Assembly: GCF_900182815.1 (NCBI RefSeq)
Contig: NZ_FXUA01000001.1
Span: forward strand, 124,001-188,000
DNA length: 64,000 bases
Direction: 5' to 3'
DNA from: Algoriphagus winogradskyi
Lineage (GTDB): Bacteria > Bacteroidota > Bacteroidia > Cytophagales > Cyclobacteriaceae
This document shows positions 1-64,000 of the stretch, piece by piece (the first letter of the stretch is position 1; each line of letters opens with the position of its first letter). The translations under genes were made by a program, and so were the position numbers. The notes beneath the pieces were generated by a model. The model worked only from the letters and a program-made list of their open reading frames with translations. It was not told where the DNA came from and made no database searches.

Positions 1-98
1 ACCGCAGATTTACGCCGATTTAACTAATGGAAAATTCAGACTTACTAGATTATCAGATCTGCAGAAATCTTCTACCCTTCTCCGCGGGAATCTGCGGG
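1..98. repeat. Imperfect inverted-repeat element, GxxExxY-flank-like
   Basis: The left end reads ACCGCAGATTTACGCCG (1-17). The reverse complement of 82-98 reads CCCGCAGATTCCCGCGG, 13 of 17 identical, so the segment is an imperfect palindrome with about 64 nt between the arms. The CCGCA/GCGG wording resembles the inverted repeats around the GxxExxY gene at 1210-1728. It may be a remnant or an empty version of such an element, or the edge of one lying left of the window. No coding content is seen. Confidence 0.45.
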
Positions 99-141
99 AA
101 AAACCAGAATCTAACAAATTGGCATTTCTATAATTTTAAAA

Positions 142-190
142 TTTGAACTTTGTCCATTGTCAATTGAACTTTGATTATTGATCATTTAAA
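142..190. repeat. Degenerate tandem array, 7-bp period
   Basis: Seven consecutive heptamers can be read: TTTGAAC, TTTGTCC, ATTGTCA, ATTGAAC, TTTGATT, ATTGATC, ATTTAAA, with consensus roughly WTTGAHC. It lies just upstream of the arginase promoter-like box. It is one of at least six period-7 arrays in intergenic DNA of this window. Confidence 0.55.
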
Positions 191-202
191 GGCATTTTTA
201 AC

Positions 203-210
203 TACTTTTG
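203..210 (+). promoter_or_regulatory. Bacteroidota -7 box (TAnnTTTG) before arginase
   Basis: TACTTTTG matches the Bacteroidota -7 consensus TAnnTTTG and leaves a leader of about 40 nt before the ATG at 254. A TTG at 178-180 is a possible -33 element but the spacing is slightly long. Confidence 0.35.
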
Positions 211-253
211 CCTTCCATTACCCAACCCACTATAACTTTAAATTCCTCTTAGA

Positions 254-1204
254 ATGCGTGATATTAAATTAGTAGAAGTACGGTCAGAGATTGCCGCCGG
301 AACCCGTGGAGCAAGCATGGGTATAGATGCTTTGAAAATTGCCAGCTTAGATAAGAAGTCTGACTTCTTCACACAGTTTGACCCTATCAACGTTCCTGAC
401 GCGAATAACTACCTATGGAAAGGCAACAATTTCCCACATGCTAAATACATCGATGGCGTTTATCAGGTTTTGAAAAATGTCTATTCCACGATCGAATCTT
501 TACGTATGGAGAAAAAATTTCCTATCGTTTTGGCGGGAGACCACAGCACTGCGGCAGGCACTATCATGGGCATCAAAGCTGCCGATCCTGATAAGCGTTT
601 AGGAGTGATTTGGATTGATGCACATGCTGATTTACACACACCATTCACCACTCCTTCCGGAAATATGCATGGAATGCCCTTGGCGATGGTTTCTCAATTG
701 GATAATTTGGATTGTCAGGTGAATGAACCCTCAGAAGAGACTTTGGCTCTATGGAAACGAATCAAGGCTATCGGCGGTGAATCTCCAAAAATTGATCCCA
801 AGGATATCGTATTCATCACGGTACGAGATACCGAAGCACCAGAAGATCATCTGATCAAAAATTACGGAATCAAAAATTTCAGTACTCAGGAAGTCCGTTC
901 AAAGGGGATTGATCAAATCTCTGCTGAAGCGTTGGAAACGCTGAAAGATTGCGATCAAATCTATATTTCCTTTGATGTGGATAGTTTGGATAGCTCCATC
1001 TCTGTGGGTACTGGTACTCCGGTGCCAGATGGCTTGACTGTACAGGAAGCGATAGAACTTAATGTCAAACTGATTCAGGATAAGCGAGTATGCTGCTGGG
1101 AAATCGTAGAAGTGAATCCTACCCTTGACTCGGAGAATCTAATGGCCGAAAACGCATTCGAAGTTCTAGAAGCAACAGTAAAGTCTTTGGTAGATAATTT
1201 CTAG
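254..1204 (+). CDS. Arginase (ureohydrolase family)
   Basis: Ureohydrolase, most likely arginase, which hydrolyses L-arginine to ornithine and urea in the cytoplasm using a dinuclear manganese centre. The metal ligand motifs are visible: GDHS at residues 95-98, DAHAD at 122-126 and DVD at 241-243. The substrate loop SGNMHG (135-140) is the form typical of arginases, which argues against agmatinase or formiminoglutamase. Length (316 aa) is normal for the family. The start has a TAnnTTTG box about 43 nt upstream. The next core gene is argS, so two arginine-using genes are neighbours, separated only by the GxxExxY cassette that begins 6 nt after this stop codon. Confidence 0.9.
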   Translation: MRDIKLVEVRSEIAAGTRGASMGIDALKIASLDKKSDFFTQFDPINVPDANNYLWKGNNFPHAKYIDGVYQVLKNVYSTIESLRMEKKFPIVLAGDHSTAAGTIMGIKAADPDKRLGVIWIDAHADLHTPFTTPSGNMHGMPLAMVSQLDNLDCQVNEPSEETLALWKRIKAIGGESPKIDPKDIVFITVRDTEAPEDHLIKNYGIKNFSTQEVRSKGIDQISAEALETLKDCDQIYISFDVDSLDSSISVGTGTPVPDGLTVQEAIELNVKLIQDKRVCCWEIVEVNPTLDSENLMAENAFEVLEATVKSLVDNF

Positions 1205-1209
1205 GTTTA

Positions 1210-1251
1210 TTAACCGCAAAGTGCACGGAGTTTTGCGCAGAGTACACTGAG
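1210..1251 (+). repeat. Left inverted repeat of GxxExxY cassette
   Basis: Begins TTAACCGCAAAGTGCACGGA and contains GCGCAGAG. It pairs with the reverse complement of 1690-1728, which begins TTAACCGCAGAGCACGCAAA, with roughly 27 of 39 positions matching and one gap. The repeat starts 6 nt after the arginase stop codon. Confidence 0.65.
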
Positions 1252-1262
1252 TAAAAACACTT

Positions 1263-1667
1263 ATGATTGACGAAGATCTCATACTTGAAAATGAAATTGC
1301 CACACGGGTTATTGGCATAGCAATAGATGTCCATCGTCAATTAGGGCCTGGACTTTTAGAGAATGCATATAAGCAAGTTTTAGCCTTTAAACTCCAGAAA
1401 GCTGGTATTTTTGTAGAAGTAGAGAAAAAAATGCCATTAGAAATTGATGAAATTAACTTAGACGTTGGCTACATAATTGATATTTTGGTGGAAAGGAAAT
1501 TAGTTTTGGAATTGAAATCAGTTGATATACTCAACGACGTTCATTTTGCCCAAACGCTTAACTACGTAAAAATCGGAAAATACAAATTGGGTCTGCTTAT
1601 TAACTTTAATGTTTCCCAACTAAAATATGGAATTCAAAGAGTTGCTAATACGAAACCCAGAATATAA
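1263..1667 (+). CDS. GxxExxY family protein (PD-(D/E)xK nuclease-like)
   Basis: A 134-aa member of the GxxExxY family, named for a motif seen here as GLLENAY (residues 30-36). The core D73 ... ELK (E83, K85) fits the PD-(D/E)xK nuclease fold to which this family is assigned. Biochemical function is unknown. The gene sits alone between inverted repeats at 1210-1251 and 1690-1728 and fills the arginase-argS gap, so it behaves like a compact cassette rather than part of the operon. I am sure of the family, not of its activity or whether it moves. Confidence 0.85.
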   Translation: MIDEDLILENEIATRVIGIAIDVHRQLGPGLLENAYKQVLAFKLQKAGIFVEVEKKMPLEIDEINLDVGYIIDILVERKLVLELKSVDILNDVHFAQTLNYVKIGKYKLGLLINFNVSQLKYGIQRVANTKPRI

Positions 1668-1689
1668 ATAAAAACATAAAATGAATCAA

Positions 1690-1728
1690 TTGCGCCCTCT
1701 GCGAAATCTTTGCGTGCTCTGCGGTTAA
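1690..1728 (-). repeat. Right inverted repeat of GxxExxY cassette
   Basis: Reads TTGCGCCCTCTGCGAAATCT onward and ends GCGGTTAA. It is the imperfect inverted counterpart of 1210-1251 and stops 6 nt before the argS ATG, so argS translation signals lie inside or next to the element. Confidence 0.65.
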
Positions 1729-1734
1729 AAAAAT

Positions 1735-3525
1735 ATGAACATACAAGAATCAATACATAACGGCATACAGCTTGCCTTTCAGAATATCTTCAATCACGAT
1801 CTGCCTTTGGAGCAGATCAGCCTCGCTCCTACGCGGAAGGAATTTGAAGGAACTTACACCTTCGTGGTTTTTCCCTACCTGAAAGTGTCCAAAGCAACTC
1901 CTGAGGTCACAGCAAATCTAATCGGTGAATACTTGAAAGAAAACGTAGCTGAAGTTGCTGGTTTCAATGTAGTAAAAGGCTTCCTGAATCTAGAACTGAA
2001 CAACATGATCTGGGTGGATGTTTTCCAAAAGCTATTTGCCAACGAAAACATAGGCCAACTTCCTGCAAACGGTCAAAAGGTGATGGTGGAATATTCTTCT
2101 CCTAATACCAATAAACCTCTTCATCTTGGTCACCTCAGAAATAACTTTTTGGGATTTTCGGTTGCAAACATCCTGGAGGCAAATGGGTACGAAGTCATAA
2201 AAGCCAATTTGGTAAATGACCGAGGAATTCACATTTGTAAGTCTATGGTAGCATACCAGCATTTCGGGAATGAAGAAACTCCAGAATCCTCCGGATTGAA
2301 AGGTGACCACTTGGCTGGAAAATATTATGTGATTTTTGACCAGAAATACAAAGAGCAAATTGCTGAATTGAAGGAGAAAGGTCAATCTGAAGATGAGGCT
2401 AAAAAGAATGCTCCTTTATTCCTTGAAGCGCAGGAAATGCTTCGCAAATGGGAGGCAAATGACGAGGAAGTTGTCTCGCTTTGGAAGCAAATGAATACCT
2501 GGGTTTACGCTGGTTTTGAAAAGACTTACCAGCGCATGGGAGTTAGCTTTGACAAGTATTACTACGAATCTGATACGTACCTTCTAGGAAAAGACATAGT
2601 TACCGAAGGGTTAGAAAAAGGAGTATTTTTCAAAAAAGAAAATGGCTCGGTTTGGGTGGATTTAACTGATGAGGGACTGGACGAAAAACTGGTTCTTCGC
2701 GGTGATGGAACCTCTGTTTACATCACCCAAGATATGGGTACAGCTGATTTGAAGTACGATGATTTTGGAATAAGCAAGTCAGTATATGTAGTTGGTAATG
2801 AGCAAGATTACCACTTTGATGTTTTGTTTAAGATTATGCGTAAACTAGGCCGTCCATATGGAGAAGGACTTTACCATTTATCATATGGCATGGTAGATTT
2901 GCCAACAGGTAAAATGAAGTCCCGAGAGGGAACCGTAGTAGATGCTGATGACTTGATGCAAGAGATGGTGGACACTGCCGCACAGCATACCAAAGAACTT
3001 GGTAAAATTGACGGCTTCAATGAGGAACAGGCAGCTGAACTCTATGAAACTCTAGGAATGGGTGCTTTGAAATACTTCTTGCTAAAAGTGGATCCTAAAA
3101 AACGAATGTTGTTCAACCCGCAGGAATCCATAGAATTCCAAGGAAATACCGGGCCATTTATCCAATACTCCCATGCTCGAATTGCTTCAATACTAAGAAA
3201 AGCTGAACAAATTGGTGTCGAATACAAACAAGCGGACTTCTCTAAAGTTAATAAAGTAGAAGAGTCAGAATCAAGCTTGATTTACCTATTGAATGATTTT
3301 GAAAAGAAAATATCCCAGGCTGGATTGGATTATTCCCCTGCCATTTTAGCACAATACCTTTTCGATTTGGCGAAGGAATACAATAGATTCTATGCGGATC
3401 TTCCTATATTTCTTGAAAATGATCCAACCATTCTTGCTTTCCGAGTGGCGCTTTCGGCTCATACCGCAAAGACCCTCAGGAAAGGAATGCAATTACTTGG
3501 AATCGCAGTACCCGAACGAATGTAA
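1735..3525 (+). CDS. argS: Arginyl-tRNA synthetase
   Basis: Class I aminoacyl-tRNA synthetase that charges tRNA(Arg) in the cytoplasm. The N-terminal additional domain (about residues 1-100) is followed by the Rossmann catalytic domain with PNTNKPLHLGHLRN (123-136, HIGH-type motif) and a KMKSREG loop near 393 (KMSKS-type). The C-terminal anticodon-binding helical domain ends in GMQLLGIAVPERM, the typical ArgS tail. Length 596 aa is normal. The upstream inverted repeat ends 6 nt before the ATG, and the glutathione peroxidase gene starts 2 nt after the stop, so the two are probably co-transcribed. Confidence 0.97.
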   Translation: MNIQESIHNGIQLAFQNIFNHDLPLEQISLAPTRKEFEGTYTFVVFPYLKVSKATPEVTANLIGEYLKENVAEVAGFNVVKGFLNLELNNMIWVDVFQKLFANENIGQLPANGQKVMVEYSSPNTNKPLHLGHLRNNFLGFSVANILEANGYEVIKANLVNDRGIHICKSMVAYQHFGNEETPESSGLKGDHLAGKYYVIFDQKYKEQIAELKEKGQSEDEAKKNAPLFLEAQEMLRKWEANDEEVVSLWKQMNTWVYAGFEKTYQRMGVSFDKYYYESDTYLLGKDIVTEGLEKGVFFKKENGSVWVDLTDEGLDEKLVLRGDGTSVYITQDMGTADLKYDDFGISKSVYVVGNEQDYHFDVLFKIMRKLGRPYGEGLYHLSYGMVDLPTGKMKSREGTVVDADDLMQEMVDTAAQHTKELGKIDGFNEEQAAELYETLGMGALKYFLLKVDPKKRMLFNPQESIEFQGNTGPFIQYSHARIASILRKAEQIGVEYKQADFSKVNKVEESESSLIYLLNDFEKKISQAGLDYSPAILAQYLFDLAKEYNRFYADLPIFLENDPTILAFRVALSAHTAKTLRKGMQLLGIAVPERM

Positions 3526-3527
3526 CT

Positions 3528-4115
3528 ATGAAGAATTTACTATTTCTAGGCTGTTTTTTGTTGCTCATGAGTGCCTACTCTATAAGCAAAACTTCTGTTT
3601 TAAAAGCTAAAAACACCTCTATTGATAAAGAAGTTATGGCTCCATCATTCTATGAATTCTCCATGAAAGACCTAAATGGTGAAATGGTTGATTTTAGTTC
3701 CTTTAAAGGAAAGAAGGTGATGGTAGTCAATGTCGCTTCCAAATGCGGATATACTCCGCAATACGAAGAATTGCAGAAGCTTTATGCAGAGCATAGTGAC
3801 AAAATCGTGATTTTGGGCTTCCCTGCTAACAATTTTGGAGGTCAAGAACCTGGATCAAACGAAGAAATCAAATCTTTTTGCTCTGAAAACTACGGTGTGA
3901 CATTTCCAATGTTTGAGAAAGTTTCTGTAAAAGGATACGACAAGCACCCTATCTACAGATGGCTTTCGGATGCTAAGCAGAATGGCTGGAACAACGAAGA
4001 ACCTAGCTGGAATTTTTGCAAGTACATCCTAAATGAGGAAGGCGAACTCATCAACTATTTTCCTTCCAAAGTATCTCCATTGGATCAGGAAATAATAGAT
4101 CTTATAAATGCCTAA
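3528..4115 (+). CDS. Glutathione peroxidase family protein, exported
   Basis: Thiol peroxidase of the glutathione peroxidase family. Residues 1-20 form a hydrophobic signal-like segment, pointing to a periplasmic or membrane-anchored protein. The catalytic cysteine lies in SKCGYTPQ (Cys73, no selenocysteine), the glutamine in FPANNFGGQEP (near 108) and the tryptophan in SWNFCKYI (near 160). Cys-type bacterial members usually draw electrons from thioredoxin rather than glutathione. It starts 2 nt after argS and menA starts 20 nt downstream, suggesting one transcript without obvious functional link. Confidence 0.9.
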   Translation: MKNLLFLGCFLLLMSAYSISKTSVLKAKNTSIDKEVMAPSFYEFSMKDLNGEMVDFSSFKGKKVMVVNVASKCGYTPQYEELQKLYAEHSDKIVILGFPANNFGGQEPGSNEEIKSFCSENYGVTFPMFEKVSVKGYDKHPIYRWLSDAKQNGWNNEEPSWNFCKYILNEEGELINYFPSKVSPLDQEIIDLINA

Positions 4116-4134
4116 TTAGAAGATTTCGGACTGA

Positions 4135-5055
4135 GTGAAACAAGCTATTCAAACAAAAAAAGAAGCCTGGCTGCATGCGGTCAGGCTTCGTACATTACCA
4201 CTAGCCCTAGCAAGTATCTTTGCAGGTTCTTTTTTGGCAGTATACAAAGAGGTTTTTCGTTGGGAGATTTTATTACTCGCTTCATTGACCACTATCTTTT
4301 TGCAGATTCTGTCAAATCTTTCGAATGACTATGGAGATACTATTCATGGGGCTGATCATCAGGATCGCCAAGGCCCGATGAGAGCAGTACAATCTGGTTT
4401 GATTACTTTACCTGAAATGAAAAAAGCGATGTATCTCTTTGGGGCTTTGGCATTGATTTCAGGTCTGCTTTTGCTCTATTTTGCTGTTCAGGATTGGGTG
4501 CTTTTCGGAATATTTTTGGGATTAGGGCTGGCTTCCATCTGGGCTGCTATTTCTTACACTTCAGGAAATAATCCCTACGGATATGCAGGATTGGGAGATA
4601 TTTCGGTGTTTATTTTCTTTGGTTTGCTCGGTGTTTTTGGCACCTTTTTCCTCCATAGTTTGACTTGGGATGATTCCATAATTTGGATTGGAATTGCTTT
4701 AGGGCTTTTCAGCACAGCTGTGTTAAACATCAATAACATCCGTGATATTGAGTCAGACACCACTGCTGGGAAAAAATCTATTCCAGTGAGAATCGGAAGA
4801 AAAGCTGCAAACATTTACAATTGGTTTTTGATTTTAGGGGGGAATTACTGCCTGTTGATATTTGCCTTTGTCACCAAAGAATGGACTACTTTATTGGCTT
4901 TAGCGCTTTTCCCGCTAATGATCCGAATTGGTATAAGTGTACAGAAAGGAAAGGATTCAGAAGCTATTGATCCCAATCTCAAAAAAATGGCACTTAGCAC
5001 CTTGGTTTGGGTGATATTATTCGGAATTGGTTTAGTTTTTTTAGGAAAAAGCTGA
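4135..5055 (+). CDS. menA: 1,4-dihydroxy-2-naphthoate polyprenyltransferase
   Basis: UbiA-superfamily membrane prenyltransferase that attaches the polyprenyl tail to 1,4-dihydroxy-2-naphthoate in menaquinone synthesis. Eight or nine hydrophobic segments span the protein. The first Asp-rich motif is NDYGDTIHGAD with a following QD (around residues 63-75), and the second is NNIRDIESD (around 200-208). It begins with GTG at 4135, supported by the conserved N-terminus (AWLHAVRLRTLPLALASI) immediately downstream. Menaquinone is the expected respiratory quinone in Bacteroidota, and the etf genes at 23-24.7 kb would feed the same pool. Confidence 0.9.
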   Translation: MKQAIQTKKEAWLHAVRLRTLPLALASIFAGSFLAVYKEVFRWEILLLASLTTIFLQILSNLSNDYGDTIHGADHQDRQGPMRAVQSGLITLPEMKKAMYLFGALALISGLLLLYFAVQDWVLFGIFLGLGLASIWAAISYTSGNNPYGYAGLGDISVFIFFGLLGVFGTFFLHSLTWDDSIIWIGIALGLFSTAVLNINNIRDIESDTTAGKKSIPVRIGRKAANIYNWFLILGGNYCLLIFAFVTKEWTTLLALALFPLMIRIGISVQKGKDSEAIDPNLKKMALSTLVWVILFGIGLVFLGKS

Positions 5056-5119
5056 CAAAAGTCCTTTTCTATTCTTTTAAATAAGGGTAATTTGGGGTAA
5101 ACCAATGAACTCAGCTATT

Positions 5120-5971
5120 ATGACAAAAGTACTTGTGCCTTACGATTTTTCAGAGCAAGCAAATAACGCCCTGAATTTTGCTACCAACATATCATCCAAA
5201 TTTGATCATGTGGAAATTATGGTATTACACGTAGTTGAAGTACCTAGTTCTTCGGGTATGGGAACTATGGGTGGTGGCGAAGTGATGCCTGAAATGGAAA
5301 GCCAAATGTTCTTCATTGAACTGATGGATAGACGCAAGGAGCAATTCAAAGAACTGGAAAATAAGCATGCAGGAAGCAAGTATGGCTTCAGTACAAAAAT
5401 CGTATTGGGCAATGCTTTTCAAAATATTTCTTCGGCTATTATAGATGAAGATCCTGATTTGGTAATTATGGGATCAAAAGGCTCCGATGGAATAGAAGAG
5501 GTATTAATAGGAAGTAATACTGAAAAAGTGGTAAGAACTTCCCATTGCCCTGTGATGACCATAAAAGCAAATACAAATCCAGAGAAAATCAAGAAAATAG
5601 TTTTCGCAAATGATTTCAGAGAAGGTCAGGACGAATTAGCCAAACGCATAAAAAATCTTCAGGAATGGTTTGACGCAGATCTTTATTTAGTGGTGATCAA
5701 TACTCCTGGAAGCTTTGAAACTACTCGGGAATCTGCTGCTAGGATTAAATATTTTGTTAACAAATACGAAATAAAACACGCAGTGGCGGAGATTTACAAT
5801 TCAGATTCCGAGGAATCTGGCATTGTAGAATTTGCAGAAGATATCGATGCCGACCTGATCGCAATGGCTACTCATGGTCGTACAGGTCTTGTTCATTTAT
5901 TTACCGGAAGTATTGCCGAGGACGTGGTAAACCATGCCAAGCGCCCTGTTTGGACATTTAAAGTAAAATAA
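5120..5971 (+). CDS. Universal stress protein, tandem UspA domains
   Basis: Cytoplasmic protein with two UspA domains in tandem (about residues 1-145 and 155-283). Each ends in the ATP-binding-type loop: GSKGSDGIEEVLIGSNTEKV in the first and THGRTGLVHLFTGSIAEDV in the second. Start choice: an ATG at 5105 exists, but a TAATTTG promoter-like box at 5088-5094 would leave almost no leader, and MTKVLVPYDFSEQA from 5120 is the usual family N-terminus. Function is generally stress-related nucleotide binding; the specific role is unknown. A hairpin terminator follows at 5990-6016. Confidence 0.88.
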   Translation: MTKVLVPYDFSEQANNALNFATNISSKFDHVEIMVLHVVEVPSSSGMGTMGGGEVMPEMESQMFFIELMDRRKEQFKELENKHAGSKYGFSTKIVLGNAFQNISSAIIDEDPDLVIMGSKGSDGIEEVLIGSNTEKVVRTSHCPVMTIKANTNPEKIKKIVFANDFREGQDELAKRIKNLQEWFDADLYLVVINTPGSFETTRESAARIKYFVNKYEIKHAVAEIYNSDSEESGIVEFAEDIDADLIAMATHGRTGLVHLFTGSIAEDVVNHAKRPVWTFKVK

Positions 5972-5989
5972 TTCAAAAATTTAGTAACG

Positions 5990-6016
5990 AATACCTACTC
6001 TTCGGGGTGGGTATTT
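5990..6016 (+). terminator. Rho-independent terminator after usp
   Basis: AATACCTACTC TTCG GGGTGGGTATT forms an 11-bp stem with two G-T pairs and a TTCG tetraloop, followed by TTTCATTTT. It separates the usp gene from the SUI1 gene. Confidence 0.7.
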
Positions 6017-6025
6017 TCATTTTAT

Positions 6026-6379
6026 ATGGCGAAAAAAAATAACGATTGGAAAAAACGCGATGGTGTCGTGTATTCTACTAGCGATGATTTTGAGTTTCAA
6101 ACTGGAAATGATGAAGACGAAGATACACTGCCTGCAAATCAGCAAAACTTAAAAGTGTTACTTGACAAAAAAGCTAGAGCTGGCAAAAAAGTCACGCTAA
6201 TTGAAGGTTTTATAGGTAGTGAGGAAGATTTAAAAGAGTTGGGGAAAATGCTCAAAAACAAATGTGGTGTCGGTGGATCTGCTAAAGACGGAGAAATCCT
6301 GATTCAAGGTGATCACAGAGACAAGATAGTCCAAGTCCTTCAATCCGCAGGGTACAAAGCCAAAAAGTCCGGAGGATAA
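6026..6379 (+). CDS. yciH: Translation initiation factor SUI1/YciH family protein
   Basis: Bacterial homologue of eukaryotic eIF1 (SUI1 fold). The C-terminal half (about residues 40-117) carries the family signature [26 protein letters not shown] and [18 protein letters not shown]. The N-terminal 40 residues are charged and variable. E. coli YciH affects start-codon fidelity in vitro, and its bacterial role is not settled. Its stop codon abuts, with no gap, the stop of the convergent transglutaminase gene. Confidence 0.9.
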
Positions 6380-7273
6380 TCACCCATTGATTACCTCTTC
6401 CTCCAAATTCCTCACATCTACACTCACCTTCATCTCCTGCTCACTACCACTGTACACAATTCCTTTTAAGGGTGTGACATCTGCAAAATCACGCCCTACG
6501 GCAACACGAATGTGCTTATCATTAACCAGAAGGTTATTTGTTGCATCAAACTCTATCCATTCATGGCCCGGAACATAAATAGCAATCCAGGCATGAGATG
6601 CGTCGGCTCCGATCATTTTAGGCTTGCCAGGAGGTGGTAAAGTCTCAAGATACCCACTTACATACCTTGCTGACAATCCAATTGACCTCAAGCATGCTAA
6701 AGAAAAATGTGCAAAATCCTGACACACTCCCTTTTTGTGTTTAAACACTTTCTCAAGCGGGGTACTGATATCAGAAAATCCCGGAGTAAAAGCAAAGTCA
6801 TTGAATATTCTTGTATTCAAATCAAGCATAGCTTCCATTATAGGACGTCCTGGAGTGAAGGATTTTAAGGTATAATCACTTATCCCATCTATGAAGTTTA
6901 CATGTTTTGACTCCAAATAATATTGTCTAACATCCGTAGAAGTCTTTGTGGAATGAAGCAACTCCACCACTTTTTCCCAAGGCATAGTATCAGTAGGTTT
7001 GATTGAAACCCAAGCTGGAGAAGATAGCTCAACAACACTTTTGGAAGTCACTGTGAGATTCTTGTGCGATCGTTCTACTGAAAAATAAAGGTATTTATTT
7101 CCAAAAAAATCTACTCGCTCTATCTCCGTGCTAGGCTTTGGACTGATCTCACAAAAGTATTCTTCAACATTCTGAAAAGGGAGATCAGGCGGAATCTGAA
7201 ACATCAAATTATGACATAGAACCGCTGGGAAATCATAGATATAATTAGTGATATGTGTGACCTTATATTTCAT
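6380..7273 (-). CDS. Transglutaminase-like protein (standalone)
   Basis: Transglutaminase/protease superfamily protein with an N-terminal bacterial-transglutaminase beta region (1-90) and a catalytic core. The Cys-His-Asp triad is visible: GVCQDF (Cys184), ASHAW (His227) and FDATN (Asp243). There is no signal peptide, so it is probably cytoplasmic. It is the last gene of a three-gene minus-strand cluster with the ATP-grasp/alpha-E protein and the TGase-DUF2126 protein, which recur together in many bacteria. The substrate is unknown; a peptidase or transpeptidase acting on the product of the ligases is the inferred role. Confidence 0.88.
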   Translation of the reverse strand: MKYKVTHITNYIYDFPAVLCHNLMFQIPPDLPFQNVEEYFCEISPKPSTEIERVDFFGNKYLYFSVERSHKNLTVTSKSVVELSSPAWVSIKPTDTMPWEKVVELLHSTKTSTDVRQYYLESKHVNFIDGISDYTLKSFTPGRPIMEAMLDLNTRIFNDFAFTPGFSDISTPLEKVFKHKKGVCQDFAHFSLACLRSIGLSARYVSGYLETLPPPGKPKMIGADASHAWIAIYVPGHEWIEFDATNNLLVNDKHIRVAVGRDFADVTPLKGIVYSGSEQEMKVSVDVRNLEEEVING

Positions 7274-7386
7274 GCGTCTAGACTGAATTTCTTATTTTTT
7301 TTGCACTACCATTAACAAACTTCATTTGAGAAAAGCACACATTAATATGTTTAACCTGCAGATTAATACTGGAGTTAGGCTCGATT

Positions 7387-9927
7387 TCATATCTCCGGAA
7401 TAACAGAAGATTGAATCATACTGTACCTGGTATCTGTATGACTAAAATATTTTTCATAAATAGAATCCGAAGTTTCATGCAATAGCCCAATGATTTCATC
7501 CAACAGCACGCGCAGCTCCACAAATTCCTGAGTAACAACATTAGGAATAGATATCACATCAATATCGCATAACCTGATTTTGGTGATAGCTTGAAGTAAC
7601 TTCTTTCGCTCTATGCTAAAAAGCTCCTTTTCATCTTGATTAGGAAGGGTTTTCAAGTGATTATCAATTTCCGACAGCTGGTATATCAATGATCTGGGGT
7701 TATCCTCATGCAAAATCAATAGACTCAAAACACCATGCATTTCCAGATTAGAACGATAGCGATACCTGTAAGTCACCAAACTTTCATTGCAGCGTAGTGT
7801 ATCCTCCATCAACTCTTTGTTTGACTCAGAATCAAAAGACTTGGTTAACATTCCTTTTAGGATCAGACAGTTGTTAGACGCAGACTCTATAAATCTTCCA
7901 ATATTTAGCAAATGCCAAGTCGGCTCTCGGGTCATGTTATCAATATTCAATCCGTAAAAAGCCATTAATTTCACCACCATGTTATCTAAGCTTTGATAAG
8001 CTTGCATTAAGGTGGTGTCGGAATCCCGCATTTTAGTAAGTTCTTCGGAAATATTGTCCAGAATTCTCCACGTATCCAAACTCAATCTATCTCTTACAGC
8101 ATATGCATTGGTAAGAAAAGACTGGATTGAATAGGCCAGGCTTCCAGGTTTCTTTACGTCGTGTACCAAAGCCAGTAACTGAGCCTCTGGATTTTTCAAA
8201 TTCTTTTTAGTCGTAAACCCTGGCATTGTCCCAGTCATGACGGTGAGCGTTTGAAGCAAAGTGCTTAAAACTGGATTCTCATGAACATGAATATCTTCAT
8301 CCGCTTCATTGTATGAAAGAAGCGTCATTCGCATCAAGCGTACCGAATAGGCTGAGCGTTCCAAATACCTTCCTAGCCAAAATAATCGTTCGCCAGTGCG
8401 ACTTGGGAGTACATTTCTTACCAAAGGCTGGATTTTAATCGCTTTGGCAACTGGCGCAGGTACTTCTTTTCCTTTACCTAAAACCCAAGTATCCTTGCTG
8501 ATTCCTCCTGTTTGATTTGAAACCAAAAAAGCCCCCTTCTCAGGAGAACTCCTCGATAAGCCACCAGGCATCACTTTATAGTTTTTATTTTCAGTGTCAG
8601 CAACTACATAACTTCGAAATACAGCATTTCTAGCTACCAGCTTATTGTTAATCCAAGAAGGTGTGGTAGAAAAATCAACCATTTCCTGCCCCACAAACAT
8701 GTAAGGGCTACTTCTGATTTCCCGTTTTAAGTTTTCTATTTCCACCTTGCTAAGGTTACCACCAAAAACAGATTTCTTGTGTGTACCTCGATAGATATTT
8801 CGAATCACTAAAGATTCAATATGCTCAAACACATATTTCATCTCAGTTGGCTGACCGCACCACCAAGTTGCAACTGAAGGCAAAATCAAATCCTGCCCCA
8901 GCAAATGCCTACTAATTTTCGGCAAGAATGCCATTAAGCCAGGATTCTCTAATACCCTGCATCCTAATGGATTAATCACCAATACTTTTCGCTGTCGCAC
9001 GGCCTCCATCAATCCTACTACTCCCAAGTGAGAGTCATTTTTCAACTCCAGAGGATCACAAAAAACATCATCAACTCTCCTGATAATTACATCTACTTTC
9101 TCTAGGCCTTTAATAGTCTTCAGCCACACGTAACCATCACTTACGGTGAGGTCTTCTCCAAAAGCAAGGGTAAATCCCATAAAGGAAGAAATGTAGGCAT
9201 GCTCAAAAAAGGTCTCGTTAGTAGGGCCGGGCGAAAGCAAAACTACCCTAGGGTTTTCCTTATTGTTAGTAGTTAAATTACTTAGTGTGTTTTTGAAGGT
9301 TTGATAATAGGAGGTAATTTTACGGGCATGATTTTCACGGATTAGATCAGGAAAAACCCGTGTCATTGCTGCTCTATTTTCAAAAGTATATCCAGAACCA
9401 GAAGGAGCATCTGTTCTATCGTGAAGCACCCACATTTTGCCATTTGGACCACGAGCTAGATCGGAAGAGTACTGGATAAGTTGCTGCTCACCATCTAACT
9501 TGATGTTATGCGCTTGTCGCAAAAAACCTCCGTGATTATAGATCAATTCAAAAGGAATACGCCCCTCCTTTATCAAGGTCTGATCTCCATATAAATCACT
9601 TAAAATCAGATTCAAAAGTTCTGATCTCTGAAGTAAGCCTTTCTCTATTCCTTCCCACTCTTCATTACTGAATACCATAGGAACAGGATCCAACATCCAC
9701 GGTCTATTCATCCCATTGGGATCACCATAGACATTGTAAGTCACGCCATTTTCACGTAATTGACGACCAACCTCCTCATGAAATTGCCCCATACGTTCAG
9801 TTCCTATCTGATCGTAATATTTGGCAATTTTCTCCCAATGAGGATGGATTTTACCTTGGTCGGTTGCCATTTCATCCAAAAATGGCGCATTATTGAACAT
9901 TTTGTCAATAAGATAAGACTCAATCAT
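7387..9927 (-). CDS. Circularly permuted ATP-grasp (type 2) fused to alpha-E domain
   Basis: An 846-aa fusion. Residues about 70-485 form the circularly permuted ATP-grasp type 2 domain (landmarks DLYGDQTLI near 111, DRTDAPSGSGYTFENR near 170-185, IRRVDD near 282, GLSRSSPEKGAFLVSNQTGG near 456-475). From about 505 to the end is an alpha-E domain, opening with LPSRTGERLFWLGRYLERS. In many bacteria these are two separate adjacent genes. ATP-grasp enzymes join a carboxylate to an amine at the cost of ATP, so a peptide or amide ligase is inferred; substrates are unknown. No signal peptide. It lies between the two transglutaminase genes, 113 nt and about 40 nt away. Confidence 0.9.
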   Translation of the reverse strand: MIESYLIDKMFNNAPFLDEMATDQGKIHPHWEKIAKYYDQIGTERMGQFHEEVGRQLRENGVTYNVYGDPNGMNRPWMLDPVPMVFSNEEWEGIEKGLLQRSELLNLILSDLYGDQTLIKEGRIPFELIYNHGGFLRQAHNIKLDGEQQLIQYSSDLARGPNGKMWVLHDRTDAPSGSGYTFENRAAMTRVFPDLIRENHARKITSYYQTFKNTLSNLTTNNKENPRVVLLSPGPTNETFFEHAYISSFMGFTLAFGEDLTVSDGYVWLKTIKGLEKVDVIIRRVDDVFCDPLELKNDSHLGVVGLMEAVRQRKVLVINPLGCRVLENPGLMAFLPKISRHLLGQDLILPSVATWWCGQPTEMKYVFEHIESLVIRNIYRGTHKKSVFGGNLSKVEIENLKREIRSSPYMFVGQEMVDFSTTPSWINNKLVARNAVFRSYVVADTENKNYKVMPGGLSRSSPEKGAFLVSNQTGGISKDTWVLGKGKEVPAPVAKAIKIQPLVRNVLPSRTGERLFWLGRYLERSAYSVRLMRMTLLSYNEADEDIHVHENPVLSTLLQTLTVMTGTMPGFTTKKNLKNPEAQLLALVHDVKKPGSLAYSIQSFLTNAYAVRDRLSLDTWRILDNISEELTKMRDSDTTLMQAYQSLDNMVVKLMAFYGLNIDNMTREPTWHLLNIGRFIESASNNCLILKGMLTKSFDSESNKELMEDTLRCNESLVTYRYRYRSNLEMHGVLSLLILHEDNPRSLIYQLSEIDNHLKTLPNQDEKELFSIERKKLLQAITKIRLCDIDVISIPNVVTQEFVELRVLLDEIIGLLHETSDSIYEKYFSHTDTRYSMIQSSVIPEI

Positions 9928-9967
9928 ATCGCAAAAATGAACTTATTGCAGGTGAAATAATAAACAA

Positions 9968-12900
9968 TTATCGTTTTTTATACCGCCTGAGATCCATAGT
10001 ATAGGGAAATTCAGGATTAATAATCTCAGCAGTCGCTTCATAGTGTCTTTGGCCTTCTGATTTAGTAATGTAACGACCCGATTTATGGTCTTCTTGTACA
10101 GCAGTCTTTGCTTCATTTGGTGTAGGCGTAATTGTATGGCCAAAATCGAAGAACCGGGAAATTCTCCGCGCTTCAGCCTCGTTGCTGTTAATCGGGAAAT
10201 TATCATAACTCCTGCCTCCTGGATGCACTACATGATACTGGCAGGCTGCCACAGATTTCTTTGTCCAAGTATCATACAAGTCAATCACTAATGGAGTATC
10301 AATCCCTATTGTAGGGTGCAACGCAGAAAAAGGCTGCCAAGCCCGATAGCGGATTCCCGCTACAAACTCGCCTTGCACTCCCGTATTTTTCAGTGGAATT
10401 CTATATCCATTACAAAGCAAATGATATCTGGAATCAGTCAAGCCTGTGATTTTGACTTGTAACCTTTCCAATGAAGAATCTACATATCGAGCTGTTCCGG
10501 AGCTCGACATCTCCTCTCCCAACACATGCCAAGGCTCGATCGCCATCTTCATATCTATATGAATATCATCCGATTGAAGCTCTCCAATAAAAGGAAAACG
10601 GAAGGAGAAGAATGGGTCAAACCAAGCAATATCAAAATCATAACCAGCCACTTTTAGATCATTGACCACTTCCAGCATGTCCTTTTCACAATAGTGTGGA
10701 AGCAAGAATTTGTCATGCAATGAAGTCCCCCATCGCACGAGTTTGTGATCGTATGGCTGTTTCCAAAACCAGCTCATCAAGGCCCGGATTAACAGCAACT
10801 GCACCATGCTCATCCGATAATGCGGCGGCATATCAAAGCCTCTGAATTCCAAAATACCCAAGCGACCACTACTGGAATCGGGAGAATAAAGCTTGTCAAT
10901 GCAAAACTCAGCTCGATGTGTATTTCCGGTAATATCAACCAGCAGGTTTCTGAAAATCCGATCTACCATCCAGAATGGGATCTCATTTTCAGTACCATTG
11001 GGAACTTGCTGGAAAGCCAATTCCAACTCATAAAGCATATCATCTCGTCCTTCATCTACTCTTGGAGCCTGACTAGTTGGACCAATAAATTGAGTAGAAA
11101 ATAAATAGGATAATGCAGGGTGATGTTGCCAATACGTGATAAAACTCTTCAACACATCAGGCCTTCTCAGCAAAGGACTGTTTTCAGGCGAGGAACCTCC
11201 AAGCGTAATGTGATTTCCCCCACCTGTGCCGGTATGCTTTCCATCTACATTGAATTTTTCAGAAATGAGACGGGATTCACGGGCTTTTTCATAAAGCACT
11301 TCGTAATTATGTGTCACCTCTTTCCAGCTTTTTGCAGGCTGTACATTCACTTCAATTACCCCAGGATCTGGAGTAATCATCATTTTTTCTATACGCTTAT
11401 CCGAAGGAGGATCGTATCCTTCGATTAGAATCGGAACTTTGAGCTTCTGAGCGGCCCTTTCTATCGCATTCACCAAATCCAGGTAATGCTCTAGGTAAGA
11501 TACAGGAGGTAAGAAAACGAAAAGCTTTCCCTCTCTAACTTCCGCCACCAAAGTCGTCTTGAAAATCCGCTTGGAATTGATAGGCTTAAGTTTGGCCGCT
11601 TTAGAACGTGTTTTGGAAGGAAGTGCACCGACTTCAGCAAACAAATCATTCTGTGGCTTGATTGGCTCATCTTTTGGATCCGTATATTCAATGGAGTCCA
11701 AGGGCAATCTCAAACCTGCAGGAGAATTCCCTGGTACTAGATAAAGTTCTTTAGAACGGAATTTCCAGCGACAACTTTGCCATCTATTTTGATCATATTC
11801 CCACTCCAATGGAATCGAATAGCCCACAGGCTTTCCCAGTCCTTTTTTGAGAAGCTTGGCTAACTTTTGCCGCTCCAAAGAAGATTTGAGGTTATATTTT
11901 GCAGGGTTGATATTCACAGGGACTTTTCCCTCCTGCCAGATAAAGTAAAAAGGGTCTTCGTATAAAGGAGTAATATTGAGCGGATCTACATTTAGTTCTT
12001 TGACCAGATTATTAATGAAAGTCTTTGACTTTTTGTGGGTCAGCTTGTAATCCTTTGACAAATCAGCCATCAACGCATCATTTTTCCACATCGGAATACC
12101 ATCCTTTCGCCAGAAACAAGCTAATTTCCACCTAGGCAAAGGCTCTCCGGGATACCATTTTCCTTGACCATATTGCATCAAAGCTCCGTTACCAAACTCT
12201 CCTTTTAGCTTGTGAAAAAGTATATTGGATAAACTCCGCTTGTGTTCGCCATCAGCGTCTGTATTCCATTCAGGAGCATCCTGATTATCTACAGACACAA
12301 AAGTAGGCTCACCTCCCATGGTCAGCCGCACGTCATTTGCTTCTAAATCCTCATCCACCTTATCTCCTACTGACAGTATTTTTTGCCACTGCTCTTCAGA
12401 ATAAGGTTTAGTCACCCGAGGTGTTTCTTCTATTCGAGTCACTTCATTTTTGAAGAAAAACTCAGTCTCCGCAGGTTCAGCCATGCCTGTAATAGGTGCT
12501 GCATCCTGAGGACTTGGTGTACAAGCCAATGGTATATGCCCCTCCCCTGCAAACAATCCAGAAGTGGAATCCAAGCCTATCCAGCCAGCTCCCGGCACAT
12601 AAACTTCCGTCCAAGCATGCAAATCGGTAAAATCCTCTTCCGGACCAGATGGACCATCCAATGATTTCTCATCCGATTTCAACTGAACTAAGTAACCAGA
12701 AGCAAATCTTGATGCCAATCCCACGTGTCGCAAAACCTGTACAAATAACCATGCAAAATCACGGCAAGAGCCTGATCCCAAAGTCAATGATTCTTCACAA
12801 GATTGCACACCTGGCTCCATTCGCACATTATAGCGCAATTCCTGGTTGATCATAGTGTTGATCGCTACCAGATAATCCACCGTGATGATATCCTTCGTCA

Positions 12901-13312
12901 TCAAAGTTTTGGCCCTATCTACCAATTTCATCAAAAGCGGGTCCGATTCTTTGATCTCCAAATATGGGCCCAGCTGCTTCTTTACACTCTCATCGTACTC
13001 AAATGGAAACTTATCAGCATAATCTTCCACAAAAAAATCAAAGGGATTTATCACCACCATATCAGCGATTACTTCCACATCAATTTCAAAATATTTGACC
13101 TTTTCAGGAAAAACAATCCTAGCCAAGTAATTGCCAAAAGGATCCTGCTGCCAATTGATAAAGTGATTTTCTGGTTTGATATTCAAAGAATAACCTTTGA
13201 TATGTGTGCGTGAGTGCGGAGCAGGTCGCAAACGGATCACCTGAGGCCCCAAACTTATATTCTTTTCGTATTCGTACTTGGTATAATGCCGTATGGCAAC
13301 TTTGATAGACAT
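9968..13312 (-). CDS. Transglutaminase-DUF2126 fusion protein
   Basis: A 1114-aa cytoplasmic protein. The N-terminal third is a transglutaminase with beta region and catalytic triad SGSCRDF (Cys183), DLHAW (His232) and LDSTS (Asp248). From about residue 325 a DUF2126 domain begins at RLTMGGEPTFVS; this family has been related to glutamine-synthetase-like amidoligases and includes the GGGNHITLGG segment. It is the first gene of the minus-strand cluster, transcribed toward the ATP-grasp/alpha-E and second transglutaminase genes. The combination of two ligase types with two transglutaminases suggests synthesis and trimming or transfer of a peptide tag. That reading is inference; no substrate is encoded nearby. 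Confidence 0.9.
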   Translation of the reverse strand: MSIKVAIRHYTKYEYEKNISLGPQVIRLRPAPHSRTHIKGYSLNIKPENHFINWQQDPFGNYLARIVFPEKVKYFEIDVEVIADMVVINPFDFFVEDYADKFPFEYDESVKKQLGPYLEIKESDPLLMKLVDRAKTLMTKDIITVDYLVAINTMINQELRYNVRMEPGVQSCEESLTLGSGSCRDFAWLFVQVLRHVGLASRFASGYLVQLKSDEKSLDGPSGPEEDFTDLHAWTEVYVPGAGWIGLDSTSGLFAGEGHIPLACTPSPQDAAPITGMAEPAETEFFFKNEVTRIEETPRVTKPYSEEQWQKILSVGDKVDEDLEANDVRLTMGGEPTFVSVDNQDAPEWNTDADGEHKRSLSNILFHKLKGEFGNGALMQYGQGKWYPGEPLPRWKLACFWRKDGIPMWKNDALMADLSKDYKLTHKKSKTFINNLVKELNVDPLNITPLYEDPFYFIWQEGKVPVNINPAKYNLKSSLERQKLAKLLKKGLGKPVGYSIPLEWEYDQNRWQSCRWKFRSKELYLVPGNSPAGLRLPLDSIEYTDPKDEPIKPQNDLFAEVGALPSKTRSKAAKLKPINSKRIFKTTLVAEVREGKLFVFLPPVSYLEHYLDLVNAIERAAQKLKVPILIEGYDPPSDKRIEKMMITPDPGVIEVNVQPAKSWKEVTHNYEVLYEKARESRLISEKFNVDGKHTGTGGGNHITLGGSSPENSPLLRRPDVLKSFITYWQHHPALSYLFSTQFIGPTSQAPRVDEGRDDMLYELELAFQQVPNGTENEIPFWMVDRIFRNLLVDITGNTHRAEFCIDKLYSPDSSSGRLGILEFRGFDMPPHYRMSMVQLLLIRALMSWFWKQPYDHKLVRWGTSLHDKFLLPHYCEKDMLEVVNDLKVAGYDFDIAWFDPFFSFRFPFIGELQSDDIHIDMKMAIEPWHVLGEEMSSSGTARYVDSSLERLQVKITGLTDSRYHLLCNGYRIPLKNTGVQGEFVAGIRYRAWQPFSALHPTIGIDTPLVIDLYDTWTKKSVAACQYHVVHPGGRSYDNFPINSNEAEARRISRFFDFGHTITPTPNEAKTAVQEDHKSGRYITKSEGQRHYEATAEIINPEFPYTMDLRRYKKR

Positions 13313-13561
13313 AGGATAGGTTTAATATGCTGTTTCAAAAAGATTCAAATCATGACGTGGTCAAAAATGATTTGGGTTATCTGGGCGCTGGTATTACTTG
13401 TAATTTAAAGTAAGAATTGAGAGATCACAGCATTTGATTGAAGAAAAATCAAATCAGTCCAATATTTAATTTGTTTTATCAAAATGCTAATTCTTATCAA
13501 AAATTCAGAATTGAATCAATTTCTTCTTCGGTAAGTAAACATTTATATTTAGTTTCAGTGG

Positions 13562-14236
13562 ATGAAAAAAAACAACCCGAAAACTCTTGTCATTGATATT
13601 GGCGGTTCTAATGTCAAAATACTTGCAACAGGTGCTGCAGAGCGCATAAAAATTCCTTCAGGCTCAGATTTTTCTCCTGAACAAATGGTGGAACTGGTTA
13701 AAGAAAACGCTTCAGAATGGGAATACGACAGGATCACAATGGGTTTTCCGGGAGTAGTCAAAGAAAACAAGATAGTATCCGAGCCAGTTAACCTTGGAGA
13801 GGGATGGAATAAATTTGACTTTCAGGCTGCATTTAACTGCCCTATTAAATTTATAAATGATGCAGCCATGCAGGCTCTTGGTAGTTACGAAGGTAAAAAG
13901 TTGCTCTTCTTAGGCTTCGGAACTGGATTAGGCACCGCCATGGTCATTCACAATACGATATTACCCTTAGAAGGCGGGCATCTTCCTTTCAAGAAAAAGA
14001 CCTTCGAAGAATATGTTGGAAAGGAGTATCTGACGAAGAGCGGATCTAAACGATGGGAGAAAAACGTGCTAAAAACCGTGGAATATTTCAGAGCAGCATT
14101 TCAACCTGATGACGTATTATTAGGCGGGGGAAATTCAAAATTGTTAACAACAATTCCTGAGGGATGTAGATTGGGTACAAATGAAAATGCCTTCAAAGGC
14201 GGTTTCAAGTTCTGGGAAGAGGATTTTAAGTTGTAA
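13562..14236 (+). CDS. ROK-family kinase, polyphosphate-glucokinase-like
   Basis: Small ROK sugar kinase. The ATP/polyphosphate phosphate-binding loop DIGGSNVK lies at residues 12-19, a second loop GFGTGLGTAM near 118, and GGHLPF and EEYVG near 140-152 resemble polyphosphate glucokinases. The C-terminus (VLLGGGNSKLL and RLGTNENAFKGGFKFW) is also the PPGK pattern. The zinc-binding CxCGxxGC motif of repressor-type ROK proteins is absent, and there is no HTH domain. It probably phosphorylates glucose, with polyphosphate and/or ATP as donor. It is monocistronic and divergent from the transglutaminase cluster. Confidence 0.8.
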   Translation: MKKNNPKTLVIDIGGSNVKILATGAAERIKIPSGSDFSPEQMVELVKENASEWEYDRITMGFPGVVKENKIVSEPVNLGEGWNKFDFQAAFNCPIKFINDAAMQALGSYEGKKLLFLGFGTGLGTAMVIHNTILPLEGGHLPFKKKTFEEYVGKEYLTKSGSKRWEKNVLKTVEYFRAAFQPDDVLLGGGNSKLLTTIPEGCRLGTNENAFKGGFKFWEEDFKL

Positions 14237-14430
14237 GATTTTGACTTAACTCATAATCGCAGTATGAAAGCGCAACGCCTTACATTCTCACTCCTTGGAT
14301 AAACGTGTTTTTATCAGCCTGAGCAAAATCAACAGCTATTAATTACTGTTTCGTCTGCCGTTTGTTTTTTCGTATTTTTCTATCTGATTGGATTTAAACA
14401 ATCAATTACCTAATCCCAAAATCCAAACCT

Positions 14431-15708
14431 ATGAAACATCTATTCCTCTATGCCTTTGCGATCTTAATTTTTTCAAGTTGTGAGAAAAAGAATTCACAAA
14501 ACACCACTGAAACTCTCCTAGTAAATGAGCAGGTCCGGGCAAGAATTGACTCTACCCTATCCAGCTTCGTAGAAAGCGGGAATCTAGCCGGAGTCTCTGC
14601 CTTGATTTTTGAAAAAGACCAGGAGGTTTATTACAATGCATTTGGCTATGCGGATCGGGAAAATCAGGTAAAAATGGATAGAAATACGATTGTGCAGATC
14701 TATTCCATGACTAAGCCGATCACTGGCACGGCATTAATGACACTTTACGAAGAGGGTAAATTCCAGTTGGATGATCCGCTTTCTAAGTACGCACCTGAGT
14801 TTGCTGATATGAAAGTGTATGACGGTGTAGATGAAAATGGAAACATCAAACTCGTAGATGCTGACAGACCGGTTACCATCCGTGATATTACACGCCATAC
14901 CGCTGGCTTTCCAAACCGAGCTGATATTCCTGGTTTGAGTGAGATTTTGGCAGAAAAAGACCCAAGAAGTTTTGAAATCGATTTGAACGCAATGGCCAAA
15001 AGAATCGGTGAAATTCCTCTTTGGTTCCAGCCAGGAACTCAATGGGAATATGGTCAATCCGTAGATGTTCAAGCTTTTTTGGTAGAAAGAATAGCTGGAG
15101 TACCCTATAAAGAATATGTACAAACTCATGTTCTTGATCCACTTAAAATGAACGACACAAGATATTTCGTTCCTGAATCGGACAGGGCAAGAATGTCTGC
15201 TTCCTATAGAAGAACCGGTGAAGGTCAACTCGAGCAAATGCCAAATGAGGAAGCACATCGATTCAATATCAATGAATGGCCTCTTACTCCAGGTGGATTT
15301 GGATTTACTTCTACTTTGGATGATTACATGACTTTTGCCAGAATGTTGGTTCGCAAAGGGGAATTTGGGGGTGCTAGAATCCTCAATCCAGAAACGGTAG
15401 AACTAATGAGCACCAATCAACTTCCTGATTCAGTTACCGAAAGATCCTGGCTTCCAAGCAAGGGGAATGTGGGGTTTGGAATTGACTTCGCAGTACGAGT
15501 TGCACCGCCAAAAAGTGCCGCGGAGATTAATGGGACGGTTGGTGAATTCTTTTGGGATGGGGCTGCCAGTACACTGTTCTGGGTGGATCCAGTGAATGAA
15601 ATCACAGCTGTCCTGTTCGTCCAGCTTTTTCCTTACGATCAGATCAAGCTTCATAAGAAGTTTAAAGATGCTGTATATGGCAAATATCAGCCTAGCGTCT
15701 CTAATTAA
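14431..15708 (+). CDS. Serine hydrolase (beta-lactamase class C family), lipoprotein
   Basis: Exported beta-lactamase-related serine hydrolase. The N-terminus has a lipobox-like FSSCEKK with cysteine 17, so the mature protein is likely lipid-anchored. The SxxK motif is SMTK (around residue 92), the Tyr motif is probably WEYGQSVD (around 206), and a glycine-rich GTVGEFFWDG lies near the C-terminus. Family members range from D,D-peptidases to esterases; nothing here decides the substrate and it need not give antibiotic resistance. A strong hairpin terminator follows at 15778-15807. Confidence 0.85.
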   Translation: MKHLFLYAFAILIFSSCEKKNSQNTTETLLVNEQVRARIDSTLSSFVESGNLAGVSALIFEKDQEVYYNAFGYADRENQVKMDRNTIVQIYSMTKPITGTALMTLYEEGKFQLDDPLSKYAPEFADMKVYDGVDENGNIKLVDADRPVTIRDITRHTAGFPNRADIPGLSEILAEKDPRSFEIDLNAMAKRIGEIPLWFQPGTQWEYGQSVDVQAFLVERIAGVPYKEYVQTHVLDPLKMNDTRYFVPESDRARMSASYRRTGEGQLEQMPNEEAHRFNINEWPLTPGGFGFTSTLDDYMTFARMLVRKGEFGGARILNPETVELMSTNQLPDSVTERSWLPSKGNVGFGIDFAVRVAPPKSAAEINGTVGEFFWDGAASTLFWVDPVNEITAVLFVQLFPYDQIKLHKKFKDAVYGKYQPSVSN

Positions 15709-15777
15709 AATCAGCTAACCCACCGTTCAAGTCATCAGGATCGTTATAAAATCTTTGCTCATTACATTTCTCTTGCC

Positions 15778-15807
15778 GTCGTTCGTATCATCACGAACGA
15801 CTTTTTT
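15778..15807 (+). terminator. Rho-independent terminator after serine hydrolase
   Basis: GTCGTTCGT ATCATC ACGAACGAC forms a perfect 9-bp stem with a 6-nt loop, followed by six T residues. Confidence 0.8.
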
Positions 15808-15849
15808 GTTTGAGTACTTTAAACAAATCAGAGAACAGTAGATTTCCCT

Positions 15850-15857
15850 TAACTTTG
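15850..15857 (+). promoter_or_regulatory. TAnnTTTG box before mnmA
   Basis: TAACTTTG is an exact match to the Bacteroidota -7 consensus and leaves a leader of about 80 nt before the mnmA ATG at 15944. No clear -33 TTG element was identified. Confidence 0.35.
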
Positions 15858-15943
15858 CGCGAAGCAGAACCATTTTCTAATTAAATGTTGTTCTACACTC
15901 ATTGTAACCTAATGGACCTTGAATCCATTACTTATTACAGCGC

Positions 15944-17158
15944 ATGAAGACAAGACCAAGAGTAGTAGTCGGCCTCTCCGGAGGGGTCGATAGTTCCGTC
16001 GCCGCTCACCTACTCATCGAGCAAGGCTACGAAGTCATCGGGATGTTCATGAAGAACTGGCACGATGAATCTGTCACAATTTCCAATGAATGTCCATGGA
16101 TGGAAGATTCCACCGACGCAATGCTAGTGGCAGAAAAGCTGGGAATTCCATTTCAAGCCATAGATCTCAGTGAAGAATACAAGGATAGAATCGTGGATTA
16201 TATGTTTGCAGAATATAAAGCCGGCAGAACTCCCAATCCTGATATTCTTTGCAATAGAGAAATCAAATTCGATATTTTTCTAAAAGCTGCCGAAAAGCTT
16301 AAGGCTGATTTCGTGGCTACTGGTCACTATTGCCAGAAAGGCGAAACCATAGGAGCTGATGGAAAAACAGCCTATCAGCTGCTTGCAGGAGCCGATCCCA
16401 ATAAGGATCAGAGTTATTTTCTGTGCCAATTGAACCAAAGTCAGTTAGCCAAAGCACTCTTCCCTATTGGGCACATGCAGAAGCCTGATGTCCGGGCAAA
16501 AGCCAAAGAAATGGACTTGATCACTGCCGATAAAAAGGACAGTCAGGGACTTTGCTTTATCGGAAAAGTACGCTTGCCAGATTTCCTTCAGCAACAACTG
16601 AAACCTAAAAAAGGTAAGATCATACAAATTCCGGAAGACTTGGCAATCTATCAAAATCAACTAATTCCTGCTGGAATTGCTCCAGAAGACTACGATCAGG
16701 AGACCTTGGATGCGATTTCTCTTCCAACTCACTATTCTCAAGATCAAGGAAAAGTTTTGGGTGAGCATAACGGTGCCCACTATTTCACTGTTGGCCAAAG
16801 AAAAGGGCTACACGTCGGTGGGACAGGAAAGCCTTTGTTTGTGATTTCAACCGATACACAAGAAAATGTGATTTACACAGGACTAGGAGAAACCCATCCC
16901 GGACTACTTCGTGATGGTTTATTTGTGAAGACTGAAGATATCCACTGGATCCGCGAGGACCTGAAACTAAACGTTGGTGAGTCTAGAAGGTATGATGCTC
17001 GCATTCGCTATCGTCAACCGCTAAGTGGAGCCACCTTGATTCAAAAAGAAAATGGCCTCTATGTCATCTTTGATCAACCTCAAAAAGGAGTAGCTTCTGG
17101 CCAGTTTGTAGCTTGGTATGATGGAGAGGAAAGTATTGGATCAGGGACGATATTTTAA
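15944..17158 (+). CDS. mnmA: tRNA-specific 2-thiouridylase MnmA
   Basis: Cytoplasmic enzyme that thiolates U34 of tRNA(Lys/Glu/Gln). The PP-loop [11 protein letters not shown] is at residues 10-20. The catalytic cysteine pair is Cys103 in DILCNRE and Cys204 in SQGLCFIGK. The [11 protein letters not shown] segment near 280 and the C-terminal barrel ending in [13 protein letters not shown] are typical. Length 404 aa is slightly longer than the E. coli protein, with extra residues around 225-255. The heptamer array at 17154-17195 begins within the last codons, so the stop codon is part of a repeat unit. Confidence 0.96.
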
Positions 17159-17195
17159 GATTTAAGATTTACGATTTACGATTTACGATTTACGA
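17154..17195. repeat. Tandem array, 7-bp period (TTTAAGA/TTTACGA)
   Basis: Six head-to-tail heptamers: TTTAAGA twice then TTTACGA four times, without interruption. The first unit contains the TAA stop of mnmA (17156-17158). It is the cleanest of the period-7 arrays in this window. Confidence 0.9.
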
Positions 17196-17242
17196 GGCTA
17201 ATGAAATGTGAGACCTTAAGTTCAGTTCATTAGCCTCTTTTT
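17194..17242 (+). terminator. Rho-independent terminator after mnmA
   Basis: GAGGCTAATGAA (17194-17205) and TTCATTAGCCTC (17226-17237) form a perfect 12-bp stem with a 20-nt loop, followed by TTTTT. The left arm overlaps the end of the heptamer array. Confidence 0.7.
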
Positions 17243-17254
17243 AACTAAAAAAAA

Positions 17255-17281
17255 TCCCCCTAACCCCCTTTAAAAGGGGGA
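17255..17281. repeat. CCCCC/GGGGG palindromic intergenic repeat
   Basis: TCCCCCTAACCCCCTTTAAA followed by AGGGGG contains the palindrome CCCCCTTTAAAAGGGGG (17264-17280). Sequences of this kind are, to my knowledge, common dispersed palindromes in Bacteroidota intergenic DNA. No second copy was noticed in this window. Confidence 0.5.
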
Positions 17282-17361
17282 ATAGCTAAACCTGAACCTC
17301 AATCATTACATTCAGATAGCCATTATTTTAAATTCTTCATTCATTCATTTTAAATTCCCCT

Positions 17362-18069
17362 GTGTTAGAAATCCTCTTTGAAGACGAATACCTTATTGCC
17401 ATCAATAAACCTTCGGGTTTGCTCGTTCACCGAACTTCCATCGCAGCGGAGGAAACGGTATTTGCTTTACAAATGTTACGCGATCAAATTGGACAGCACG
17501 TTTCCCCTGTTCATCGCTTGGACAGACCGACCAGTGGAGTTTTACTATTCTCTAAGAAAGAAGAAATATTGCCTTTACTTAAAGAGCAATTTTCAAATCG
17601 ATCAGTCCAAAAAACCTACTTGGCTATTGTCCGTGGAATTCCTGGAATCAAATCAGACCTGATAGATCATCCGTTGACCAGCGAGCGCTCCAATAAACTG
17701 CAGGAAGCGCAAACCCAATATAAAGTAATTGCTGAAGCGGAAATCCCATTTGATACAACAGGGAGATATCCGACTAGTCGCTATAGCTTACTGGAACTAA
17801 AACCTGAAACTGGGCGCACGCATCAGATCCGTCGTCATTTAGCTCACCTGAGGCATTATATTTTGGGGGATAAAAAACATGGTGACAATAAGCAAAACCA
17901 GTTTTTCGAGAAGCAATTTGGGATGGTGAACCTGCTATTACATGCTAAAAGACTTGAATTCATTCACCCTAATTCTAGCCAAAAAGTATCTATTGAAGCT
18001 TCACTTCCTCTTCATTTCCATGAAACCTTGAGCATTCTCGGTTTGTCACAACTTGATTTAGAGGGTTAA
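17362..18069 (+). CDS. truC: RluA-family pseudouridine synthase (TruC-like)
   Basis: Pseudouridine synthase of the RluA/TruC group, modifying tRNA or rRNA uridines. The catalytic motif HRLDRPTSGVLLFSK (around residues 51-65) holds the essential Asp, and ETGRTHQIRRHL (near 151-162) is the conserved C-terminal motif. There is no S4 domain and the protein is short (235 aa), which fits TruC (tRNA U65) better than RluD. Translation starts at a GTG at 17362, right before the conserved LEILFEDEYLIAINKPSG. The substrate assignment within the family is a guess. Confidence 0.85.
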   Translation: MLEILFEDEYLIAINKPSGLLVHRTSIAAEETVFALQMLRDQIGQHVSPVHRLDRPTSGVLLFSKKEEILPLLKEQFSNRSVQKTYLAIVRGIPGIKSDLIDHPLTSERSNKLQEAQTQYKVIAEAEIPFDTTGRYPTSRYSLLELKPETGRTHQIRRHLAHLRHYILGDKKHGDNKQNQFFEKQFGMVNLLLHAKRLEFIHPNSSQKVSIEASLPLHFHETLSILGLSQLDLEG

Positions 18070-18122
18070 AAGTCAGCTTTTCCCCAAATTCAATTACTTT
18101 AGAACATAAATCGATCAAACAT

Positions 18123-19595
18123 ATGAAAAAACCCCTGTTAGGAATAAGCCTTTTACTATCAGTGACTTTTGCGGCAGAAGCGCAAAAGAAGAAAATTGAT
18201 AAAAAATTCAATGAAACAGCTGCAATAGCTGACCTCACTTATTTAGCATCAGATGAATTGAAAGGAAGAGATCCAGCGGCACCAGAAATGGCAATGGCCT
18301 ACAATTATATATCAATGCAGTTGCAAGATGCAGGCGCGCAACCAGTTCCAGGCGCAGATGGCTACTTTCAAAATATTCCTTTCATGATGTCTTCTCCTCC
18401 AAGTAAAGGTGAAATCAAATTGAAAGATTCGGTTTATTCCCAAGGTAAAAACATGCTTGTCATCAATGGTGATGCGATTTCCGGGAAATACGAGTTAGTG
18501 GACGTTGGTTTTGGACTTGCTGATGATTTGGAGGGGAAAGACCTGAAAGGCAAAATCCTACTGACCAATGTAGGCGCTCCAGATCGTATGAGTCCCGCTG
18601 ATTTGTTTGCCTTAGGTAGCGAGAAAGCTAAACTTGCCGAAGCTGCTGGGGCGATTGGAGTCATTGAGCGCTTCAATATTCCATCTATTCCTTGGCCATT
18701 AATTGTCAACTACCTCAATCGAAGTCAGATGGTCATAGATAATGGCGAATCAAGCAAAATGCCATACATCTGGATCGAGGATGTGAAAAACACGCTTAAA
18801 AATCAATTGACTGCAGGAAAAGTTGAGGCAAATCTTTTAGTAGAAGGCAAGAATAACACTCCTGTGGAAGGTAAAAATGTACTCGCCTGGATTGAAGGAT
18901 CAGACAAAACGCTGAAGGATGAATTCGTAATGCTATCTGCGCATTACGATCACGTTGGAATTGGAACACCAGATGCAAGTGGCGATTCCATCTACAACGG
19001 TACTCGTGATAATGCGGTAGGTACGGTAGCTGTGATGAATGCAGCTAAATTCTTTGCTAAAAACCCTCCAAAAAGATCTATCCTTTTAGCACTGTGGACT
19101 GCAGAGGAAAAAGGGCTTTTAGGCTCAGCATATTTTGCAGAAAACCCATTGATTCCTTTGGATAAAATCATTTACAATCTCAACATTGACGGTGCGGGCT
19201 ACAATGATACCTCAGTAATTACAGTGATCGGATTGGGCAGAACTACCGCAGATGACTTAGTTTCTGAGGCTGTTGCAGATTTTGGTTTGAAAGCCATCGC
19301 AGATCCAGCTCCAGAGCAAGGACTTTACGACAGATCAGATAACGTAAATTTCGCCAAAGAAGGGATCCCTGCTCCTACTTTCAGCCTTGGGTTCACAGCT
19401 TTTGATGATGAGATCAACAAATACTATCACAAAGCTGGTGACCATGTAGATTCCATGGATTTGGATTATGTGACGCTTTATTGGAAATCATTTATCCTTG
19501 CTGCGCAAAATATCGCCAACGCCGAAAAGCAACCAGTGTGGGTTGCAGGTGATAAGTACGAGGAAGCAGGTAAAAAGCTTTATGGGGAAAAGTAA
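18123..19595 (+). CDS. M28 family zinc aminopeptidase with PA domain, secreted
   Basis: Exported metallopeptidase. A signal peptide covers residues 1-20 (cleavage near AEAQ). A protease-associated domain is inserted around 110-240. The M28 catalytic domain shows the zinc ligands in SAHYDHVG (around 271-278), TRDNAVGT (near 296), AEEKGLLGS (near 330, catalytic Glu), NIDGAG (near 357) and YYHKAGD (near 437). Likely a periplasmic or cell-surface aminopeptidase releasing amino acids from peptides. A long hairpin terminator follows. Confidence 0.9.
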   Translation: MKKPLLGISLLLSVTFAAEAQKKKIDKKFNETAAIADLTYLASDELKGRDPAAPEMAMAYNYISMQLQDAGAQPVPGADGYFQNIPFMMSSPPSKGEIKLKDSVYSQGKNMLVINGDAISGKYELVDVGFGLADDLEGKDLKGKILLTNVGAPDRMSPADLFALGSEKAKLAEAAGAIGVIERFNIPSIPWPLIVNYLNRSQMVIDNGESSKMPYIWIEDVKNTLKNQLTAGKVEANLLVEGKNNTPVEGKNVLAWIEGSDKTLKDEFVMLSAHYDHVGIGTPDASGDSIYNGTRDNAVGTVAVMNAAKFFAKNPPKRSILLALWTAEEKGLLGSAYFAENPLIPLDKIIYNLNIDGAGYNDTSVITVIGLGRTTADDLVSEAVADFGLKAIADPAPEQGLYDRSDNVNFAKEGIPAPTFSLGFTAFDDEINKYYHKAGDHVDSMDLDYVTLYWKSFILAAQNIANAEKQPVWVAGDKYEEAGKKLYGEK

Positions 19596-19605
19596 GTCCT
19601 TTTGC

Positions 19606-19654
19606 TTGTAAGTTGTAATTTCTGTAAGAGGTAAAAAGTGAGAGGTGGTAAGTT
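19606..19654. repeat. Degenerate tandem array, 7-bp period
   Basis: Reads TTGTAAG, TTGTAAT, TTCTGTA, AGAGGTA, AAAAGTG, AGAGGTG, GTAAGTT. Adjacent units share 4-6 of 7 bases in places, but the array is degenerate and drifts. Confidence 0.4.
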
Positions 19655-19687
19655 GGATCCTGATGGATTCAATTTACCGCCTCTTTT
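19641..19687 (+). terminator. Hairpin terminator after M28 peptidase
   Basis: AGAGGTGGTAA and TTACCGCCTCT pair over 11 bp with one G-T, with an inner pairing of TGGATCC and GGATTCA around a short loop, followed by TTTTT. Confidence 0.65.
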
Positions 19688-19700
19688 TATGGATTATAGA

Positions 19701-19968
19701 CTGTTTTACGGTTCGTTCCTTTGGCACTCAGGAGAATCTTTGGATAATTTATAAACCCAGAATTTCATTCTGGGCTTTTAAAGATTGTGCCTTCAGCCCA
19801 ATACTCATCATACTTTCCCAGTAATATCATTCCACTTTCAACTAATTCAGATTCCGAGAAATTGCCAAAGGCAATTACAATAAAAGCCCCGAATACAGCG
19901 AAGCGAAATTCGGGGTTTGGTCAAGAAATTAGATGCGCAAGAGTGCTAAAGGCACGATCGGTAAATAG
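19701..19968. repeat. Inverted-duplicated palindromic element (MITE-like)
   Basis: The left end 19701-19729 and the reverse complement of 19941-19968 match at about 23 of 29 positions with one gap, sharing the core CCTTTRGCACTC. Each half carries a terminator-like hairpin in the same relative orientation: CCCAGAAT TTC ATTCTGGG (19756-19774) and CCCCGAAT...ATTCGGGG (19887-19915), both written AAACCC...CTTTT when read inward from the ends. A third hairpin, ATTGCC AAA GGCAAT, is at 19861-19875. No transposase is present. Confidence 0.65.
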
Positions 19969-20127
19969 AAAGTATATCCAAATTTAGATAAATAGCTCTT
20001 GGGGTTTTACGCTAATTTTGTATCAAAAAAAGGTTTCTACACGAATGATAAATTCTGAATGATCAAATTTGTTATTCCCTAAATCGAAAAAAAAATCTGA
20101 TTTCAATGAATACAAAATTCTACCATT

Positions 20128-20661
20128 CTATTTTAAGATTTGATTCTGATTAAGGTTTATCACAAAAACGCGAGTATTTTCCTCATAAAAATCTCCGAAT
20201 CCCAGAATTATTTCATCTTTCCAATTTTCAAAGTATTTGTTAGCCTGTTTTGACTTACTGAAATTTAAAAGCCTTAAGTAAATAAGTTTCTCACCTTCAC
20301 CATTAATGAATCCGACATATTGTCTATTAAAGTTCCGGTATTGACGTTTTGTATCTGTTTCCTCGATTGCTTTTTTCCATTCATTAACCTCATCTTGAGT
20401 CAAGGGATATTTCTCACGAATAGCGGAAAACTTATCTTCCATATAATTCAACAAATTCCCATATAATATTTCTTCTGATTTTTCAACATCCTCAACTGAA
20501 GGCTCATAAAAGCCTCCCAAATTAAGCTGCAAATCTACCCTATCCTCTTCGGAAAAAATCACCCCGATTCCATTGTAAAAAGCAGGTAAACGCACGAGGT
20601 TTTGAGCTTGGCTACAAAAACTACCTACAAAAACAAATAAAAAAAACATCACATTTTTCAT
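20128..20661 (-). CDS. Hypothetical secreted protein
   Basis: Not recognised. A 177-aa protein with a clear N-terminal signal peptide (residues 1-19, ending near CSQAQ), so it is exported. The mature part is acidic and Lys/Glu-rich with alternating helical and strand-like segments, and no cysteines in the mature chain. It sits alone on the minus strand between two repeat regions. A real gene is likely because the frame is long, starts with a good signal peptide and has no overlapping competitor. Confidence 0.65.
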   Translation of the reverse strand: MKNVMFFLFVFVGSFCSQAQNLVRLPAFYNGIGVIFSEEDRVDLQLNLGGFYEPSVEDVEKSEEILYGNLLNYMEDKFSAIREKYPLTQDEVNEWKKAIEETDTKRQYRNFNRQYVGFINGEGEKLIYLRLLNFSKSKQANKYFENWKDEIILGFGDFYEENTRVFVINLNQNQILK

Positions 20662-20748
20662 AAGCCTTTAAGCCCCCAACATTTGTCTGAAAATGAAATA
20701 GTTAAGAGTAGTTCATTTCAACATTAAAAAGCGTCTTTATTTCCCTAA

Positions 20749-20797
20749 TTCTTGACTCTAGATTCTAAAGTCTTGCGTCTTGATACTTGAGTCTAAT
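20749..20797. repeat. Degenerate tandem array, 7-bp period
   Basis: Seven heptamers in register: TTCTTGA, CTCTAGA, TTCTAAA, GTCTTGC, GTCTTGA, TACTTGA, GTCTAAT (consensus KTCTTGA). It ends 10 nt after the stop codon of the minus-strand CNT transporter gene. Confidence 0.6.
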
Positions 20798-20806
20798 TTT
20801 ATTTAT

Positions 20807-22093
20807 CTACCCAAACAGCATCCCCGCAATCGTAGCCGTCATCAGGCAAGCAAGTGAAGCAGCAAGCAGCGATTTAAGTCCTAATCGGCTAATATTTGCT
20901 TGTTGATTTGGAGCGATGATGGCGATTCCACCTAACTGAATTGCTATAGAGCTAAAGTTAGAGAATCCGCACAGCGCATAAGTAGCGATAACTATTGACT
21001 TGGCGCTCAAGCTTCCCATTTCCTTCATTTCCGAAAGGCTGAGGTAAGCAACAAATTCATTGATCACAGTTTTTTGCCCTAGTAAACTCCCTACTTGAAG
21101 CGTATCTGCCCACTCTACTCCTATCACCCAAGCAAATACTCGGAAGACCTGGCCAAAAAGATATTCCAAAGAAAACCCCTGAAACTGGCCTCCAGTGGTT
21201 CTTACTACAAACTCATTTAATCCTGTAACATCACCTAAAATTCCCATCAACAAATAATTGACAGCTGCGATCACTGCGATAAATGCCAAAAGCATTGCTC
21301 CCACATTCAACGCAAGTTTAAGACCCTCAGAAGCGCCAATCGACATGGCATCAATCAAGTTTACACCCATCGCTTCTTCGTTTACCTCAAGCTTATCCTG
21401 CACTCTTTCCTTTTCTACCTCTGGAATAAACATCTTGGACATCACAATCGCCGCTGGAGCGTTCATGATACTTGCACCTAAAAGATAAGCTGCGAATCTA
21501 CTTTGCTCCTCTAAGCTGTCACCGCCTAGAAAGGCCACATAACCAGCCAAAACTCCACCTGCAATAGTCGCCATTCCCCCTGTCATTAAGCACATCAATT
21601 CAGATTTACTCATTTGAGGGATAAATGGACGAACTAACAAAGGAGCTTCTGTTTGCCCTAGAAAGATATTTCCTGCAGCGGACAAACTTTCAGGTCCAGA
21701 AAGCCTCATAGTTCTAGCCATTACCCAAGCTATTCCGAAAACTACTTTCTGAAGTATTCCTAAGTAATACAATCCAGCAGAAACAGTGGAGAAGAAAATG
21801 ATGGTGGGAAGAACCTGGAAAGCGAAAATGAAACCATAGCTATCTCCAGCTAAGTCCCCAAAAATAAATGCTGCCCCGTCACGACTAAAGCTTAGAAACT
21901 TTACAAACCCACGGCTAACCATCGCAAAAGCACTTTCCACAACAGGAACTTGGGTAATCAAAAAGCCAAAAACCAGTTGTAGCAAAATTCCGATTCCAAC
22001 TAATCTCCAGTCGATTTTCTTTCTATTGCTTGAAAAAATAAAAGCCACCAAAACGATGACGGCCAGTCCAAAGACCCCTCTTAAGTAATCCAT
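20807..22093 (-). CDS. Concentrative nucleoside transporter (CNT/NupC family)
   Basis: Inner-membrane nucleoside:cation symporter, 428 aa with about ten hydrophobic segments. Family landmarks are GQTEAPLLVRPF (around residues 150-160), ELMCLMTGGMATIAGGVLAGY (around 166-187), and LGQKTVINEFVAY plus ALCGFSNFSSIAIQLGGI toward the C-terminus; these line the nucleoside and cation sites in CNT proteins. It imports purine and/or pyrimidine nucleosides, and specificity cannot be read. It is monocistronic on the minus strand. Confidence 0.93.
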   Translation of the reverse strand: MDYLRGVFGLAVIVLVAFIFSSNRKKIDWRLVGIGILLQLVFGFLITQVPVVESAFAMVSRGFVKFLSFSRDGAAFIFGDLAGDSYGFIFAFQVLPTIIFFSTVSAGLYYLGILQKVVFGIAWVMARTMRLSGPESLSAAGNIFLGQTEAPLLVRPFIPQMSKSELMCLMTGGMATIAGGVLAGYVAFLGGDSLEEQSRFAAYLLGASIMNAPAAIVMSKMFIPEVEKERVQDKLEVNEEAMGVNLIDAMSIGASEGLKLALNVGAMLLAFIAVIAAVNYLLMGILGDVTGLNEFVVRTTGGQFQGFSLEYLFGQVFRVFAWVIGVEWADTLQVGSLLGQKTVINEFVAYLSLSEMKEMGSLSAKSIVIATYALCGFSNFSSIAIQLGGIAIIAPNQQANISRLGLKSLLAASLACLMTATIAGMLFG

Positions 22094-22173
22094 TCAGTAA
22101 TTATTGCAGATAAGGCCTAAAAATAAGGAACACAGGATCATAAAACAATCCTGCATTACGAGGTTAAGCTATA

Positions 22174-22222
22174 AATTGAGAATTAGGGGAAAATAGTGAG
22201 CAGTGATCAGTCGCAGTTCACA
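22174..22222. repeat. Possible degenerate array, 7-bp period
   Basis: Reads AATTGAG, AATTAGG, GGAAAAT, AGTGAGC, AGTGATC, AGTCGCA, GTTCACA. Only neighbouring units resemble each other, so this is the weakest of the period-7 loci. Confidence 0.3.
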
Positions 22223-22341
22223 TTTCGCTACCTTTCAATATTAGAGAAATAAGTTGTTATGGGTACCTAATTTTGCTTAATGTCCGGCTTCTGGAGAAGC
22301 ATAACAACTGTGCTCTTTGCGCAATCCGTTGCGAATACTGC

Positions 22342-22372
22342 AGTCAAAAAAAAAGCCCGAGCTAGCTCGGGC
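22342..22372 (-). terminator. Rho-independent terminator after DUF151 gene
   Basis: GCCCGAGCTAGCTCGGGC (22355-22372) is a perfect palindrome. Read on the minus strand it is followed by a run of nine T residues. It lies 10 nt after the stop codon of the DUF151 gene and closes the etfB-etfA-DUF151 unit. Confidence 0.85.
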
Positions 22373-22382
22373 CATTATGGAA

Positions 22383-22979
22383 TTAGTTTCTCTTGTTGAT
22401 TTCATCCCGAATACGAGCAGCTCGCTCATAGTCCTCATTGTTTATCGCTTTATCAAGCATCTGGTTGAGCTTATCTAAGCTGAAATCTTTCAGTGAAGGC
22501 TCTTTTTTAGTTGCGAACTTTTGAGTGGAAGGTTTTGGCTCCTTTTTCTGGTCCTTACTTTCTACTTCATAATGCTCAACTGCCCCTTCGGACATAGCCT
22601 TTTCAGTACAAAATACAGGACTTCCAAATCGTATCGCAATCGCTATGGCATCAGAAGGTCTAGCATCTACATCTGTCTCAATTTTGTCTCCTTTACACTG
22701 TATCTTAGCATAATAGACACCTTCTTTCATGTCAGTTATTACGATCCTTTCAATATCGAAATTGAACCCAGATGCAAATGACTTAAATAAATCATGCGTC
22801 ATGGGACGATTTGGAACAATCTTTTCGATTTCTAAGGCGATCGCCTGAGCTTCAAACATACCGATCACGATCGGCAAACGTCTTGCTCCACCAACTTCCC
22901 CTAACACCAAGGTAAATGACCCGGATTGGGAATGATTGGACGAAAGTCCTAAAATCTCAAGTTCTATGAGTTTTTCCAC
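22383..22979 (-). CDS. Bifunctional nuclease family protein (DUF151 + UVR)
   Basis: Residues about 1-135 form the DUF151/bifunctional nuclease domain (IVIGMFEAQAIA, GDKIETDVDARPSDAIAIAIR). After a Lys/Pro-rich linker, residues about 165-198 form a UVR helical hairpin (LDKAINNEDYERAARIRDEI), a protein-interaction motif also found in UvrB/UvrC. Plant relatives have nuclease activity; the bacterial role is unproven. Translation appears to start at a GTG (22979). It lies 6 nt downstream of etfA and is probably co-transcribed. Confidence 0.87.
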   Translation of the reverse strand: MEKLIELEILGLSSNHSQSGSFTLVLGEVGGARRLPIVIGMFEAQAIALEIEKIVPNRPMTHDLFKSFASGFNFDIERIVITDMKEGVYYAKIQCKGDKIETDVDARPSDAIAIAIRFGSPVFCTEKAMSEGAVEHYEVESKDQKKEPKPSTQKFATKKEPSLKDFSLDKLNQMLDKAINNEDYERAARIRDEINKRN

Positions 22980-22985
22980 AAAAAT

Positions 22986-23954
22986 TTATAATTCAGCTTT
23001 AAATGCTTCGTTTAATTTTGGCACAACCTCAAAAGCATCGCCTACGATTCCGTAATCCGCAGCTTTGAAAAAAGGAGCATCAGGATCCTTATTAATGACA
23101 ACAATACACTTTGAAGAATTTACTCCTGCAAGATGTTGAATAGCTCCTGAAATTCCTATCGCTATGTACAAAGTTGGAGCGACTTTTACACCAGTTTGCC
23201 CTACGTGCTCATGGTGAGGTCTCCATTCCAAATCAGAAACAGGCTTCGAACAGGCAGTTGCTGCACCAAGAATCTTTGCCATTTCTTCTACCATTCCCCA
23301 GTTTTCTGGACCTTTCAAACCTCTACCTCCTGATACCACAATATCTGCTTCTGGAAGTAATACGTCGCCCGTAGCTCGTTCAGTAGATGTGATTTTAGAA
23401 GCAAAATCAGCGTCTTCCAGAGCCACATCAAAAGTCTCAACTTGAGCATCTGCTCCATCCTGTTTCAAATCAATTGCATTCTTCTTGATTGCAAGGATTT
23501 TATTTTCAGTCGTCACAGATGTTTCTGCAAAAGCCTTTCCTGTATAAATACTTCTTTTCACCACATATCCCCCATCAGTTTTTGGTAATTCTACCACGTT
23601 GGATACCAAGCCTGCTTTAAGTTTAATTGCAAGTCTTGCTGCAACAGCATCTCCCAGTGATGATTTAGCTAAGACCAAGGTTTTCGCTCCTATGAGATTG
23701 TAGGCCTGAGCTACTGCAGAAGCATGCGCCTGTATCACTCCAGCATCCAACTTACTTTCTGCACCGTGCATCACTTTAGCCGCACCAGCTTTACCTACTG
23801 CTGCAAGCTCTTCGTTACCGATGGTGCCAAGAGCTACTGCTACCACATCTCCTTCTCCAGTTTGTGCCGCTAAAGCATTGGCAAAAGAGACAGCCTCAAG
23901 ACTCGTCTTTTTTACTTTTCCTTCAGCTTGTTCTATATATACTAAAATTGACAT
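22986..23954 (-). CDS. etfA: Electron transfer flavoprotein subunit alpha
   Basis: FAD-binding large subunit of ETF, which collects electrons from acyl-CoA dehydrogenases and passes them to the quinone pool. The N-terminal domain (1-190) is followed by the FAD domain with VVSGGRGLKGPENW (around 206-219), the GQTGVKVAPTLYIAIGISGAIQHLAG stretch near 253-279, and NKDPDAPFFKAADYGIVGD near the C-terminus, all hallmark segments. It lies 34 nt after etfB. The acyl-CoA dehydrogenase starting at 63358 is a plausible electron donor. Confidence 0.96.
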   Translation of the reverse strand: MSILVYIEQAEGKVKKTSLEAVSFANALAAQTGEGDVVAVALGTIGNEELAAVGKAGAAKVMHGAESKLDAGVIQAHASAVAQAYNLIGAKTLVLAKSSLGDAVAARLAIKLKAGLVSNVVELPKTDGGYVVKRSIYTGKAFAETSVTTENKILAIKKNAIDLKQDGADAQVETFDVALEDADFASKITSTERATGDVLLPEADIVVSGGRGLKGPENWGMVEEMAKILGAATACSKPVSDLEWRPHHEHVGQTGVKVAPTLYIAIGISGAIQHLAGVNSSKCIVVINKDPDAPFFKAADYGIVGDAFEVVPKLNEAFKAEL

Positions 23955-23988
23955 AATATCCTAATTTATAACAAGTTATTGGGTTTCA

Positions 23989-24726
23989 TTAAAGCACTTT
24001 CGCTTCATTTTTCAAAAGCCTGACAAGCTCTGCTACATTGTCTTTATCGACCAATTTCACAGCTCCCTTGGCAGGTGGCAGCTCGTACTTGCTTGCTTCA
24101 GCTTGAGTCTCCTGAGATACTGGCTCCACTACATTCAAAGGCTTAGTTCTAGCAGACATGATCCCACGCATATTTGGGATTTTCCACTCTGCGATAGGCT
24201 CTTGACAGCCAGCAATCAGCGGAAGGCTTGCTTCCAACATTTCCTTACCACCTTCAATTTCTCTGGCCATTTTCACGGTAGAACCATCGACATCTAGTTT
24301 CATCACTGGCGAAAATGAAGGAATACCCAACAACTCTCCTACCATGCCATGAACCATTCCTCCGTTGAAATCAATGGATTCTCTGCCCATCAATATCAAA
24401 TCATATGCTCCTTCTTTGGCGTAATGTGCAATTTGCTGCGCTACGAAATAAGAATCTTTCGGAGCAGAGTTTACTCTAATCGCTTCATCAGCCCCTATTG
24501 CTAAGGCTTTTCTTAAAGTCGGATCAGAATCCGCTTCTCCTACATTCAAAACTGTTAACTTTCCACTCGCTTGATCTCTCAATTCAACAGCACGAGCCAA
24601 GGCATAATCATCGTAAGGGCCAATAATATATTGAACTCCCGTAGAATCAAACTTGGTATTGTCGGCCGTAAACTGAATCTTGGAGGTAGTATCAGGTACG
24701 TGGGTGATACAAACAAGAATCTTCAT
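23989..24726 (-). CDS. etfB: Electron transfer flavoprotein subunit beta
   Basis: AMP-binding small ETF subunit. Residues 1-10 (MKILVCITHV) begin the Rossmann-like fold. GPYDDYALARAVELRD (around 37-52) and GRESIDFNGGMVHGMVGELLG (around 114-134) are conserved ETF-beta segments, and PLIAGCQEPIAEWKIPNMRGIMSA (around 169-192) contains the family signature loop. Length 245 aa is normal. First gene of the minus-strand etfB-etfA-DUF151 unit; the TPR gene at 24801 is divergent. Confidence 0.96.
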   Translation of the reverse strand: MKILVCITHVPDTTSKIQFTADNTKFDSTGVQYIIGPYDDYALARAVELRDQASGKLTVLNVGEADSDPTLRKALAIGADEAIRVNSAPKDSYFVAQQIAHYAKEGAYDLILMGRESIDFNGGMVHGMVGELLGIPSFSPVMKLDVDGSTVKMAREIEGGKEMLEASLPLIAGCQEPIAEWKIPNMRGIMSARTKPLNVVEPVSQETQAEASKYELPPAKGAVKLVDKDNVAELVRLLKNEAKVL

Positions 24727-24800
24727 TGGTTTAGAATTAGATTATTTTAGATTTATTTCTCGTGAAAATAACAGTAAGCACTTAATTAAAAAAACTATTG

Positions 24801-25133
24801 ATGAGCAATCTGGACAGGATACAGTTACTAAGACAATTTACCGAAGAAGAACCTGAGAATCCATTCAACTGGTATGCTTTGGCAATTGAATTCCGTGAAT
24901 CGAATCCGGAAGAAGCCCACAATCTCTTCGCAAAGTTACTTGCTGAACACCCAACTTACCTTGCTACTTACTTTCCGGCAGCTCATCTCTATGCAGAAAT
25001 GGGTGATTTAGAGCAGTCTAAACTGATTTTTGAGAAAGGAATTGTGCTATCACGGGAGCAAAAAAATTTGAAGGCTCAGCAGGAATTGCAGAATGCTTAC
25101 CAAAATTTTCTCTTTGAAAATGACTTGGATTAA
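24801..25133 (+). CDS. Small tetratricopeptide-repeat protein
   Basis: A 110-aa, acidic, all-helical protein with two TPR-like helix pairs: NPFNWYALAIEFRESNPEEA (about 19-38) and ATYFPAAHLYAEMGDLEQSK (about 55-74). No signal peptide, so probably cytoplasmic. The ATG at 24801 is preferred over the TTG directly before it. It is divergent from etfB with about 74 nt between starts. Function unknown; TPR units mediate protein contacts. Confidence 0.75.
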   Translation: MSNLDRIQLLRQFTEEEPENPFNWYALAIEFRESNPEEAHNLFAKLLAEHPTYLATYFPAAHLYAEMGDLEQSKLIFEKGIVLSREQKNLKAQQELQNAYQNFLFENDLD

Positions 25134-25244
25134 GACTTATAAAAATTAAAAAATAGTACTAAAATCATCTTAAAAGTAAGCAATACTTAATTTGTTATTC
25201 TTAGTTTTATATGACCTATATCAAAAAAATAACCCCTCTATTCC

Positions 25245-25730
25245 ATGATCACCCAACAAGAAATGCTGGCTCATTTTCTTCCAATTTTAGAAAAAAGCGG
25301 TAAGCGCTACAAAAAGAAGAGTTTGATTCGAGCTAAAAAAGCCAAACCGGGTCAGTTGGTAATTACCAAAACATCTGACGGGGAAGAAACTCGAAATATT
25401 GCTGGGGTGGGCGATTGGCTGGTGGAAAATCAAACAAGTGTCAATGAGCTGTATTTAGTAAAAGCAGAAACTTTTGAAAAAAAATACACTATAATACAAG
25501 CCTTAGAACAAGGATGGGGATGCTACCAGCCTAAAGGAGAAATCTTAGGCATAATAGTGAGTGAAGCGCATTTTAAAGATTTAGGAGTAAGCAAACCATT
25601 GAAGTTCCAGGCTCCTTGGAAGGACAGTATGATCGCAAAACCCGGCGATATGCTAGTAGTCCCACTTGATAAGGACGAAATCTATAGAATAGCCAAAAAG
25701 GAATTCGGCGAAACCTACGTGGAGATTTAA
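25245..25730 (+). CDS. Conserved hypothetical protein (PGDYG-like?)
   Basis: A 161-aa soluble protein I cannot assign firmly. Two segments of the type GVGDWLVEN (about 50-58) and KPGDMLVVP (about 138-146) follow Lys-rich stretches, reminiscent of PGDYG-type domains that occur in proteins of unknown function. The N-terminal HFLPILEKSGKRYKKKSLIRA is strongly basic. Its stop codon overlaps the stop codon of the convergent oxidoreductase gene (TTAA at 25727-25730). Confidence 0.6.
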   Translation: MITQQEMLAHFLPILEKSGKRYKKKSLIRAKKAKPGQLVITKTSDGEETRNIAGVGDWLVENQTSVNELYLVKAETFEKKYTIIQALEQGWGCYQPKGEILGIIVSEAHFKDLGVSKPLKFQAPWKDSMIAKPGDMLVVPLDKDEIYRIAKKEFGETYVEI

Positions 25731-26725
25731 GGAATCAAAACGATTTTACCCATTTGCTTCCCATCTCGCATTCGATCAAAAGCCTCTTCAGCTTGATCAA
25801 ACTTGAAAACCTGATCTATGATTGGTTGTATTTTTTTCTCGTTGACAAATGAAACCATATTCATAAAGTCCAGATCTGAACCCATCGTGGTTCCCATTAT
25901 TTTGAGCTGGTTCCAAAAGATTTTTCGAGCTTCCAACTTAGTAGGATTGCCAAGAGTAGCTCCGTAAAAAACAATTTTCCCACCTGGTTTTGCAACTTGA
26001 ATCAGATGATTTAACGTATCGCCTACAGCTCCATCTATGATCAAATCAAAGCCATCGGTATCTTCATTAGCTTTTGTTATCCAATTGTGATCCAAATAAT
26101 TAAAGGTATTTGAAACACCCAAAGCTTTAGCTTTCTCTAGTTTCTCAGGACTGCTACTGCTTGTGGACACATTCGCGCCAAGAGCCATTCCAAACTGTAC
26201 TGCAAACTGAGCTACTCCTCCACCAAACCCAGTAACCAATAAGTTCTCTCCGGGCTGAATCTCACCTTGGTAGGTAAGTGCCCTGAATGCTGTTAATCCT
26301 GCAAGTGGCAAAGCCGCGGCTTCTTCCCATGTCAAATGTGCTGGTTTGGAGTAAAGTCGATCTACGGGAACAATTATAGATTCAGCCAAAGTCCCATTTC
26401 TTGGCATACCCAAAATCTCAAAAGAAGCACTTTGGACCTTTTGATTATCACCCCAATTTAACGCTGGATTAATAATTACTTCTTTCTGTAAAAGCTCATA
26501 ATCAACACCCTCTCCTATCTCACTCACTATTCCAGCTCCATCCGAACCTAGAATTACACCATCTCTTAGGTTTGGATATAAACCTTGCCTACACCATTCA
26601 TCCCGGTGATTTAACGCAGCAGCTTTAATCAGCACCCGTGCTTCTCCCGGAAGCAAATTTCTGGTCTGAACTTCGGTCAGTAATAGTTTTGATGATTGAG
26701 AGCTATTTAGAGTTAGTGCTTTCAT
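25727..26725 (-). CDS. Zinc-type alcohol dehydrogenase-like (quinone oxidoreductase) protein
   Basis: Medium-chain dehydrogenase/reductase superfamily. An N-terminal GroES-like domain (about 1-130, with AALNHRDEWCRQGLYP and GSDGAGIVSEIG) precedes a Rossmann NADP(H) domain with VTGFGGGVAQFAVQFG (about 163-178). Catalytic zinc-ligand cysteines are not evident, so a zinc-free quinone oxidoreductase or enoyl-reductase-like reaction is more likely. The substrate is unknown. It is 121 nt downstream of dnaB on the same strand. Confidence 0.85.
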   Translation of the reverse strand: MKALTLNSSQSSKLLLTEVQTRNLLPGEARVLIKAAALNHRDEWCRQGLYPNLRDGVILGSDGAGIVSEIGEGVDYELLQKEVIINPALNWGDNQKVQSASFEILGMPRNGTLAESIIVPVDRLYSKPAHLTWEEAAALPLAGLTAFRALTYQGEIQPGENLLVTGFGGGVAQFAVQFGMALGANVSTSSSSPEKLEKAKALGVSNTFNYLDHNWITKANEDTDGFDLIIDGAVGDTLNHLIQVAKPGGKIVFYGATLGNPTKLEARKIFWNQLKIMGTTMGSDLDFMNMVSFVNEKKIQPIIDQVFKFDQAEEAFDRMRDGKQMGKIVLIP

Positions 26726-26755
26726 AGGATTATAATATGTTTTTAAGAGGTCAGA

Positions 26756-26781
26756 CAGCCTGTCCCGATTTTTCTTCGGGA
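26756..26781. repeat. CAGCCTGTCC hairpin fragment
   Basis: CAGCCTGTCC (26756-26765) overlaps a small hairpin TCCCGA...TTCGGGA (26763-26781). The same ten bases occur at 59653-59662, again followed by a CGGGAG-ended segment. This may be a fragment of the same dispersed family; the match is short. Confidence 0.3.
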
Positions 26782-26846
26782 GAATCTCGCAATTATAACC
26801 ACCCCAGTCTGTATGTCTTTCTCGTCGTACTCGATTTTATACGGTA

Positions 26847-28427
26847 TTAAAATGCATCTTCTGAGTTATTTCTATTTAAAAGATCTTCACCATCATCACT
26901 GTTTGCCTTGCTTTGAAGCTTAATCGTATTCCCAGAGTCAAACTCAGAAATCCCACTTGATTGGGCAGCAAATGTAGGTCTGTAAACAGCATTTCCACCT
27001 TGTGGATCTTGCATATTACCAAACCCATCCAAATCCTGAAACTTAGTGTATCTACCGATAAACCTCAATCTTACTGTATCCAAAGAACCGTTTCTGTGCT
27101 TGGCGATAATTACTTCTCCAACTCCCTGAGTGGAATTCCCATCTTCATCCTCGGTGATCCCATAATATTCAGGACGGTAAAGGAACATAACCATATCGGC
27201 ATCCTGCTCGATGGCTCCCGATTCCCTCAAATCCGAAAGCTGTGGTCTTTTATCTCCACCTCTGGTTTCCACCGCTCTGGATAGCTGTGAAAGTGCAATT
27301 ACTGGAACCTCAAGCTCCTTAGCGATTTTCTTAAGGGCTCGGGAAATACTCGCAATTTCCTGCTCTCGGTTACCTCCTCCGCCACTTTTGGAGTCACCAG
27401 ACATCAGTTGCAAGTAATCAATTACAATCATCTGAATATCGTGCTGAGCTTTTAGTTTTCTACATTTTGCACGAAGCTCAAGTATAGATAGCGCAGGCGT
27501 ATCATCTACGAAAAGTGGCGCTTTGGAAAGCTTGGCAGTCTTGTGAACCAATTGTGCCCACTCATGGTCTGCAAGTGTTCCTTTTTTGATTTTTTCAGAG
27601 TCCAATTCAGCTTCAGATGAAATAAGACGATTCACCAACTGAACAGAGGACATCTCCAGGGAGAAAATAGCTACAGGGCGACTGTGATCCACGGCTGCAT
27701 TTCTTAAAACTGAAAGTACAAAGGCCGTTTTACCCATCGCAGGTCGAGCTGCAATAATTACCAAATCTGATTTTTGCCAACCAGAAGTAACACGATCTAA
27801 GGCCGTCAAACCAGAAGGAACACCCGTCAGACCATCTTTTTGTCCTTTTCTGGCTTCCAGCTCTATAATCGCCTCGCGCATGATGGACTTCATGTCGGAG
27901 TAATTTTTCCGGATATTCTTTTCAGATATCTCAAAAAGATTTTGCTCCATTTTATCCAGTAACTCAAAAACATCCGTAGTCTCCTCGTAAGCATCTTTTT
28001 GAATATCAGAAGCGATCCGGATCATTTCACGCTTGATAGATTGCTCTGTGATAATCCTTGCGTGGTATTCAATATTGGCAGCAGAAGCTACTTTGGAGGT
28101 CAGTTCAGTCACATAAAAAGCGCCTCCGGCAATCTCCAAGGTGCCACTTTTGCGAAGCTGAGAAGTAACTGTTAGCAAATCTATAGGCTGGCTTTCTGTA
28201 AACAGATCGAGAATTGCCTGAAAAATAACCTGATGAGAGTCTTTGTAGAAACTCTCAACCTTCAAAATATCAATCACATTGGTCAACGCATCTTTCTCCA
28301 GCATCAGCGCACCAAGTACAGCCTCCTCAAGATCAATGGCTTGCGGCGGAACTTTCCCTAGCATAGAAGAATTTTGATGAGTTGGCTTATTTCTGGTGAT
28401 ACGGGGATTGCTGCTTTTCTCGGTCAT
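26847..28427 (-). CDS. dnaB: Replicative DNA helicase DnaB
   Basis: Hexameric replicative helicase that unwinds DNA ahead of the polymerase. The N-terminal helical domain (about 30-150, PPQAIDLEEAVLGALMLEKDA) is joined by a linker to the RecA-like domain, with Walker A AARPAMGKTAF near residue 230, Walker B-type MIVIDYLQLMSG and the conserved SQLSRAVETRGGDKRPQLSDLRESGAIEQDADMVMFLYRPEYY region (split here by description only). I chose the ATG at 28427 because the 25 residues upstream in frame look unlike any DnaB N-terminus. No intein interrupts it. Confidence 0.94.
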   Translation of the reverse strand: MTEKSSNPRITRNKPTHQNSSMLGKVPPQAIDLEEAVLGALMLEKDALTNVIDILKVESFYKDSHQVIFQAILDLFTESQPIDLLTVTSQLRKSGTLEIAGGAFYVTELTSKVASAANIEYHARIITEQSIKREMIRIASDIQKDAYEETTDVFELLDKMEQNLFEISEKNIRKNYSDMKSIMREAIIELEARKGQKDGLTGVPSGLTALDRVTSGWQKSDLVIIAARPAMGKTAFVLSVLRNAAVDHSRPVAIFSLEMSSVQLVNRLISSEAELDSEKIKKGTLADHEWAQLVHKTAKLSKAPLFVDDTPALSILELRAKCRKLKAQHDIQMIVIDYLQLMSGDSKSGGGGNREQEIASISRALKKIAKELEVPVIALSQLSRAVETRGGDKRPQLSDLRESGAIEQDADMVMFLYRPEYYGITEDEDGNSTQGVGEVIIAKHRNGSLDTVRLRFIGRYTKFQDLDGFGNMQDPQGGNAVYRPTFAAQSSGISEFDSGNTIKLQSKANSDDGEDLLNRNNSEDAF

Positions 28428-28752
28428 AGAACAAATGTATTGTGAAAAAGGCAAGAGTTTTGAACAACTTCTGCCAGAGTTATCAACATTTAAACTCCTC
28501 AATAACCAAGCCTCGAAGAGAAAATCAACCTATTATTTATTCCAGAAATCCCGCCTCATTTCCGATTATTAGAGATTAATTCAGACTCTCAGGTAGTTGC
28601 ATTCATTGGAATAATAAACCCAAAATCTGTTTAATTAACCCGTCAAAATTCAATAACCAAATAAAATCTTTTGAATTAGAATTGCTATGCCCCTAAGCTG
28701 CCAATAATTATTTTTAAGTTTGGAGTGTAATTCCCACTCCTTATTTTACCCA
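28428..28752. other. 325-nt divergent intergenic region dnaB / mpl
   Basis: AT-rich region between divergent dnaB and mpl. The only feature I can support is the TAnnTTTG box before mpl at 28715-28722, plus a similar TACATTTG on the minus strand at 28432-28439 that lies very close to the dnaB start. No gene or RNA was recognised. Confidence 0.5.
28715..28722 (+). promoter_or_regulatory. TAnnTTTG box before mpl
   Basis: TAAGTTTG matches the Bacteroidota -7 consensus exactly and leaves a leader of about 25 nt before the ATG at 28753. An upstream in-frame start at 28720 would overlap this box, so the ATG is preferred. Confidence 0.4.
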
Positions 28753-30108
28753 ATGAATAAATATCACTTTATAGCCGTCGGTGGAGCAGTGATGCACAAT
28801 CTAGCCTTAGCTCTGGTTCAAAAAGGCTATCAGGTCACTGGTTCAGATGATGAAATCTATGAACCTTCACGTACACGATTAGAAAAAGCCGGCATTTTAC
28901 CTGCTGAATATGGCTGGTTTCCCGAGAAAATCACTGCTGATTTAGAGGGTATAATTTTAGGCATGCATGCTCGCATAGATAACCCTGAGCTAGTAAAAGC
29001 CCAAGAATTGGGAATTCCTGTATACTCTTTTCCAGAATTCATTTTCAATCAAAGCCAGAATAAAAAGCGGGTCATCGTAGCTGGCTCTCATGGAAAGACC
29101 TCTATTACTTCAGTGATTTTGCACGTACTGAAAAATCAAAATGTAGATTTTGATTACTTGGTAGGTGCCCAGATCGAAGGTTTTGATTTGATGGTGAAAC
29201 TATCAGATGCACCAGTAATCATTATAGAAGGTGATGAATACCTTACTTCCCCCCTAGACCGAACGCCGAAGTTCTTCCATTACAAACATGACATTGCTTT
29301 GGTGAGCGGAATAGCCTGGGATCATTACAATGTGTTCCCTGACTTCAACGAGTATAAAGAGCAGTTTAGTAAATTGATGAATCTGACTCCTGATTCTGGG
29401 GAGTTAATTTATTGCGAAGCTGATCCTTTGGTGAAGGAAGCTGCTGAGAAAAGCACAATTTCAGCCAAGAAAACTCCTTATAAAGCTCATCCAGCAATTA
29501 TCAAAGATGGAAAGACCTTTTTGCAAACAGATATTGGTTTAATTCCAATTTATATTTTTGGAGAGCACAATCTGCAAAACCTTCAAGGTGCTATGGATAT
29601 TTGCCTAGCCTTGGGATTGACGAAGGAGGAGTTCTACGAAAGCATTCAGACTTTTAAAGGTGCGGCAAAACGTCAGGAACTATTGATGGAAACAGCTAAC
29701 TCAAGTCTATTCCGGGACTTTGCCCATGCACCATCTAAATTGAAAGCAACCGTATCTGCCGTAAAAACTCAATTCCCTGAAAGAAGACTGATTGCTGTAC
29801 AGGAATTACATACGTATTCCTCTCTGAACAAGGAGTTTTTGCCAAATTATGCCAAATCAATGGAAGCTGCTGATCTGGCAATTGTGTATCTTGATCCTCA
29901 TGCTGTAGCTTTGAAAAAGCTAGAGTTGATGGATGAAAACACGTTAAGAGAAGGCTTCCAGCGATCAGATTTAAAATTATTTACAGATAGCAAAAGCCTG
30001 AAAGAATTCCTTTTGGCGCAAGACTATACAAATTCCAACCTACTTTTGATGAGTTCAGGATCCTACGACAAAATGGATCTGGAGCCGATTAAAGCTAAAT
30101 TTAAATAA
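28753..30108 (+). CDS. mpl: Mpl-type UDP-MurNAc peptide ligase
   Basis: Mur-ligase family enzyme resembling Mpl, which reattaches recycled murein tripeptide to UDP-MurNAc in peptidoglycan recycling. The N-terminal Rossmann domain begins HFIAVGGAVMHNLALAL. The central ATPase domain holds the P-loop AGSHGKTSIT (about residues 107-116), and the C-terminal domain includes FRDFAHAPSKLKAT (about 325-338), the Mur HxP region. Length 451 aa fits. The exonuclease gene follows 2 nt after the stop, so they are likely one transcript. Confidence 0.9.
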   Translation: MNKYHFIAVGGAVMHNLALALVQKGYQVTGSDDEIYEPSRTRLEKAGILPAEYGWFPEKITADLEGIILGMHARIDNPELVKAQELGIPVYSFPEFIFNQSQNKKRVIVAGSHGKTSITSVILHVLKNQNVDFDYLVGAQIEGFDLMVKLSDAPVIIIEGDEYLTSPLDRTPKFFHYKHDIALVSGIAWDHYNVFPDFNEYKEQFSKLMNLTPDSGELIYCEADPLVKEAAEKSTISAKKTPYKAHPAIIKDGKTFLQTDIGLIPIYIFGEHNLQNLQGAMDICLALGLTKEEFYESIQTFKGAAKRQELLMETANSSLFRDFAHAPSKLKATVSAVKTQFPERRLIAVQELHTYSSLNKEFLPNYAKSMEAADLAIVYLDPHAVALKKLELMDENTLREGFQRSDLKLFTDSKSLKEFLLAQDYTNSNLLLMSSGSYDKMDLEPIKAKFK

Positions 30109-30110
30109 CC

Positions 30111-30914
30111 ATGCAGTTAAACCTGAAGAATTCCGTTGCATTTTTTGATCTGGAAGCTACTGGAATCAACATCTCTACAGACAGAATCGTGGAGATTTCC
30201 ATTGTGAAAGTGAAGCCTGATGGAGGTCAGGAAATCTATACCAAAAAGATCAATCCTACTATTCCCATTCCTTTGGAATCCTCCCTCATCCATGGCATTT
30301 ATGATAAGGATGTGAAGGATGAAAAAACTTTTAAGGATTTGGCTAGAGAGATCTATCAGTTCATCGGCCAGTCCGATTTGGCAGGCTTTAACGTCCTAAA
30401 ATATGATATCCCGCTTCTGGTTGAAGAATTTCTGAGAGCTGGAATTGAGTTTGACTTAGATAAGAGAAACCTTCTGGATGCGCAGAAGATCTTTTTCATG
30501 ATGGAAAAAAGAAATCTGACTGCAGCTTACAAATTCTACTGTGGCAGAACACTTGAAAATGCCCACAGTGCCGAAGCTGATACTTTGGCTACACTTGACG
30601 TATTCAAAGCCCAAATAGAGCGCTACGTAGGTGAGGAAATGGAAGATCTCCAAGGCAACAAATTGGGAGTCATCGAAAATGATATGAAGAAACTTCATGA
30701 TCTCCTCAATGAGAAAATGGTAGATCTAGCCGGAAGATTTGTATTCAATAACGAGGGTGTGGAAGTTTTCAACTTCGGCAAGCAAAAAGGAACTCCGGTA
30801 ACCCAAGTCCTGAAAGATGAGCCGGGATATTACGATTGGATGATGCGCGGTGATTTCCCACTGGATACGAAACGAAAACTTACTCAGATCAAACTGAGAG
30901 GATTTAACCAATAA
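30111..30914 (+). CDS. DEDDh 3'-5' exonuclease (DnaQ-like)
   Basis: Exonuclease of the DnaQ/RNase T superfamily. Catalytic acidic residues are in FFDLEATG (Asp13, Glu15), LAGFNVLKYDIPLL (Asp near 103) and AHSAEADTLAT (His near 152, Asp near 157). The C-terminal extension (about 190-267) has FGKQKGTPV...YYDWMMRGDFP, a short domain often found on bacterial DnaQ-like or ExoX-type nucleases. Probably acts in DNA repair or proofreading; which one cannot be told. It is cotranscribed with mpl and closed by a bidirectional terminator. Confidence 0.88.
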   Translation: MQLNLKNSVAFFDLEATGINISTDRIVEISIVKVKPDGGQEIYTKKINPTIPIPLESSLIHGIYDKDVKDEKTFKDLAREIYQFIGQSDLAGFNVLKYDIPLLVEEFLRAGIEFDLDKRNLLDAQKIFFMMEKRNLTAAYKFYCGRTLENAHSAEADTLATLDVFKAQIERYVGEEMEDLQGNKLGVIENDMKKLHDLLNEKMVDLAGRFVFNNEGVEVFNFGKQKGTPVTQVLKDEPGYYDWMMRGDFPLDTKRKLTQIKLRGFNQ

Positions 30915-30947
30915 CAAAAAACCCGGAGGTGACTCCGGGTTTTTTGT
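30915..30947. terminator. Bidirectional terminator
   Basis: ACCCGGAG GTGA CTCCGGGT with A residues on the left and T residues on the right. It serves both the exonuclease (+) and the convergent small lipoprotein gene (-). Confidence 0.85.
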
Positions 30948-31312
30948 TACTTTGAATAGATCGTTTTCAATTTGATAGATTGGTCTATAAACTCATCGTA
31001 AGTCAATCCTAAATCAGCTAATGCAAGATCTCCATTGCAATTGTAAATTGCAGGTGGACTCGCGCTCAAATTATCCTGAAGCAGGATATAGACCGAAGAA
31101 CTATATTTCATTAATTCTACCGCGTAATAGCCTCCAGGTTGCACTTCTGCCTTAGCTACAAATTGGTCGAGCCAGACAAAATCAGCTTTGTCACTATTGT
31201 CACAAGCAAAAAGAATTTCATCCAACGAGTACTCTACACGGGTAAGTTTTTCTTCCTCACATCCTGCTAATACAAAGGTCAGCCCACAAAAAACAAGGAC
31301 CGGCTTATTCAT
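30947..31312 (-). CDS. Small hypothetical lipoprotein
   Basis: A 121-aa protein with a signal peptide ending in a lipobox, LAGC (cysteine 18), followed by EEEK, so it is probably an outer- or inner-membrane lipoprotein. The mature part contains two more cysteines (CDNS and YNCNG). No domain recognised. Monocistronic, convergent with the exonuclease through a shared terminator. Confidence 0.7.
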   Translation of the reverse strand: MNKPVLVFCGLTFVLAGCEEEKLTRVEYSLDEILFACDNSDKADFVWLDQFVAKAEVQPGGYYAVELMKYSSSVYILLQDNLSASPPAIYNCNGDLALADLGLTYDEFIDQSIKLKTIYSK

Positions 31313-31367
31313 CTTTATATAGTTTAAATTGACTTAACTACTCTATTAAATTGAGGTAACCTAAAAA

Positions 31368-31394
31368 AAAAAAACGGACCTAAGCCCGTTTTTA
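31368..31394 (-). terminator. Possible terminator after M48 lipoprotein
   Basis: On the minus strand AAACGG GCTTAGGT CCGTTT is a 6-bp stem followed by a long T run. The stem is short, so confidence is moderate. Confidence 0.5.
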
Positions 31395-31414
31395 AATCAA
31401 AATATCTCTTGAGT

Positions 31415-32206
31415 CTACTCTTTGTAAAACTTCAATGCCTCAGGCATATGTTTATTGAGCTTGTCAATTCTTGTCTGTGATGCTGGGTGAGTAGATAGAA
31501 ACTCAGGTGGAGCTTGACCATTTTCATTGGCTAGCATTCGCTCCCAGAAGATCGGTGCCTCACGGGGATCGTATCCAGCGATAGCCATAAAAGTCAATCC
31601 TAATTCATCAGCTTCTAGCTCATGTTTTCTTGAGAAACTTAACATCCCCAATTCACCGCCAATTCCTACAGACTGTAGAAAAATCGCTTGAGTCATTGAA
31701 GGATTTTGCCCAATTGCACTTGACAACACACTCACGCCTAAATTAGCAACCATACCATTAGACATACGCTCTGCTGAGTGAGATGCCACTGCATGAGCAA
31801 TTTCATGCCCCATCACAACTGCAATACCTGTTTCAGATTGAGTTAGCGGCATTATTCCCGTGTAAAATGCTACTTTACCTCCTGGCATACACCACGCATT
31901 AACTTGATCACTTTGGAGCAAATTAAATTCCCATTCGAATGAGTTTGCTAGCTCTTGATAACCTTGGGAAGCTAAGTAGCTTTCCACTGCCTCTGCCATA
32001 CGCTTCCCCACTTTGAGAACTTTTTGCCCGTCAGCAGTATTCGTAACGACTTTATCTTCTTTTAATACCTGATCGTATTGTTCATCTACTAGTGGTTGGA
32101 TCTCTTCGTTTGAAACCAATGCAAGTTGATTCCTACCTGTTAAAGGCACTTTTGCACAGGAATAGAGTATTAATCCAGCGCAAAAAACTATTGCTATTTT
32201 TTTCAT
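31415..32206 (-). CDS. M48 family metallopeptidase, lipoprotein
   Basis: Periplasmic zinc protease of the M48 (LoiP/BepA-like) group. The ATG at 32206 gives a lipobox LILYSC (Cys17), followed by the typical AKVPLTGRNQL start. The zinc motif HEIAH is at residues 134-138 with the third ligand in ELEADELG (near 198). Family members clear misfolded outer-membrane or periplasmic proteins. Length 263 aa is normal. An in-frame start 30 nt upstream would only add charged residues before the signal peptide and is disfavoured. Confidence 0.92.
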   Translation of the reverse strand: MKKIAIVFCAGLILYSCAKVPLTGRNQLALVSNEEIQPLVDEQYDQVLKEDKVVTNTADGQKVLKVGKRMAEAVESYLASQGYQELANSFEWEFNLLQSDQVNAWCMPGGKVAFYTGIMPLTQSETGIAVVMGHEIAHAVASHSAERMSNGMVANLGVSVLSSAIGQNPSMTQAIFLQSVGIGGELGMLSFSRKHELEADELGLTFMAIAGYDPREAPIFWERMLANENGQAPPEFLSTHPASQTRIDKLNKHMPEALKFYKE

Positions 32207-32288
32207 GGTGGTTGTTTTTTTCTTCTCTAGATTCAAATTAAATACCAGAAAACAATTTTCACTACTTTAAGCTTTCGATTAAAGAAAT

Positions 32289-32795
32289 ATGAACGACAAA
32301 GAAACCCATTCTTCATTAAAGCCCGCTGCTTTAGCCTATCAAAAAAAAATGAACAATCCATTTTATTTCTGGTTTGGCATGTTGATTAAACTGCCGTCAG
32401 CGATTTTTTGGAAGTTTCGGATAAAGGAATTGGATGCAGAAAAGTGCACTGTAACCATCCCCTATACATGGAGAACACAGAATCCTTTTAACTCTATTTA
32501 CTTTGCTGCAATGGCCGGGGCAGCAGAATTAAGTACCGGTGCATTATGTCAATTGGCAATCAGCGGGTTGGGAAAATATTCCATGCTTGTGGTAGATTTT
32601 AAAGCTGAATACTTTAAAAAAGCGAATCAAAAAATCACATTTACATGTGAACAAGGACAAGAATTATTCGCTCTTCTTGCCTCTTTAAAGCCAGAAGATA
32701 CGGGAAAGTTGACAATGATATCTTCCGGTAAAAATCCACAAGGGGAAGAAGTAGCGAAATTTTATGTGACTTGGTCATTTAAGAGAAAATCTTAA
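32289..32795 (+). CDS. DUF4442 hotdog-fold thioesterase-like protein
   Basis: A 168-aa protein resembling the DUF4442 group of hotdog-fold proteins. FNSIYFAAMAGAAELSTGALC (about residues 79-99, quoted only in part by position) corresponds to the central hotdog helix, preceded by VTIPYTWRTQNP. It is presumed to act on acyl-CoA or acyl-ACP thioesters, but there is no experimental anchor. It is divergent from the M48 lipoprotein gene. Confidence 0.75.
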   Translation: MNDKETHSSLKPAALAYQKKMNNPFYFWFGMLIKLPSAIFWKFRIKELDAEKCTVTIPYTWRTQNPFNSIYFAAMAGAAELSTGALCQLAISGLGKYSMLVVDFKAEYFKKANQKITFTCEQGQELFALLASLKPEDTGKLTMISSGKNPQGEEVAKFYVTWSFKRKS

Positions 32796-32859
32796 TTATG
32801 AAGAGCCCACAGACAATGTCTTCGGATTCTAGGTGACTTAATTCCCCTCAAAAGAAAGA

Positions 32860-33591
32860 TTAATTATTCCAGCGGCTTTCTCTATCAATAAACTCACTAA
32901 GTGTAGCATAAACGCGGTCTTTGCTCCAGTCCAGAAATTCATGATAGGCATTTCCTTCATTGAATCGAATGATAATTCTATCCCACTGTGATCGCTCAAG
33001 CTGATATTTCACCATGAGATTTTGACGAATTGAATCTGATTCAACTACAGCATAATATCCGGCTCTCCTCCGCATCCACTCTTGTTTTTTCTGATATTCA
33101 CGTTCTTGTCTTGCCCGTTTGGTCAATGAGGACAAAACCCCGGCAATTGCAACTCCTCCATTCGGAGAATTAAGATATCCTGCACTTATTCCACCCTTTG
33201 TAGAAGGGGCTTTCTCCTCATCAGGATCAATAAGAGTTAATTTCCCATCCTTGAACCTAAAAGCATAAGGTTCAGATTTCACCTCAAAAGTAGGGAGAAA
33301 CCGTGCCCTGTCCTGAATTTGAAGTATTAAAAAGGTTTCTTCACCCAAAGGAAAACTTTGGTCAATAAATCCAGGGAAGGAGATTTTCAAAGTATCACCA
33401 ATGTTTCCTTTCACGGAGAAGTATCCACGTATATTGGTTATAGATGAGCTTTGAGTGCCTAGCACTTCAACTTTCACTCCTTCTAAATATGTTTTATCTG
33501 TTGCATCCAGCACATTTCCCGAATAAGTTCTCTGCGCGAGAATAGCTGGGAGGAAGGCAAAATATAAAACGACTAGGAATCTGAATTTCAT
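32860..33591 (-). CDS. Exported protein with CarboxypepD_reg-like domain
   Basis: A 243-aa exported protein. A signal peptide (1-19, ending ILAQ) is followed by a carboxypeptidase-regulatory-like beta-sandwich (about 20-95: YSGNVLDATDKTYLEGVKVE, SITNIRGYFSVKG), a domain common at the start of Bacteroidota outer-membrane and surface proteins. The C-terminal half is basic and aromatic-rich with no recognised domain. The ATG at 33591 begins the signal peptide. No TonB-dependent receptor barrel is attached. Confidence 0.8.
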   Translation of the reverse strand: MKFRFLVVLYFAFLPAILAQRTYSGNVLDATDKTYLEGVKVEVLGTQSSSITNIRGYFSVKGNIGDTLKISFPGFIDQSFPLGEETFLILQIQDRARFLPTFEVKSEPYAFRFKDGKLTLIDPDEEKAPSTKGGISAGYLNSPNGGVAIAGVLSSLTKRARQEREYQKKQEWMRRRAGYYAVVESDSIRQNLMVKYQLERSQWDRIIIRFNEGNAYHEFLDWSKDRVYATLSEFIDRESRWNN

Positions 33592-33723
33592 AAAGGCCAA
33601 AAATAAGAAGGCTTTTGGTAGCTAATGAATATATGGAAGTTAAAGAAGCTTAAGAGTAAAATCAAAAATTACTGGAAAAGTGCATCTACACATTCTTTGC
33701 TCTATTCTATTTAATTTCGCCAA

Positions 33724-34602
33724 ATGAATTTCAAGCTTACACGATTTGCCCCTACTCCCAGTGGATATTTGCATCTGGGAAATCTTTATTCGTTTTTGGT
33801 GACAAAAGCCTTGGCTGAAGAAACCGGAGCTAAGATTCTTCTAAGAATTGATGACCTGGATCGAGAGCGATATAGAACCGAGTACGTTCAGGATATTTTT
33901 GACACGCTGGATTTCATGGAAATCAGCTATGATGTGGGGCCAAAAACCGTTCAGGAATTTGAGCAAGAGTGGTCTCAGATTCATAGAATGAACAATTACT
34001 TAGAAGCGTTGGATAAGATCCGTGAAAGAAAATTGGTCTTTGCCTGTGACTGTACCCGTAAGAAGATTCAACAACTAGATTCTTCCGGTTATTATTTAGG
34101 TCATTGCCAAGTCCGAAATATACCATTGGAGCGAGCTGAAACTTGCTGGAGAATGGATACTTTCGATACCGATTTTATCAAAATCAAAACCTATTTCGAA
34201 GGGGATAAATCCTATGTACTTCCGGAAGATTCAGCCTTTTTTATTGTAAGAAAGAAAGACAAACTTCCATCATATCAATTAACTTCTGTGGTTGATGATG
34301 TGACTTATGGAGTGGATCTGATCGTAAGAGGAAATGATTTGCTAGGCTCGACTTTAGACCAACAAATAGTTGCCAACGGACTCGATCTCACCTCCTTTCA
34401 GGAAGCAATCTTTCACCATCACCAACTTTTGAAAGGACCTAAAAAGAAAAAGCTCTCCAAATCAGAAGGCGCCACTTCGATTCAGTTTCTAAGGAAAGAA
34501 GGAAAAAAGCCATCTGATATATACCAGATTTTAGGTGAGATGATAGGCTCCCAAGAACCTTGGATTGATTTTGAATCATTCAAAAAACATTTAGTAATCT
34601 AG
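33724..34602 (+). CDS. gluQ: Glutamyl-Q tRNA(Asp) synthetase
   Basis: Truncated GluRS paralogue that attaches glutamate to queuosine in tRNA(Asp). It has only the class I catalytic domain: HIGH-type motif APTPSGYLHLGNLYS (9-23), KLSKSEG loop near 244-250, and no anticodon-binding domain (292 aa versus about 470-500 in GltX). The zinc site CDC (108-110), Tyr123/124 and Cys128 is the GluQ-RS pattern. A canonical GltX is expected elsewhere in the genome. A TAATTTCG box lies just before the ATG. Confidence 0.9.
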   Translation: MNFKLTRFAPTPSGYLHLGNLYSFLVTKALAEETGAKILLRIDDLDRERYRTEYVQDIFDTLDFMEISYDVGPKTVQEFEQEWSQIHRMNNYLEALDKIRERKLVFACDCTRKKIQQLDSSGYYLGHCQVRNIPLERAETCWRMDTFDTDFIKIKTYFEGDKSYVLPEDSAFFIVRKKDKLPSYQLTSVVDDVTYGVDLIVRGNDLLGSTLDQQIVANGLDLTSFQEAIFHHHQLLKGPKKKKLSKSEGATSIQFLRKEGKKPSDIYQILGEMIGSQEPWIDFESFKKHLVI

Positions 34603-34618
34603 ACAGATTGATAAAAAA

Positions 34619-34646
34619 GAAAGCCGAAGATGTCTTCGGCTTTCTT
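34619..34646. terminator. Hairpin terminator after gluQ
   Basis: GAAAGCCGAAGA TG TCTTCGGCTTTC is a perfect 12-bp stem with a 2-nt spacer, flanked by A residues left and TTA right. It may work in both directions. Confidence 0.75.
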
Positions 34647-34753
34647 ATTGACTAATCGAATTAATTACATCAAGAGTAAAGTGATAAAAGCACTGCAGAA
34701 TTCTAAACTGAACTAGTGAATCTACTTCGGGCTTCCATCATCTGTGTTCCCGC

Positions 34754-36235
34754 TTAATCATACTTTGCTGGCATATCTGGCGCTACCATTGATTTCTTGA
34801 TAAACTGGCGAATATCCTCATTGGAGGTCTCCAAATCCTCAGCTCTTAGGTACATCATATGCCCACTTCTATAGCCTTTCCACGAAAGTCTGTCTGCCAA
34901 TCTACCTGATGGATCCATTTGCCAATGGTTGTATTTTGCATTGAAATAATCGGTACCTCCGTCATAATAACCTGACTGAGTCATGACATGCAAGTAAGGG
35001 TTTTGACGCATCGCATCTGCTAAATCATATCCCGTATTTTCATTAGAGCGATTCCAAGGGTGAACAGGGCCGAAAAGATTGTAGGTCAAATCTGTTTTGT
35101 AATTGAGATTCTCTCTCACATAAATCTGGAAAGATGGAGCAAAAGCATGATTCCAGGATGACAAAGCTGGATCGAAATCAGGTCTAGAACCTGTTCCTGA
35201 ATTGTCAAAGCCCTTATATCTACTATCTAATCTGCCTATTGTCATGCCTTTGTCTCTAAGCAATTCCTTCCAGAAAAAATTGGTAGGAATCAAAAGATTG
35301 TGTTCGAGTACTACATCCTTTTTCAAACCAGAGTACAATGCATACTTGGTAGCAATCGCATCTCGCTCGGAGGCTGTCAACATTCCTCCTTTCACTACAG
35401 CTGGTATTAATTCTTTGATGGTAAAGGCTTCCACTTCCGGGAGGAAATCTTCCAAATCCTGGCTCTGAAGAGATGCATCCAAGGCTTTATGATACCAAGC
35501 GGTCGCTGCATAATAAGGAAGGTAGTTAGAAGTATGAATTGGTGCTCCTCGCTCGATTCCTAACTCTGTAGGAGAAACCATAATAACACCATTGAAATAC
35601 ATCCAATGTGAATTTTGCAGCTGTGCTACAAGACCTGCCACACGGGTAGTGCCATAGCTTTCTCCGATCAAATACTTTGGCGAAGCCCAGCGATTCTGAC
35701 GGGTTACAAATGTGTTTACCCAATCAGCCAAATAGCGGATGTCAGAGTTTATCCCAAAGAAAGTAGAGCGATCTACTTCTTCATCTACAATTCTGGAATA
35801 CCCCGTATTTACAGGATCTACATACACGATATCAGCTACATCAAGAATAGAATGTGGATTTGACTTGGTGCCGTATGGCTGAAGTGGATAGCCCTCATCA
35901 TCAATATTCAGGACAACTGGGCCAGTGTAAGCAATATGCATCCAGATAGAAGCCGATCCTGGGCCGCCATTGAAAGAAATAACAAGCGGTCGAGTAGTCT
36001 TATCCGATACGTCTGTACGCTCATAAAAGGTATAGAACAAAGATGCAATAGGCTTGCCTTTCTCATTCCAAACAGGTTGGGTTCCAGCTGTTGCTTTGTA
36101 AGGAACCTTCTTCCCTTTAATTGTAGTCTCATGGGTAGTAACTACTGCTGACTCAATTTCTATATGCCGCTCCTGCTGCGCAAAAACAACAGAAAGCAAG
36201 GCCATAAAAATTAATGTTAAACTAAATCTTCTCAT
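34754..36235 (-). CDS. S10 family serine carboxypeptidase, secreted
   Basis: Alpha/beta-hydrolase serine carboxypeptidase. The ATG at 36235 gives a signal peptide (MRRFSLTLIFMALLSVVFAQ). The catalytic Ser is in GESYGTTR (around residues 194-201), oxyanion-region GGPGSASIW near 93-101, the Asp in GYYDGGTDYF (near 430) and the His in YRSGHMMYL (near 462). It removes C-terminal residues from peptides, probably in the periplasm. It is 85 nt downstream of the ion-channel gene and may be the last member of that run. Confidence 0.9.
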   Translation of the reverse strand: MRRFSLTLIFMALLSVVFAQQERHIEIESAVVTTHETTIKGKKVPYKATAGTQPVWNEKGKPIASLFYTFYERTDVSDKTTRPLVISFNGGPGSASIWMHIAYTGPVVLNIDDEGYPLQPYGTKSNPHSILDVADIVYVDPVNTGYSRIVDEEVDRSTFFGINSDIRYLADWVNTFVTRQNRWASPKYLIGESYGTTRVAGLVAQLQNSHWMYFNGVIMVSPTELGIERGAPIHTSNYLPYYAATAWYHKALDASLQSQDLEDFLPEVEAFTIKELIPAVVKGGMLTASERDAIATKYALYSGLKKDVVLEHNLLIPTNFFWKELLRDKGMTIGRLDSRYKGFDNSGTGSRPDFDPALSSWNHAFAPSFQIYVRENLNYKTDLTYNLFGPVHPWNRSNENTGYDLADAMRQNPYLHVMTQSGYYDGGTDYFNAKYNHWQMDPSGRLADRLSWKGYRSGHMMYLRAEDLETSNEDIRQFIKKSMVAPDMPAKYD

Positions 36236-36320
36236 AAAGTATGGGGTATAAATATTCGATTTTGAAACTACAAATTGTAAAGGCATTCCTGAAAAAAATT
36301 ACATAAATGGGCATATTTAA

Positions 36321-37022
36321 TTAAGCCTTACTAGCCGAAACAAGTCTGGCAATTACTACGGCTGGATACAAAATCCCTATGGTAGAAAGGAATACTGAAA
36401 GCATTTTTGACATCACCTGAATTGGGTATATATCTCCAAAACCTACGGTAGTCAGGGATACTAAACTGAAATAAATATATAGGGCGAAATCCTTGTCGAT
36501 TCCTTCTAAAACTACATCTCCACCAATGCCAGAACCAGTCGTCAGATAGATTATCTCAAAAACAAAAGCTCCTAAAATAGCAACCAATAAATAGACATTA
36601 ATAGCTCCAATAACTCTATAAATATTTACTTCATCATTTCGAAATAATAACCTGATATTCAGAAATATAAAAACCAACATATTCATAATACCCACGATTC
36701 TCTCAGCCAAGTAAAACTCAAAGTCGTAATTTGAAAAACGAAGTATTCTTAAGCCTAATTGAGTCAAAAATAGAATGGTGGTCATTCCTACCAAAAGCTT
36801 AAATCTAGATGACCAGATACCGGTAAAAAATAAAAACAGAAAGACTGTATTTACAAACAATTCATGTACATGCCCATATTCTATAAGAATTGGCAGCACA
36901 AATACTGTGAAAAGTAGGATAAGGAGTAGCACCCCAAAACTCGCATCTGTCAACCAATACTCAGTAAAGGAATTGATAGCGTATTTTACTTGCCTCCTCT
37001 TTTTATTTACAAAATGATTCAT
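36321..37022 (-). CDS. Potassium channel family protein
   Basis: Integral membrane protein of 233 aa with about six hydrophobic segments, the last two flanking a pore loop with selectivity filter LTTVGFGDIYP (around residues 193-203). The TVGFGD signature marks a K+-selective pore. A voltage-sensor-like arginine S4 is not obvious, and no RCK/TrkA regulatory domain is attached. It begins directly after the PhzF stop with no gap, so translation is probably coupled. Confidence 0.88.
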   Translation of the reverse strand: MNHFVNKKRRQVKYAINSFTEYWLTDASFGVLLLILLFTVFVLPILIEYGHVHELFVNTVFLFLFFTGIWSSRFKLLVGMTTILFLTQLGLRILRFSNYDFEFYLAERIVGIMNMLVFIFLNIRLLFRNDEVNIYRVIGAINVYLLVAILGAFVFEIIYLTTGSGIGGDVVLEGIDKDFALYIYFSLVSLTTVGFGDIYPIQVMSKMLSVFLSTIGILYPAVVIARLVSASKA

Positions 37023-37817
37023 TTAAAATTCAATTTCTCCAGACAAAACTTTAATAGCTTGCCCTCTGATAATAACTCTATCTTCTCTTTTTTCTAAATG
37101 TAGCACCCCTCCTCTTTTACTGGCCTGATAAGCTTTCAAAGTACTTTTGCCACTTCTCTGATTCCAGTAATCCATTAATGCACAATGAGCAAATCCAGTG
37201 ACGGGATCTTCATCAATCCCTACATTAGGTCCAAAGAAACGGCTATAAATATCGAAGGATCCCTTTCCATAAGCAGTGATAATTATTCCTTCTTCACTAT
37301 GCTGTTTCACAATTGAAAAATCAGGAGAACAAGATGCTATTGCATCAGCATCTTCAAGCTCAAAAATCCAATTCTTTTTCAATTTAGCAGCTTGCGAGAT
37401 TTTTGCCCCAAAGAAATTATCTACAAAAAAAGGATGCTTTGCCACTGTAGTAGGGATCAAAGGAAAATCCATCTCAAGCCACTCTCCATCGCTTTTCACT
37501 TTAAGTTCACCACTGAGGGTCTGAAATCTAATCGTTTCACCAGCTTTTGCCCAACCGGATTTCAACATCCAATAAGCAGATGCCAAAGTAGCATGCCCGC
37601 AAAGATCAATTTCGAGAACTGGGGTAAACCAGCGCAAAACAAAAGAATCTGATTCAGAGGTCCGCTGGACAAAAGCAGTTTCACTCAGATTCATCTCCAT
37701 AGCAATAGTCTGCATCTGATCAGCACTGAGTTCATGATCCAATAAGCAAACAGCCGCCGGATTTCCCGAAAAGACCTTATTTGTAAAAGCGTCTACTGTG
37801 GTGATAGCTAATTTCAT
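37023..37817 (-). CDS. PhzF family isomerase
   Basis: PhzF-family protein with the diaminopimelate-epimerase fold. The N-terminal repeat reads TTVDAFTNKVFSGNPAAVCLL, and the catalytic glutamate is Glu46 in NLSETAFV. LCGHATLASAYW (about 70-81) and GIDEDPVTGFAHCALMDYW (about 208-226) are the other conserved segments. The ATG at 37817 begins the conserved start. Most PhzF-like proteins outside phenazine producers have unknown substrates, and no phenazine genes are present. Spacing is 2 nt from dinB and 0 nt to the channel gene. Confidence 0.9.
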   Translation of the reverse strand: MKLAITTVDAFTNKVFSGNPAAVCLLDHELSADQMQTIAMEMNLSETAFVQRTSESDSFVLRWFTPVLEIDLCGHATLASAYWMLKSGWAKAGETIRFQTLSGELKVKSDGEWLEMDFPLIPTTVAKHPFFVDNFFGAKISQAAKLKKNWIFELEDADAIASCSPDFSIVKQHSEEGIIITAYGKGSFDIYSRFFGPNVGIDEDPVTGFAHCALMDYWNQRSGKSTLKAYQASKRGGVLHLEKREDRVIIRGQAIKVLSGEIEF

Positions 37818-37819
37818 GA

Positions 37820-38335
37820 TTAATATCGCTCTATTAAGATATTTAAATGATGGATAAAATGTCCAGGAATGATCCAAAACAATGCCCTTGGAGTGATCGG
37901 ATTACCATTGGCAGTTCCAACAAGATCTAAGGTATCTTCATGTAAGGTCCGAATTAGGGAAACTAAAGCCATCCTTTGACTTACAAAATCATCAAGCAGG
38001 TTTTCAATTGGAACGTGACCAAATCGTGCATTAAGCACATAAGGATCCTGATCAAAACCCGGCAATGAGGATTTCTCCCCTCTAGCAAAACAAAGCGCCC
38101 GGAAAGTCATTATTCTTTCAGTGTCAATAATGTGTCCAAGTACCTCTTTAGGTGTCCACTTACCTTCAGCATAAGGTTTTTCTGACCAAGCAGTGCCCTT
38201 CTCATGAAATAGTTTCAGAAGAGAATTGGATTGATTTAAAACCTGCTCTTCATAGTTATTTCCTGTGACAAGATTCAGGTAGGTTGAAAAAAAAGGCGAA
38301 TAATCACCTTTTTTAGGTTGATCCATGGTTTTCAT
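37820..38335 (-). CDS. DinB-like protein (DinB superfamily)
   Basis: Four-helix-bundle DinB/YfiT-type protein of 171 aa. Metal-binding histidines are expected in VLGHIIDTERI (about residue 70) and GHFIHHLNILIER (about 158-170). The family includes thiol-dependent S-transferases that use bacillithiol or similar thiols; Bacteroidota members are mostly uncharacterised. First gene of the tight dinB-phzF-channel run on the minus strand. Confidence 0.88.
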   Translation of the reverse strand: MKTMDQPKKGDYSPFFSTYLNLVTGNNYEEQVLNQSNSLLKLFHEKGTAWSEKPYAEGKWTPKEVLGHIIDTERIMTFRALCFARGEKSSLPGFDQDPYVLNARFGHVPIENLLDDFVSQRMALVSLIRTLHEDTLDLVGTANGNPITPRALFWIIPGHFIHHLNILIERY

Positions 38336-38403
38336 GTAAAAATGCTTTGGGAGGAATATATATGCAATAAATTTAAGTCATTAGTATAAACCACCTCAAC
38401 ATC

Positions 38404-39750
38404 ATGCATAAAAAATTACTCATTGCCGTTCTGGCCCTTTGCAGTCAAGCAGCAATTTCTCAAACTACCATAATCCGAAATCCGGAAATTGCTCAAATGA
38501 TCTCTGAGATTTCTTCGGATTCTCTCGAGCATCATGTACGATCATTGGCCTCTTTCAATTCCCGTCACACTTTAAGTACGGATGAAAAAGATGGTATGCC
38601 TGCAGCCCAGCGCTACGTACTTTCAAAATTCAACCATTTTGCAAAACAGTCCGGTGGCAGAATGACAGCAGAAATCGAAAAATTCACCATTCCAGCTGAT
38701 AATCGTAGAATAACCGCTGATTCTCCTGGAGCAAACGTAATAGCTACTCTGAAAGGGACTGACCCAGCAGACACCCGCATATTTATCCTTTCTGCACACA
38801 TGGATTCCCGCAACAAAGACGTGATGGATGCAGTAGGAGCTGCTCCTGGCGCAAATGACGATGGAAGTGGAACTGCAGCGGTAATTGAATTAGCTAGAAT
38901 TATGGCTTCTCACGAGTTTTCTGCAACTATCATGTTTGTGGCTTTTACCGGTGAAGAGCAAGGCTTGAAAGGTGCTACCTACTTGGCAGATAAAGCAAAG
39001 TCCGAAGAGTGGAATCTGGCGGCTGTGCTAAACAACGACATAGTAGGTAATAGCAGCTCATCTGAAACGCTTATCAAAGACAACCTAAAAATGAGAGTTT
39101 TTTCAGAAACTATTCCTGCCGCAGAAACAGAACAAGAAGGAAATATCCGTCGCTATACGAATGCCGATAACGATAGTAAATCCCGTCAGCTAGCTCGCTA
39201 CATCAAGGAGCAAGGAGAACGCTACGTTGACCAATTCGAGGTAAAATTGATTTACCGTGCTGATAGATTCTTACGTGGCGGAGATCAAACTCCTTTTGCA
39301 AGGAATGCTTTCACAGCCGTGCGAATGTCTGAAATGAATGAAAACTTTATCCATCAGCATGAAAATGTCCGAGTGGAAGATGGAATTCATTATGGCGATT
39401 TGCCTGAATACATGGATTTTGAATACCTGCGAAAAGTGTCAGCGGTTAACCTAGCCTCTTTGGCCTCTTTGGCCAATTCTCCTGACCAACCCCAAGAAGT
39501 GAAAATAGATGTTCGTGGCCTAAGTAATAAATCCACATTACTGTGGGAAGCACCAGAAATAGGCAAAGCAAAAGGTTATTATGTGTTAATGAGAGAAACT
39601 TCATCTCCGATGTGGGAGCAAAAATTCTGGACTACAGATACTTCTTTGACCTTGCCATATTCCAAGGACAACTACTTCTTTGCTGTACAATCTGTCTCTG
39701 AATCAGGTGCTGAAAGCCTACCTGTCTTCCCTACTCCACTTTCCAGATAA
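38404..39750 (+). CDS. M28 family peptidase with C-terminal beta domain, secreted
   Basis: Exported zinc aminopeptidase. Signal peptide 1-20 (cleavage after AISQ). Zinc-site motifs: SAHMDSRN (about 137-144), GANDDGSGTAAVIELARI (about 155-172), TGEEQGLKG (about 192-200), NNDIVGN (about 219-225), and a histidine in NFIHQHENV (about 327-335). The last about 85 residues (IDVRGLSNKSTLLWEAPEI onward) look like a fibronectin-III-type sandwich. Different M28 subgroup from the PA-domain enzyme at 18123. Confidence 0.9.
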   Translation: MHKKLLIAVLALCSQAAISQTTIIRNPEIAQMISEISSDSLEHHVRSLASFNSRHTLSTDEKDGMPAAQRYVLSKFNHFAKQSGGRMTAEIEKFTIPADNRRITADSPGANVIATLKGTDPADTRIFILSAHMDSRNKDVMDAVGAAPGANDDGSGTAAVIELARIMASHEFSATIMFVAFTGEEQGLKGATYLADKAKSEEWNLAAVLNNDIVGNSSSSETLIKDNLKMRVFSETIPAAETEQEGNIRRYTNADNDSKSRQLARYIKEQGERYVDQFEVKLIYRADRFLRGGDQTPFARNAFTAVRMSEMNENFIHQHENVRVEDGIHYGDLPEYMDFEYLRKVSAVNLASLASLANSPDQPQEVKIDVRGLSNKSTLLWEAPEIGKAKGYYVLMRETSSPMWEQKFWTTDTSLTLPYSKDNYFFAVQSVSESGAESLPVFPTPLSR

Positions 39751-39848
39751 GGTAAATTCTTAATTAAATTAATTCCAAATTCAGCTAAAAACGTAGCAAT
39801 GGGAACCTCATTGGTTATATTTAGTTTACTATATGAAACACTATAACT

Positions 39849-40391
39849 ATGAAAGCTAAAGAAATCGTAACGCTACAGCGTTCATTGCTTGTCGATACAG
39901 AGAAACTGCTCAACAAACAGGTAGAAATGGAAGGTACTTCCTCTGCCTACTACTTATCCATGGCATCTTGGTGTCATATGATGGGTTATGAAAATTCGGC
40001 GAAATACCTCTATACTCATGCAGACGAAGAGAGGATGCATATGATGAAGATATTTCAGTACATCAATGAAGCTGGTGGACACGCCATTCAGCCTGAGATT
40101 ACAGGGATTAGGCATAATTTCAATTCACTAAGAGAAATCTTTGAATTGATCCTTGAGCATGAAATCAACGTGACCAGATCTATCAACAATATTGTGGATC
40201 ATGCATTTTCTAAAAAGGATTTTGCAACGTTTAGCTTTATGCAATGGTATGTGACCGAGCAAAGAGAAGAAGAGACAATGTCAAGAAGAGCTCTAGAACT
40301 TTTCGATATAATTGGTGAAGAAGGAGTTGGATTGTGGACTATTGATCAAGAACTTGGTAAGCTACATGCAGCAGCCCATCCTACAGCTTAA
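39849..40391 (+). CDS. ftnA: Ferritin
   Basis: Non-haem ferritin that oxidises and stores iron in a 24-subunit shell. Ferroxidase ligands are in the helix VEMEGTSSAYYLS (about residues 26-38), HADEERMHMMK (Glu near 61, His near 64) and EHEINVTRSIN plus QREEETMS further on. Length 180 aa and the absence of a haem-site methionine pattern argue for FtnA-like rather than bacterioferritin. Monocistronic, with a strong terminator at 40397-40424. Confidence 0.93.
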   Translation: MKAKEIVTLQRSLLVDTEKLLNKQVEMEGTSSAYYLSMASWCHMMGYENSAKYLYTHADEERMHMMKIFQYINEAGGHAIQPEITGIRHNFNSLREIFELILEHEINVTRSINNIVDHAFSKKDFATFSFMQWYVTEQREEETMSRRALELFDIIGEEGVGLWTIDQELGKLHAAAHPTA

Positions 40392-40396
40392 ATTTT

Positions 40397-40424
40397 AAAG
40401 CGACTTTCGAGTCGCTTTTTTTTT
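40397..40424 (+). terminator. Rho-independent terminator after ferritin
   Basis: AAAGCGACT TTCG AGTCGCTTT is a 9-bp stem with a TTCG loop, followed by a T run. Confidence 0.85.
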
Positions 40425-40591
40425 GACTATATTCTCCCATATATCCAATAAAACTCAATATATTCATATCATCCTCTGACTATCAGCAGGTTGCCCTTGC
40501 TACTTTTGTATAGGTAGATTTTTTCTTATTCTACTTTCCTATATCTTAATGAAGATTTAACATCTTCGATCCCTTAACACCCCTAGTTGCT

Positions 40592-41602
40592 ATGAGTTTT
40601 AACAAGAGTCAAGCGGCATTTTTCCAAGCTATCAAGCTTTCTTTACCTAGTTACAATTCTCTGGTTGACGAGATAGCTGAGATTTTAGAGATCAGTATAG
40701 ATAGTGCTTATAGAAGGATTAGAGGTGAGAAATTACTTGATTTTACCGAGCTGGAAACACTTTGTGGTAGATTCAATATCTCTCTTGATACCTTCTTCAA
40801 CCTGCAATCCAATAGTATTCTATTTCAGGGTAATCAAAATGATTATCAAGAGAATAGCTTTATGAGATGGATGGAAGATGTTTATGCACAGTTGAATCTG
40901 GTCAATAGCTTTTCTAAAAAACACATCTATTGGCTGGTTAAAGACATGCCTCCTTTTCATCATTACTATCACAAGGAATTAGCTGCATTCAAATTCTTTT
41001 TCTGGAGAAAATCGATCTTGTTCAATGAGAGCCTGAAAGACACTAAGTTTTCTATTGACGACAATTCCTATGATCAGTTTGCAGAAATCACCCAGAAAAT
41101 CCTTAAAGCGTATCATAAAATCCCTACAACTGAAATCTGGAATATAGAAGGAATAAATATTACCCTCCGCCAAATTGAATTATATCATGAAATGGGAATT
41201 ATGACTTCTACGAAAGACACAATTTTTCTGTATAACTGCATGATGGAGGTGATTGACAACTTGGAGAAAATGGCAGAAAAGGGTAAAAAGATTATCCCAG
41301 CCCATCCTGAAATGGAAGGAGCAGATTACAATTTTTTTGTAAATGAATTTATTATTGGCGACAACACTTTTTTTGCAACAATGGACGAGCAAAAGGTCAC
41401 CTATTTAAATCACAGTGTCATTTACTTCCATGGAACATCCGACCCTGCTTTTAATAATGCTATGTTCAAAAATCTGGATAATCTGATCAAAAAATCAACC
41501 CAGATCAGTGTTGTTTGTGAAAAAGAGAGGAAACAATTCTTTAATAAATTGCGAAAAAAAGTGATAGAACGTATCAACGCAGTACCTCTCGAAGAAGAGT
41601 AA
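40592..41602 (+). CDS. Helix-turn-helix regulatory protein, large C-terminal domain
   Basis: A 336-aa protein with an N-terminal helix-turn-helix domain (about 20-68: LVDEIAEILEISIDSAYRRI, then RGEKLLDFTELETLCGRF). The remaining about 265 residues are helical, aromatic and Lys/Glu-rich with no domain I recognise and no transmembrane segment. I think this architecture is common in Bacteroidota, but its ligand is unknown. It lies between ferritin and the FGE gene; the FGE gene starts 72 nt after its stop, so it could regulate that gene. Confidence 0.7.
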   Translation: MSFNKSQAAFFQAIKLSLPSYNSLVDEIAEILEISIDSAYRRIRGEKLLDFTELETLCGRFNISLDTFFNLQSNSILFQGNQNDYQENSFMRWMEDVYAQLNLVNSFSKKHIYWLVKDMPPFHHYYHKELAAFKFFFWRKSILFNESLKDTKFSIDDNSYDQFAEITQKILKAYHKIPTTEIWNIEGINITLRQIELYHEMGIMTSTKDTIFLYNCMMEVIDNLEKMAEKGKKIIPAHPEMEGADYNFFVNEFIIGDNTFFATMDEQKVTYLNHSVIYFHGTSDPAFNNAMFKNLDNLIKKSTQISVVCEKERKQFFNKLRKKVIERINAVPLEEE

Positions 41603-41674
41603 ATCCTATTACTCAGCCAAATCTTTCGAATAAAGGAAAGAAACCACTACTTTTAAAGCTGAAGTAAGCCAATT

Positions 41675-42772
41675 ATGAACAATTCAATAAAATACAGTTT
41701 AGCCAGCCTTGTCTTGGTTAGCACTTCATTTTTCTCCTGTCAGGAAAAAACTTCTGAACAAGTCATAGATGAAAACAAGATGGTTATTGCAAGCAATCCT
41801 GAACCTACTAAAAAAATAGAAGGCATGGCTTGGATTCCGGGTGGTGAATTCGTCATGGGAACCAATGAAGTTGATGCCTATTCTGCTGAGAAACCTGCCG
41901 TAAACTTAAAAGTAAAAGGATTTTGGATGGACACGCATGAGGTCACCAATGCTGAATTCAAGGAATTCGTAGACGCAACGGGATATGTAACCCTAGCTGA
42001 GAAAAAACCAGAATGGGAAGATCTCAAAAAGCAATTACCTCCAGGTACACCTAAACCTGACGATGCACTTTTGGTAGCTGGATCTATGGTTTTCAGCCCA
42101 CCACCCTACGCTGTCCCTACTCAGGATATTTCCTTGTGGTGGGTGTGGGTTGAAGGTGCTAGCTGGAAAAACCCTGAAGGTCCTGAATCAACTTTGGAAG
42201 GACGAGAAAATCACCCTGTAGTCCATATTGCTTTTGAAGATGCTAAAGCTTATGCAGATTGGGTAGGCAAAAGACTTCCTACAGAAAATGAATGGGAATT
42301 TGCTGCACGTGGTGGCGCTGCAGGAAAACGCTTTGCTTGGGGAGATGAATTGACTCCAAACGGCCAATACCTAGCGAACACTTTTCAGGGTAATTTCCCA
42401 AATGACAACCAAAATCTAGACGGATTTGAGGGAACTTCTCCGGTTAAATCATTTGCACCAAACACATTTGGACTATACGATATGATTGGAAATGTTTGGG
42501 AATTGACCGATGATTGGTATGATGCATTGAAATACGCCAGACTTGCTGGACAAGCCCCTAAACTAGATGCCAACATGAATCCTTGCTACAACCCTGATAA
42601 CCCTTATGCAATGGAGCGTGTAATTAAAGGAGGCTCATATTTGTGCGCTGATAACTATTGCGTGAACTATCGTCCTTCTGCCCGTCAAGGACAGGCTTTT
42701 GATAGCGGAACTTCCAATGTAGGATTTAGATTGGTAAAGGACGCAGACGAGAAAGCGCTAAGCATGAAGTAA
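41675..42772 (+). CDS. Formylglycine-generating enzyme family lipoprotein
   Basis: SUMF1/FGE-fold protein. The N-terminus has a lipobox (FFSCQEK, Cys22), predicting an exported lipoprotein. The domain covers about residues 50-358: MAWIPGGEFVMG, GFWMDTHEVTNAEF, HPVVHIAFEDAKAYADW, KRLPTENEWEFAARGG, FGLYDMIGNVWELTDDW and the tail GFRLV. Near the end GGSYLCADNYC holds two cysteines (Cys324 and Cys329) with the five-residue spacing of the catalytic copper-binding pair in FGE. GldJ/GldK-type gliding lipoproteins use the same fold but are larger. No sulfatase gene is in the window. Confidence 0.88.
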   Translation: MNNSIKYSLASLVLVSTSFFSCQEKTSEQVIDENKMVIASNPEPTKKIEGMAWIPGGEFVMGTNEVDAYSAEKPAVNLKVKGFWMDTHEVTNAEFKEFVDATGYVTLAEKKPEWEDLKKQLPPGTPKPDDALLVAGSMVFSPPPYAVPTQDISLWWVWVEGASWKNPEGPESTLEGRENHPVVHIAFEDAKAYADWVGKRLPTENEWEFAARGGAAGKRFAWGDELTPNGQYLANTFQGNFPNDNQNLDGFEGTSPVKSFAPNTFGLYDMIGNVWELTDDWYDALKYARLAGQAPKLDANMNPCYNPDNPYAMERVIKGGSYLCADNYCVNYRPSARQGQAFDSGTSNVGFRLVKDADEKALSMK

Positions 42773-42787
42773 TATAAAATAGATACC

Positions 42788-42826
42788 AAAAAAGGAGGTT
42801 TCTGAATCAGAAACCTCCTTTTTTGA
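42788..42826. terminator. Bidirectional terminator between FGE and ribE
   Basis: AAAAAGGAGGTTTCTGA followed by TCAGAAACCTCCTTTTTT gives a stem of about 15 bp with almost no loop, A-flanked left and T-flanked right. Confidence 0.85.
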
Positions 42827-42843
42827 TTTTATAGCGGGATAAC

Positions 42844-43434
42844 TCAAAGATACCCTTTTGTAATTCTTTGAATGTACTTTCCTAAGATATCAAATTCCAG
42901 ATTGACTAGATCACCAGGTTGTAACTGATGAAAATTGGTGTGGTCAAAAGTGTAAGGAATAATAGCTACAGAAAATCTACCAGGCCCCGAATTGAAGCAG
43001 GTCAAACTTGTACCATTGATTGTGATTGATCCTTTTTCCACAGTGACATTTCCCAGGCTATGGTCAAACTCCAAATCAAATACCCACGAGCCATTCTGAT
43101 CAGTAATATTTTTAACATTTCCCACTTGATCCACATGACCTTGCACAATATGTCCATCAAAACGACCATTTGCAGGCATGCACCGCTCCAAATTAACCTT
43201 CTTCCCTATTTTCCATTGCGATAGATTTGTCTTCTGAATTGTCTCATCGATCGCTGTTACGCGATAGGATTCCGGAGTAGTTTGCACTACAGTTAGGCAA
43301 ACACCATCATGGGCCAATGACTGATCTATTTTCAATTCAGAAGCCAGAGAGGATTCCAAATCAAAGTGAACATTGGTGCCATCCTGAGTTATATTATGTA
43401 TTGTGCCAAAAGCTTCAATAATTCCTGTAAACAT
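42844..43434 (-). CDS. ribE: Riboflavin synthase, alpha chain type
   Basis: Dismutates two 6,7-dimethyl-8-ribityllumazine molecules to riboflavin. Two lumazine-binding barrels: MFTGIIEAFG (1-10) starts the first and GRFDGHIVQGHVDQVG (about 91-106) the second. SLAHDGVCLTV and TINGTSLTC are the paired substrate-site segments. Length 196 aa fits. The ATG at 43434 gives the invariant MFTGI N-terminus, so the upstream in-frame extension is rejected. I see no FMN riboswitch ahead of it. Confidence 0.95.
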   Translation of the reverse strand: MFTGIIEAFGTIHNITQDGTNVHFDLESSLASELKIDQSLAHDGVCLTVVQTTPESYRVTAIDETIQKTNLSQWKIGKKVNLERCMPANGRFDGHIVQGHVDQVGNVKNITDQNGSWVFDLEFDHSLGNVTVEKGSITINGTSLTCFNSGPGRFSVAIIPYTFDHTNFHQLQPGDLVNLEFDILGKYIQRITKGYL

Positions 43435-43515
43435 AGCGGTAAATTTAACTTTCAAAGTTTCAATGACTAAGCAACAAATGCCCTATTCAAGTTCAAATTA
43501 AGCCAAATATTCTTT

Positions 43516-43523
43516 TATCTTCG
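43516..43523 (+). promoter_or_regulatory. TAnnTTTG-like box before pcm
   Basis: TATCTTCG matches the -7 consensus at seven of eight positions and lies about 22 nt before the pcm ATG. Divergent from ribE. Confidence 0.25.
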
Positions 43524-43545
43524 ACCGCAGAACCATAAAACAACC

Positions 43546-44208
43546 ATGCCCCTACTCAAACTCGAAGACACGTATTTACATAAAGGAAAACGTAGAGCTC
43601 TAGTGACTTTGCTACGGGAAAAAGGAATCAAAAACGAGCGTGTCCTCCAGGCTATCAACACATTACCCAGACATTTTTTCTTTGATTCTGCGCTGATTTC
43701 ACATGCTTACGAAGACAAAGCCTTTCCAATAGGAGAAGGACAAACTATTTCACAGCCCTATACTGTAGCCTTCCAGACCGAACTGTTGGAAATCAAAGAA
43801 GGAGACCGAATTTTAGAAATCGGAACCGGTTCTGGATACCAAGGAAGCATCTTACATTTACTTGGGGCAGAAGTATTTACGATAGAATACCAGAAGAAAT
43901 TATTCGAAGGCACCAAGCGATTCCTCACTAGACTGGGAATAGAAATGCATCTATTCTATGGAGACGGAACGGGTGGTTTGCCTGCCTATGCACCTTATGA
44001 TAAAATAATTGTAACCGCTGGTGCTCCTGTGGTCCCGGAAGCTTTGATTCAACAATTGAAAATTGGTGGAATCTTGGTCATCCCAGTTGGCGATAAGCGT
44101 AAGCAAGCAATGCTGAAAATTACCAAGAAGTCCAGTACCCAAGTTGAGCAAGAAGAATTCGAAGGTTTTGCTTTTGTACCACTTTTGGGAAAAGACGGTT
44201 GGGGATGA
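43546..44208 (+). CDS. pcm: Protein-L-isoaspartate O-methyltransferase
   Basis: SAM-dependent repair methyltransferase acting on isoaspartyl residues of damaged proteins. The substrate and SAM motifs are AFPIGEGQTISQPYTVA (about 63-79) and ILEIGTGSGYQGSIL (about 91-105), with FYGDGTGGLP and YDKIIVTAGAPVVPEALIQQL downstream. Length 220 aa is normal. An inverted repeat (44209-44246) immediately after the stop may end transcription. Confidence 0.94.
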   Translation: MPLLKLEDTYLHKGKRRALVTLLREKGIKNERVLQAINTLPRHFFFDSALISHAYEDKAFPIGEGQTISQPYTVAFQTELLEIKEGDRILEIGTGSGYQGSILHLLGAEVFTIEYQKKLFEGTKRFLTRLGIEMHLFYGDGTGGLPAYAPYDKIIVTAGAPVVPEALIQQLKIGGILVIPVGDKRKQAMLKITKKSSTQVEQEEFEGFAFVPLLGKDGWG

Positions 44209-44246
44209 GGAAATTTCACTTTTGAAATTTTCAATTTGAAATTTCC
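44209..44246. repeat. Inverted repeat after pcm, possible terminator
   Basis: GGAAATTTCA (44209-44218) and TGAAATTTCC (44237-44246) are perfect inverted repeats with an AT-rich loop that repeats GAAATTT. There is no T run, so terminator function is uncertain. Confidence 0.45.
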
Positions 44247-44341
44247 GGCACACAACACTTCCTCGAAATAATATTCCGATAAAATCAATTCAATGATTTT
44301 CTAGCAAAATTTTATTTCTATTTTTGTTAAAATTTAGATTT

Positions 44342-44860
44342 ATGAGCACCAAGAAATTTGCAAGAGAGTCCGCAGTGATCATGACCGAAATGGTCCTTCC
44401 AAATGATACCAATACATTGAACAACCTCATGGGTGGTAAACTTATGCATTGGATGGATGTGGTAGCTGCCATTGCTGCTCAAAAGCATTCGAATAGCATC
44501 GTAGTGACTGCCTCAGCAGATAATATTTCATTCCAGCAACCAATAGCTCTGGGTAATGTAGTGACGCTAAAAGCTCAGGTAACACGTGCCTTCAACTCTT
44601 CCATGGAAGTTTTCATAGAAGTGACCGCAGAAGATATTCCTGCCAATAAAAAGGTGATGACACACCGCGCATTTTTCACATTTGTCGCTGTAAATGAGAA
44701 TAATAAACCTTCAAGAATTCCTGAGTTAGTTCCAGAAACTCCTGAAGAAATCGAAAACTTTGAAGGTGCTTTGAGAAGAAGACAATTGAGACTAGTATTG
44801 GCAAAAAGAATGAAGCCAGAAGATGCCGTGGAATTGAAATCCATTTTCAATTTGGATTGA
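44342..44860 (+). CDS. Acyl-CoA thioesterase (hotdog fold)
   Basis: Hotdog-fold acyl-CoA thioesterase of the YciA/BFIT-like type, hydrolysing fatty acyl-CoA. NLMGGKLMHWMDVVAAIAAQ (about residues 25-44) is the active-site helix and TASADNISFQQP (about 54-65) the following strand. The C-terminal about 50 residues extend past the basic fold. The ATG at 44342 is chosen because the family start (KKFARESAVIMTEMVLP) follows at once. Terminator at 44888. Confidence 0.9.
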   Translation: MSTKKFARESAVIMTEMVLPNDTNTLNNLMGGKLMHWMDVVAAIAAQKHSNSIVVTASADNISFQQPIALGNVVTLKAQVTRAFNSSMEVFIEVTAEDIPANKKVMTHRAFFTFVAVNENNKPSRIPELVPETPEEIENFEGALRRRQLRLVLAKRMKPEDAVELKSIFNLD

Positions 44861-44887
44861 TTAGAATTCAACGGGATAAAAATAACT

Positions 44888-44919
44888 AGGGGTGATAGAG
44901 ATATTACCCCTCTTTTTTT
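44888..44919 (+). terminator. Terminator after thioesterase
   Basis: AGGGGTGATA GAGA TATTACCCCT is a 10-bp stem with one G-T pair, followed by CTTTTTTT. Confidence 0.8.
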
Positions 44920-44950
44920 GTGTTAAGGCGAATTTTGAGCAATTTCCGAC

Positions 44951-45526
44951 ATGGAAAATATGAGTATTCAGGAGCTCCAGCATATCATTACCGAAGATCT
45001 TTTTTTCTTCGAAAAAGATCCTAAAGCCGATTTAGCAAAACAGGATTCAATTCACTCTGCAGAAGTAGAAAAACCAAAGACTCTTCCGAAAACAGTACAT
45101 CTACCGGGTGCAACACCACCCAAAGAAGAACTTAAACCTGAACCCTTGCTGGTTCGTGGCAAATTCGAAAAAGGTATTCTTGTCCTACATGAAGAGGCGC
45201 GGTTAAAACCGGAAGTGATGGAAATGTTGGTAAACATGATCAACGCTGTGGGACATTCCATGAATGAAGTTGGGATGCTTTCTTCCGCAGAACTAGAAGG
45301 TAGAACCCTAGCTGAGCTTTATGACCTAAATGCACACATCGTTCTTAAGTTCGGGCGTTTAAAACACCCCATCAATGCCTTACCCGCTTCGGATTATCAA
45401 GTTCATACAGAAAAGGAAACGGAATACCTTTTCGCAGATGCGCTCACAACAATTTCCGAAGACAAAGCACTCAAAGGAAAGCTTTGGAACACTCTTAAAG
45501 TACTATTTAACATTTCTAAAAAATAA
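44951..45526 (+). CDS. Hypothetical protein, first gene of kinase-like operon
   Basis: A 191-aa soluble protein, not recognised. The N-terminal part (1-75) is Pro/Lys/Glu-rich and probably disordered; the C-terminal part from about 80 (LHEEARLKPEVMEMLVNMIN onward) looks helical with Leu- and Ala-rich stretches. Its stop overlaps the next start by one base (TAATG at 45524-45528), so it is translationally coupled with the DUF3817 gene. Confidence 0.65.
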   Translation: MENMSIQELQHIITEDLFFFEKDPKADLAKQDSIHSAEVEKPKTLPKTVHLPGATPPKEELKPEPLLVRGKFEKGILVLHEEARLKPEVMEMLVNMINAVGHSMNEVGMLSSAELEGRTLAELYDLNAHIVLKFGRLKHPINALPASDYQVHTEKETEYLFADALTTISEDKALKGKLWNTLKVLFNISKK

Positions 45527-45843
45527 TGAGCCTCACACCGCAACAACATACCTGGGCAAAGCGCTTTCGTTGGATTTCACTTATTGAAGGTACATCAACG
45601 CTAGTTTTATTTTTCATTGCTATGCCTCTCAAATACATGTGGGACTATCCGCTAGCTGTCACTTATGTAGGATCTATTCATGGAGCTCTTTTCATTATTT
45701 ACATCTGCACGGTTTTTCCGACGGCTCATAAGTTAAAATGGAATTTCAGTAGAACATTCTTTGCTATTATCGCTTCAATTTTGCCATTTGGACCATTTAT
45801 TTTTGATAGGAACCTAAAAAGCAGTCAACACGTGGAATTGTAA
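45526..45843 (+). CDS. DUF3817 integral membrane protein
   Basis: A 105-aa membrane protein of the DUF3817 family with three hydrophobic helices (about 12-36, 41-64, 73-93). Typical features are RWISLIEGTSTLVLFFIAMP and GSIHGALFIIYI. Function unknown. It overlaps the upstream gene by one base and is 3 nt from the kinase-like gene downstream. Confidence 0.82.
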   Translation: MSLTPQQHTWAKRFRWISLIEGTSTLVLFFIAMPLKYMWDYPLAVTYVGSIHGALFIIYICTVFPTAHKLKWNFSRTFFAIIASILPFGPFIFDRNLKSSQHVEL

Positions 45844-45846
45844 ACA

Positions 45847-46869
45847 ATGGCATTAATCAGCAAAAAGAAGCGCATATACCCTATCAGCCCTGGACTACGA
45901 CGCTACCTGATTAAGTATTCCCGTGAAGTGGATATTCCAATCCACTATTATGAATTGCTACGTTATTCCAGTTCTATTGCACTTTACGATTCAAAGGAAC
46001 AAGACACTCTTTGGGAAACGGTTTTCTACGATCAATCCGATCGTGAGGAAATTCACCTGAACGTCAAAAAGATCTATGCCCTCCTGAAAGCAGGTGGAGA
46101 TATGTCTGTCATGGAGCATCTATATGTGGACAGAATTGATCTGTGTGTTTATGGGAATACCCAGCCTTTCCGTGTGAGAATTGTAAACAGAATCAACGAT
46201 AACTTTGATTACTTCTATGTCAAAAATGCTGATGCGTCACGCGTGTATGGGCTGGAATTTGAGCATTTACTTTCACCAAATAGGATTTCTTACCTCGTTC
46301 ATCAAAACACATTGATAGAGGAACATATCGCTGGAATTCCTGGAGATAAGTTCATGCGTGCTCACATGACGGATCCGCATTTGAATCCCATTCGATTAGC
46401 CAAGGAATTTGTCAAATTCAACGAGCGTTGCTTCGTGAGATTACTTGGAGATATGCACTCCTCTAATTTTGTGATAGACGTTACTCCTGATTTCGAAGAG
46501 ACTCATTATAGAATCCGGGCAATAGATTTTGATCAGCAATCGTATGAGGGGAAAAAGTCCATTTACCTGCCCCAATATTTTAAGGAAAACAATGTGCTGA
46601 TTCAATTGGGGATGAAATACATCACTCCGGAATCCATGGTGCAATACCAGAAAGAAGAGCGAGCATTAATTGCTACTCGACTCAAATCTTCCCGGCAAGG
46701 CATCTTAGATATATTGCGTTCTATGGAACATGACACGATTTCATTACCGGAGAATATAGCATCCCTGAAAATCGATTTAGCCAAACATTATGGAAATGAT
46801 AAGTTCCTGGAATGCAAGAACATGGGGCAAATCATGAAAACTAGTCTTGAGGAACTTATTAAGAAATAA
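45847..46869 (+). CDS. Atypical kinase-like protein, function unknown
   Basis: Not assignable to a named family by me, but kinase-fold signatures are present: a candidate ATP-lysine in FYVKNAD (Lys126), a hinge-like LIEEHIAGIPG (156-166), a catalytic loop LLGDMHSSNF (199-208, Asp202 and Asn207) and a metal site AIDFDQ (225-230, Asp227). The layout GDxxxxN...IDFD resembles aminoglycoside/choline-kinase-like (APH) phosphotransferases. 340 aa, no signal peptide. It ends the three-gene unit with the hypothetical and DUF3817 genes. Substrate unknown, and activity could be absent. Confidence 0.65.
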   Translation: MALISKKKRIYPISPGLRRYLIKYSREVDIPIHYYELLRYSSSIALYDSKEQDTLWETVFYDQSDREEIHLNVKKIYALLKAGGDMSVMEHLYVDRIDLCVYGNTQPFRVRIVNRINDNFDYFYVKNADASRVYGLEFEHLLSPNRISYLVHQNTLIEEHIAGIPGDKFMRAHMTDPHLNPIRLAKEFVKFNERCFVRLLGDMHSSNFVIDVTPDFEETHYRIRAIDFDQQSYEGKKSIYLPQYFKENNVLIQLGMKYITPESMVQYQKEERALIATRLKSSRQGILDILRSMEHDTISLPENIASLKIDLAKHYGNDKFLECKNMGQIMKTSLEELIKK

Positions 46870-46875
46870 TTGTTC

Positions 46876-47736
46876 TTATTTTATCAATTTTCGTAAGTAA
46901 CCTCCGTAGCCACTTTTCCCTAATTTATCTGCAGCCTGAAGTAGCTTTTCTTCCCCGATAAACCCAGCTCTATAGGCGATTTCTTCGATGCAGCCAATTT
47001 TCAATCCTTGTCGCTCTTCTATTACTTCTACGAATTGAGCTGCTTGCAAAAGTGACTGATGAGTTCCGGTATCTAGCCAAGCGGTTCCTCTATTTAGAAT
47101 AGCAACTTGCAGCTCACCCATTTTCAAATACTCCGTATTGATATCCGTGATTTCGAGTTCACCACGGGGGCTTGGTTTGATTTTCTTGGCAATTTCCACC
47201 ACTCTATTATCGTAAAAATAAAGCCCTGGTACAGCGAAATTTGATTTTGGATTTTCTGGCTTCTCTTCGATAGAAATTGCTTTCTGATCATCATCAAATT
47301 CCACAACTCCGTATCGCTCAGGATCATTGACATGATAGGCAAATACTACTCCACCCTTTGGATTGGTGTGTTCCTTCAGCGTATTGTGAAGACCAGATCC
47401 GTAAAATATATTATCGCCCAATATCAAAGCAACATCATCGTCCCCAATAAACTTCTCTCCAATAATAAAAGCCTGAGCCAAGCCATCAGGGCTAGGCTGA
47501 ACAGCATATTCAAACCTGCAACCAACTTGTGATCCATCACCTAATAATCGCTGAAATGCATCAGTATCTTCCGGTGTAGTAATGATTAGTACCTCAGTAA
47601 TTCCTGCCATCATGAGCACCGAAAGCGGATAATAAATCATCGGCTTGTCATAGACTGGCATCAGCTGCTTACTTACCGATATGGTCAAAGGATAAAGACG
47701 AGTTCCAGACCCACCGGCCAAAATAATTCCCTTCAT
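46876..47736 (-). CDS. rfbA: Glucose-1-phosphate thymidylyltransferase
   Basis: Makes dTDP-glucose from glucose-1-phosphate and dTTP, first step of dTDP-L-rhamnose synthesis. [11 protein letters not shown] (8-18) is the nucleotide-binding signature, with [17 protein letters not shown] (about 108-115) and [11 protein letters not shown] (about 167-177). The ATG at 47736 starts the conserved MKGIILAGG. rfbBCD are not nearby. It is convergent with the kinase-like gene, with 6 nt between stops. Confidence 0.94.
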
Positions 47737-47941
47737 ATAGTTAGTTGAATAAGTTTTGAGTTTCAATTCCCTTTTATTCCAAAAATGGATCCAAATCTAT
47801 CTACTGCCAATACGATAAATGAGGAATTTTAGAAATAGTCAAGACAATAATCAGAGATAAAAGACAGAAATTAACCTTAGATTAAGGCTTAAAGCTACTG
47901 AAAGCCCAATAATTAAAAAAATAAGATAACAAATCTAGAGA

Positions 47942-49222
47942 ATGAAGGTACTTTTTGCGGCTTTGGGAACATGTGGAGATATCGAGCCATTTTTGGCTCA
48001 GGCTGAGATTTTTTCTGAGGCGGGTCAGGAAGTTACTTGCCTTTTCCCGGAGCAATTTAGAGAATCCGTGACCCAACTTGGGTATGATTTCATCGGCTTT
48101 GACAAAGGATTTCTGGAATTGCTGGAATCCCAAAGTGGCAAAAATATCATGGGAGGCGGAGGAAATGCTTGGAAGCAGCTCAAAAACTATTTCAAACTAG
48201 CCAAAAACTCTCTCAGTTTACAACATCTACTGATTGCCCAGCAGCGTGATGCGCTCAACAATCTTAATCCCGATAGAATCGTGTTTCACGCCAAATGCCT
48301 GTATTATATTATAGCAGCTATGGCCAATCCGACTCGATTTACTTTTCTCACTCCCATTCCATGCCTCACGCACACCTCTTCAGAATATCCTCACATTGGT
48401 TTTGGAAAGTGGAAACCCTTTAGTAAAATCTGGAATTTAAAATCGTATAGCCTCGTAAATGCATCTAGAAGGCTGGCAATGAAGAAATTTATCGGTAAGT
48501 ATTATTCAGATTTTCCTTCAATTGAAATCAGCAGCAATACCATTAAAGACTTTGAACTTACTCAACTACAAACCATCTATACTGTGTCTCCAGCACTTTT
48601 TCCAAGACCAGAGAATTGGCCAGAGACCGCAAAAATCGTAGGCTACTTTTTCAGAAACCAAGTCAAGGCATTTCAGCCAGCCCGAGAGCTGGAAGACTGG
48701 CTACAGAAATATCCAAAAGCTATCTTGCTCACTTTTGGGTCAATGAGTAATACTAAGCCTAAAGAACACTCCAAAGCGATCATCAATCTTCTCCAAAAAA
48801 ACAAAATCCCAACTATTGTAAACACATCTTGGGGTGGCCTCGAGCAAATCGAAAACAGTGAGGAATCCATTTTCTATGTCAATCAAATACCTTACGACTG
48901 GATACTTCCACAGCTTTATGGAATTATATATCATGGAGGCTCTGGCACTACGCACCAAGGAGCAGCACATGGCTGTGTGCAAATGATTGTTCCTCACATT
49001 ATCGATCAATATTTTTGGAATAGAATTATAGAAAACCGTAGATTAGGACCACTAGGAATAAGTATTCATAACTTGGACATAAGGAAATTTGAGATAGCTT
49101 TGATTGACTTTTGGACAAATCCTGAATATGCGGCAAATGCAAAGAAGATCGCCGGAAGGATTAAACTTGAAACCAATAGGGATACCGTACTCAACTTTGT
49201 TTTGAATCCAACATCAAGCTAA
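47942..49222 (+). CDS. GT1-family glycosyltransferase
   Basis: GT-B fold glycosyltransferase like the sterol/macrolide UDP-glycosyltransferases. The N-terminal GDIEPFLAQAEIFSEAGQEVT resembles GT1/GT28 starts. The C-terminal nucleotide-sugar site is YHGGSGTTHQGAAHGC with IVPHIIDQYFWNRII (about residues 330-360). No signal peptide or transmembrane helix. The acceptor is unknown, perhaps a lipid or small aglycone. The GH32 gene starts at the very next base after the stop codon (TAAATG). Confidence 0.85.
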   Translation: MKVLFAALGTCGDIEPFLAQAEIFSEAGQEVTCLFPEQFRESVTQLGYDFIGFDKGFLELLESQSGKNIMGGGGNAWKQLKNYFKLAKNSLSLQHLLIAQQRDALNNLNPDRIVFHAKCLYYIIAAMANPTRFTFLTPIPCLTHTSSEYPHIGFGKWKPFSKIWNLKSYSLVNASRRLAMKKFIGKYYSDFPSIEISSNTIKDFELTQLQTIYTVSPALFPRPENWPETAKIVGYFFRNQVKAFQPARELEDWLQKYPKAILLTFGSMSNTKPKEHSKAIINLLQKNKIPTIVNTSWGGLEQIENSEESIFYVNQIPYDWILPQLYGIIYHGGSGTTHQGAAHGCVQMIVPHIIDQYFWNRIIENRRLGPLGISIHNLDIRKFEIALIDFWTNPEYAANAKKIAGRIKLETNRDTVLNFVLNPTSS

Positions 49223-50710
49223 ATGAAAATCAAAACTATACTCTCTTTCTTCATCTCTACGCTTCTATTCGCGGGTTGCCAATCAGATAATGAGATTATT
49301 TTTGAAGCTCAGGTCACTGAAGCATACAGGCCAGTTTACCATTTCACACCGGAATCGGGCTGGATGAACGATCCCAATGGACTTGTGTATTTGGATGGGG
49401 AATACCACCTTTTTTACCAATATTATCCAGACAGCACAGTCTGGGGGCCTATGCATTGGGGACATGCTGTCTCTAAAGATATGGTGGATTGGGAGCCACT
49501 TCCGATAGCGCTCTATCCGGATAGTCTAGGCTATATTTTCTCAGGAAGTGCGGTAGTCGATACCGAAAACAGTTCTGGGTTAGGAACAACGGACAATCCT
49601 CCCCTAGTAGCCATTTTCACCTATCATGATGCTGAACTAGCCAATACAGATTCCGAGACATTTCAGAGTCAGGCAATCGCCTTTTCGCTGGATAAGGGTA
49701 GGACTTGGGAGAAATATGCAGAAAACCCAGTATTAGCTAACCCTGGAATTCGTGATTTTCGCGATCCAAAAGTCTCTCAGCTCACCAATCCAGATGGTTC
49801 TAAATCATGGATAATGACTCTGGCAGTTCTCGATCATATTAATTTTTACAGCTCACCGGATTTAAAAAATTGGTCCTTATTAAGTGAATTTGGACAAACG
49901 ATTGGAGCACATGGTGGAGTTTGGGAATGTCCGGATTTACTTCCTTTCAAAACACCATCAGGAGAGGAGAAATGGGTATTGCTAGTTAGCATAAACCCAG
50001 GTGGCCCACAAAACGGCTCTGCAACTCAATACTTTATCGGGGATTTTGAAAATGGGCAGTTCATGCCAGATGACAATATGATTCGATGGATTGACTATGG
50101 CCCTGACAACTACGCTGGCGTCACTTGGAGTAACCTTCCTAATGAGCAAAACAGAACCCTCTTCATTGGATGGATGAGTAATTGGCTATATGCAAATGAA
50201 GTTCCTACGAAAGCTTGGAGATCTGCAATGACAGTTCCCAGAGAGTTGAGTTTATTTGATGTAGATGGGACTTTGCTATTGAAATCATCTCCTGCACAAG
50301 AGCTTGAACAATTACGATCTGCTGAGTTTGGGATCAAAGGAGAGAGTTCTTCTCTACCATCTGAGGCAGTAGAAATCACTGCTGCTATAGAATCTGATAC
50401 TTTCTTGATGACATTCTCAAATGAAAATGGTGAAAGTCTAATTATCTCAAAGGAGAATGGATTGGTAAGTATAGACCGTAGAGATGCAGGAAATAGTGAT
50501 TTTAATAATGATTTTAGTGCCATGCACTCCGCTCCTATGAGCTGGGAAGCAAAAGACATCCGAATTTTTATGGATGCTTCATCAATTGAATTATTCGTAA
50601 ATGATGGAGAGTTAGTAATGACTTCCATTTTATTTCCGTCTAGTCCTTGGAACAAGCTAGAGATTTCCGACAATCTCAATGCCTTAAAAATATACAACTT
50701 GAAAAATTAA
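49223..50710 (+). CDS. Glycoside hydrolase family 32 lipoprotein (fructan hydrolase)
   Basis: Exported beta-fructosidase (levanase/inulinase/invertase type). A lipobox LFAGC (Cys19) predicts a surface or periplasmic lipoprotein. The three GH32 acidic residues are in WMNDPNG (nucleophile Asp50), FRDPK (near 180) and WECPD (Glu near 235). A C-terminal beta-sandwich follows from about 350 (including EITAAIESD and SIELFVNDGE). It releases fructose from fructans or sucrose. No SusC/D pair or fructokinase is adjacent; its partner is the GT1 gene just upstream. Confidence 0.93.
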   Translation: MKIKTILSFFISTLLFAGCQSDNEIIFEAQVTEAYRPVYHFTPESGWMNDPNGLVYLDGEYHLFYQYYPDSTVWGPMHWGHAVSKDMVDWEPLPIALYPDSLGYIFSGSAVVDTENSSGLGTTDNPPLVAIFTYHDAELANTDSETFQSQAIAFSLDKGRTWEKYAENPVLANPGIRDFRDPKVSQLTNPDGSKSWIMTLAVLDHINFYSSPDLKNWSLLSEFGQTIGAHGGVWECPDLLPFKTPSGEEKWVLLVSINPGGPQNGSATQYFIGDFENGQFMPDDNMIRWIDYGPDNYAGVTWSNLPNEQNRTLFIGWMSNWLYANEVPTKAWRSAMTVPRELSLFDVDGTLLLKSSPAQELEQLRSAEFGIKGESSSLPSEAVEITAAIESDTFLMTFSNENGESLIISKENGLVSIDRRDAGNSDFNNDFSAMHSAPMSWEAKDIRIFMDASSIELFVNDGELVMTSILFPSSPWNKLEISDNLNALKIYNLKN

Positions 50711-50825
50711 GATAGTGGGCCTATTGCCTTCACGAAGTATTTTAATAGGTATATCCGCTTTTCTACCAGTAAGGTGGCAAAAGCAATGTAAGATCTGTTA
50801 AACTTAAGATTTGGGGCCACTTCGG

Positions 50826-50884
50826 TCTTCGGTCTTCCAACCTGATAAGCAAAGAATCTAAGGTGACTGGCATCATTGCGGATA
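50826..50884. repeat. Dispersed intergenic element, copy A
   Basis: Begins TCTTCGGTC and ends TTGCGGATA. It aligns without gaps to 59683-59741 with about 38 of 59 positions identical, including TCTTCGGTC, AGCAAAG and TTGCGG. It lies in the non-coding gap after the GH32 gene. Confidence 0.4.
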
Positions 50885-50925
50885 ATCATAATTTTAATTT
50901 ACCTTTATTCTTTATTTCAACACAA

Positions 50926-51270
50926 ATGAAAAAACAGCTGTCATTCCTAGTAATTTCCCTGAGTTGGGTGATCTGGTTTATAGCTGTTTTCGCATTTCCT
51001 GTCTCAACTACCTCTACCCATACAGACTTCTCCCACGATTCTGTATCCAATCATATACAGCTTAGTGCTAATCCATTAAGCGCAGGTATTGACATACTTA
51101 AAATTCCCGAATTTAAAGTAGACTGGAGCTTAAACTACAAGTTAAATTCCGATTACAAATTTGAATTAATCAGTCCATACAAGGCTTATTTATCGCCTTC
51201 ATTTTTCAAAAAGTCACTCCCACTTTTCGACGTCAAAGACACTTTTATACATTTTTTCTACACTTGGTAA
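50926..51270 (+). CDS. Hypothetical membrane-anchored protein
   Basis: A 114-aa protein starting at ATG 50926 with a hydrophobic N-terminal helix (SFLVISLSWVIWFIAVFAFP) that may anchor or export it. The remainder is Ser/Leu/Phe-rich (KVDWSLNYKLNSDYKFELIS) and ends in IHFFYTW. No family recognised. It is followed 68 nt later by another single-helix orphan, but no function can be given. Confidence 0.45.
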   Translation: MKKQLSFLVISLSWVIWFIAVFAFPVSTTSTHTDFSHDSVSNHIQLSANPLSAGIDILKIPEFKVDWSLNYKLNSDYKFELISPYKAYLSPSFFKKSLPLFDVKDTFIHFFYTW

Positions 51271-51337
51271 AATAACATAGAATCCAGTTCAGCGATGCTG
51301 AATCGCATAAAATTCTATTCATTTTAACCAATTTCCT

Positions 51338-51832
51338 ATGATCTCAATAGATCCAGTTACACTCGCTGTGACTTCATTTGCTATGGTGGCTACTGCTTCA
51401 CCATTTGTATATTACAGTTATAAAATCAAAAAGTTAAACTCAGCTAATCTCGCCTCATTTGAGGAGTTTGCTAGCGCTAATAACTCCTTCCCTACACAGC
51501 ATGAACGTTGGAGAAATCATTATCATCTCGGCTTAGATATTCAACATAAAAAGTTGATATATCACAGATTTGGAAGCTATCCTGAGCAAAGCATGGTGGA
51601 CCTCAAAGAGGTAAACAAAGTAAGTATTCAAGAGAAAAGTCGCATGGTAAAGGTAGGTAAGGAGAAGCGTCATATTCTTGAATACCTTGCCTTGCAATTT
51701 CATTTTAAGGACTCAAATCATTCTCCGAAAACAATAGAAATGTATGATGGAGAGCTATTTACTGATGTTGCTGGAGAACGTGGAATTGCCGAAAAATGGC
51801 AAAAAATACTTGAAAAACAGCTAAAGGATTAA
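51338..51832 (+). CDS. Hypothetical protein with N-terminal transmembrane helix
   Basis: A 164-aa protein. Residues about 6-28 are hydrophobic (LAVTSFAMVATASPFVYYSY), followed by a basic soluble domain with KLIYHRFGSYPEQSMVDLKE and several Lys/His-rich strands. No known family. A terminator follows at 51902. It may be a small inner-membrane protein with a cytoplasmic domain. Confidence 0.6.
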   Translation: MISIDPVTLAVTSFAMVATASPFVYYSYKIKKLNSANLASFEEFASANNSFPTQHERWRNHYHLGLDIQHKKLIYHRFGSYPEQSMVDLKEVNKVSIQEKSRMVKVGKEKRHILEYLALQFHFKDSNHSPKTIEMYDGELFTDVAGERGIAEKWQKILEKQLKD

Positions 51833-51901
51833 TCCTTTTAATCCTTAAAAAATGGTGTCAAATGACTCTAAAATATCATAAATGATTCAATTGATTATGC
51901 A

Positions 51902-51930
51902 AGACCCGGTTAGCTAACTGGGTCTTTTTT
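51902..51930 (+). terminator. Terminator after 51338 gene
   Basis: AGACCCGGTTAGC followed by TAACTGGGTCT forms a near-perfect stem with one mismatch and a small loop, followed by TTTTT. Confidence 0.8.
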
Positions 51931-52006
51931 ATTAATCTGCTTTCCGTTTTATAACTCAAAAATCGATAATTTGTAAATCTTAAACATTCCAGTTTTTAAT
52001 CCAATT

Positions 52007-52441
52007 ATGTCAGATACCCCTATTCATAAAGAGTATTCCAACGGAGAAGTTACCATCACTTGGGAACCACATAAATGCATTCATTCCAAAAATTGTGTCA
52101 AAGGCCTCCCTTCTGTATTTGATTTTGAAAAAAGACCTTGGGTAAAAGCAGATGGAGCAAGTACGGAGGAAATTGTAAAGCAAATAGATAAATGCCCAAG
52201 TGGTGCACTTGGCTACTATTTCAAAGAAGAAAAAGAAACAAGCTCAGGAGATGTGATGTCTGAGCAATTGGTGGAAGTAATGCCCAACGGTCCTTTGATG
52301 GTCTATGGAAACCTGAAGGTGAAGCTCCCTAATGGACATATCAAAAACCAAAGTAAGGTCTCAGCTTTTTGCAGATGTGGTTCCAGTCAAAACAAACCTT
52401 TCTGTGATGGCACACATAAGAAAATTAATTTCCAAGGATAA
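52007..52441 (+). CDS. Fused 4Fe-4S mono-cluster and CDGSH iron-sulfur protein
   Basis: A 144-aa protein with two iron-sulfur modules. Residues about 15-70 are a divergent 4Fe-4S mono-cluster domain (KCIHSKNC, then DKCPSGALG). Residues about 112-140 are a CDGSH domain with the ligand pattern CRCGSSQNKPFCDGTH (Cys, Cys, Cys, His). The connection between them includes MSEQLVEVMPNGPLMVYGNL. CDGSH proteins hold a 2Fe-2S cluster with one His ligand and serve in redox or cluster transfer. It is 11 nt upstream of the KefF-like gene, so an operon is likely. Confidence 0.88.
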   Translation: MSDTPIHKEYSNGEVTITWEPHKCIHSKNCVKGLPSVFDFEKRPWVKADGASTEEIVKQIDKCPSGALGYYFKEEKETSSGDVMSEQLVEVMPNGPLMVYGNLKVKLPNGHIKNQSKVSAFCRCGSSQNKPFCDGTHKKINFQG

Positions 52442-52452
52442 AGGCAGTATAG

Positions 52453-53013
52453 ATGCGTAAAGTACTTGTTCTTTTTGCCCACCCTAAATTCGAGCATTCC
52501 GAGGTAAATCAAGCGTTAATTCAAGCTATTTCAGGAATTGAAAACATTGAAATTCGAGATTTATACGAACTATATCCTGATTTCAATATTTCCATTCAAG
52601 CTGAGCAAGAAGCACTTTTTGAGGCTGAGGTAGTCATTTGGCATCATCCTATTTATTGGTATTCCTGTCCTCCGCTCATGAAGCAGTGGATAGATCTGGT
52701 GTTGGAGTTTGGCTGGGCGTATGGACCAGGAGGTATTTATCTCAAAGGAAAATACATCGCAAATGCCATCACTTCAGGTGGATCTCAGGAAGCGTATCAA
52801 TACGATGGAAGAAATAAGTATAAAATTGAAGACTTTCTAAGGCCATTTGAGCAAACTGCAAGATTGTGTAACATGACTTATTTACCTCCTTTCCAAGTGG
52901 CTGGAACTCATAAAATCTCCGCCCTTGATCTCAAGGAAAAAGCAAATTCCTATCGGGAATTTCTCCTAGAACTTCGAGACGCAGCTGACCTCTCTTACCT
53001 TAAAAATCTCTAA
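52453..53013 (+). CDS. NAD(P)H oxidoreductase, KefF/WrbA-like flavodoxin fold
   Basis: Flavodoxin-like quinone reductase of the KefF/MdaB type. LVLFAHPKFEHSEVNQALIQ (4-23) is the FMN-binding start; VIWHHPIYWYSCPPLMKQWID (about 65-85) and TSGGSQEAYQYDGRN (about 107-121) are family segments. In E. coli KefF activates the KefC antiporter. The same pairing holds here because the antiporter gene starts 11 nt downstream. Confidence 0.9.
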   Translation: MRKVLVLFAHPKFEHSEVNQALIQAISGIENIEIRDLYELYPDFNISIQAEQEALFEAEVVIWHHPIYWYSCPPLMKQWIDLVLEFGWAYGPGGIYLKGKYIANAITSGGSQEAYQYDGRNKYKIEDFLRPFEQTARLCNMTYLPPFQVAGTHKISALDLKEKANSYREFLLELRDAADLSYLKNL

Positions 53014-53024
53014 TATCTAAACTC

Positions 53025-54923
53025 ATGAATGGATTTTTGGTAAATGCCATCCTATATATTATTGCTGCGATTATCTGTGTACCTGTTGCCAAAAAACTTG
53101 GAATGGGCTCGGTGCTTGGATATTTGATTGCAGGAATCCTGATCGGCCCCTACTTGCTTGGCTTTATTACCAATGAAGGCCAAGGCCAAGATATCATGCA
53201 TGCCACAGAGTTTGGAGTGGTAATGATGCTATTTCTGATAGGTCTGGAATTAGAGCCCAAGAATCTTTGGAAAATGCGTCAGTTGATTCTAAAAGTCGGG
53301 TTGAGTCAAGTGCTGATCACGTCTGCTTTGGTATTTGGAATAGGAATTCTATTGCAAGTCCAATGGCAGATCTCCCTCGCGATTGGACTTTCAATGGCAC
53401 TTTCATCCACCGCTATTGTGCTGCAATCTCTCAAAGAAAAAAATCAAATGAACGGTCCAATCGGGAAGCTTTCCTTTGGTGTGCTTTTGATGCAAGATAT
53501 CGCTGTCATCCCAATTTTAGCAATCTTACCATTACTGATAGTCGGTGACCCTATTCCGGCATCCAATGCGTCCGAAATGCATGGATTGATTGATAGCTTA
53601 CCCGGTTGGGCTCAAACTTTGTCTATTTTTGGTGCGATTGGAATAGTAGTTCTTCTTGGTCAATTCGGATTTGGCCCATTGCTAAATTATGTTGCTAAAA
53701 GTAGACTTCGCGAATTATTCACAGCATCCGCCTTATTGATCGTAGTAGGAATTTCCTTTTTGATGGAGCTTGTGGGACTAAGCCCTGCCTTGGGAGCATT
53801 TTTGGCGGGAGTTATCCTAGCCAATTCGCCATACCGACACGCGCTAGAATCCGACTTAGAGCCGTTCAAAGGATTGCTTTTAGGGCTATTTTTTATGGCT
53901 GTTGGATCTACGATCAATTTCAGTTTGATATTCAATAATGCTTCCACCGTCATTTCTTTGACCTTAGGAATAATTGTTCTGAAAACAATCATCTTGCTAA
54001 TCATAGGAAAGTCAAAAAAACTTAGACCAGCTGATAATCTGAGTTTTGCAATTGGCCTTTCGCAAGTCGGAGAATTCTCATTTGTGACATATGCTTTCGC
54101 ACTTCAGTTGGGGATATTCGATCAGTCCATTTCCGATACACTGATGGCTGTCACCGCATTGAGCATGACTATCACTCCTATTCTGATGGTTATTCTCGAC
54201 AAAGTCATCCTTCCTACTTTAAATAGAAAAGATCAAGTGATTGAAAAAGAAATGGATCGCATCGACGAGCACAACAAGGTGATACTAGTAGGATTTGGTC
54301 ATTTCGGGTCCACTCTGGGAAGATTTCTAAGGGCGAATGGTGTGGAGGCAACCATTCTGGATGCAGACCCTGACCGCGTAGAGTACCTTCGCAAAATGGG
54401 GTTCAAAGTATATTTTGGCGATGGCACCCGTGCAGATCTTTTGCTTTCAGCAGGAGTCATGGATGCATCAATATTGATTTCAGCACTTGACAACACGGAA
54501 TATAGCATCAAACTGGTAGAACTTTGCAAAGAGGAATTTCCACATTTGGAAGTTATGATCAGAGCAAAAAACCGATATGATGCTTTTGAACTCATGGAAA
54601 TGGGGGTGAAAAATATCTACCGTGAACACTTAGATACTTCTATCAAAATGGGAGAAGACGTATTGAAAAAGCTTGGTTTCCGTGCTCATACAGTTCATCG
54701 TTTGGCAAAACAATTCCGGGATTACGATGAAGGTGCTTTGAAGGTATTGGTGAACTTCAAAGACAACAGGGATGAGTATATCACCAAAAGTAGACAGCAA
54801 ATAGAAATGCAGGAAAGTCTATTAAATGGTGAATTGATGAGAAAATTCTCAGTGAATGACCATACTTGGGATAGTGACTCTATCAAGGAAGCAGTAAACT
54901 CAGACGTAAAAACTTCAGAGTAA
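53025..54923 (+). CDS. KefC-like monovalent cation:proton antiporter (CPA2)
   Basis: Glutathione-regulated K+ efflux-type antiporter of the CPA2 family. The first about 390 residues hold about twelve hydrophobic segments with the conserved GYLIAGILIGPYLLGF and LSSTAIVLQ motifs. From about 415 an RCK/TrkA-N Rossmann domain begins, KVILVGFGHFGSTLGRFL, ending with variable Gln/Lys/Glu-rich sequence. It probably exports K+ in exchange for protons during electrophile stress. It forms an operon with the CDGSH and KefF-like genes. Confidence 0.92.
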   Translation: MNGFLVNAILYIIAAIICVPVAKKLGMGSVLGYLIAGILIGPYLLGFITNEGQGQDIMHATEFGVVMMLFLIGLELEPKNLWKMRQLILKVGLSQVLITSALVFGIGILLQVQWQISLAIGLSMALSSTAIVLQSLKEKNQMNGPIGKLSFGVLLMQDIAVIPILAILPLLIVGDPIPASNASEMHGLIDSLPGWAQTLSIFGAIGIVVLLGQFGFGPLLNYVAKSRLRELFTASALLIVVGISFLMELVGLSPALGAFLAGVILANSPYRHALESDLEPFKGLLLGLFFMAVGSTINFSLIFNNASTVISLTLGIIVLKTIILLIIGKSKKLRPADNLSFAIGLSQVGEFSFVTYAFALQLGIFDQSISDTLMAVTALSMTITPILMVILDKVILPTLNRKDQVIEKEMDRIDEHNKVILVGFGHFGSTLGRFLRANGVEATILDADPDRVEYLRKMGFKVYFGDGTRADLLLSAGVMDASILISALDNTEYSIKLVELCKEEFPHLEVMIRAKNRYDAFELMEMGVKNIYREHLDTSIKMGEDVLKKLGFRAHTVHRLAKQFRDYDEGALKVLVNFKDNRDEYITKSRQQIEMQESLLNGELMRKFSVNDHTWDSDSIKEAVNSDVKTSE

Positions 54924-55204
54924 GAAGATCTTGTAGAGCGTATCCCATTCATTTTTATCCATCAATCCAACAAACATCTTGTATTCGTAGATGTTAAGAA
55001 TAGAAATCATTTTCTAACCCGCCAACAGATTGAGTGTGAAAATTAACAAAGCTATAAATTGTTAAATCTATAGTTTGAAGTAGCGAATATTCAGTTTATC
55101 ACGTTATTTCAAATACTGGGAACTTAGATACACGATTTCTGTTTTAAGTGACAGTGATTAGAATTCCATATAGCTATTAACTTTTCACTTCTACACATAT
55201 CACT

Positions 55205-55453
55205 ATGAACCAACACTTTACACTACTAAAAAAAGCCATCGAAGTATTTCACTCCTATGGTATCACTTTGACAGGTCAGCAAAAAAATGCGGACTTTGTA
55301 CAGCAATTGAACATGGATCAAGTCTTTATTAATGGTCTGATTTTCGAATTGGAATATCAGCTTCAGGTGATTTTTCAGGATGAAAAACTAGGTACTGTAC
55401 ATACGCCGAAGGATTTGATAGCGTTACTTGTAAACATCCCCCAAGACAATTGA
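55205..55453 (+). CDS. Acyl-carrier-like small protein lacking the serine
   Basis: An 82-aa, acidic, helical protein that aligns by eye with acyl carrier proteins: helix I KKAIEVFHSYG, the DSL-type loop region as NMDQVFINGLIFELEYQL, and the third helix TPKDLIALLVN (72 to 79 region). Where ACPs have Asp-Ser-Leu for phosphopantetheine attachment, this has Asp-Gln-Val, so it probably cannot carry an acyl chain. A fatty-acid or polyketide partner gene is not adjacent. Read as an ACP-fold relative, with the fold itself only inferred. Confidence 0.5.
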   Translation: MNQHFTLLKKAIEVFHSYGITLTGQQKNADFVQQLNMDQVFINGLIFELEYQLQVIFQDEKLGTVHTPKDLIALLVNIPQDN

Positions 55454-55480
55454 TGGGTGTTTTGAAAACTAAACCAACTT

Positions 55481-55518
55481 AAAAGGGCTGACTTCCATAG
55501 GAATCAGCCCTTTTTTTG
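55481..55518. terminator. Bidirectional terminator between 55205 and 55546 genes
   Basis: AAAAGGGCTGA and TCAGCCCTTTT (with inner TTCC/GGAA) form an 11-bp stem with A residues left and T residues right. Confidence 0.85.
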
Positions 55519-55545
55519 TTCTGAGTAATGAAACTGTAAACAACC

Positions 55546-56016
55546 TTACTTCTCTACTCTGGTATAAATAATTCCTAAGGAGCTTGCATAAAGTGGCATA
55601 ATGGTATGGAGCTCTTTATTCTTATTTCTGAGTTGAAATTCTCTGGATAGATTTCCTTGATCCTGCAAGCTGAGCCCTTCTTTGTCCGAAAACATCGTTC
55701 CACCCATGTTAATGTAATGTTCTGTAAGAGAAACTGTTATTTTATTTTCAACAATTTGGTAGTTGCCATTATAGTATTCCAGAAAGCCTAACACACTCCC
55801 AGTCTCCATATCCTTGGCAAAAACCTCAGCATACACCTCACCATCTGACTTGAATTCAATGGAATAAATAATATCGTAGGACTGATCATCAGTCTTGTAT
55901 TCAATGACTTTTTGCCAATGACTCTGGGTCAATACCTCGGGATTGACATCATCATTATCCTTGCAACTGATGATAAACAAAACAATAGCGAGTAGAGGAA
56001 GCAGGTTTGTTTTCAT
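55546..56016 (-). CDS. Hypothetical lipoprotein
   Basis: A 156-aa exported protein with a lipobox LFIISC (Cys18) and an acidic KDNDDVN stretch right after, a sorting-like motif seen on Bacteroidota surface lipoproteins. The rest is a beta-strand-rich domain (IIYSIEFKSDGEVYAEVFAK, NYQIVENKITVSLTEHYINM). No family recognised; lipocalin-like folds are common for such proteins but I cannot show it. The ATG at 56016 starts the signal peptide. Confidence 0.68.
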   Translation of the reverse strand: MKTNLLPLLAIVLFIISCKDNDDVNPEVLTQSHWQKVIEYKTDDQSYDIIYSIEFKSDGEVYAEVFAKDMETGSVLGFLEYYNGNYQIVENKITVSLTEHYINMGGTMFSDKEGLSLQDQGNLSREFQLRNKNKELHTIMPLYASSLGIIYTRVEK

Positions 56017-56192
56017 ATACAAAGGTCGGTTTATTTGAAAAGTCCACTGATTAAATAAAGAAAATCAGGATATACGGGATATAACTATTACGTGACTTAG
56101 CTGCATAGCGCTACAAAAAATCTACTCTCAAATTTATACTGGCATTCTAACTAAGCAGAGTAACTTGCACCTACAAACCCGACAAACTCAAA

Positions 56193-56408
56193 ATGGAAAA
56201 GAAAACTCTGTCTGGAACCATCCGAAAAAACATTCAAATCGACAGCGAAGTCACCATTGTACAAAAACACCATCAAAGATCTGGTGAACTCACCGAAGGC
56301 TTCGTCAAGCGAATTTTAACCTCCTCTCCAACACATCACCATGGGATCAAAGTAATGCTGGATACCGGAGAAGTGGGAAGAGTAGTAGACGTCTTTGTCG
56401 AAGACTAA
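56193..56408 (+). CDS. ywbE: YwbE family protein
   Basis: A 71-aa basic protein of the YwbE/DUF2196 family. Conserved features are SGTIRKNIQIDSEVTIVQKH, GELTEGFVKRILTSSPTHHHGIKV and the C-terminal LDTGEVGRVVDVF. The function is unknown, possibly nucleic-acid binding. Its stop codon abuts the convergent DUF1456 gene with no gap. Confidence 0.88.
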   Translation: MEKKTLSGTIRKNIQIDSEVTIVQKHHQRSGELTEGFVKRILTSSPTHHHGIKVMLDTGEVGRVVDVFVED

Positions 56409-56873
56409 CTAGCCCGTTGGACGGTGTTTCTTTTTTAATCCATTCAAGAAATTCCTGAGAATTTGGTCTTTACAAGGTCTGTATTGGGATTGGCTAGGTT
56501 TTCTGAAAAAGGCACTCAACTCGTGTGGACTGATATGCATACCTACGGAAGAGAGAATTTCAAGCACATCGTCTTCCTTCAAATTCAGGGCTATTCGAAG
56601 TTTCCTAAAAATGATATTGTTATTTAAGGACTTTTCAGGCTTTGGGTCTTCACCATCTTTTTTCCCTCTCTTGTCAATAATAAATCCGTTCAAAAAAGCC
56701 GCCAGGTCTTTATCGATAATAGCTTGGAAATACTCCTCGTCATCATTTTTCAAAAAATTTGCAACCTCTTCCCGCTTTAGATCCAATCCTCCGGCTTTAA
56801 AAATGGCTACCATTTCAGGGTCTTTGTAATTGAAAATATACCGAATGGTCCGTAAAATATCTGAATTTGTCAT
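56409..56873 (-). CDS. DUF1456 (YehS-like) protein
   Basis: A 154-aa cytoplasmic protein with two copies of the DUF1456 domain: ILRTIRYIFNYKDPEMVAIF (5-24) and NIIFRKLRIALNLKEDDVLEIL (about 86-107), each followed by a helix ending in FLNG. Function unknown; in other bacteria this family occurs alone. It abuts ywbE end to end. Confidence 0.88.
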   Translation of the reverse strand: MTNSDILRTIRYIFNYKDPEMVAIFKAGGLDLKREEVANFLKNDDEEYFQAIIDKDLAAFLNGFIIDKRGKKDGEDPKPEKSLNNNIIFRKLRIALNLKEDDVLEILSSVGMHISPHELSAFFRKPSQSQYRPCKDQILRNFLNGLKKKHRPTG

Positions 56874-57197
56874 GAATGCTCTATGCTGAGTTTAACTCAA
56901 AGGTAAGGATGAATTAGGAATTGCTGCCTGGAAATTAGCAATGAAATGTTATTCAAAAATTCAGTCAGATAAAATCTAGTATGACTTAAAAGCCACAAAT
57001 TGGGATGTTTTCTGGTTCAAGTTTCATGATTAGACCCCACAATAATGAAGCCTTCTGACTTCTATTTCAGTTTCATACAGCAATCTGAAGACTGCAATAA
57101 AATAGGCACAAGTCTGATGACTTGCGCCAATCAATCAATACAGGTTTGTAGGATTGTCATGTGCCAAGCTGGATTGAATTAGATATCGAACGCCTGA
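56874..57197. other. 324-nt intergenic region with a hairpin
   Basis: Non-coding, AT-rich. The only clear structure is the palindrome GGCACAAGTC TGAT GACTTGCGCC at 57105-57128. No gene or promoter could be supported. Confidence 0.5.
57105..57128. repeat. 10-bp hairpin
   Basis: GGCACAAGTC and GACTTGCGCC pair at nine of ten positions with a 4-nt loop. There is no T run. It lies downstream of the VOC gene. Confidence 0.45.
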
Positions 57198-57635
57198 TCA
57201 ACTCTGAGGAGCAGCTTCAGCAAAAGAAATCATCCAATTAATTCCAAATCGATCAGTAAGCATCCCGAAATAATCTCCCCAGAAAGTACTTGCCATAGGC
57301 ATTGTCACCTTTCCATCGGCGGAAAGCTTCGTAAAAAAGGCATCAGCTTTCTCCTTTGAATCAGTGTTAATAGAAATAGAGAAATTATTACCCACAGTTA
57401 AAGGACCACCATGCCCTCCTGTATCAGATCCCATCAAAATACATTCTTTGCTTATAGGCAAACTGATATGCATGATTTGGTTTCTAAACTCATCTCCAAT
57501 AGGATAAGTTGGGTCTGCAGGCATGTCAGAAAATCTTCCCACATGGGCAAATTCTCCTCCGAAAACAGAGCGATAAAAATTGAAGGCATTCTCACAGTTT
57601 CCTTCGAAGGTCAGATAAGTGTTTAAAGTAGTCAT
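57198..57635 (-). CDS. VOC family protein (PhnB-like)
   Basis: Glyoxalase/dioxygenase (vicinal oxygen chelate) superfamily, PhnB-like subgroup, 145 aa. MTTLNTYLTFEGNCENAFNF starts the domain, followed by FYRSVFGGEFAH, RNQIMHISLPI and a C-terminal FGMLTDRFGINWMISF, the typical end. PhnB-like proteins are often of unknown function, and a metal site is not evident to me. Convergence with the hypothetical gene upstream is not seen; both are on the minus strand. Confidence 0.9.
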   Translation of the reverse strand: MTTLNTYLTFEGNCENAFNFYRSVFGGEFAHVGRFSDMPADPTYPIGDEFRNQIMHISLPISKECILMGSDTGGHGGPLTVGNNFSISINTDSKEKADAFFTKLSADGKVTMPMASTFWGDYFGMLTDRFGINWMISFAEAAPQS

Positions 57636-57687
57636 AGTGTTTAGGGTTATAATGGATAAAATTTTAATGCTGTTTGGCTGAAGGTTA

Positions 57688-58002
57688 TCAGCACTGTTTT
57701 TGAATTAATTCGTCAATGTATATATCAATTTGAGATAATAAATTAGTATCAATTCGGTAATCTGCCTGCACTTCATCAGCCGCCGAAAAACAAACAGGAG
57801 ATGTAAATTTGGCAAAGCTTATCTCGTTGTTTTTATTATCAACTATAGGATTTTGTAAGCCCTTCATTCTAACCCTGATTCTTTCGATCAAATATTCATC
57901 AGTAGGAAGTGGACCAATACTAGCATTGCTAAGAGCAAGGACAAGTTCCTGTAGAATACGTCGTTCAAATTCCATAGCTGTAGATTTTGCTGTAGAGGCC
58001 AT
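57688..58002 (-). CDS. Hypothetical protein
   Basis: A 104-aa soluble protein with no family I recognise. The start is helical (TAMEFERRILQELVLALS), and the rest is mixed with one conserved-looking NNEISFAKFTSPVCFSAAD. It is followed by the VOC gene 52 nt downstream and precedes nothing obvious. Probably a real gene because it is a clean frame without overlap, but a low-information one. Confidence 0.5.
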   Translation of the reverse strand: MASTAKSTAMEFERRILQELVLALSNASIGPLPTDEYLIERIRVRMKGLQNPIVDNKNNEISFAKFTSPVCFSAADEVQADYRIDTNLLSQIDIYIDELIQKQC

Positions 58003-58037
58003 TTAATTTAACAAAATCACCTGACTTGACCCGGCTT

Positions 58038-59417
58038 CTAAACCTCCTTTAGCTTCCATTTGCCTTTTCTAAAGAAATAAAGGGAAACTACAGAATGGAA
58101 ACTATGGCTAAATGCGATGGAAATGAAAATCCCTAAATGAGCCAACCCGAAAGGAAAAGCCAACACATAAGCTAGCGGAATTTCTATAAACCAAAGTACA
58201 CCTATGTTGATCCAAGCAGGTGTTTTGGTATCTCCTGCCCCATTGAAAGCCTGTGTCAGCACCATACCAACAGCGAAGAAAACGTAACCAAGCGCGACCA
58301 CCCAAAGTCCCTGAGCAGCTACTGACTGCACTTCGGGAATAGAGGTGAAGAATCCAGCCAATTGCTGATTAAAAAGCAGATAAATGCCTGTGACTGATGC
58401 CATGAAAATCACCGTGTATCTGGTGGTTAACCAAACAGCTTTCTCAGCACGATCTGGTTGCTTGGCACCCAAGTTTTGACCCACCAACGTAGATGCAGCT
58501 CCAGATAAACCCCAAGCAGGTAACAGTGTAAAAATCAATATTCTAAACGCTATAGTAAATCCAGCTAAAGAAGCAGATCCAAACTCAGCGTTCATCCGTG
58601 TTAGCGCAATCCAAGACACGGAATCAATCAGAAATTGCCCCATTCCACCAATTGCTATTTCCATGATTCTCTTGATTATTTCCCAGGAGATCACAATGTT
58701 TTCCTTCAGGATTTTCAGCTTGTGCTTTCCATTGAATAGATGATACAACTGATAAACTACACCAACTCCCCTACCAAAAGTCGTCGCAATTGCTGCTCCT
58801 TCTAAGCCAAAACCTTCAATATTTCCAACTCCAAAAATCAGAATTGGATCCAAAATCATATTCAGGCCATTAGCAATCCAAAGTGATCGCATCGCATGAT
58901 GTGCTTGGCCTGCCCCTCGAAATGCTCCATTCAGAAGAAATAAGAGCATAATGGCAGTATTTCCGGCAAAAATTATTCGGGTATAATTGACTCCGGTTTC
59001 TATCACTTTTGGCTCTGCTCCCATTAAGCCTAGAATATCCGGAGCGAAGATCCATCCCAGAATTCCAAGTACAATAGAAATAGCTCCACCAACAATTAGC
59101 AATTGAAAAGCTGCAGCTCCAGCCTCGAAGTATTCTTTTTCACCAAATCTTCTGGAAATTAAGGCAGTCGCTGCCATGCTTATGCCAAATCCCATGGCAT
59201 AAACTAACACCACAACAGACTCAGTCAATCCAACCGTAGCAATGGCATGCTCGCCAAGTTTGGCAACAAAAAAGATATCCACTACTGCAAAAGCTGACTC
59301 CATCATCATCTCTAGGATCATGGGAATAGCAAGTACAAAAATTGCTGTTTTGAGGGAAAGACTGGTGAAATCCTGCTCTTTGCCACGCAGGGCATCTTTT
59401 ATTAATTGCCAGGTCAT
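58038..59417 (-). CDS. MATE family efflux transporter (1)
   Basis: Inner-membrane multidrug/toxin extrusion transporter, 459 aa, with about twelve helices in two pseudo-symmetric halves. Landmarks are PMILEMMMESAFAVVDIFFV, ISRRFGEKEYFEAGAAAFQ and, in the second half, STLVGQNLGAKQPDRAEKAV. It exports organic cations using Na+ or H+. It is 35 nt downstream of nothing on the same strand and is followed by a hypothetical gene. Confidence 0.92.
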   Translation of the reverse strand: MTWQLIKDALRGKEQDFTSLSLKTAIFVLAIPMILEMMMESAFAVVDIFFVAKLGEHAIATVGLTESVVVLVYAMGFGISMAATALISRRFGEKEYFEAGAAAFQLLIVGGAISIVLGILGWIFAPDILGLMGAEPKVIETGVNYTRIIFAGNTAIMLLFLLNGAFRGAGQAHHAMRSLWIANGLNMILDPILIFGVGNIEGFGLEGAAIATTFGRGVGVVYQLYHLFNGKHKLKILKENIVISWEIIKRIMEIAIGGMGQFLIDSVSWIALTRMNAEFGSASLAGFTIAFRILIFTLLPAWGLSGAASTLVGQNLGAKQPDRAEKAVWLTTRYTVIFMASVTGIYLLFNQQLAGFFTSIPEVQSVAAQGLWVVALGYVFFAVGMVLTQAFNGAGDTKTPAWINIGVLWFIEIPLAYVLAFPFGLAHLGIFISIAFSHSFHSVVSLYFFRKGKWKLKEV

Positions 59418-59751
59418 TTGAAAATTGGAAAAATAATGAGGGGCGAAATAAAAGGAAATTTCCGCTGATCGAAAAACTCTAAGAGTTATTAAAGAATTAT
59501 CAAACGCATATCAGACAGTTTTTGTCGCTTTTAGCCATGGCTTCCCTTTTTACAATCAACTGCTCTATCCCATAATTTGAGTATCTGCTTTTCTGCAAGC
59601 AGAGAGACCAAGGCACTATAAGTATTGGTCAACACTATCGCTAAGGCCGCTTCAGCCTGTCCGCCAGTGCGGGAGTCACCCGTCTTCGGTCACCTAACAG
59701 AATGAGCAAAGGGATTTTGGCTGAAGCCATCTTTGCGGGTATCCAGATTTA
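59418..59751. other. 334-nt intergenic region with a dispersed repeat
   Basis: No gene recognised. It contains an inverted repeat (GCTTCAGCC at 59649-59657 and GGCTGAAGC at 59719-59727, perfect 9 bp) and the repeat copy B at 59683-59741 described separately. Confidence 0.6.
59683..59741. repeat. Dispersed intergenic element, copy B
   Basis: Begins TCTTCGGTC and ends TTGCGGGTA, matching 50826-50884 at about 38 of 59 positions. It lies mostly inside the loop of the 9-bp inverted repeat 59649-59727, in a gap between two minus-strand genes. Confidence 0.4.
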
Positions 59752-60465
59752 TCAATGAACCGACTTCCTATCCACGATCACATGTGCATTTGGGTGAAGC
59801 CAGAGAACTGAAGCGGGCAGGTCTGTCCGGATTTTCCCTTCCATTAATAAATCCAAAGCCTGCTTTTTGCCCTTTCCAGTGATAAAGAGAATGACCATTT
59901 TCGAAGCCATAATATTTCCAATCCCCATAGTCATTCCCTGAGTTAAGGGAATTCCAACTTTCTCAATCATTCCACTCGCTAAAGTAACCGGATGCAAATT
60001 GGCTACATGGCAATCTGGTTGAAGATAATCTCCAGGCTCATTTAACGCGATGTGACCATTTATACCTATCCCGAGAATACAAATATCTATGCCAGTGAAT
60101 TCAACAATTTTATCCTGAATCCTATCGCATTCTGACTCCGGGTCATCTGTTTCCACATCAAATGAGAAGTATCTATCATCTTTTATCCCCAATTTTTTGA
60201 CCAACTTCTCCTGAATATCATATTCGGAAGTAAATGTGGAATCCTTGGGCAATCCCACCCACTCATCGAGTTTGATCACATTCATCCAATCGAAAAAGCC
60301 AGGTGAATCGAGTTGTTTTTCCACCATCAATTCATACAATCCAGCGGGGGAATTTCCACTTGCTGCGCAAAAAAGCAAATCAGGATTAATCTCAACCTCT
60401 GCATGAACGAGCTCAGCTCCTAGCTGAGACATTTCTTGGTAGTTTTTGCAATTATGAAGCTTCAT
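59752..60465 (-). CDS. nagB: Glucosamine-6-phosphate deaminase family (NagB-like)
   Basis: NagB-like aldose-ketose isomerase/deaminase, 237 aa, converting glucosamine-6-phosphate to fructose-6-phosphate and ammonia or a related sugar reaction. The conserved motifs are KLDEW (about residues 66-70), GIGINGHIALNEPG (about 137-150), TMGIGNIM (about 180-187) and PASVLWLHPNAHVIVD near the C-terminus. Closer to the short GalNAc/GlcN6P isomerases than to E. coli NagB (266 aa). It sits between two MATE genes, and no sugar transport genes are nearby. Confidence 0.82.
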   Translation of the reverse strand: MKLHNCKNYQEMSQLGAELVHAEVEINPDLLFCAASGNSPAGLYELMVEKQLDSPGFFDWMNVIKLDEWVGLPKDSTFTSEYDIQEKLVKKLGIKDDRYFSFDVETDDPESECDRIQDKIVEFTGIDICILGIGINGHIALNEPGDYLQPDCHVANLHPVTLASGMIEKVGIPLTQGMTMGIGNIMASKMVILFITGKGKKQALDLLMEGKIRTDLPASVLWLHPNAHVIVDRKSVH

Positions 60466-60552
60466 GATCTAGGTTTAGTATGTGAAAATGAATGTAAGTG
60501 ATGACTAAAATAAGTTGATTTTCAATTGAGGTTATCCTGATAGTTCAAAATT

Positions 60553-61941
60553 TCACCCTATTCCCGTTCCGAGCCAATCACCTCGATGTCTGATCGTCCG
60601 TATTTTCCAATGGCCGGTTTTGAAATAAATAAAGGCAACCAATGCTGCTATAAAATTGGAAATTGGGAAAGCCCACCAAATCCCCTCAAAAGCCAGCGTT
60701 GTTTTCTGAGATAGCACAAATGCTGTAGGAAAGCGCACGATCCACAAACTAAATATGGAAATCAATAAGGAAGCTTGGGTAAATCTTGCTCCGTTAAAGA
60801 GTCCATTCAGAACTTGGTTGACACCAAGTAAACCAAAGCTAGGTGCCATAATTCTTATAAAAGTTGCTCCATCTCTGATCACTTCAGGATCATTGGGGAC
60901 GAAGAATGCCGTTAGATTCTCCGCAAAAACAAATAATAAAAGGCCAATTCCAGTCAGGCCAAAAAAGGCGACTTTTACGCTTAGATTTCCAATACTTTCG
61001 GCTTTCTTAATTTTAGAAGCTCCAATATTCTGACCTACCATGGTCGTCGTCGCCATGGCTAATCCTTGCGCCGGAACAATTACCAAACTCAAAATCCTTG
61101 CTCCAATTCCATAAGCAGCAACTACCCCACTACCAAAACTCGTAACCAACATCACCAATACCGTCAAGACTGCGGAGCGAGAGGATTGCTCCAAACTGGC
61201 TGGAATTCCTAATTCAAACATACGCTTGATCCACTGGAAGTCTGGTTTCATGTCAGCAAGTCGGATTTTAATCCCTTTTTTACCACGAAACAGAATCACA
61301 ATTCCTACGAGAGCAGATAAGCCCTGCGTGATAATACTCGCCACAGCTGCACCAGCTACTCCATAACCCTCAATGGATCCAAACCCAAAAATGAAAAGTG
61401 GATCTAAAACCAGATTTAGCAGAACGGTACCCAAAACGATATACATCGGCATCAACACATTTCCAATGCCTCGCATCAGCGACTGGAATGTGAAAAACAT
61501 AAAGAGAAAGACGAATCCAAAGGATGAAACCTGGAAATACTTAACCGAATCATCCAGCGTTTCTGGCCCTGCACCAACCAAATTCATTAATGGTGAAGCA
61601 CCAACGTAGCCTAAAACTGCCAGCATTGCAGACACAAAAAAGATTACTAAAACGGTTTGCGAAGCACTAAAATCTATCATCCGCTGATCATCGGCTCCTT
61701 TATATTGGGAAACGATAACTGTTCCCGCCAAGGTAAGTCCAGCGCCAAGAGATAGCACCAGAAATAAAATCGGAAAACTAATACTCACTGCAGCTACAGC
61801 GTTTGCGCCTAATCTCCCCAGCCAAAAAGTATCAATTAGCTGATAGGCAGTCTGCAGAATATTTGCCATAATAATCGGCCAAGCCAAGGTAAAAAGGCTC
61901 CGTATTAAATTCCCTTGGGACAAATCTGACTTTTTACTCAT
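60553..61941 (-). CDS. MATE family efflux transporter (2)
   Basis: Second MATE transporter, 462 aa with about twelve helices. Landmarks are TAYQLIDTFWLGRLGANAVA, VSQYKGADDQRMIDFSASQ and the second-half TTMVGQNIGASKIKKAE. Only moderately similar by eye to the first (58038-59417), so a different subgroup of the family. Substrates are unknown. Confidence 0.92.
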   Translation of the reverse strand: MSKKSDLSQGNLIRSLFTLAWPIIMANILQTAYQLIDTFWLGRLGANAVAAVSISFPILFLVLSLGAGLTLAGTVIVSQYKGADDQRMIDFSASQTVLVIFFVSAMLAVLGYVGASPLMNLVGAGPETLDDSVKYFQVSSFGFVFLFMFFTFQSLMRGIGNVLMPMYIVLGTVLLNLVLDPLFIFGFGSIEGYGVAGAAVASIITQGLSALVGIVILFRGKKGIKIRLADMKPDFQWIKRMFELGIPASLEQSSRSAVLTVLVMLVTSFGSGVVAAYGIGARILSLVIVPAQGLAMATTTMVGQNIGASKIKKAESIGNLSVKVAFFGLTGIGLLLFVFAENLTAFFVPNDPEVIRDGATFIRIMAPSFGLLGVNQVLNGLFNGARFTQASLLISIFSLWIVRFPTAFVLSQKTTLAFEGIWWAFPISNFIAALVAFIYFKTGHWKIRTIRHRGDWLGTGIG

Positions 61942-62278
61942 GAATCCAAAATCTAGCTTTTCACTTGATATCCTAAGATGCTAGTAAAATTCTGGAATCA
62001 GAAATTTGAACCGTCAGAAGAATGTAAATCCTTATAAAACCCCCAGCTTCATTAGACTTAAGGTCACGTAAAACTTAAACGCCTAGAAATCCATGAGGCT
62101 CTTCACAAATCTTATAGGACAACTCCCTCTTAAAAATTTCACACATACGAGGATTCCCAACAAAGCCAATACCTATGAAACTATATTCCTTTTATCCCTT
62201 CAGGCTTCGCTCATGTTAGAATTGACACCTTCTGCAAACCTCTTGCTTCTTGCTACTTATATCATGCTACTCTAAAAT
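61942..62278. other. 337-nt intergenic region
   Basis: Between minus-strand tryptophan dioxygenase and MATE 2. A 60-residue frame at 62093-62275 is not convincing as a gene. The only supported feature is the heptamer array at 62241-62275. Confidence 0.6.
62241..62275. repeat. Tandem array, 7-bp period, after tryptophan dioxygenase
   Basis: TCTTGCT, TCTTGCT, ACTTATA, TCATGCT, ACTCTAA in register. It ends 3 nt from the stop codon of the minus-strand dioxygenase gene, a placement like the arrays after mnmA and the CNT gene. Confidence 0.5.
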
Positions 62279-63238
62279 CTACTCTTCCCCAAAAATCTCC
62301 TTAACTACCCAACCTTTACCCCAGTCTTCTCTTTCCTGCTCAGTCCAAAGTTCCGGGTAGAAAATCACCTTCTGGAAGCGCGGAGGAAGGTATTTCTGCC
62401 AGTTGGTTCCACCTGTCGCAGCAATATCCACAGGATCTCTCTGTAGAAATCTAACTGCAGACTTGTAATGCGCCAGTGGCCAAAAAACATTTGCCTTCAG
62501 ATCAAACTGCTTCATCTCTTCCGTCAATTCAGCTGAAGGATCAGGAAGATCTATGTACTTCTGCCATAGATTTTTGCGTCTATAGGCATCGATGAGATCC
62601 ATTAATTTCTTGCTGTACTTCGCTTCAAAATTCTTTAGCGTCAGCGTTTTCTCGCCAGTCGCCAATTCAACCGCCCCCTGCTGCCAATACAGGTTTTCAA
62701 AAATCTCATCCGTCGGAGTATGGAAATCAGGATCCGTTCGCTTATCCAATGCAACGAGGTTAAATGCATCCGCAGCCATCAATTCTATCTCCCGATATTG
62801 TGCACTTTGGAACCCACTGGCAGGAAGCAGGGACATTCGGAATTTGAGAAATTGCTCCTGCTCCATCCCTTTCCACATCATAGCAAAAGAACCAATCAAC
62901 TGATCAAAGTACATATTGATACGCTCCAGCCTTGCCTTAAAAAATTGCTCTGAAATCGGCTGTAAATCTGAAATTTGCTCCATTTCAGAAATAATCAACT
63001 TAAAATAAAGCTCCGTAATCTGATGATAAATAATGAAGATCTTTTCGTCTTTGAAAGAAGTCTTCGGCTGCTGTAGGGAAAGCAACACATCCAAATTGAT
63101 ATAGTCCCAGTAGGCCAAATAATCCGCATACTGCAAACCTTCCAAGTAAGAAAGCATATCCTGACCGGAAGCTTTAAATTTCTGCTGAAGCAGTTCAATT
63201 TTATCTAATATCTTGGGGTCAAATTGGGACTCTTCCAT
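62279..63238 (-). CDS. kynA: Tryptophan 2,3-dioxygenase
   Basis: Haem enzyme opening the indole ring of L-tryptophan to N-formylkynurenine, first step of the kynurenine pathway. The all-helical 319-aa protein shows YADYLAYWDYINLDVLLSLQ, IIYHQITELYFKLIISEMEQ (haem-pocket His74-type region) and SSGFQSAQYREIELM-type ASGFQSAQYREIELMA near 135. Longer than the typical bacterial 270-280 aa, mostly by C-terminal residues (about 290-319), as in other Bacteroidota. No other kynurenine genes are in view. Confidence 0.93.
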   Translation of the reverse strand: MEESQFDPKILDKIELLQQKFKASGQDMLSYLEGLQYADYLAYWDYINLDVLLSLQQPKTSFKDEKIFIIYHQITELYFKLIISEMEQISDLQPISEQFFKARLERINMYFDQLIGSFAMMWKGMEQEQFLKFRMSLLPASGFQSAQYREIELMAADAFNLVALDKRTDPDFHTPTDEIFENLYWQQGAVELATGEKTLTLKNFEAKYSKKLMDLIDAYRRKNLWQKYIDLPDPSAELTEEMKQFDLKANVFWPLAHYKSAVRFLQRDPVDIAATGGTNWQKYLPPRFQKVIFYPELWTEQEREDWGKGWVVKEIFGEE

Positions 63239-63357
63239 AAGTACTTTTAGGACAAAAAGGTAGTATTTTCGTGAGCGATCCGTTTAATTAGGATCAGCTC
63301 TGGATTTTTAAAATCCCGACAAAAGTCACAGATTCATTCTATAAAACCAAAAAAACC

Positions 63358-64000
63358 ATGGAGTCAATTGAAATCCGAAAGTCATTAAAGCAAGATACCT
63401 TCGAGGGCGTTGATTTTTTAGACCTTGATGATTTGCTTACTGATGAGCATAAATTGATCAGATCTTCCATCCGGGATTTTGTCAAAAAAGAGATCTCTCC
63501 ATACATAGAAGACTGGGCTCAAAAGGCTCACTTCCCTAGCGAAATTGTCAAGAAATTCGGTGATGTGGGAGCTTTCGGACCGCAGATCCCTGAGCAATAT
63601 GGCGGCGGTGGCTTGGACTATATCGCCTATGGCTTGATCATGCAGGAAATCGAACGAGGAGATTCGGGCATGCGCTCGACGGCCTCTGTGCAGGGTTCGT
63701 TGGTAATGTACCCTATTTATAAATTCGGTTCGGAAGAACAGCGAAACAAATACCTACCAAAACTGGCTTCAGGAGAAATGCTCGGCTGCTTCGGGCTTAC
63801 TGAGCCAGATCATGGTTCCAACCCAAGCGGCATGGTCACCAACTTCAAAGATATGGGCGATCATTACTTGCTGAATGGTGCCAAAATGTGGATTTCCAAT
63901 TCACCTGAAGCTGATATCGCAGTGGTCTGGGCAAAAAATGAAGAAGGCCGAATTCATGGTTTGATCGTGGAGCGGGGAATGGAAGGGTTCACCACGCCGG
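63358..64000 (+). CDS. Acyl-CoA dehydrogenase, glutaryl-CoA-dehydrogenase-like (partial)
   Basis: Runs off the right end after 214 codons with no stop, so only the N-terminal half is visible. Flavoenzyme family member: RSSIRDFVKKEISPYIEDWA helix, VGAFGPQIPEQYGGGGLDYI, IERGDSGMRSTASVQGSLV and the FAD/substrate-loop signature LGCFGLTEPDHGSNPSGM (about 141-158), the form seen in glutaryl-CoA dehydrogenases. It would pass electrons to ETF (etfAB at 23-24.7 kb). It is divergent from kynA with about 120 nt between starts. Another short-chain acyl-CoA dehydrogenase subtype is possible. Confidence 0.88.
   Translation, partial: MESIEIRKSLKQDTFEGVDFLDLDDLLTDEHKLIRSSIRDFVKKEISPYIEDWAQKAHFPSEIVKKFGDVGAFGPQIPEQYGGGGLDYIAYGLIMQEIERGDSGMRSTASVQGSLVMYPIYKFGSEEQRNKYLPKLASGEMLGCFGLTEPDHGSNPSGMVTNFKDMGDHYLLNGAKMWISNSPEADIAVVWAKNEEGRIHGLIVERGMEGFTTP

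What the first reader, a model, noticed from the sequence alone, without database searches (positions are those of the whole stretch)
6380..13312. Three-gene transglutaminase / ATP-grasp-alpha-E / transglutaminase-DUF2126 cluster
Two ATP-consuming amide-bond-forming domains (permuted ATP-grasp, and DUF2126 related to glutamine-synthetase-like amidoligases) sit with two transglutaminases whose catalytic Cys-His-Asp triads are all intact. Comparative genomics has predicted that such sets make or attach peptide tags, but I know of no proven substrate or product. There is no precursor peptide gene beside it here. This is the strongest candidate for an uncharacterised biochemical system in the window.
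Basis: partly seen in the sequence, partly recalled or inferred. Interest (0 to 1): 0.7.

Follow-up and report, generated by a model that had tools for sequence, protein, structure and literature searches.

The report
Anbu-replacing transglutaminase–ligase gene module
Three neighbouring genes form an enzyme module that, in one bacterial genus, is found only in genomes that lack the proteasome-like protein Anbu; it likely works with a separate ligase gene pair elsewhere in the genome to build and trim a still unknown amide-linked molecule, and one of its three proteins is predicted to be a catalytically dead ligase.

Summary
DUF2126 models as a glutamine-synthetase-like fold. Two results change the picture. 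(1) The ATP-grasp half of the fusion protein (F) lacks the predicted Mg2+ motif E-x-N and a conserved Gly-rich loop: 0 of 54 fusions keep E-x-N, against 48 of 49 stand-alone relatives (G; the exception is a cut-off fusion). F is probably a pseudo-ligase. The intact ATP-grasp/Alpha-E pair (G–E) lies elsewhere in the genome. (2) Of 72 genomes of this genus, 51 have stand-alone Alpha-E: 33 with Anbu, 18 with DUF2126+F, none with both, none with neither. In all 18, Anbu is missing from the G–E site that carries it in sister species. Two trees force at least two switches; a third suggests transfer of the module. Best reading: an exchangeable partner module of the predicted Anbu-type amide-ligation system, likely replacing Anbu. 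Substrate and product are unknown. The exclusion does not hold across the phylum: 5 of 11 DUF2126 genomes also have Anbu.

The parts
9968..13312 (-). TG-DUF2126 protein (D), 1114 aa: N-terminal transglutaminase plus glutamine-synthetase-like ligase domain
   Evidence: model m79471620b57d; PDB comparisons
12569..12766 (-). stretch with the D transglutaminase triad: Cys183, His232, Asp248
   Evidence: Cys 90/90, His and Asp 89/90 (one gap row)
9986..12475 (-). DUF2126 domain (residues 280-1109)
7387..9927 (-). ATP-grasp/Alpha-E fusion (F), 846 aa, predicted pseudo-ligase
8548..9681 (-). circularly permuted ATP-grasp region of F (residues 83-460)
   Evidence: PF14403, PF04174
9412..9420 (-). His170-Asp171-Arg172 in F, where intact relatives have Glu-x-Asn
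   Evidence: Alignment of 54 F and 49 G proteins; His-Asp-Arg in 18 of 18 genus copies
7444..8409 (-). Alpha-E domain of F (residues 507-828), lacking the Arg-Glu-Asn and a later Arg that are conserved in stand-alone Alpha-E
   Evidence: PF04168; alignment
6380..7273 (-). stand-alone transglutaminase (T), 297 aa, triad intact
   Evidence: 3isr E 3e-13

Best explanation
The three genes are a partner module (D-F-T) that likely works with an ATP-grasp/Alpha-E gene pair (G-E) lying elsewhere in the same genome; in this genus the module occurs only in genomes without Anbu, so it likely replaces Anbu in a system predicted to make and trim an amide-linked product. Shown: the gene set, the intact TG triads, loss of the E-x-N motif and of the conserved Gly-rich loop in F, both motifs intact in G at all 48 genus G-E loci read, strict complementarity with Anbu among the 51 Alpha-E genomes of the genus, and absence of Anbu from the G-E site itself in all 18 DUF2126 genomes. 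Inferred from families: G (with E) activates a carboxylate as acyl phosphate and joins it to an amine, as glutathionylspermidine and glutathione synthetases do. D's glutamine-synthetase-like domain makes or extends a second amide bond. F no longer uses ATP and serves as a scaffold or substrate-handing partner of D and/or G. The thiol (Cys-His-Asp) TG domains hydrolyse or transfer the amide, a role comparable to the amidase half of glutathionylspermidine synthetase/amidase, and take over the bond-cleaving role that Anbu is thought to play. Substrates and product are unknown.
For: F degraded: 0 of 54 F keep E-x-N (53 have neither residue, 1 has the Glu only), against 48 of 49 G, the exception being a fusion cut off by a contig end. 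The GGYG loop is invariant or nearly so in G and not conserved in F. In the genus 18 of 18 F read His-Asp-Arg and 48 of 48 G loci keep both motifs. F and G are split by a single branch, SH-aLRT 100. F occurs only with D: 8 of 11 D+ and 0 of 236 D- phylum genomes, all 8 with a second Alpha-E. D occurs only with stand-alone Alpha-E: 11 of 11, against 84 of 236 D- genomes; Anbu likewise 16 of 16. Genus: 51 Alpha-E genomes = 33 Anbu + 18 D, overlap 0. Orthologous site: 30 of 30 Anbu loci read G-E-Anbu-T (30 of the 33 Anbu genomes read); 18 of 18 D+ loci lack Anbu, 5 of them still with T. At least 2 switches are forced on the MetG and G+E trees; the D of G314 groups with the window's D although its MetG and G-E group with the Anbu-rich clade. 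A site without D, F, T and ROK between SUI1 and a beta-lactamase-like gene in sister G111. Adjacent G-E-D-F-T runs in other phyla. GS-like fold of DUF2126.
Against: Across the phylum 5 of 11 D+ genomes also have Anbu, 2 of them with F, and 6 of 91 loci carry both F and Anbu (F versus Anbu over the 91 loci, Fisher p 0.05), so replacement is not universal. Only 2-3 independent switches support it in the genus. Three D+ genomes of the phylum (G064, G158, G162) have no F. Foldseek gave only weak glutamine-synthetase scores and profile comparison of DUF2126 with a glutamine synthetase found nothing, so its active-site residues are not mapped. No biochemistry on D, F or Alpha-E was seen; the only activity seen in passages is phosphate release from ATP by one Anbu-operon ATP-grasp protein, and in the same paper no Anbu peptidase activity and no specific complex of the operon's proteins was detected (PMC6376114).
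Confidence: 0.5

Rival explanations
1. A complete, self-contained peptide-ligation or tagging system: F and D are both active ligases and the transglutaminases attach or remove the tag.
For: F and T directly follow D in 39 of 91 loci; fold matches to ATP-grasp ligases and glutamine synthetase.
Against: E-x-N absent from all 54 F and the Gly-rich loop not conserved; D never found without stand-alone Alpha-E in the 247 phylum and 72 genus genomes.
Confidence: 0.18
2. A catabolic or proteolytic unit: the transglutaminase-like proteins are cysteine amidases that break down peptides or protein amides for nitrogen, and the ligase domains are accessory.
For: TG triads intact; the closest solved TG is titled a putative cysteine protease (3isr); passages link Anbu to nitrogen limitation in Pseudomonas putida and the domains to urea genes in marine metagenomes.
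Against: TG-DUF2126 is highly conserved (58% mean column identity over 44 sequences) and has a ligase-type fold; G keeps the examined ATP-grasp motifs.
Confidence: 0.14
3. A biosynthetic cluster for a small diffusible pseudopeptide, such as an amine-capped peptide, rather than a housekeeping conjugation system.
Against: Among ORFs of 70 aa or more, the only families found in more than 8 of the 91 loci are D, ATP-grasp, TG, Alpha-E and Anbu; no tailoring enzyme or exporter is among them. Shorter ORFs were not compared, so a small precursor in other genomes is not excluded.
Confidence: 0.1
4. F is not dead but has changed chemistry, with the conserved Arg (47 of 54 at the Asn site) giving a new, ATP-independent or differently metallated activity.
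For: The Arg is conserved rather than random; many other family residues are kept.
Against: The Glu site is unconstrained in F and the Gly-rich loop is variable.
Confidence: 0.08

Closest known systems
Anbu operon (ATP-grasp, Alpha-E, transglutaminase, Anbu peptidase)
   Same: The same G-E core at the orthologous site; sister species carry G-E-Anbu-T there. Transglutaminases present in the genome.
   Different: No Anbu in this genome by profile search; instead D-F-T, with a second, degraded ATP-grasp/Alpha-E copy fused as F.
Predicted peptide-tagging system with ATP-grasp, GS-like ligase, Ntn peptidase and Alpha-E (Iyer et al. 2009; recalled, not held)
   Same: Same domain families.
   Different: Ntn (Anbu) peptidase absent; one of the two ATP-grasp copies predicted inactive; split over separate loci.
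Glutathionylspermidine synthetase/amidase and YgiC/YjfC (peptide-spermidine ligases; only a paper title in a reference list seen)
   Different: About 9-13% identity; here the thiol enzyme is a TG fused to a GS-like ligase, and the ATP-grasp copy in the cluster has lost its metal motif.
3n6x, putative glutathionylspermidine synthase of Methylobacillus flagellatus
   Different: 3n6x keeps E-x-N and GGYG (alignment), so it is G-type, not F-type.
RloABC of Pseudomonas aeruginosa (PMC12239564, abstract and passages)
   Same: ATP-grasp, transglutaminase-like and protease genes together.
   Different: Its TG is described as inactive and membrane-bound; the ATP-grasp resembles RimK; the protease is a retropepsin; the terms DUF2126 and alpha-E do not occur in the text.

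Membership tests
Anbu operon | Ntn-hydrolase Anbu gene | tested here: not met
   0 matches in own genome with the Anbu profile; absent from the orthologous G-E site
Anbu operon | intact ATP-grasp next to Alpha-E | tested here: met
   Pair on contig C6, L005 6680-8122 and 8138-9124; LEDN and GGYG present
Anbu operon | transglutaminase gene in the same operon | tested here: not met
   None beside G-E in own genome; TGs are in the window and alone on C12. 5 of 18 DUF2126 genomes of the genus do keep T beside G-E
Active circularly permuted ATP-grasp ligase (F) | Glu-x-Asn metal motif and Gly-rich nucleotide loop | tested here: not met
   0 of 54 F with E-x-N; loop not conserved. The role of these residues is recalled from glutathionylspermidine and glutathione synthetases
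Active circularly permuted ATP-grasp ligase (G, other locus) | Glu-x-Asn metal motif and Gly-rich nucleotide loop | tested here: met
   48 of 49, the exception a truncated F; 48 of 48 genus loci
Glutamine-synthetase-like amidoligase (DUF2126) | fold | tested here: met
Glutamine-synthetase-like amidoligase (DUF2126) | catalytic Glu/His/Arg residues in equivalent places | tested here: inconclusive
   E335, E654, N656, H701, E822 and R824 are invariant and look right by eye; profile comparison with one glutamine synthetase found no match
Transglutaminase-like superfamily | Cys-His-Asp triad | tested here: met
Iyer-type peptide-tagging system | a peptide is made and attached to a target | not testable with these tools
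   Needs biochemistry

The most novel reading that the evidence does not exclude
D-F-T is a transferable cassette that replaces the proteasome relative Anbu on a shared ATP-grasp/Alpha-E ligase core, built around a pseudo-synthetase made from a copied and decayed core; the same amide-conjugate pathway thus has two interchangeable back ends, an Ntn hydrolase or a transglutaminase-glutamine-synthetase-like enzyme.
Probability: 0.5. Interest if true: 0.78.

Novelty: new variant of a known kind. Interest (0 to 1): 0.62.

Why it matters
Anbu has been proposed as an early relative or precursor of the proteasome (abstracts and passages), yet its job is unknown and the one paper whose assays I saw in passages detected no peptidase activity. 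A genus in which a ligase-transglutaminase cassette occurs exactly where Anbu is missing, after at least two switches, gives a natural complementation experiment: whatever the cassette can do, Anbu probably did or made unnecessary. It also says which of the many domains are likely alive (G, D and the TGs) and which is likely a scaffold (F), so reconstitution in vitro can be aimed at the right proteins, including two genes that lie outside the cluster.
Full report
OBSERVATION. The three genes are real and lie on the minus strand in the order D (TG-DUF2126, 9968-13312), F (ATP-grasp/Alpha-E, 7387-9927), T (transglutaminase, 6380-7273), 40 and 113 bp apart. Where D and F are neighbours in other loci the gap runs from -29 to 290 bp (43 gaps). 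NCBIfam names none of the three. Flanking genes (Usp, SUI1 and ROK by Pfam; arginase family, ArgS and MnmA by eye) point the other way and look unrelated. No evident precursor peptide gene lies in the gaps.

SURROUNDINGS IN THE GENOME. The genome has one DUF2126, two Alpha-E and three matches to the bacterial TG N-domain, the third below the curated cut-off. The second Alpha-E is a stand-alone gene directly after a stand-alone ATP-grasp gene (G, 480 aa; E, 328 aa; L005). The third TG is alone on another contig (L009). The only PF00227 match is HslV-like, and a profile made from Anbu proteins finds none.

NEIGHBOURHOODS. In 91 loci, F and T follow D directly in 39; a G-E pair directly precedes D in the same direction in 14 and divergently in 11. 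Eleven loci of Proteobacteria, Desulfobacterota-type, Verrucomicrobia and Planctomycetes records have an unbroken G-E-D-F-T run (L051, L057, L063, L066, L070, L071, L074, L086, L090, L102, L109). Of 68 loci with at least 7 kb on both sides, 45 carry F, 36 carry G and 14 carry Anbu. The families found in more than 8 of the 91 loci are D, ATP-grasp, TG, Alpha-E and Anbu only (ORFs of 70 aa or more). Rarer neighbours include hydrolases: a zinc metallopeptidase family (PF15887; six loci) and an AstE/AspA-like family (three loci).

CO-OCCURRENCE. In 247 phylum genomes: DUF2126 in 11, Alpha-E in 96 at E 0.001 or 95 over the cut-off, Anbu in 16. All 11 and all 16 are Alpha-E positive. Fused Alpha-E is in 8, all DUF2126 positive and all with a second Alpha-E; 3 DUF2126 genomes have no F. 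Anbu is in 5 of 11 DUF2126 genomes (2 of the 8 with F), so there is no general exclusion.

THE GENUS. In 72 genomes of the genus (50 of high quality): DUF2126 in 18, Anbu in 33, Alpha-E in 51. The 51 are exactly the 18 plus the 33, with no overlap; each of the 18 has two Alpha-E matches, one of them fused. The other 21 genomes have none of the three. I read the G-E site in all 18 DUF2126 genomes and in 30 of the 33 Anbu genomes. All 30 read G-E-Anbu-T followed by the same neighbour gene. None of the 18 has Anbu there. Five (G314, G280, G270, G267, G247) keep T, with the E and T matches now about 138-279 bp apart, and in thirteen no T is found there either. On a MetG tree (37 loci) and a G+E tree (48 loci) the DUF2126 genomes fall in two or three places, and well-supported branches force at least two changes. 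The D of G314 groups with the window's D (SH-aLRT 97, quick tree with long outgroup branches), while its MetG and G-E group with G280 inside the Anbu-rich clade; this suggests transfer of the module, with Anbu lost before or after. In sister G111 the stretch from SUI1 to the beta-lactamase-like gene is about 0.8 kb and holds no D, F, T or ROK; in G076 and G194 the left-hand genes are conserved but the right-hand neighbour was not found in the fetched 18 kb.

MECHANISM. I commit to this: G (with E) forms an amide bond through an acyl phosphate; D adds or remodels a second amide; F is a non-catalytic partner of D and/or G; TG domains cleave or transfer the amide as thiol amidases and take over from Anbu. 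The first part rests on family chemistry (ATP-grasp enzymes), on phosphate release by one Anbu-operon ATP-grasp protein (PMC6376114, passages) and, by a title in a reference list only, on peptide-spermidine ligase activity of YgiC/YjfC. Substrates are unknown; an amine or polyamine partner is an attractive but untested guess. Links to nitrogen limitation in Pseudomonas putida and to urea genes are circumstantial, and a passage of PMC5666114 says that expression of the operon does not change under various other conditions.

NOVELTY AND LIMITS. The idea of a peptide-ligation or tagging system with these domains is old (Iyer et al. 2009, recalled; restated in PMC5666114 and PMC6376114 passages). 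What I did not see in any paper searched is the decay of F and the Anbu/DUF2126 replacement. Genus exclusion rests on 2-3 independent events, however many genomes show it, and the phylum shows co-existence. No experiment supports any catalytic step of D, F or T here.

Noticed in passing
window 13562-14236: Short ROK/polyphosphate-glucokinase-like gene (224 aa, below NCBIfam cut-offs) divergent from D; a match lies beside D in 12 of 18 genus copies, and none is found at the corresponding site of sister G111.
   Followed up: partly
window 1263-1667: 134 aa ORF that looks by eye like a GxxExxY protein, between an arginase-like gene and argS; present in sister G194 but not found in the fetched stretches of G076 and G111.
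   Followed up: no
L060 16757-17698 and L072: Pairs of AstE/AspA-like hydrolase genes near G-E; with the PF15887 peptidase in six other loci they may be further exchangeable hydrolases of this system.
   Followed up: no
L034, L039, L046, L048: These Methylococcales-type loci combine D, F, T and Anbu; three of them have a gene of a citrate synthase family (PF00285, one member checked) between D and F, and three a weakly ParA/CbiA-like gene.
   Followed up: no
L041: A record titled Helicobacter pylori MAG carries D (57% identical), F and T; the title is probably a wrong label.
   Followed up: no
L009 7492-10910: Two very similar tandem proteins (510 and 512 aa, thioredoxin-like C-terminus by eye) beside the lone third transglutaminase.
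   Followed up: no
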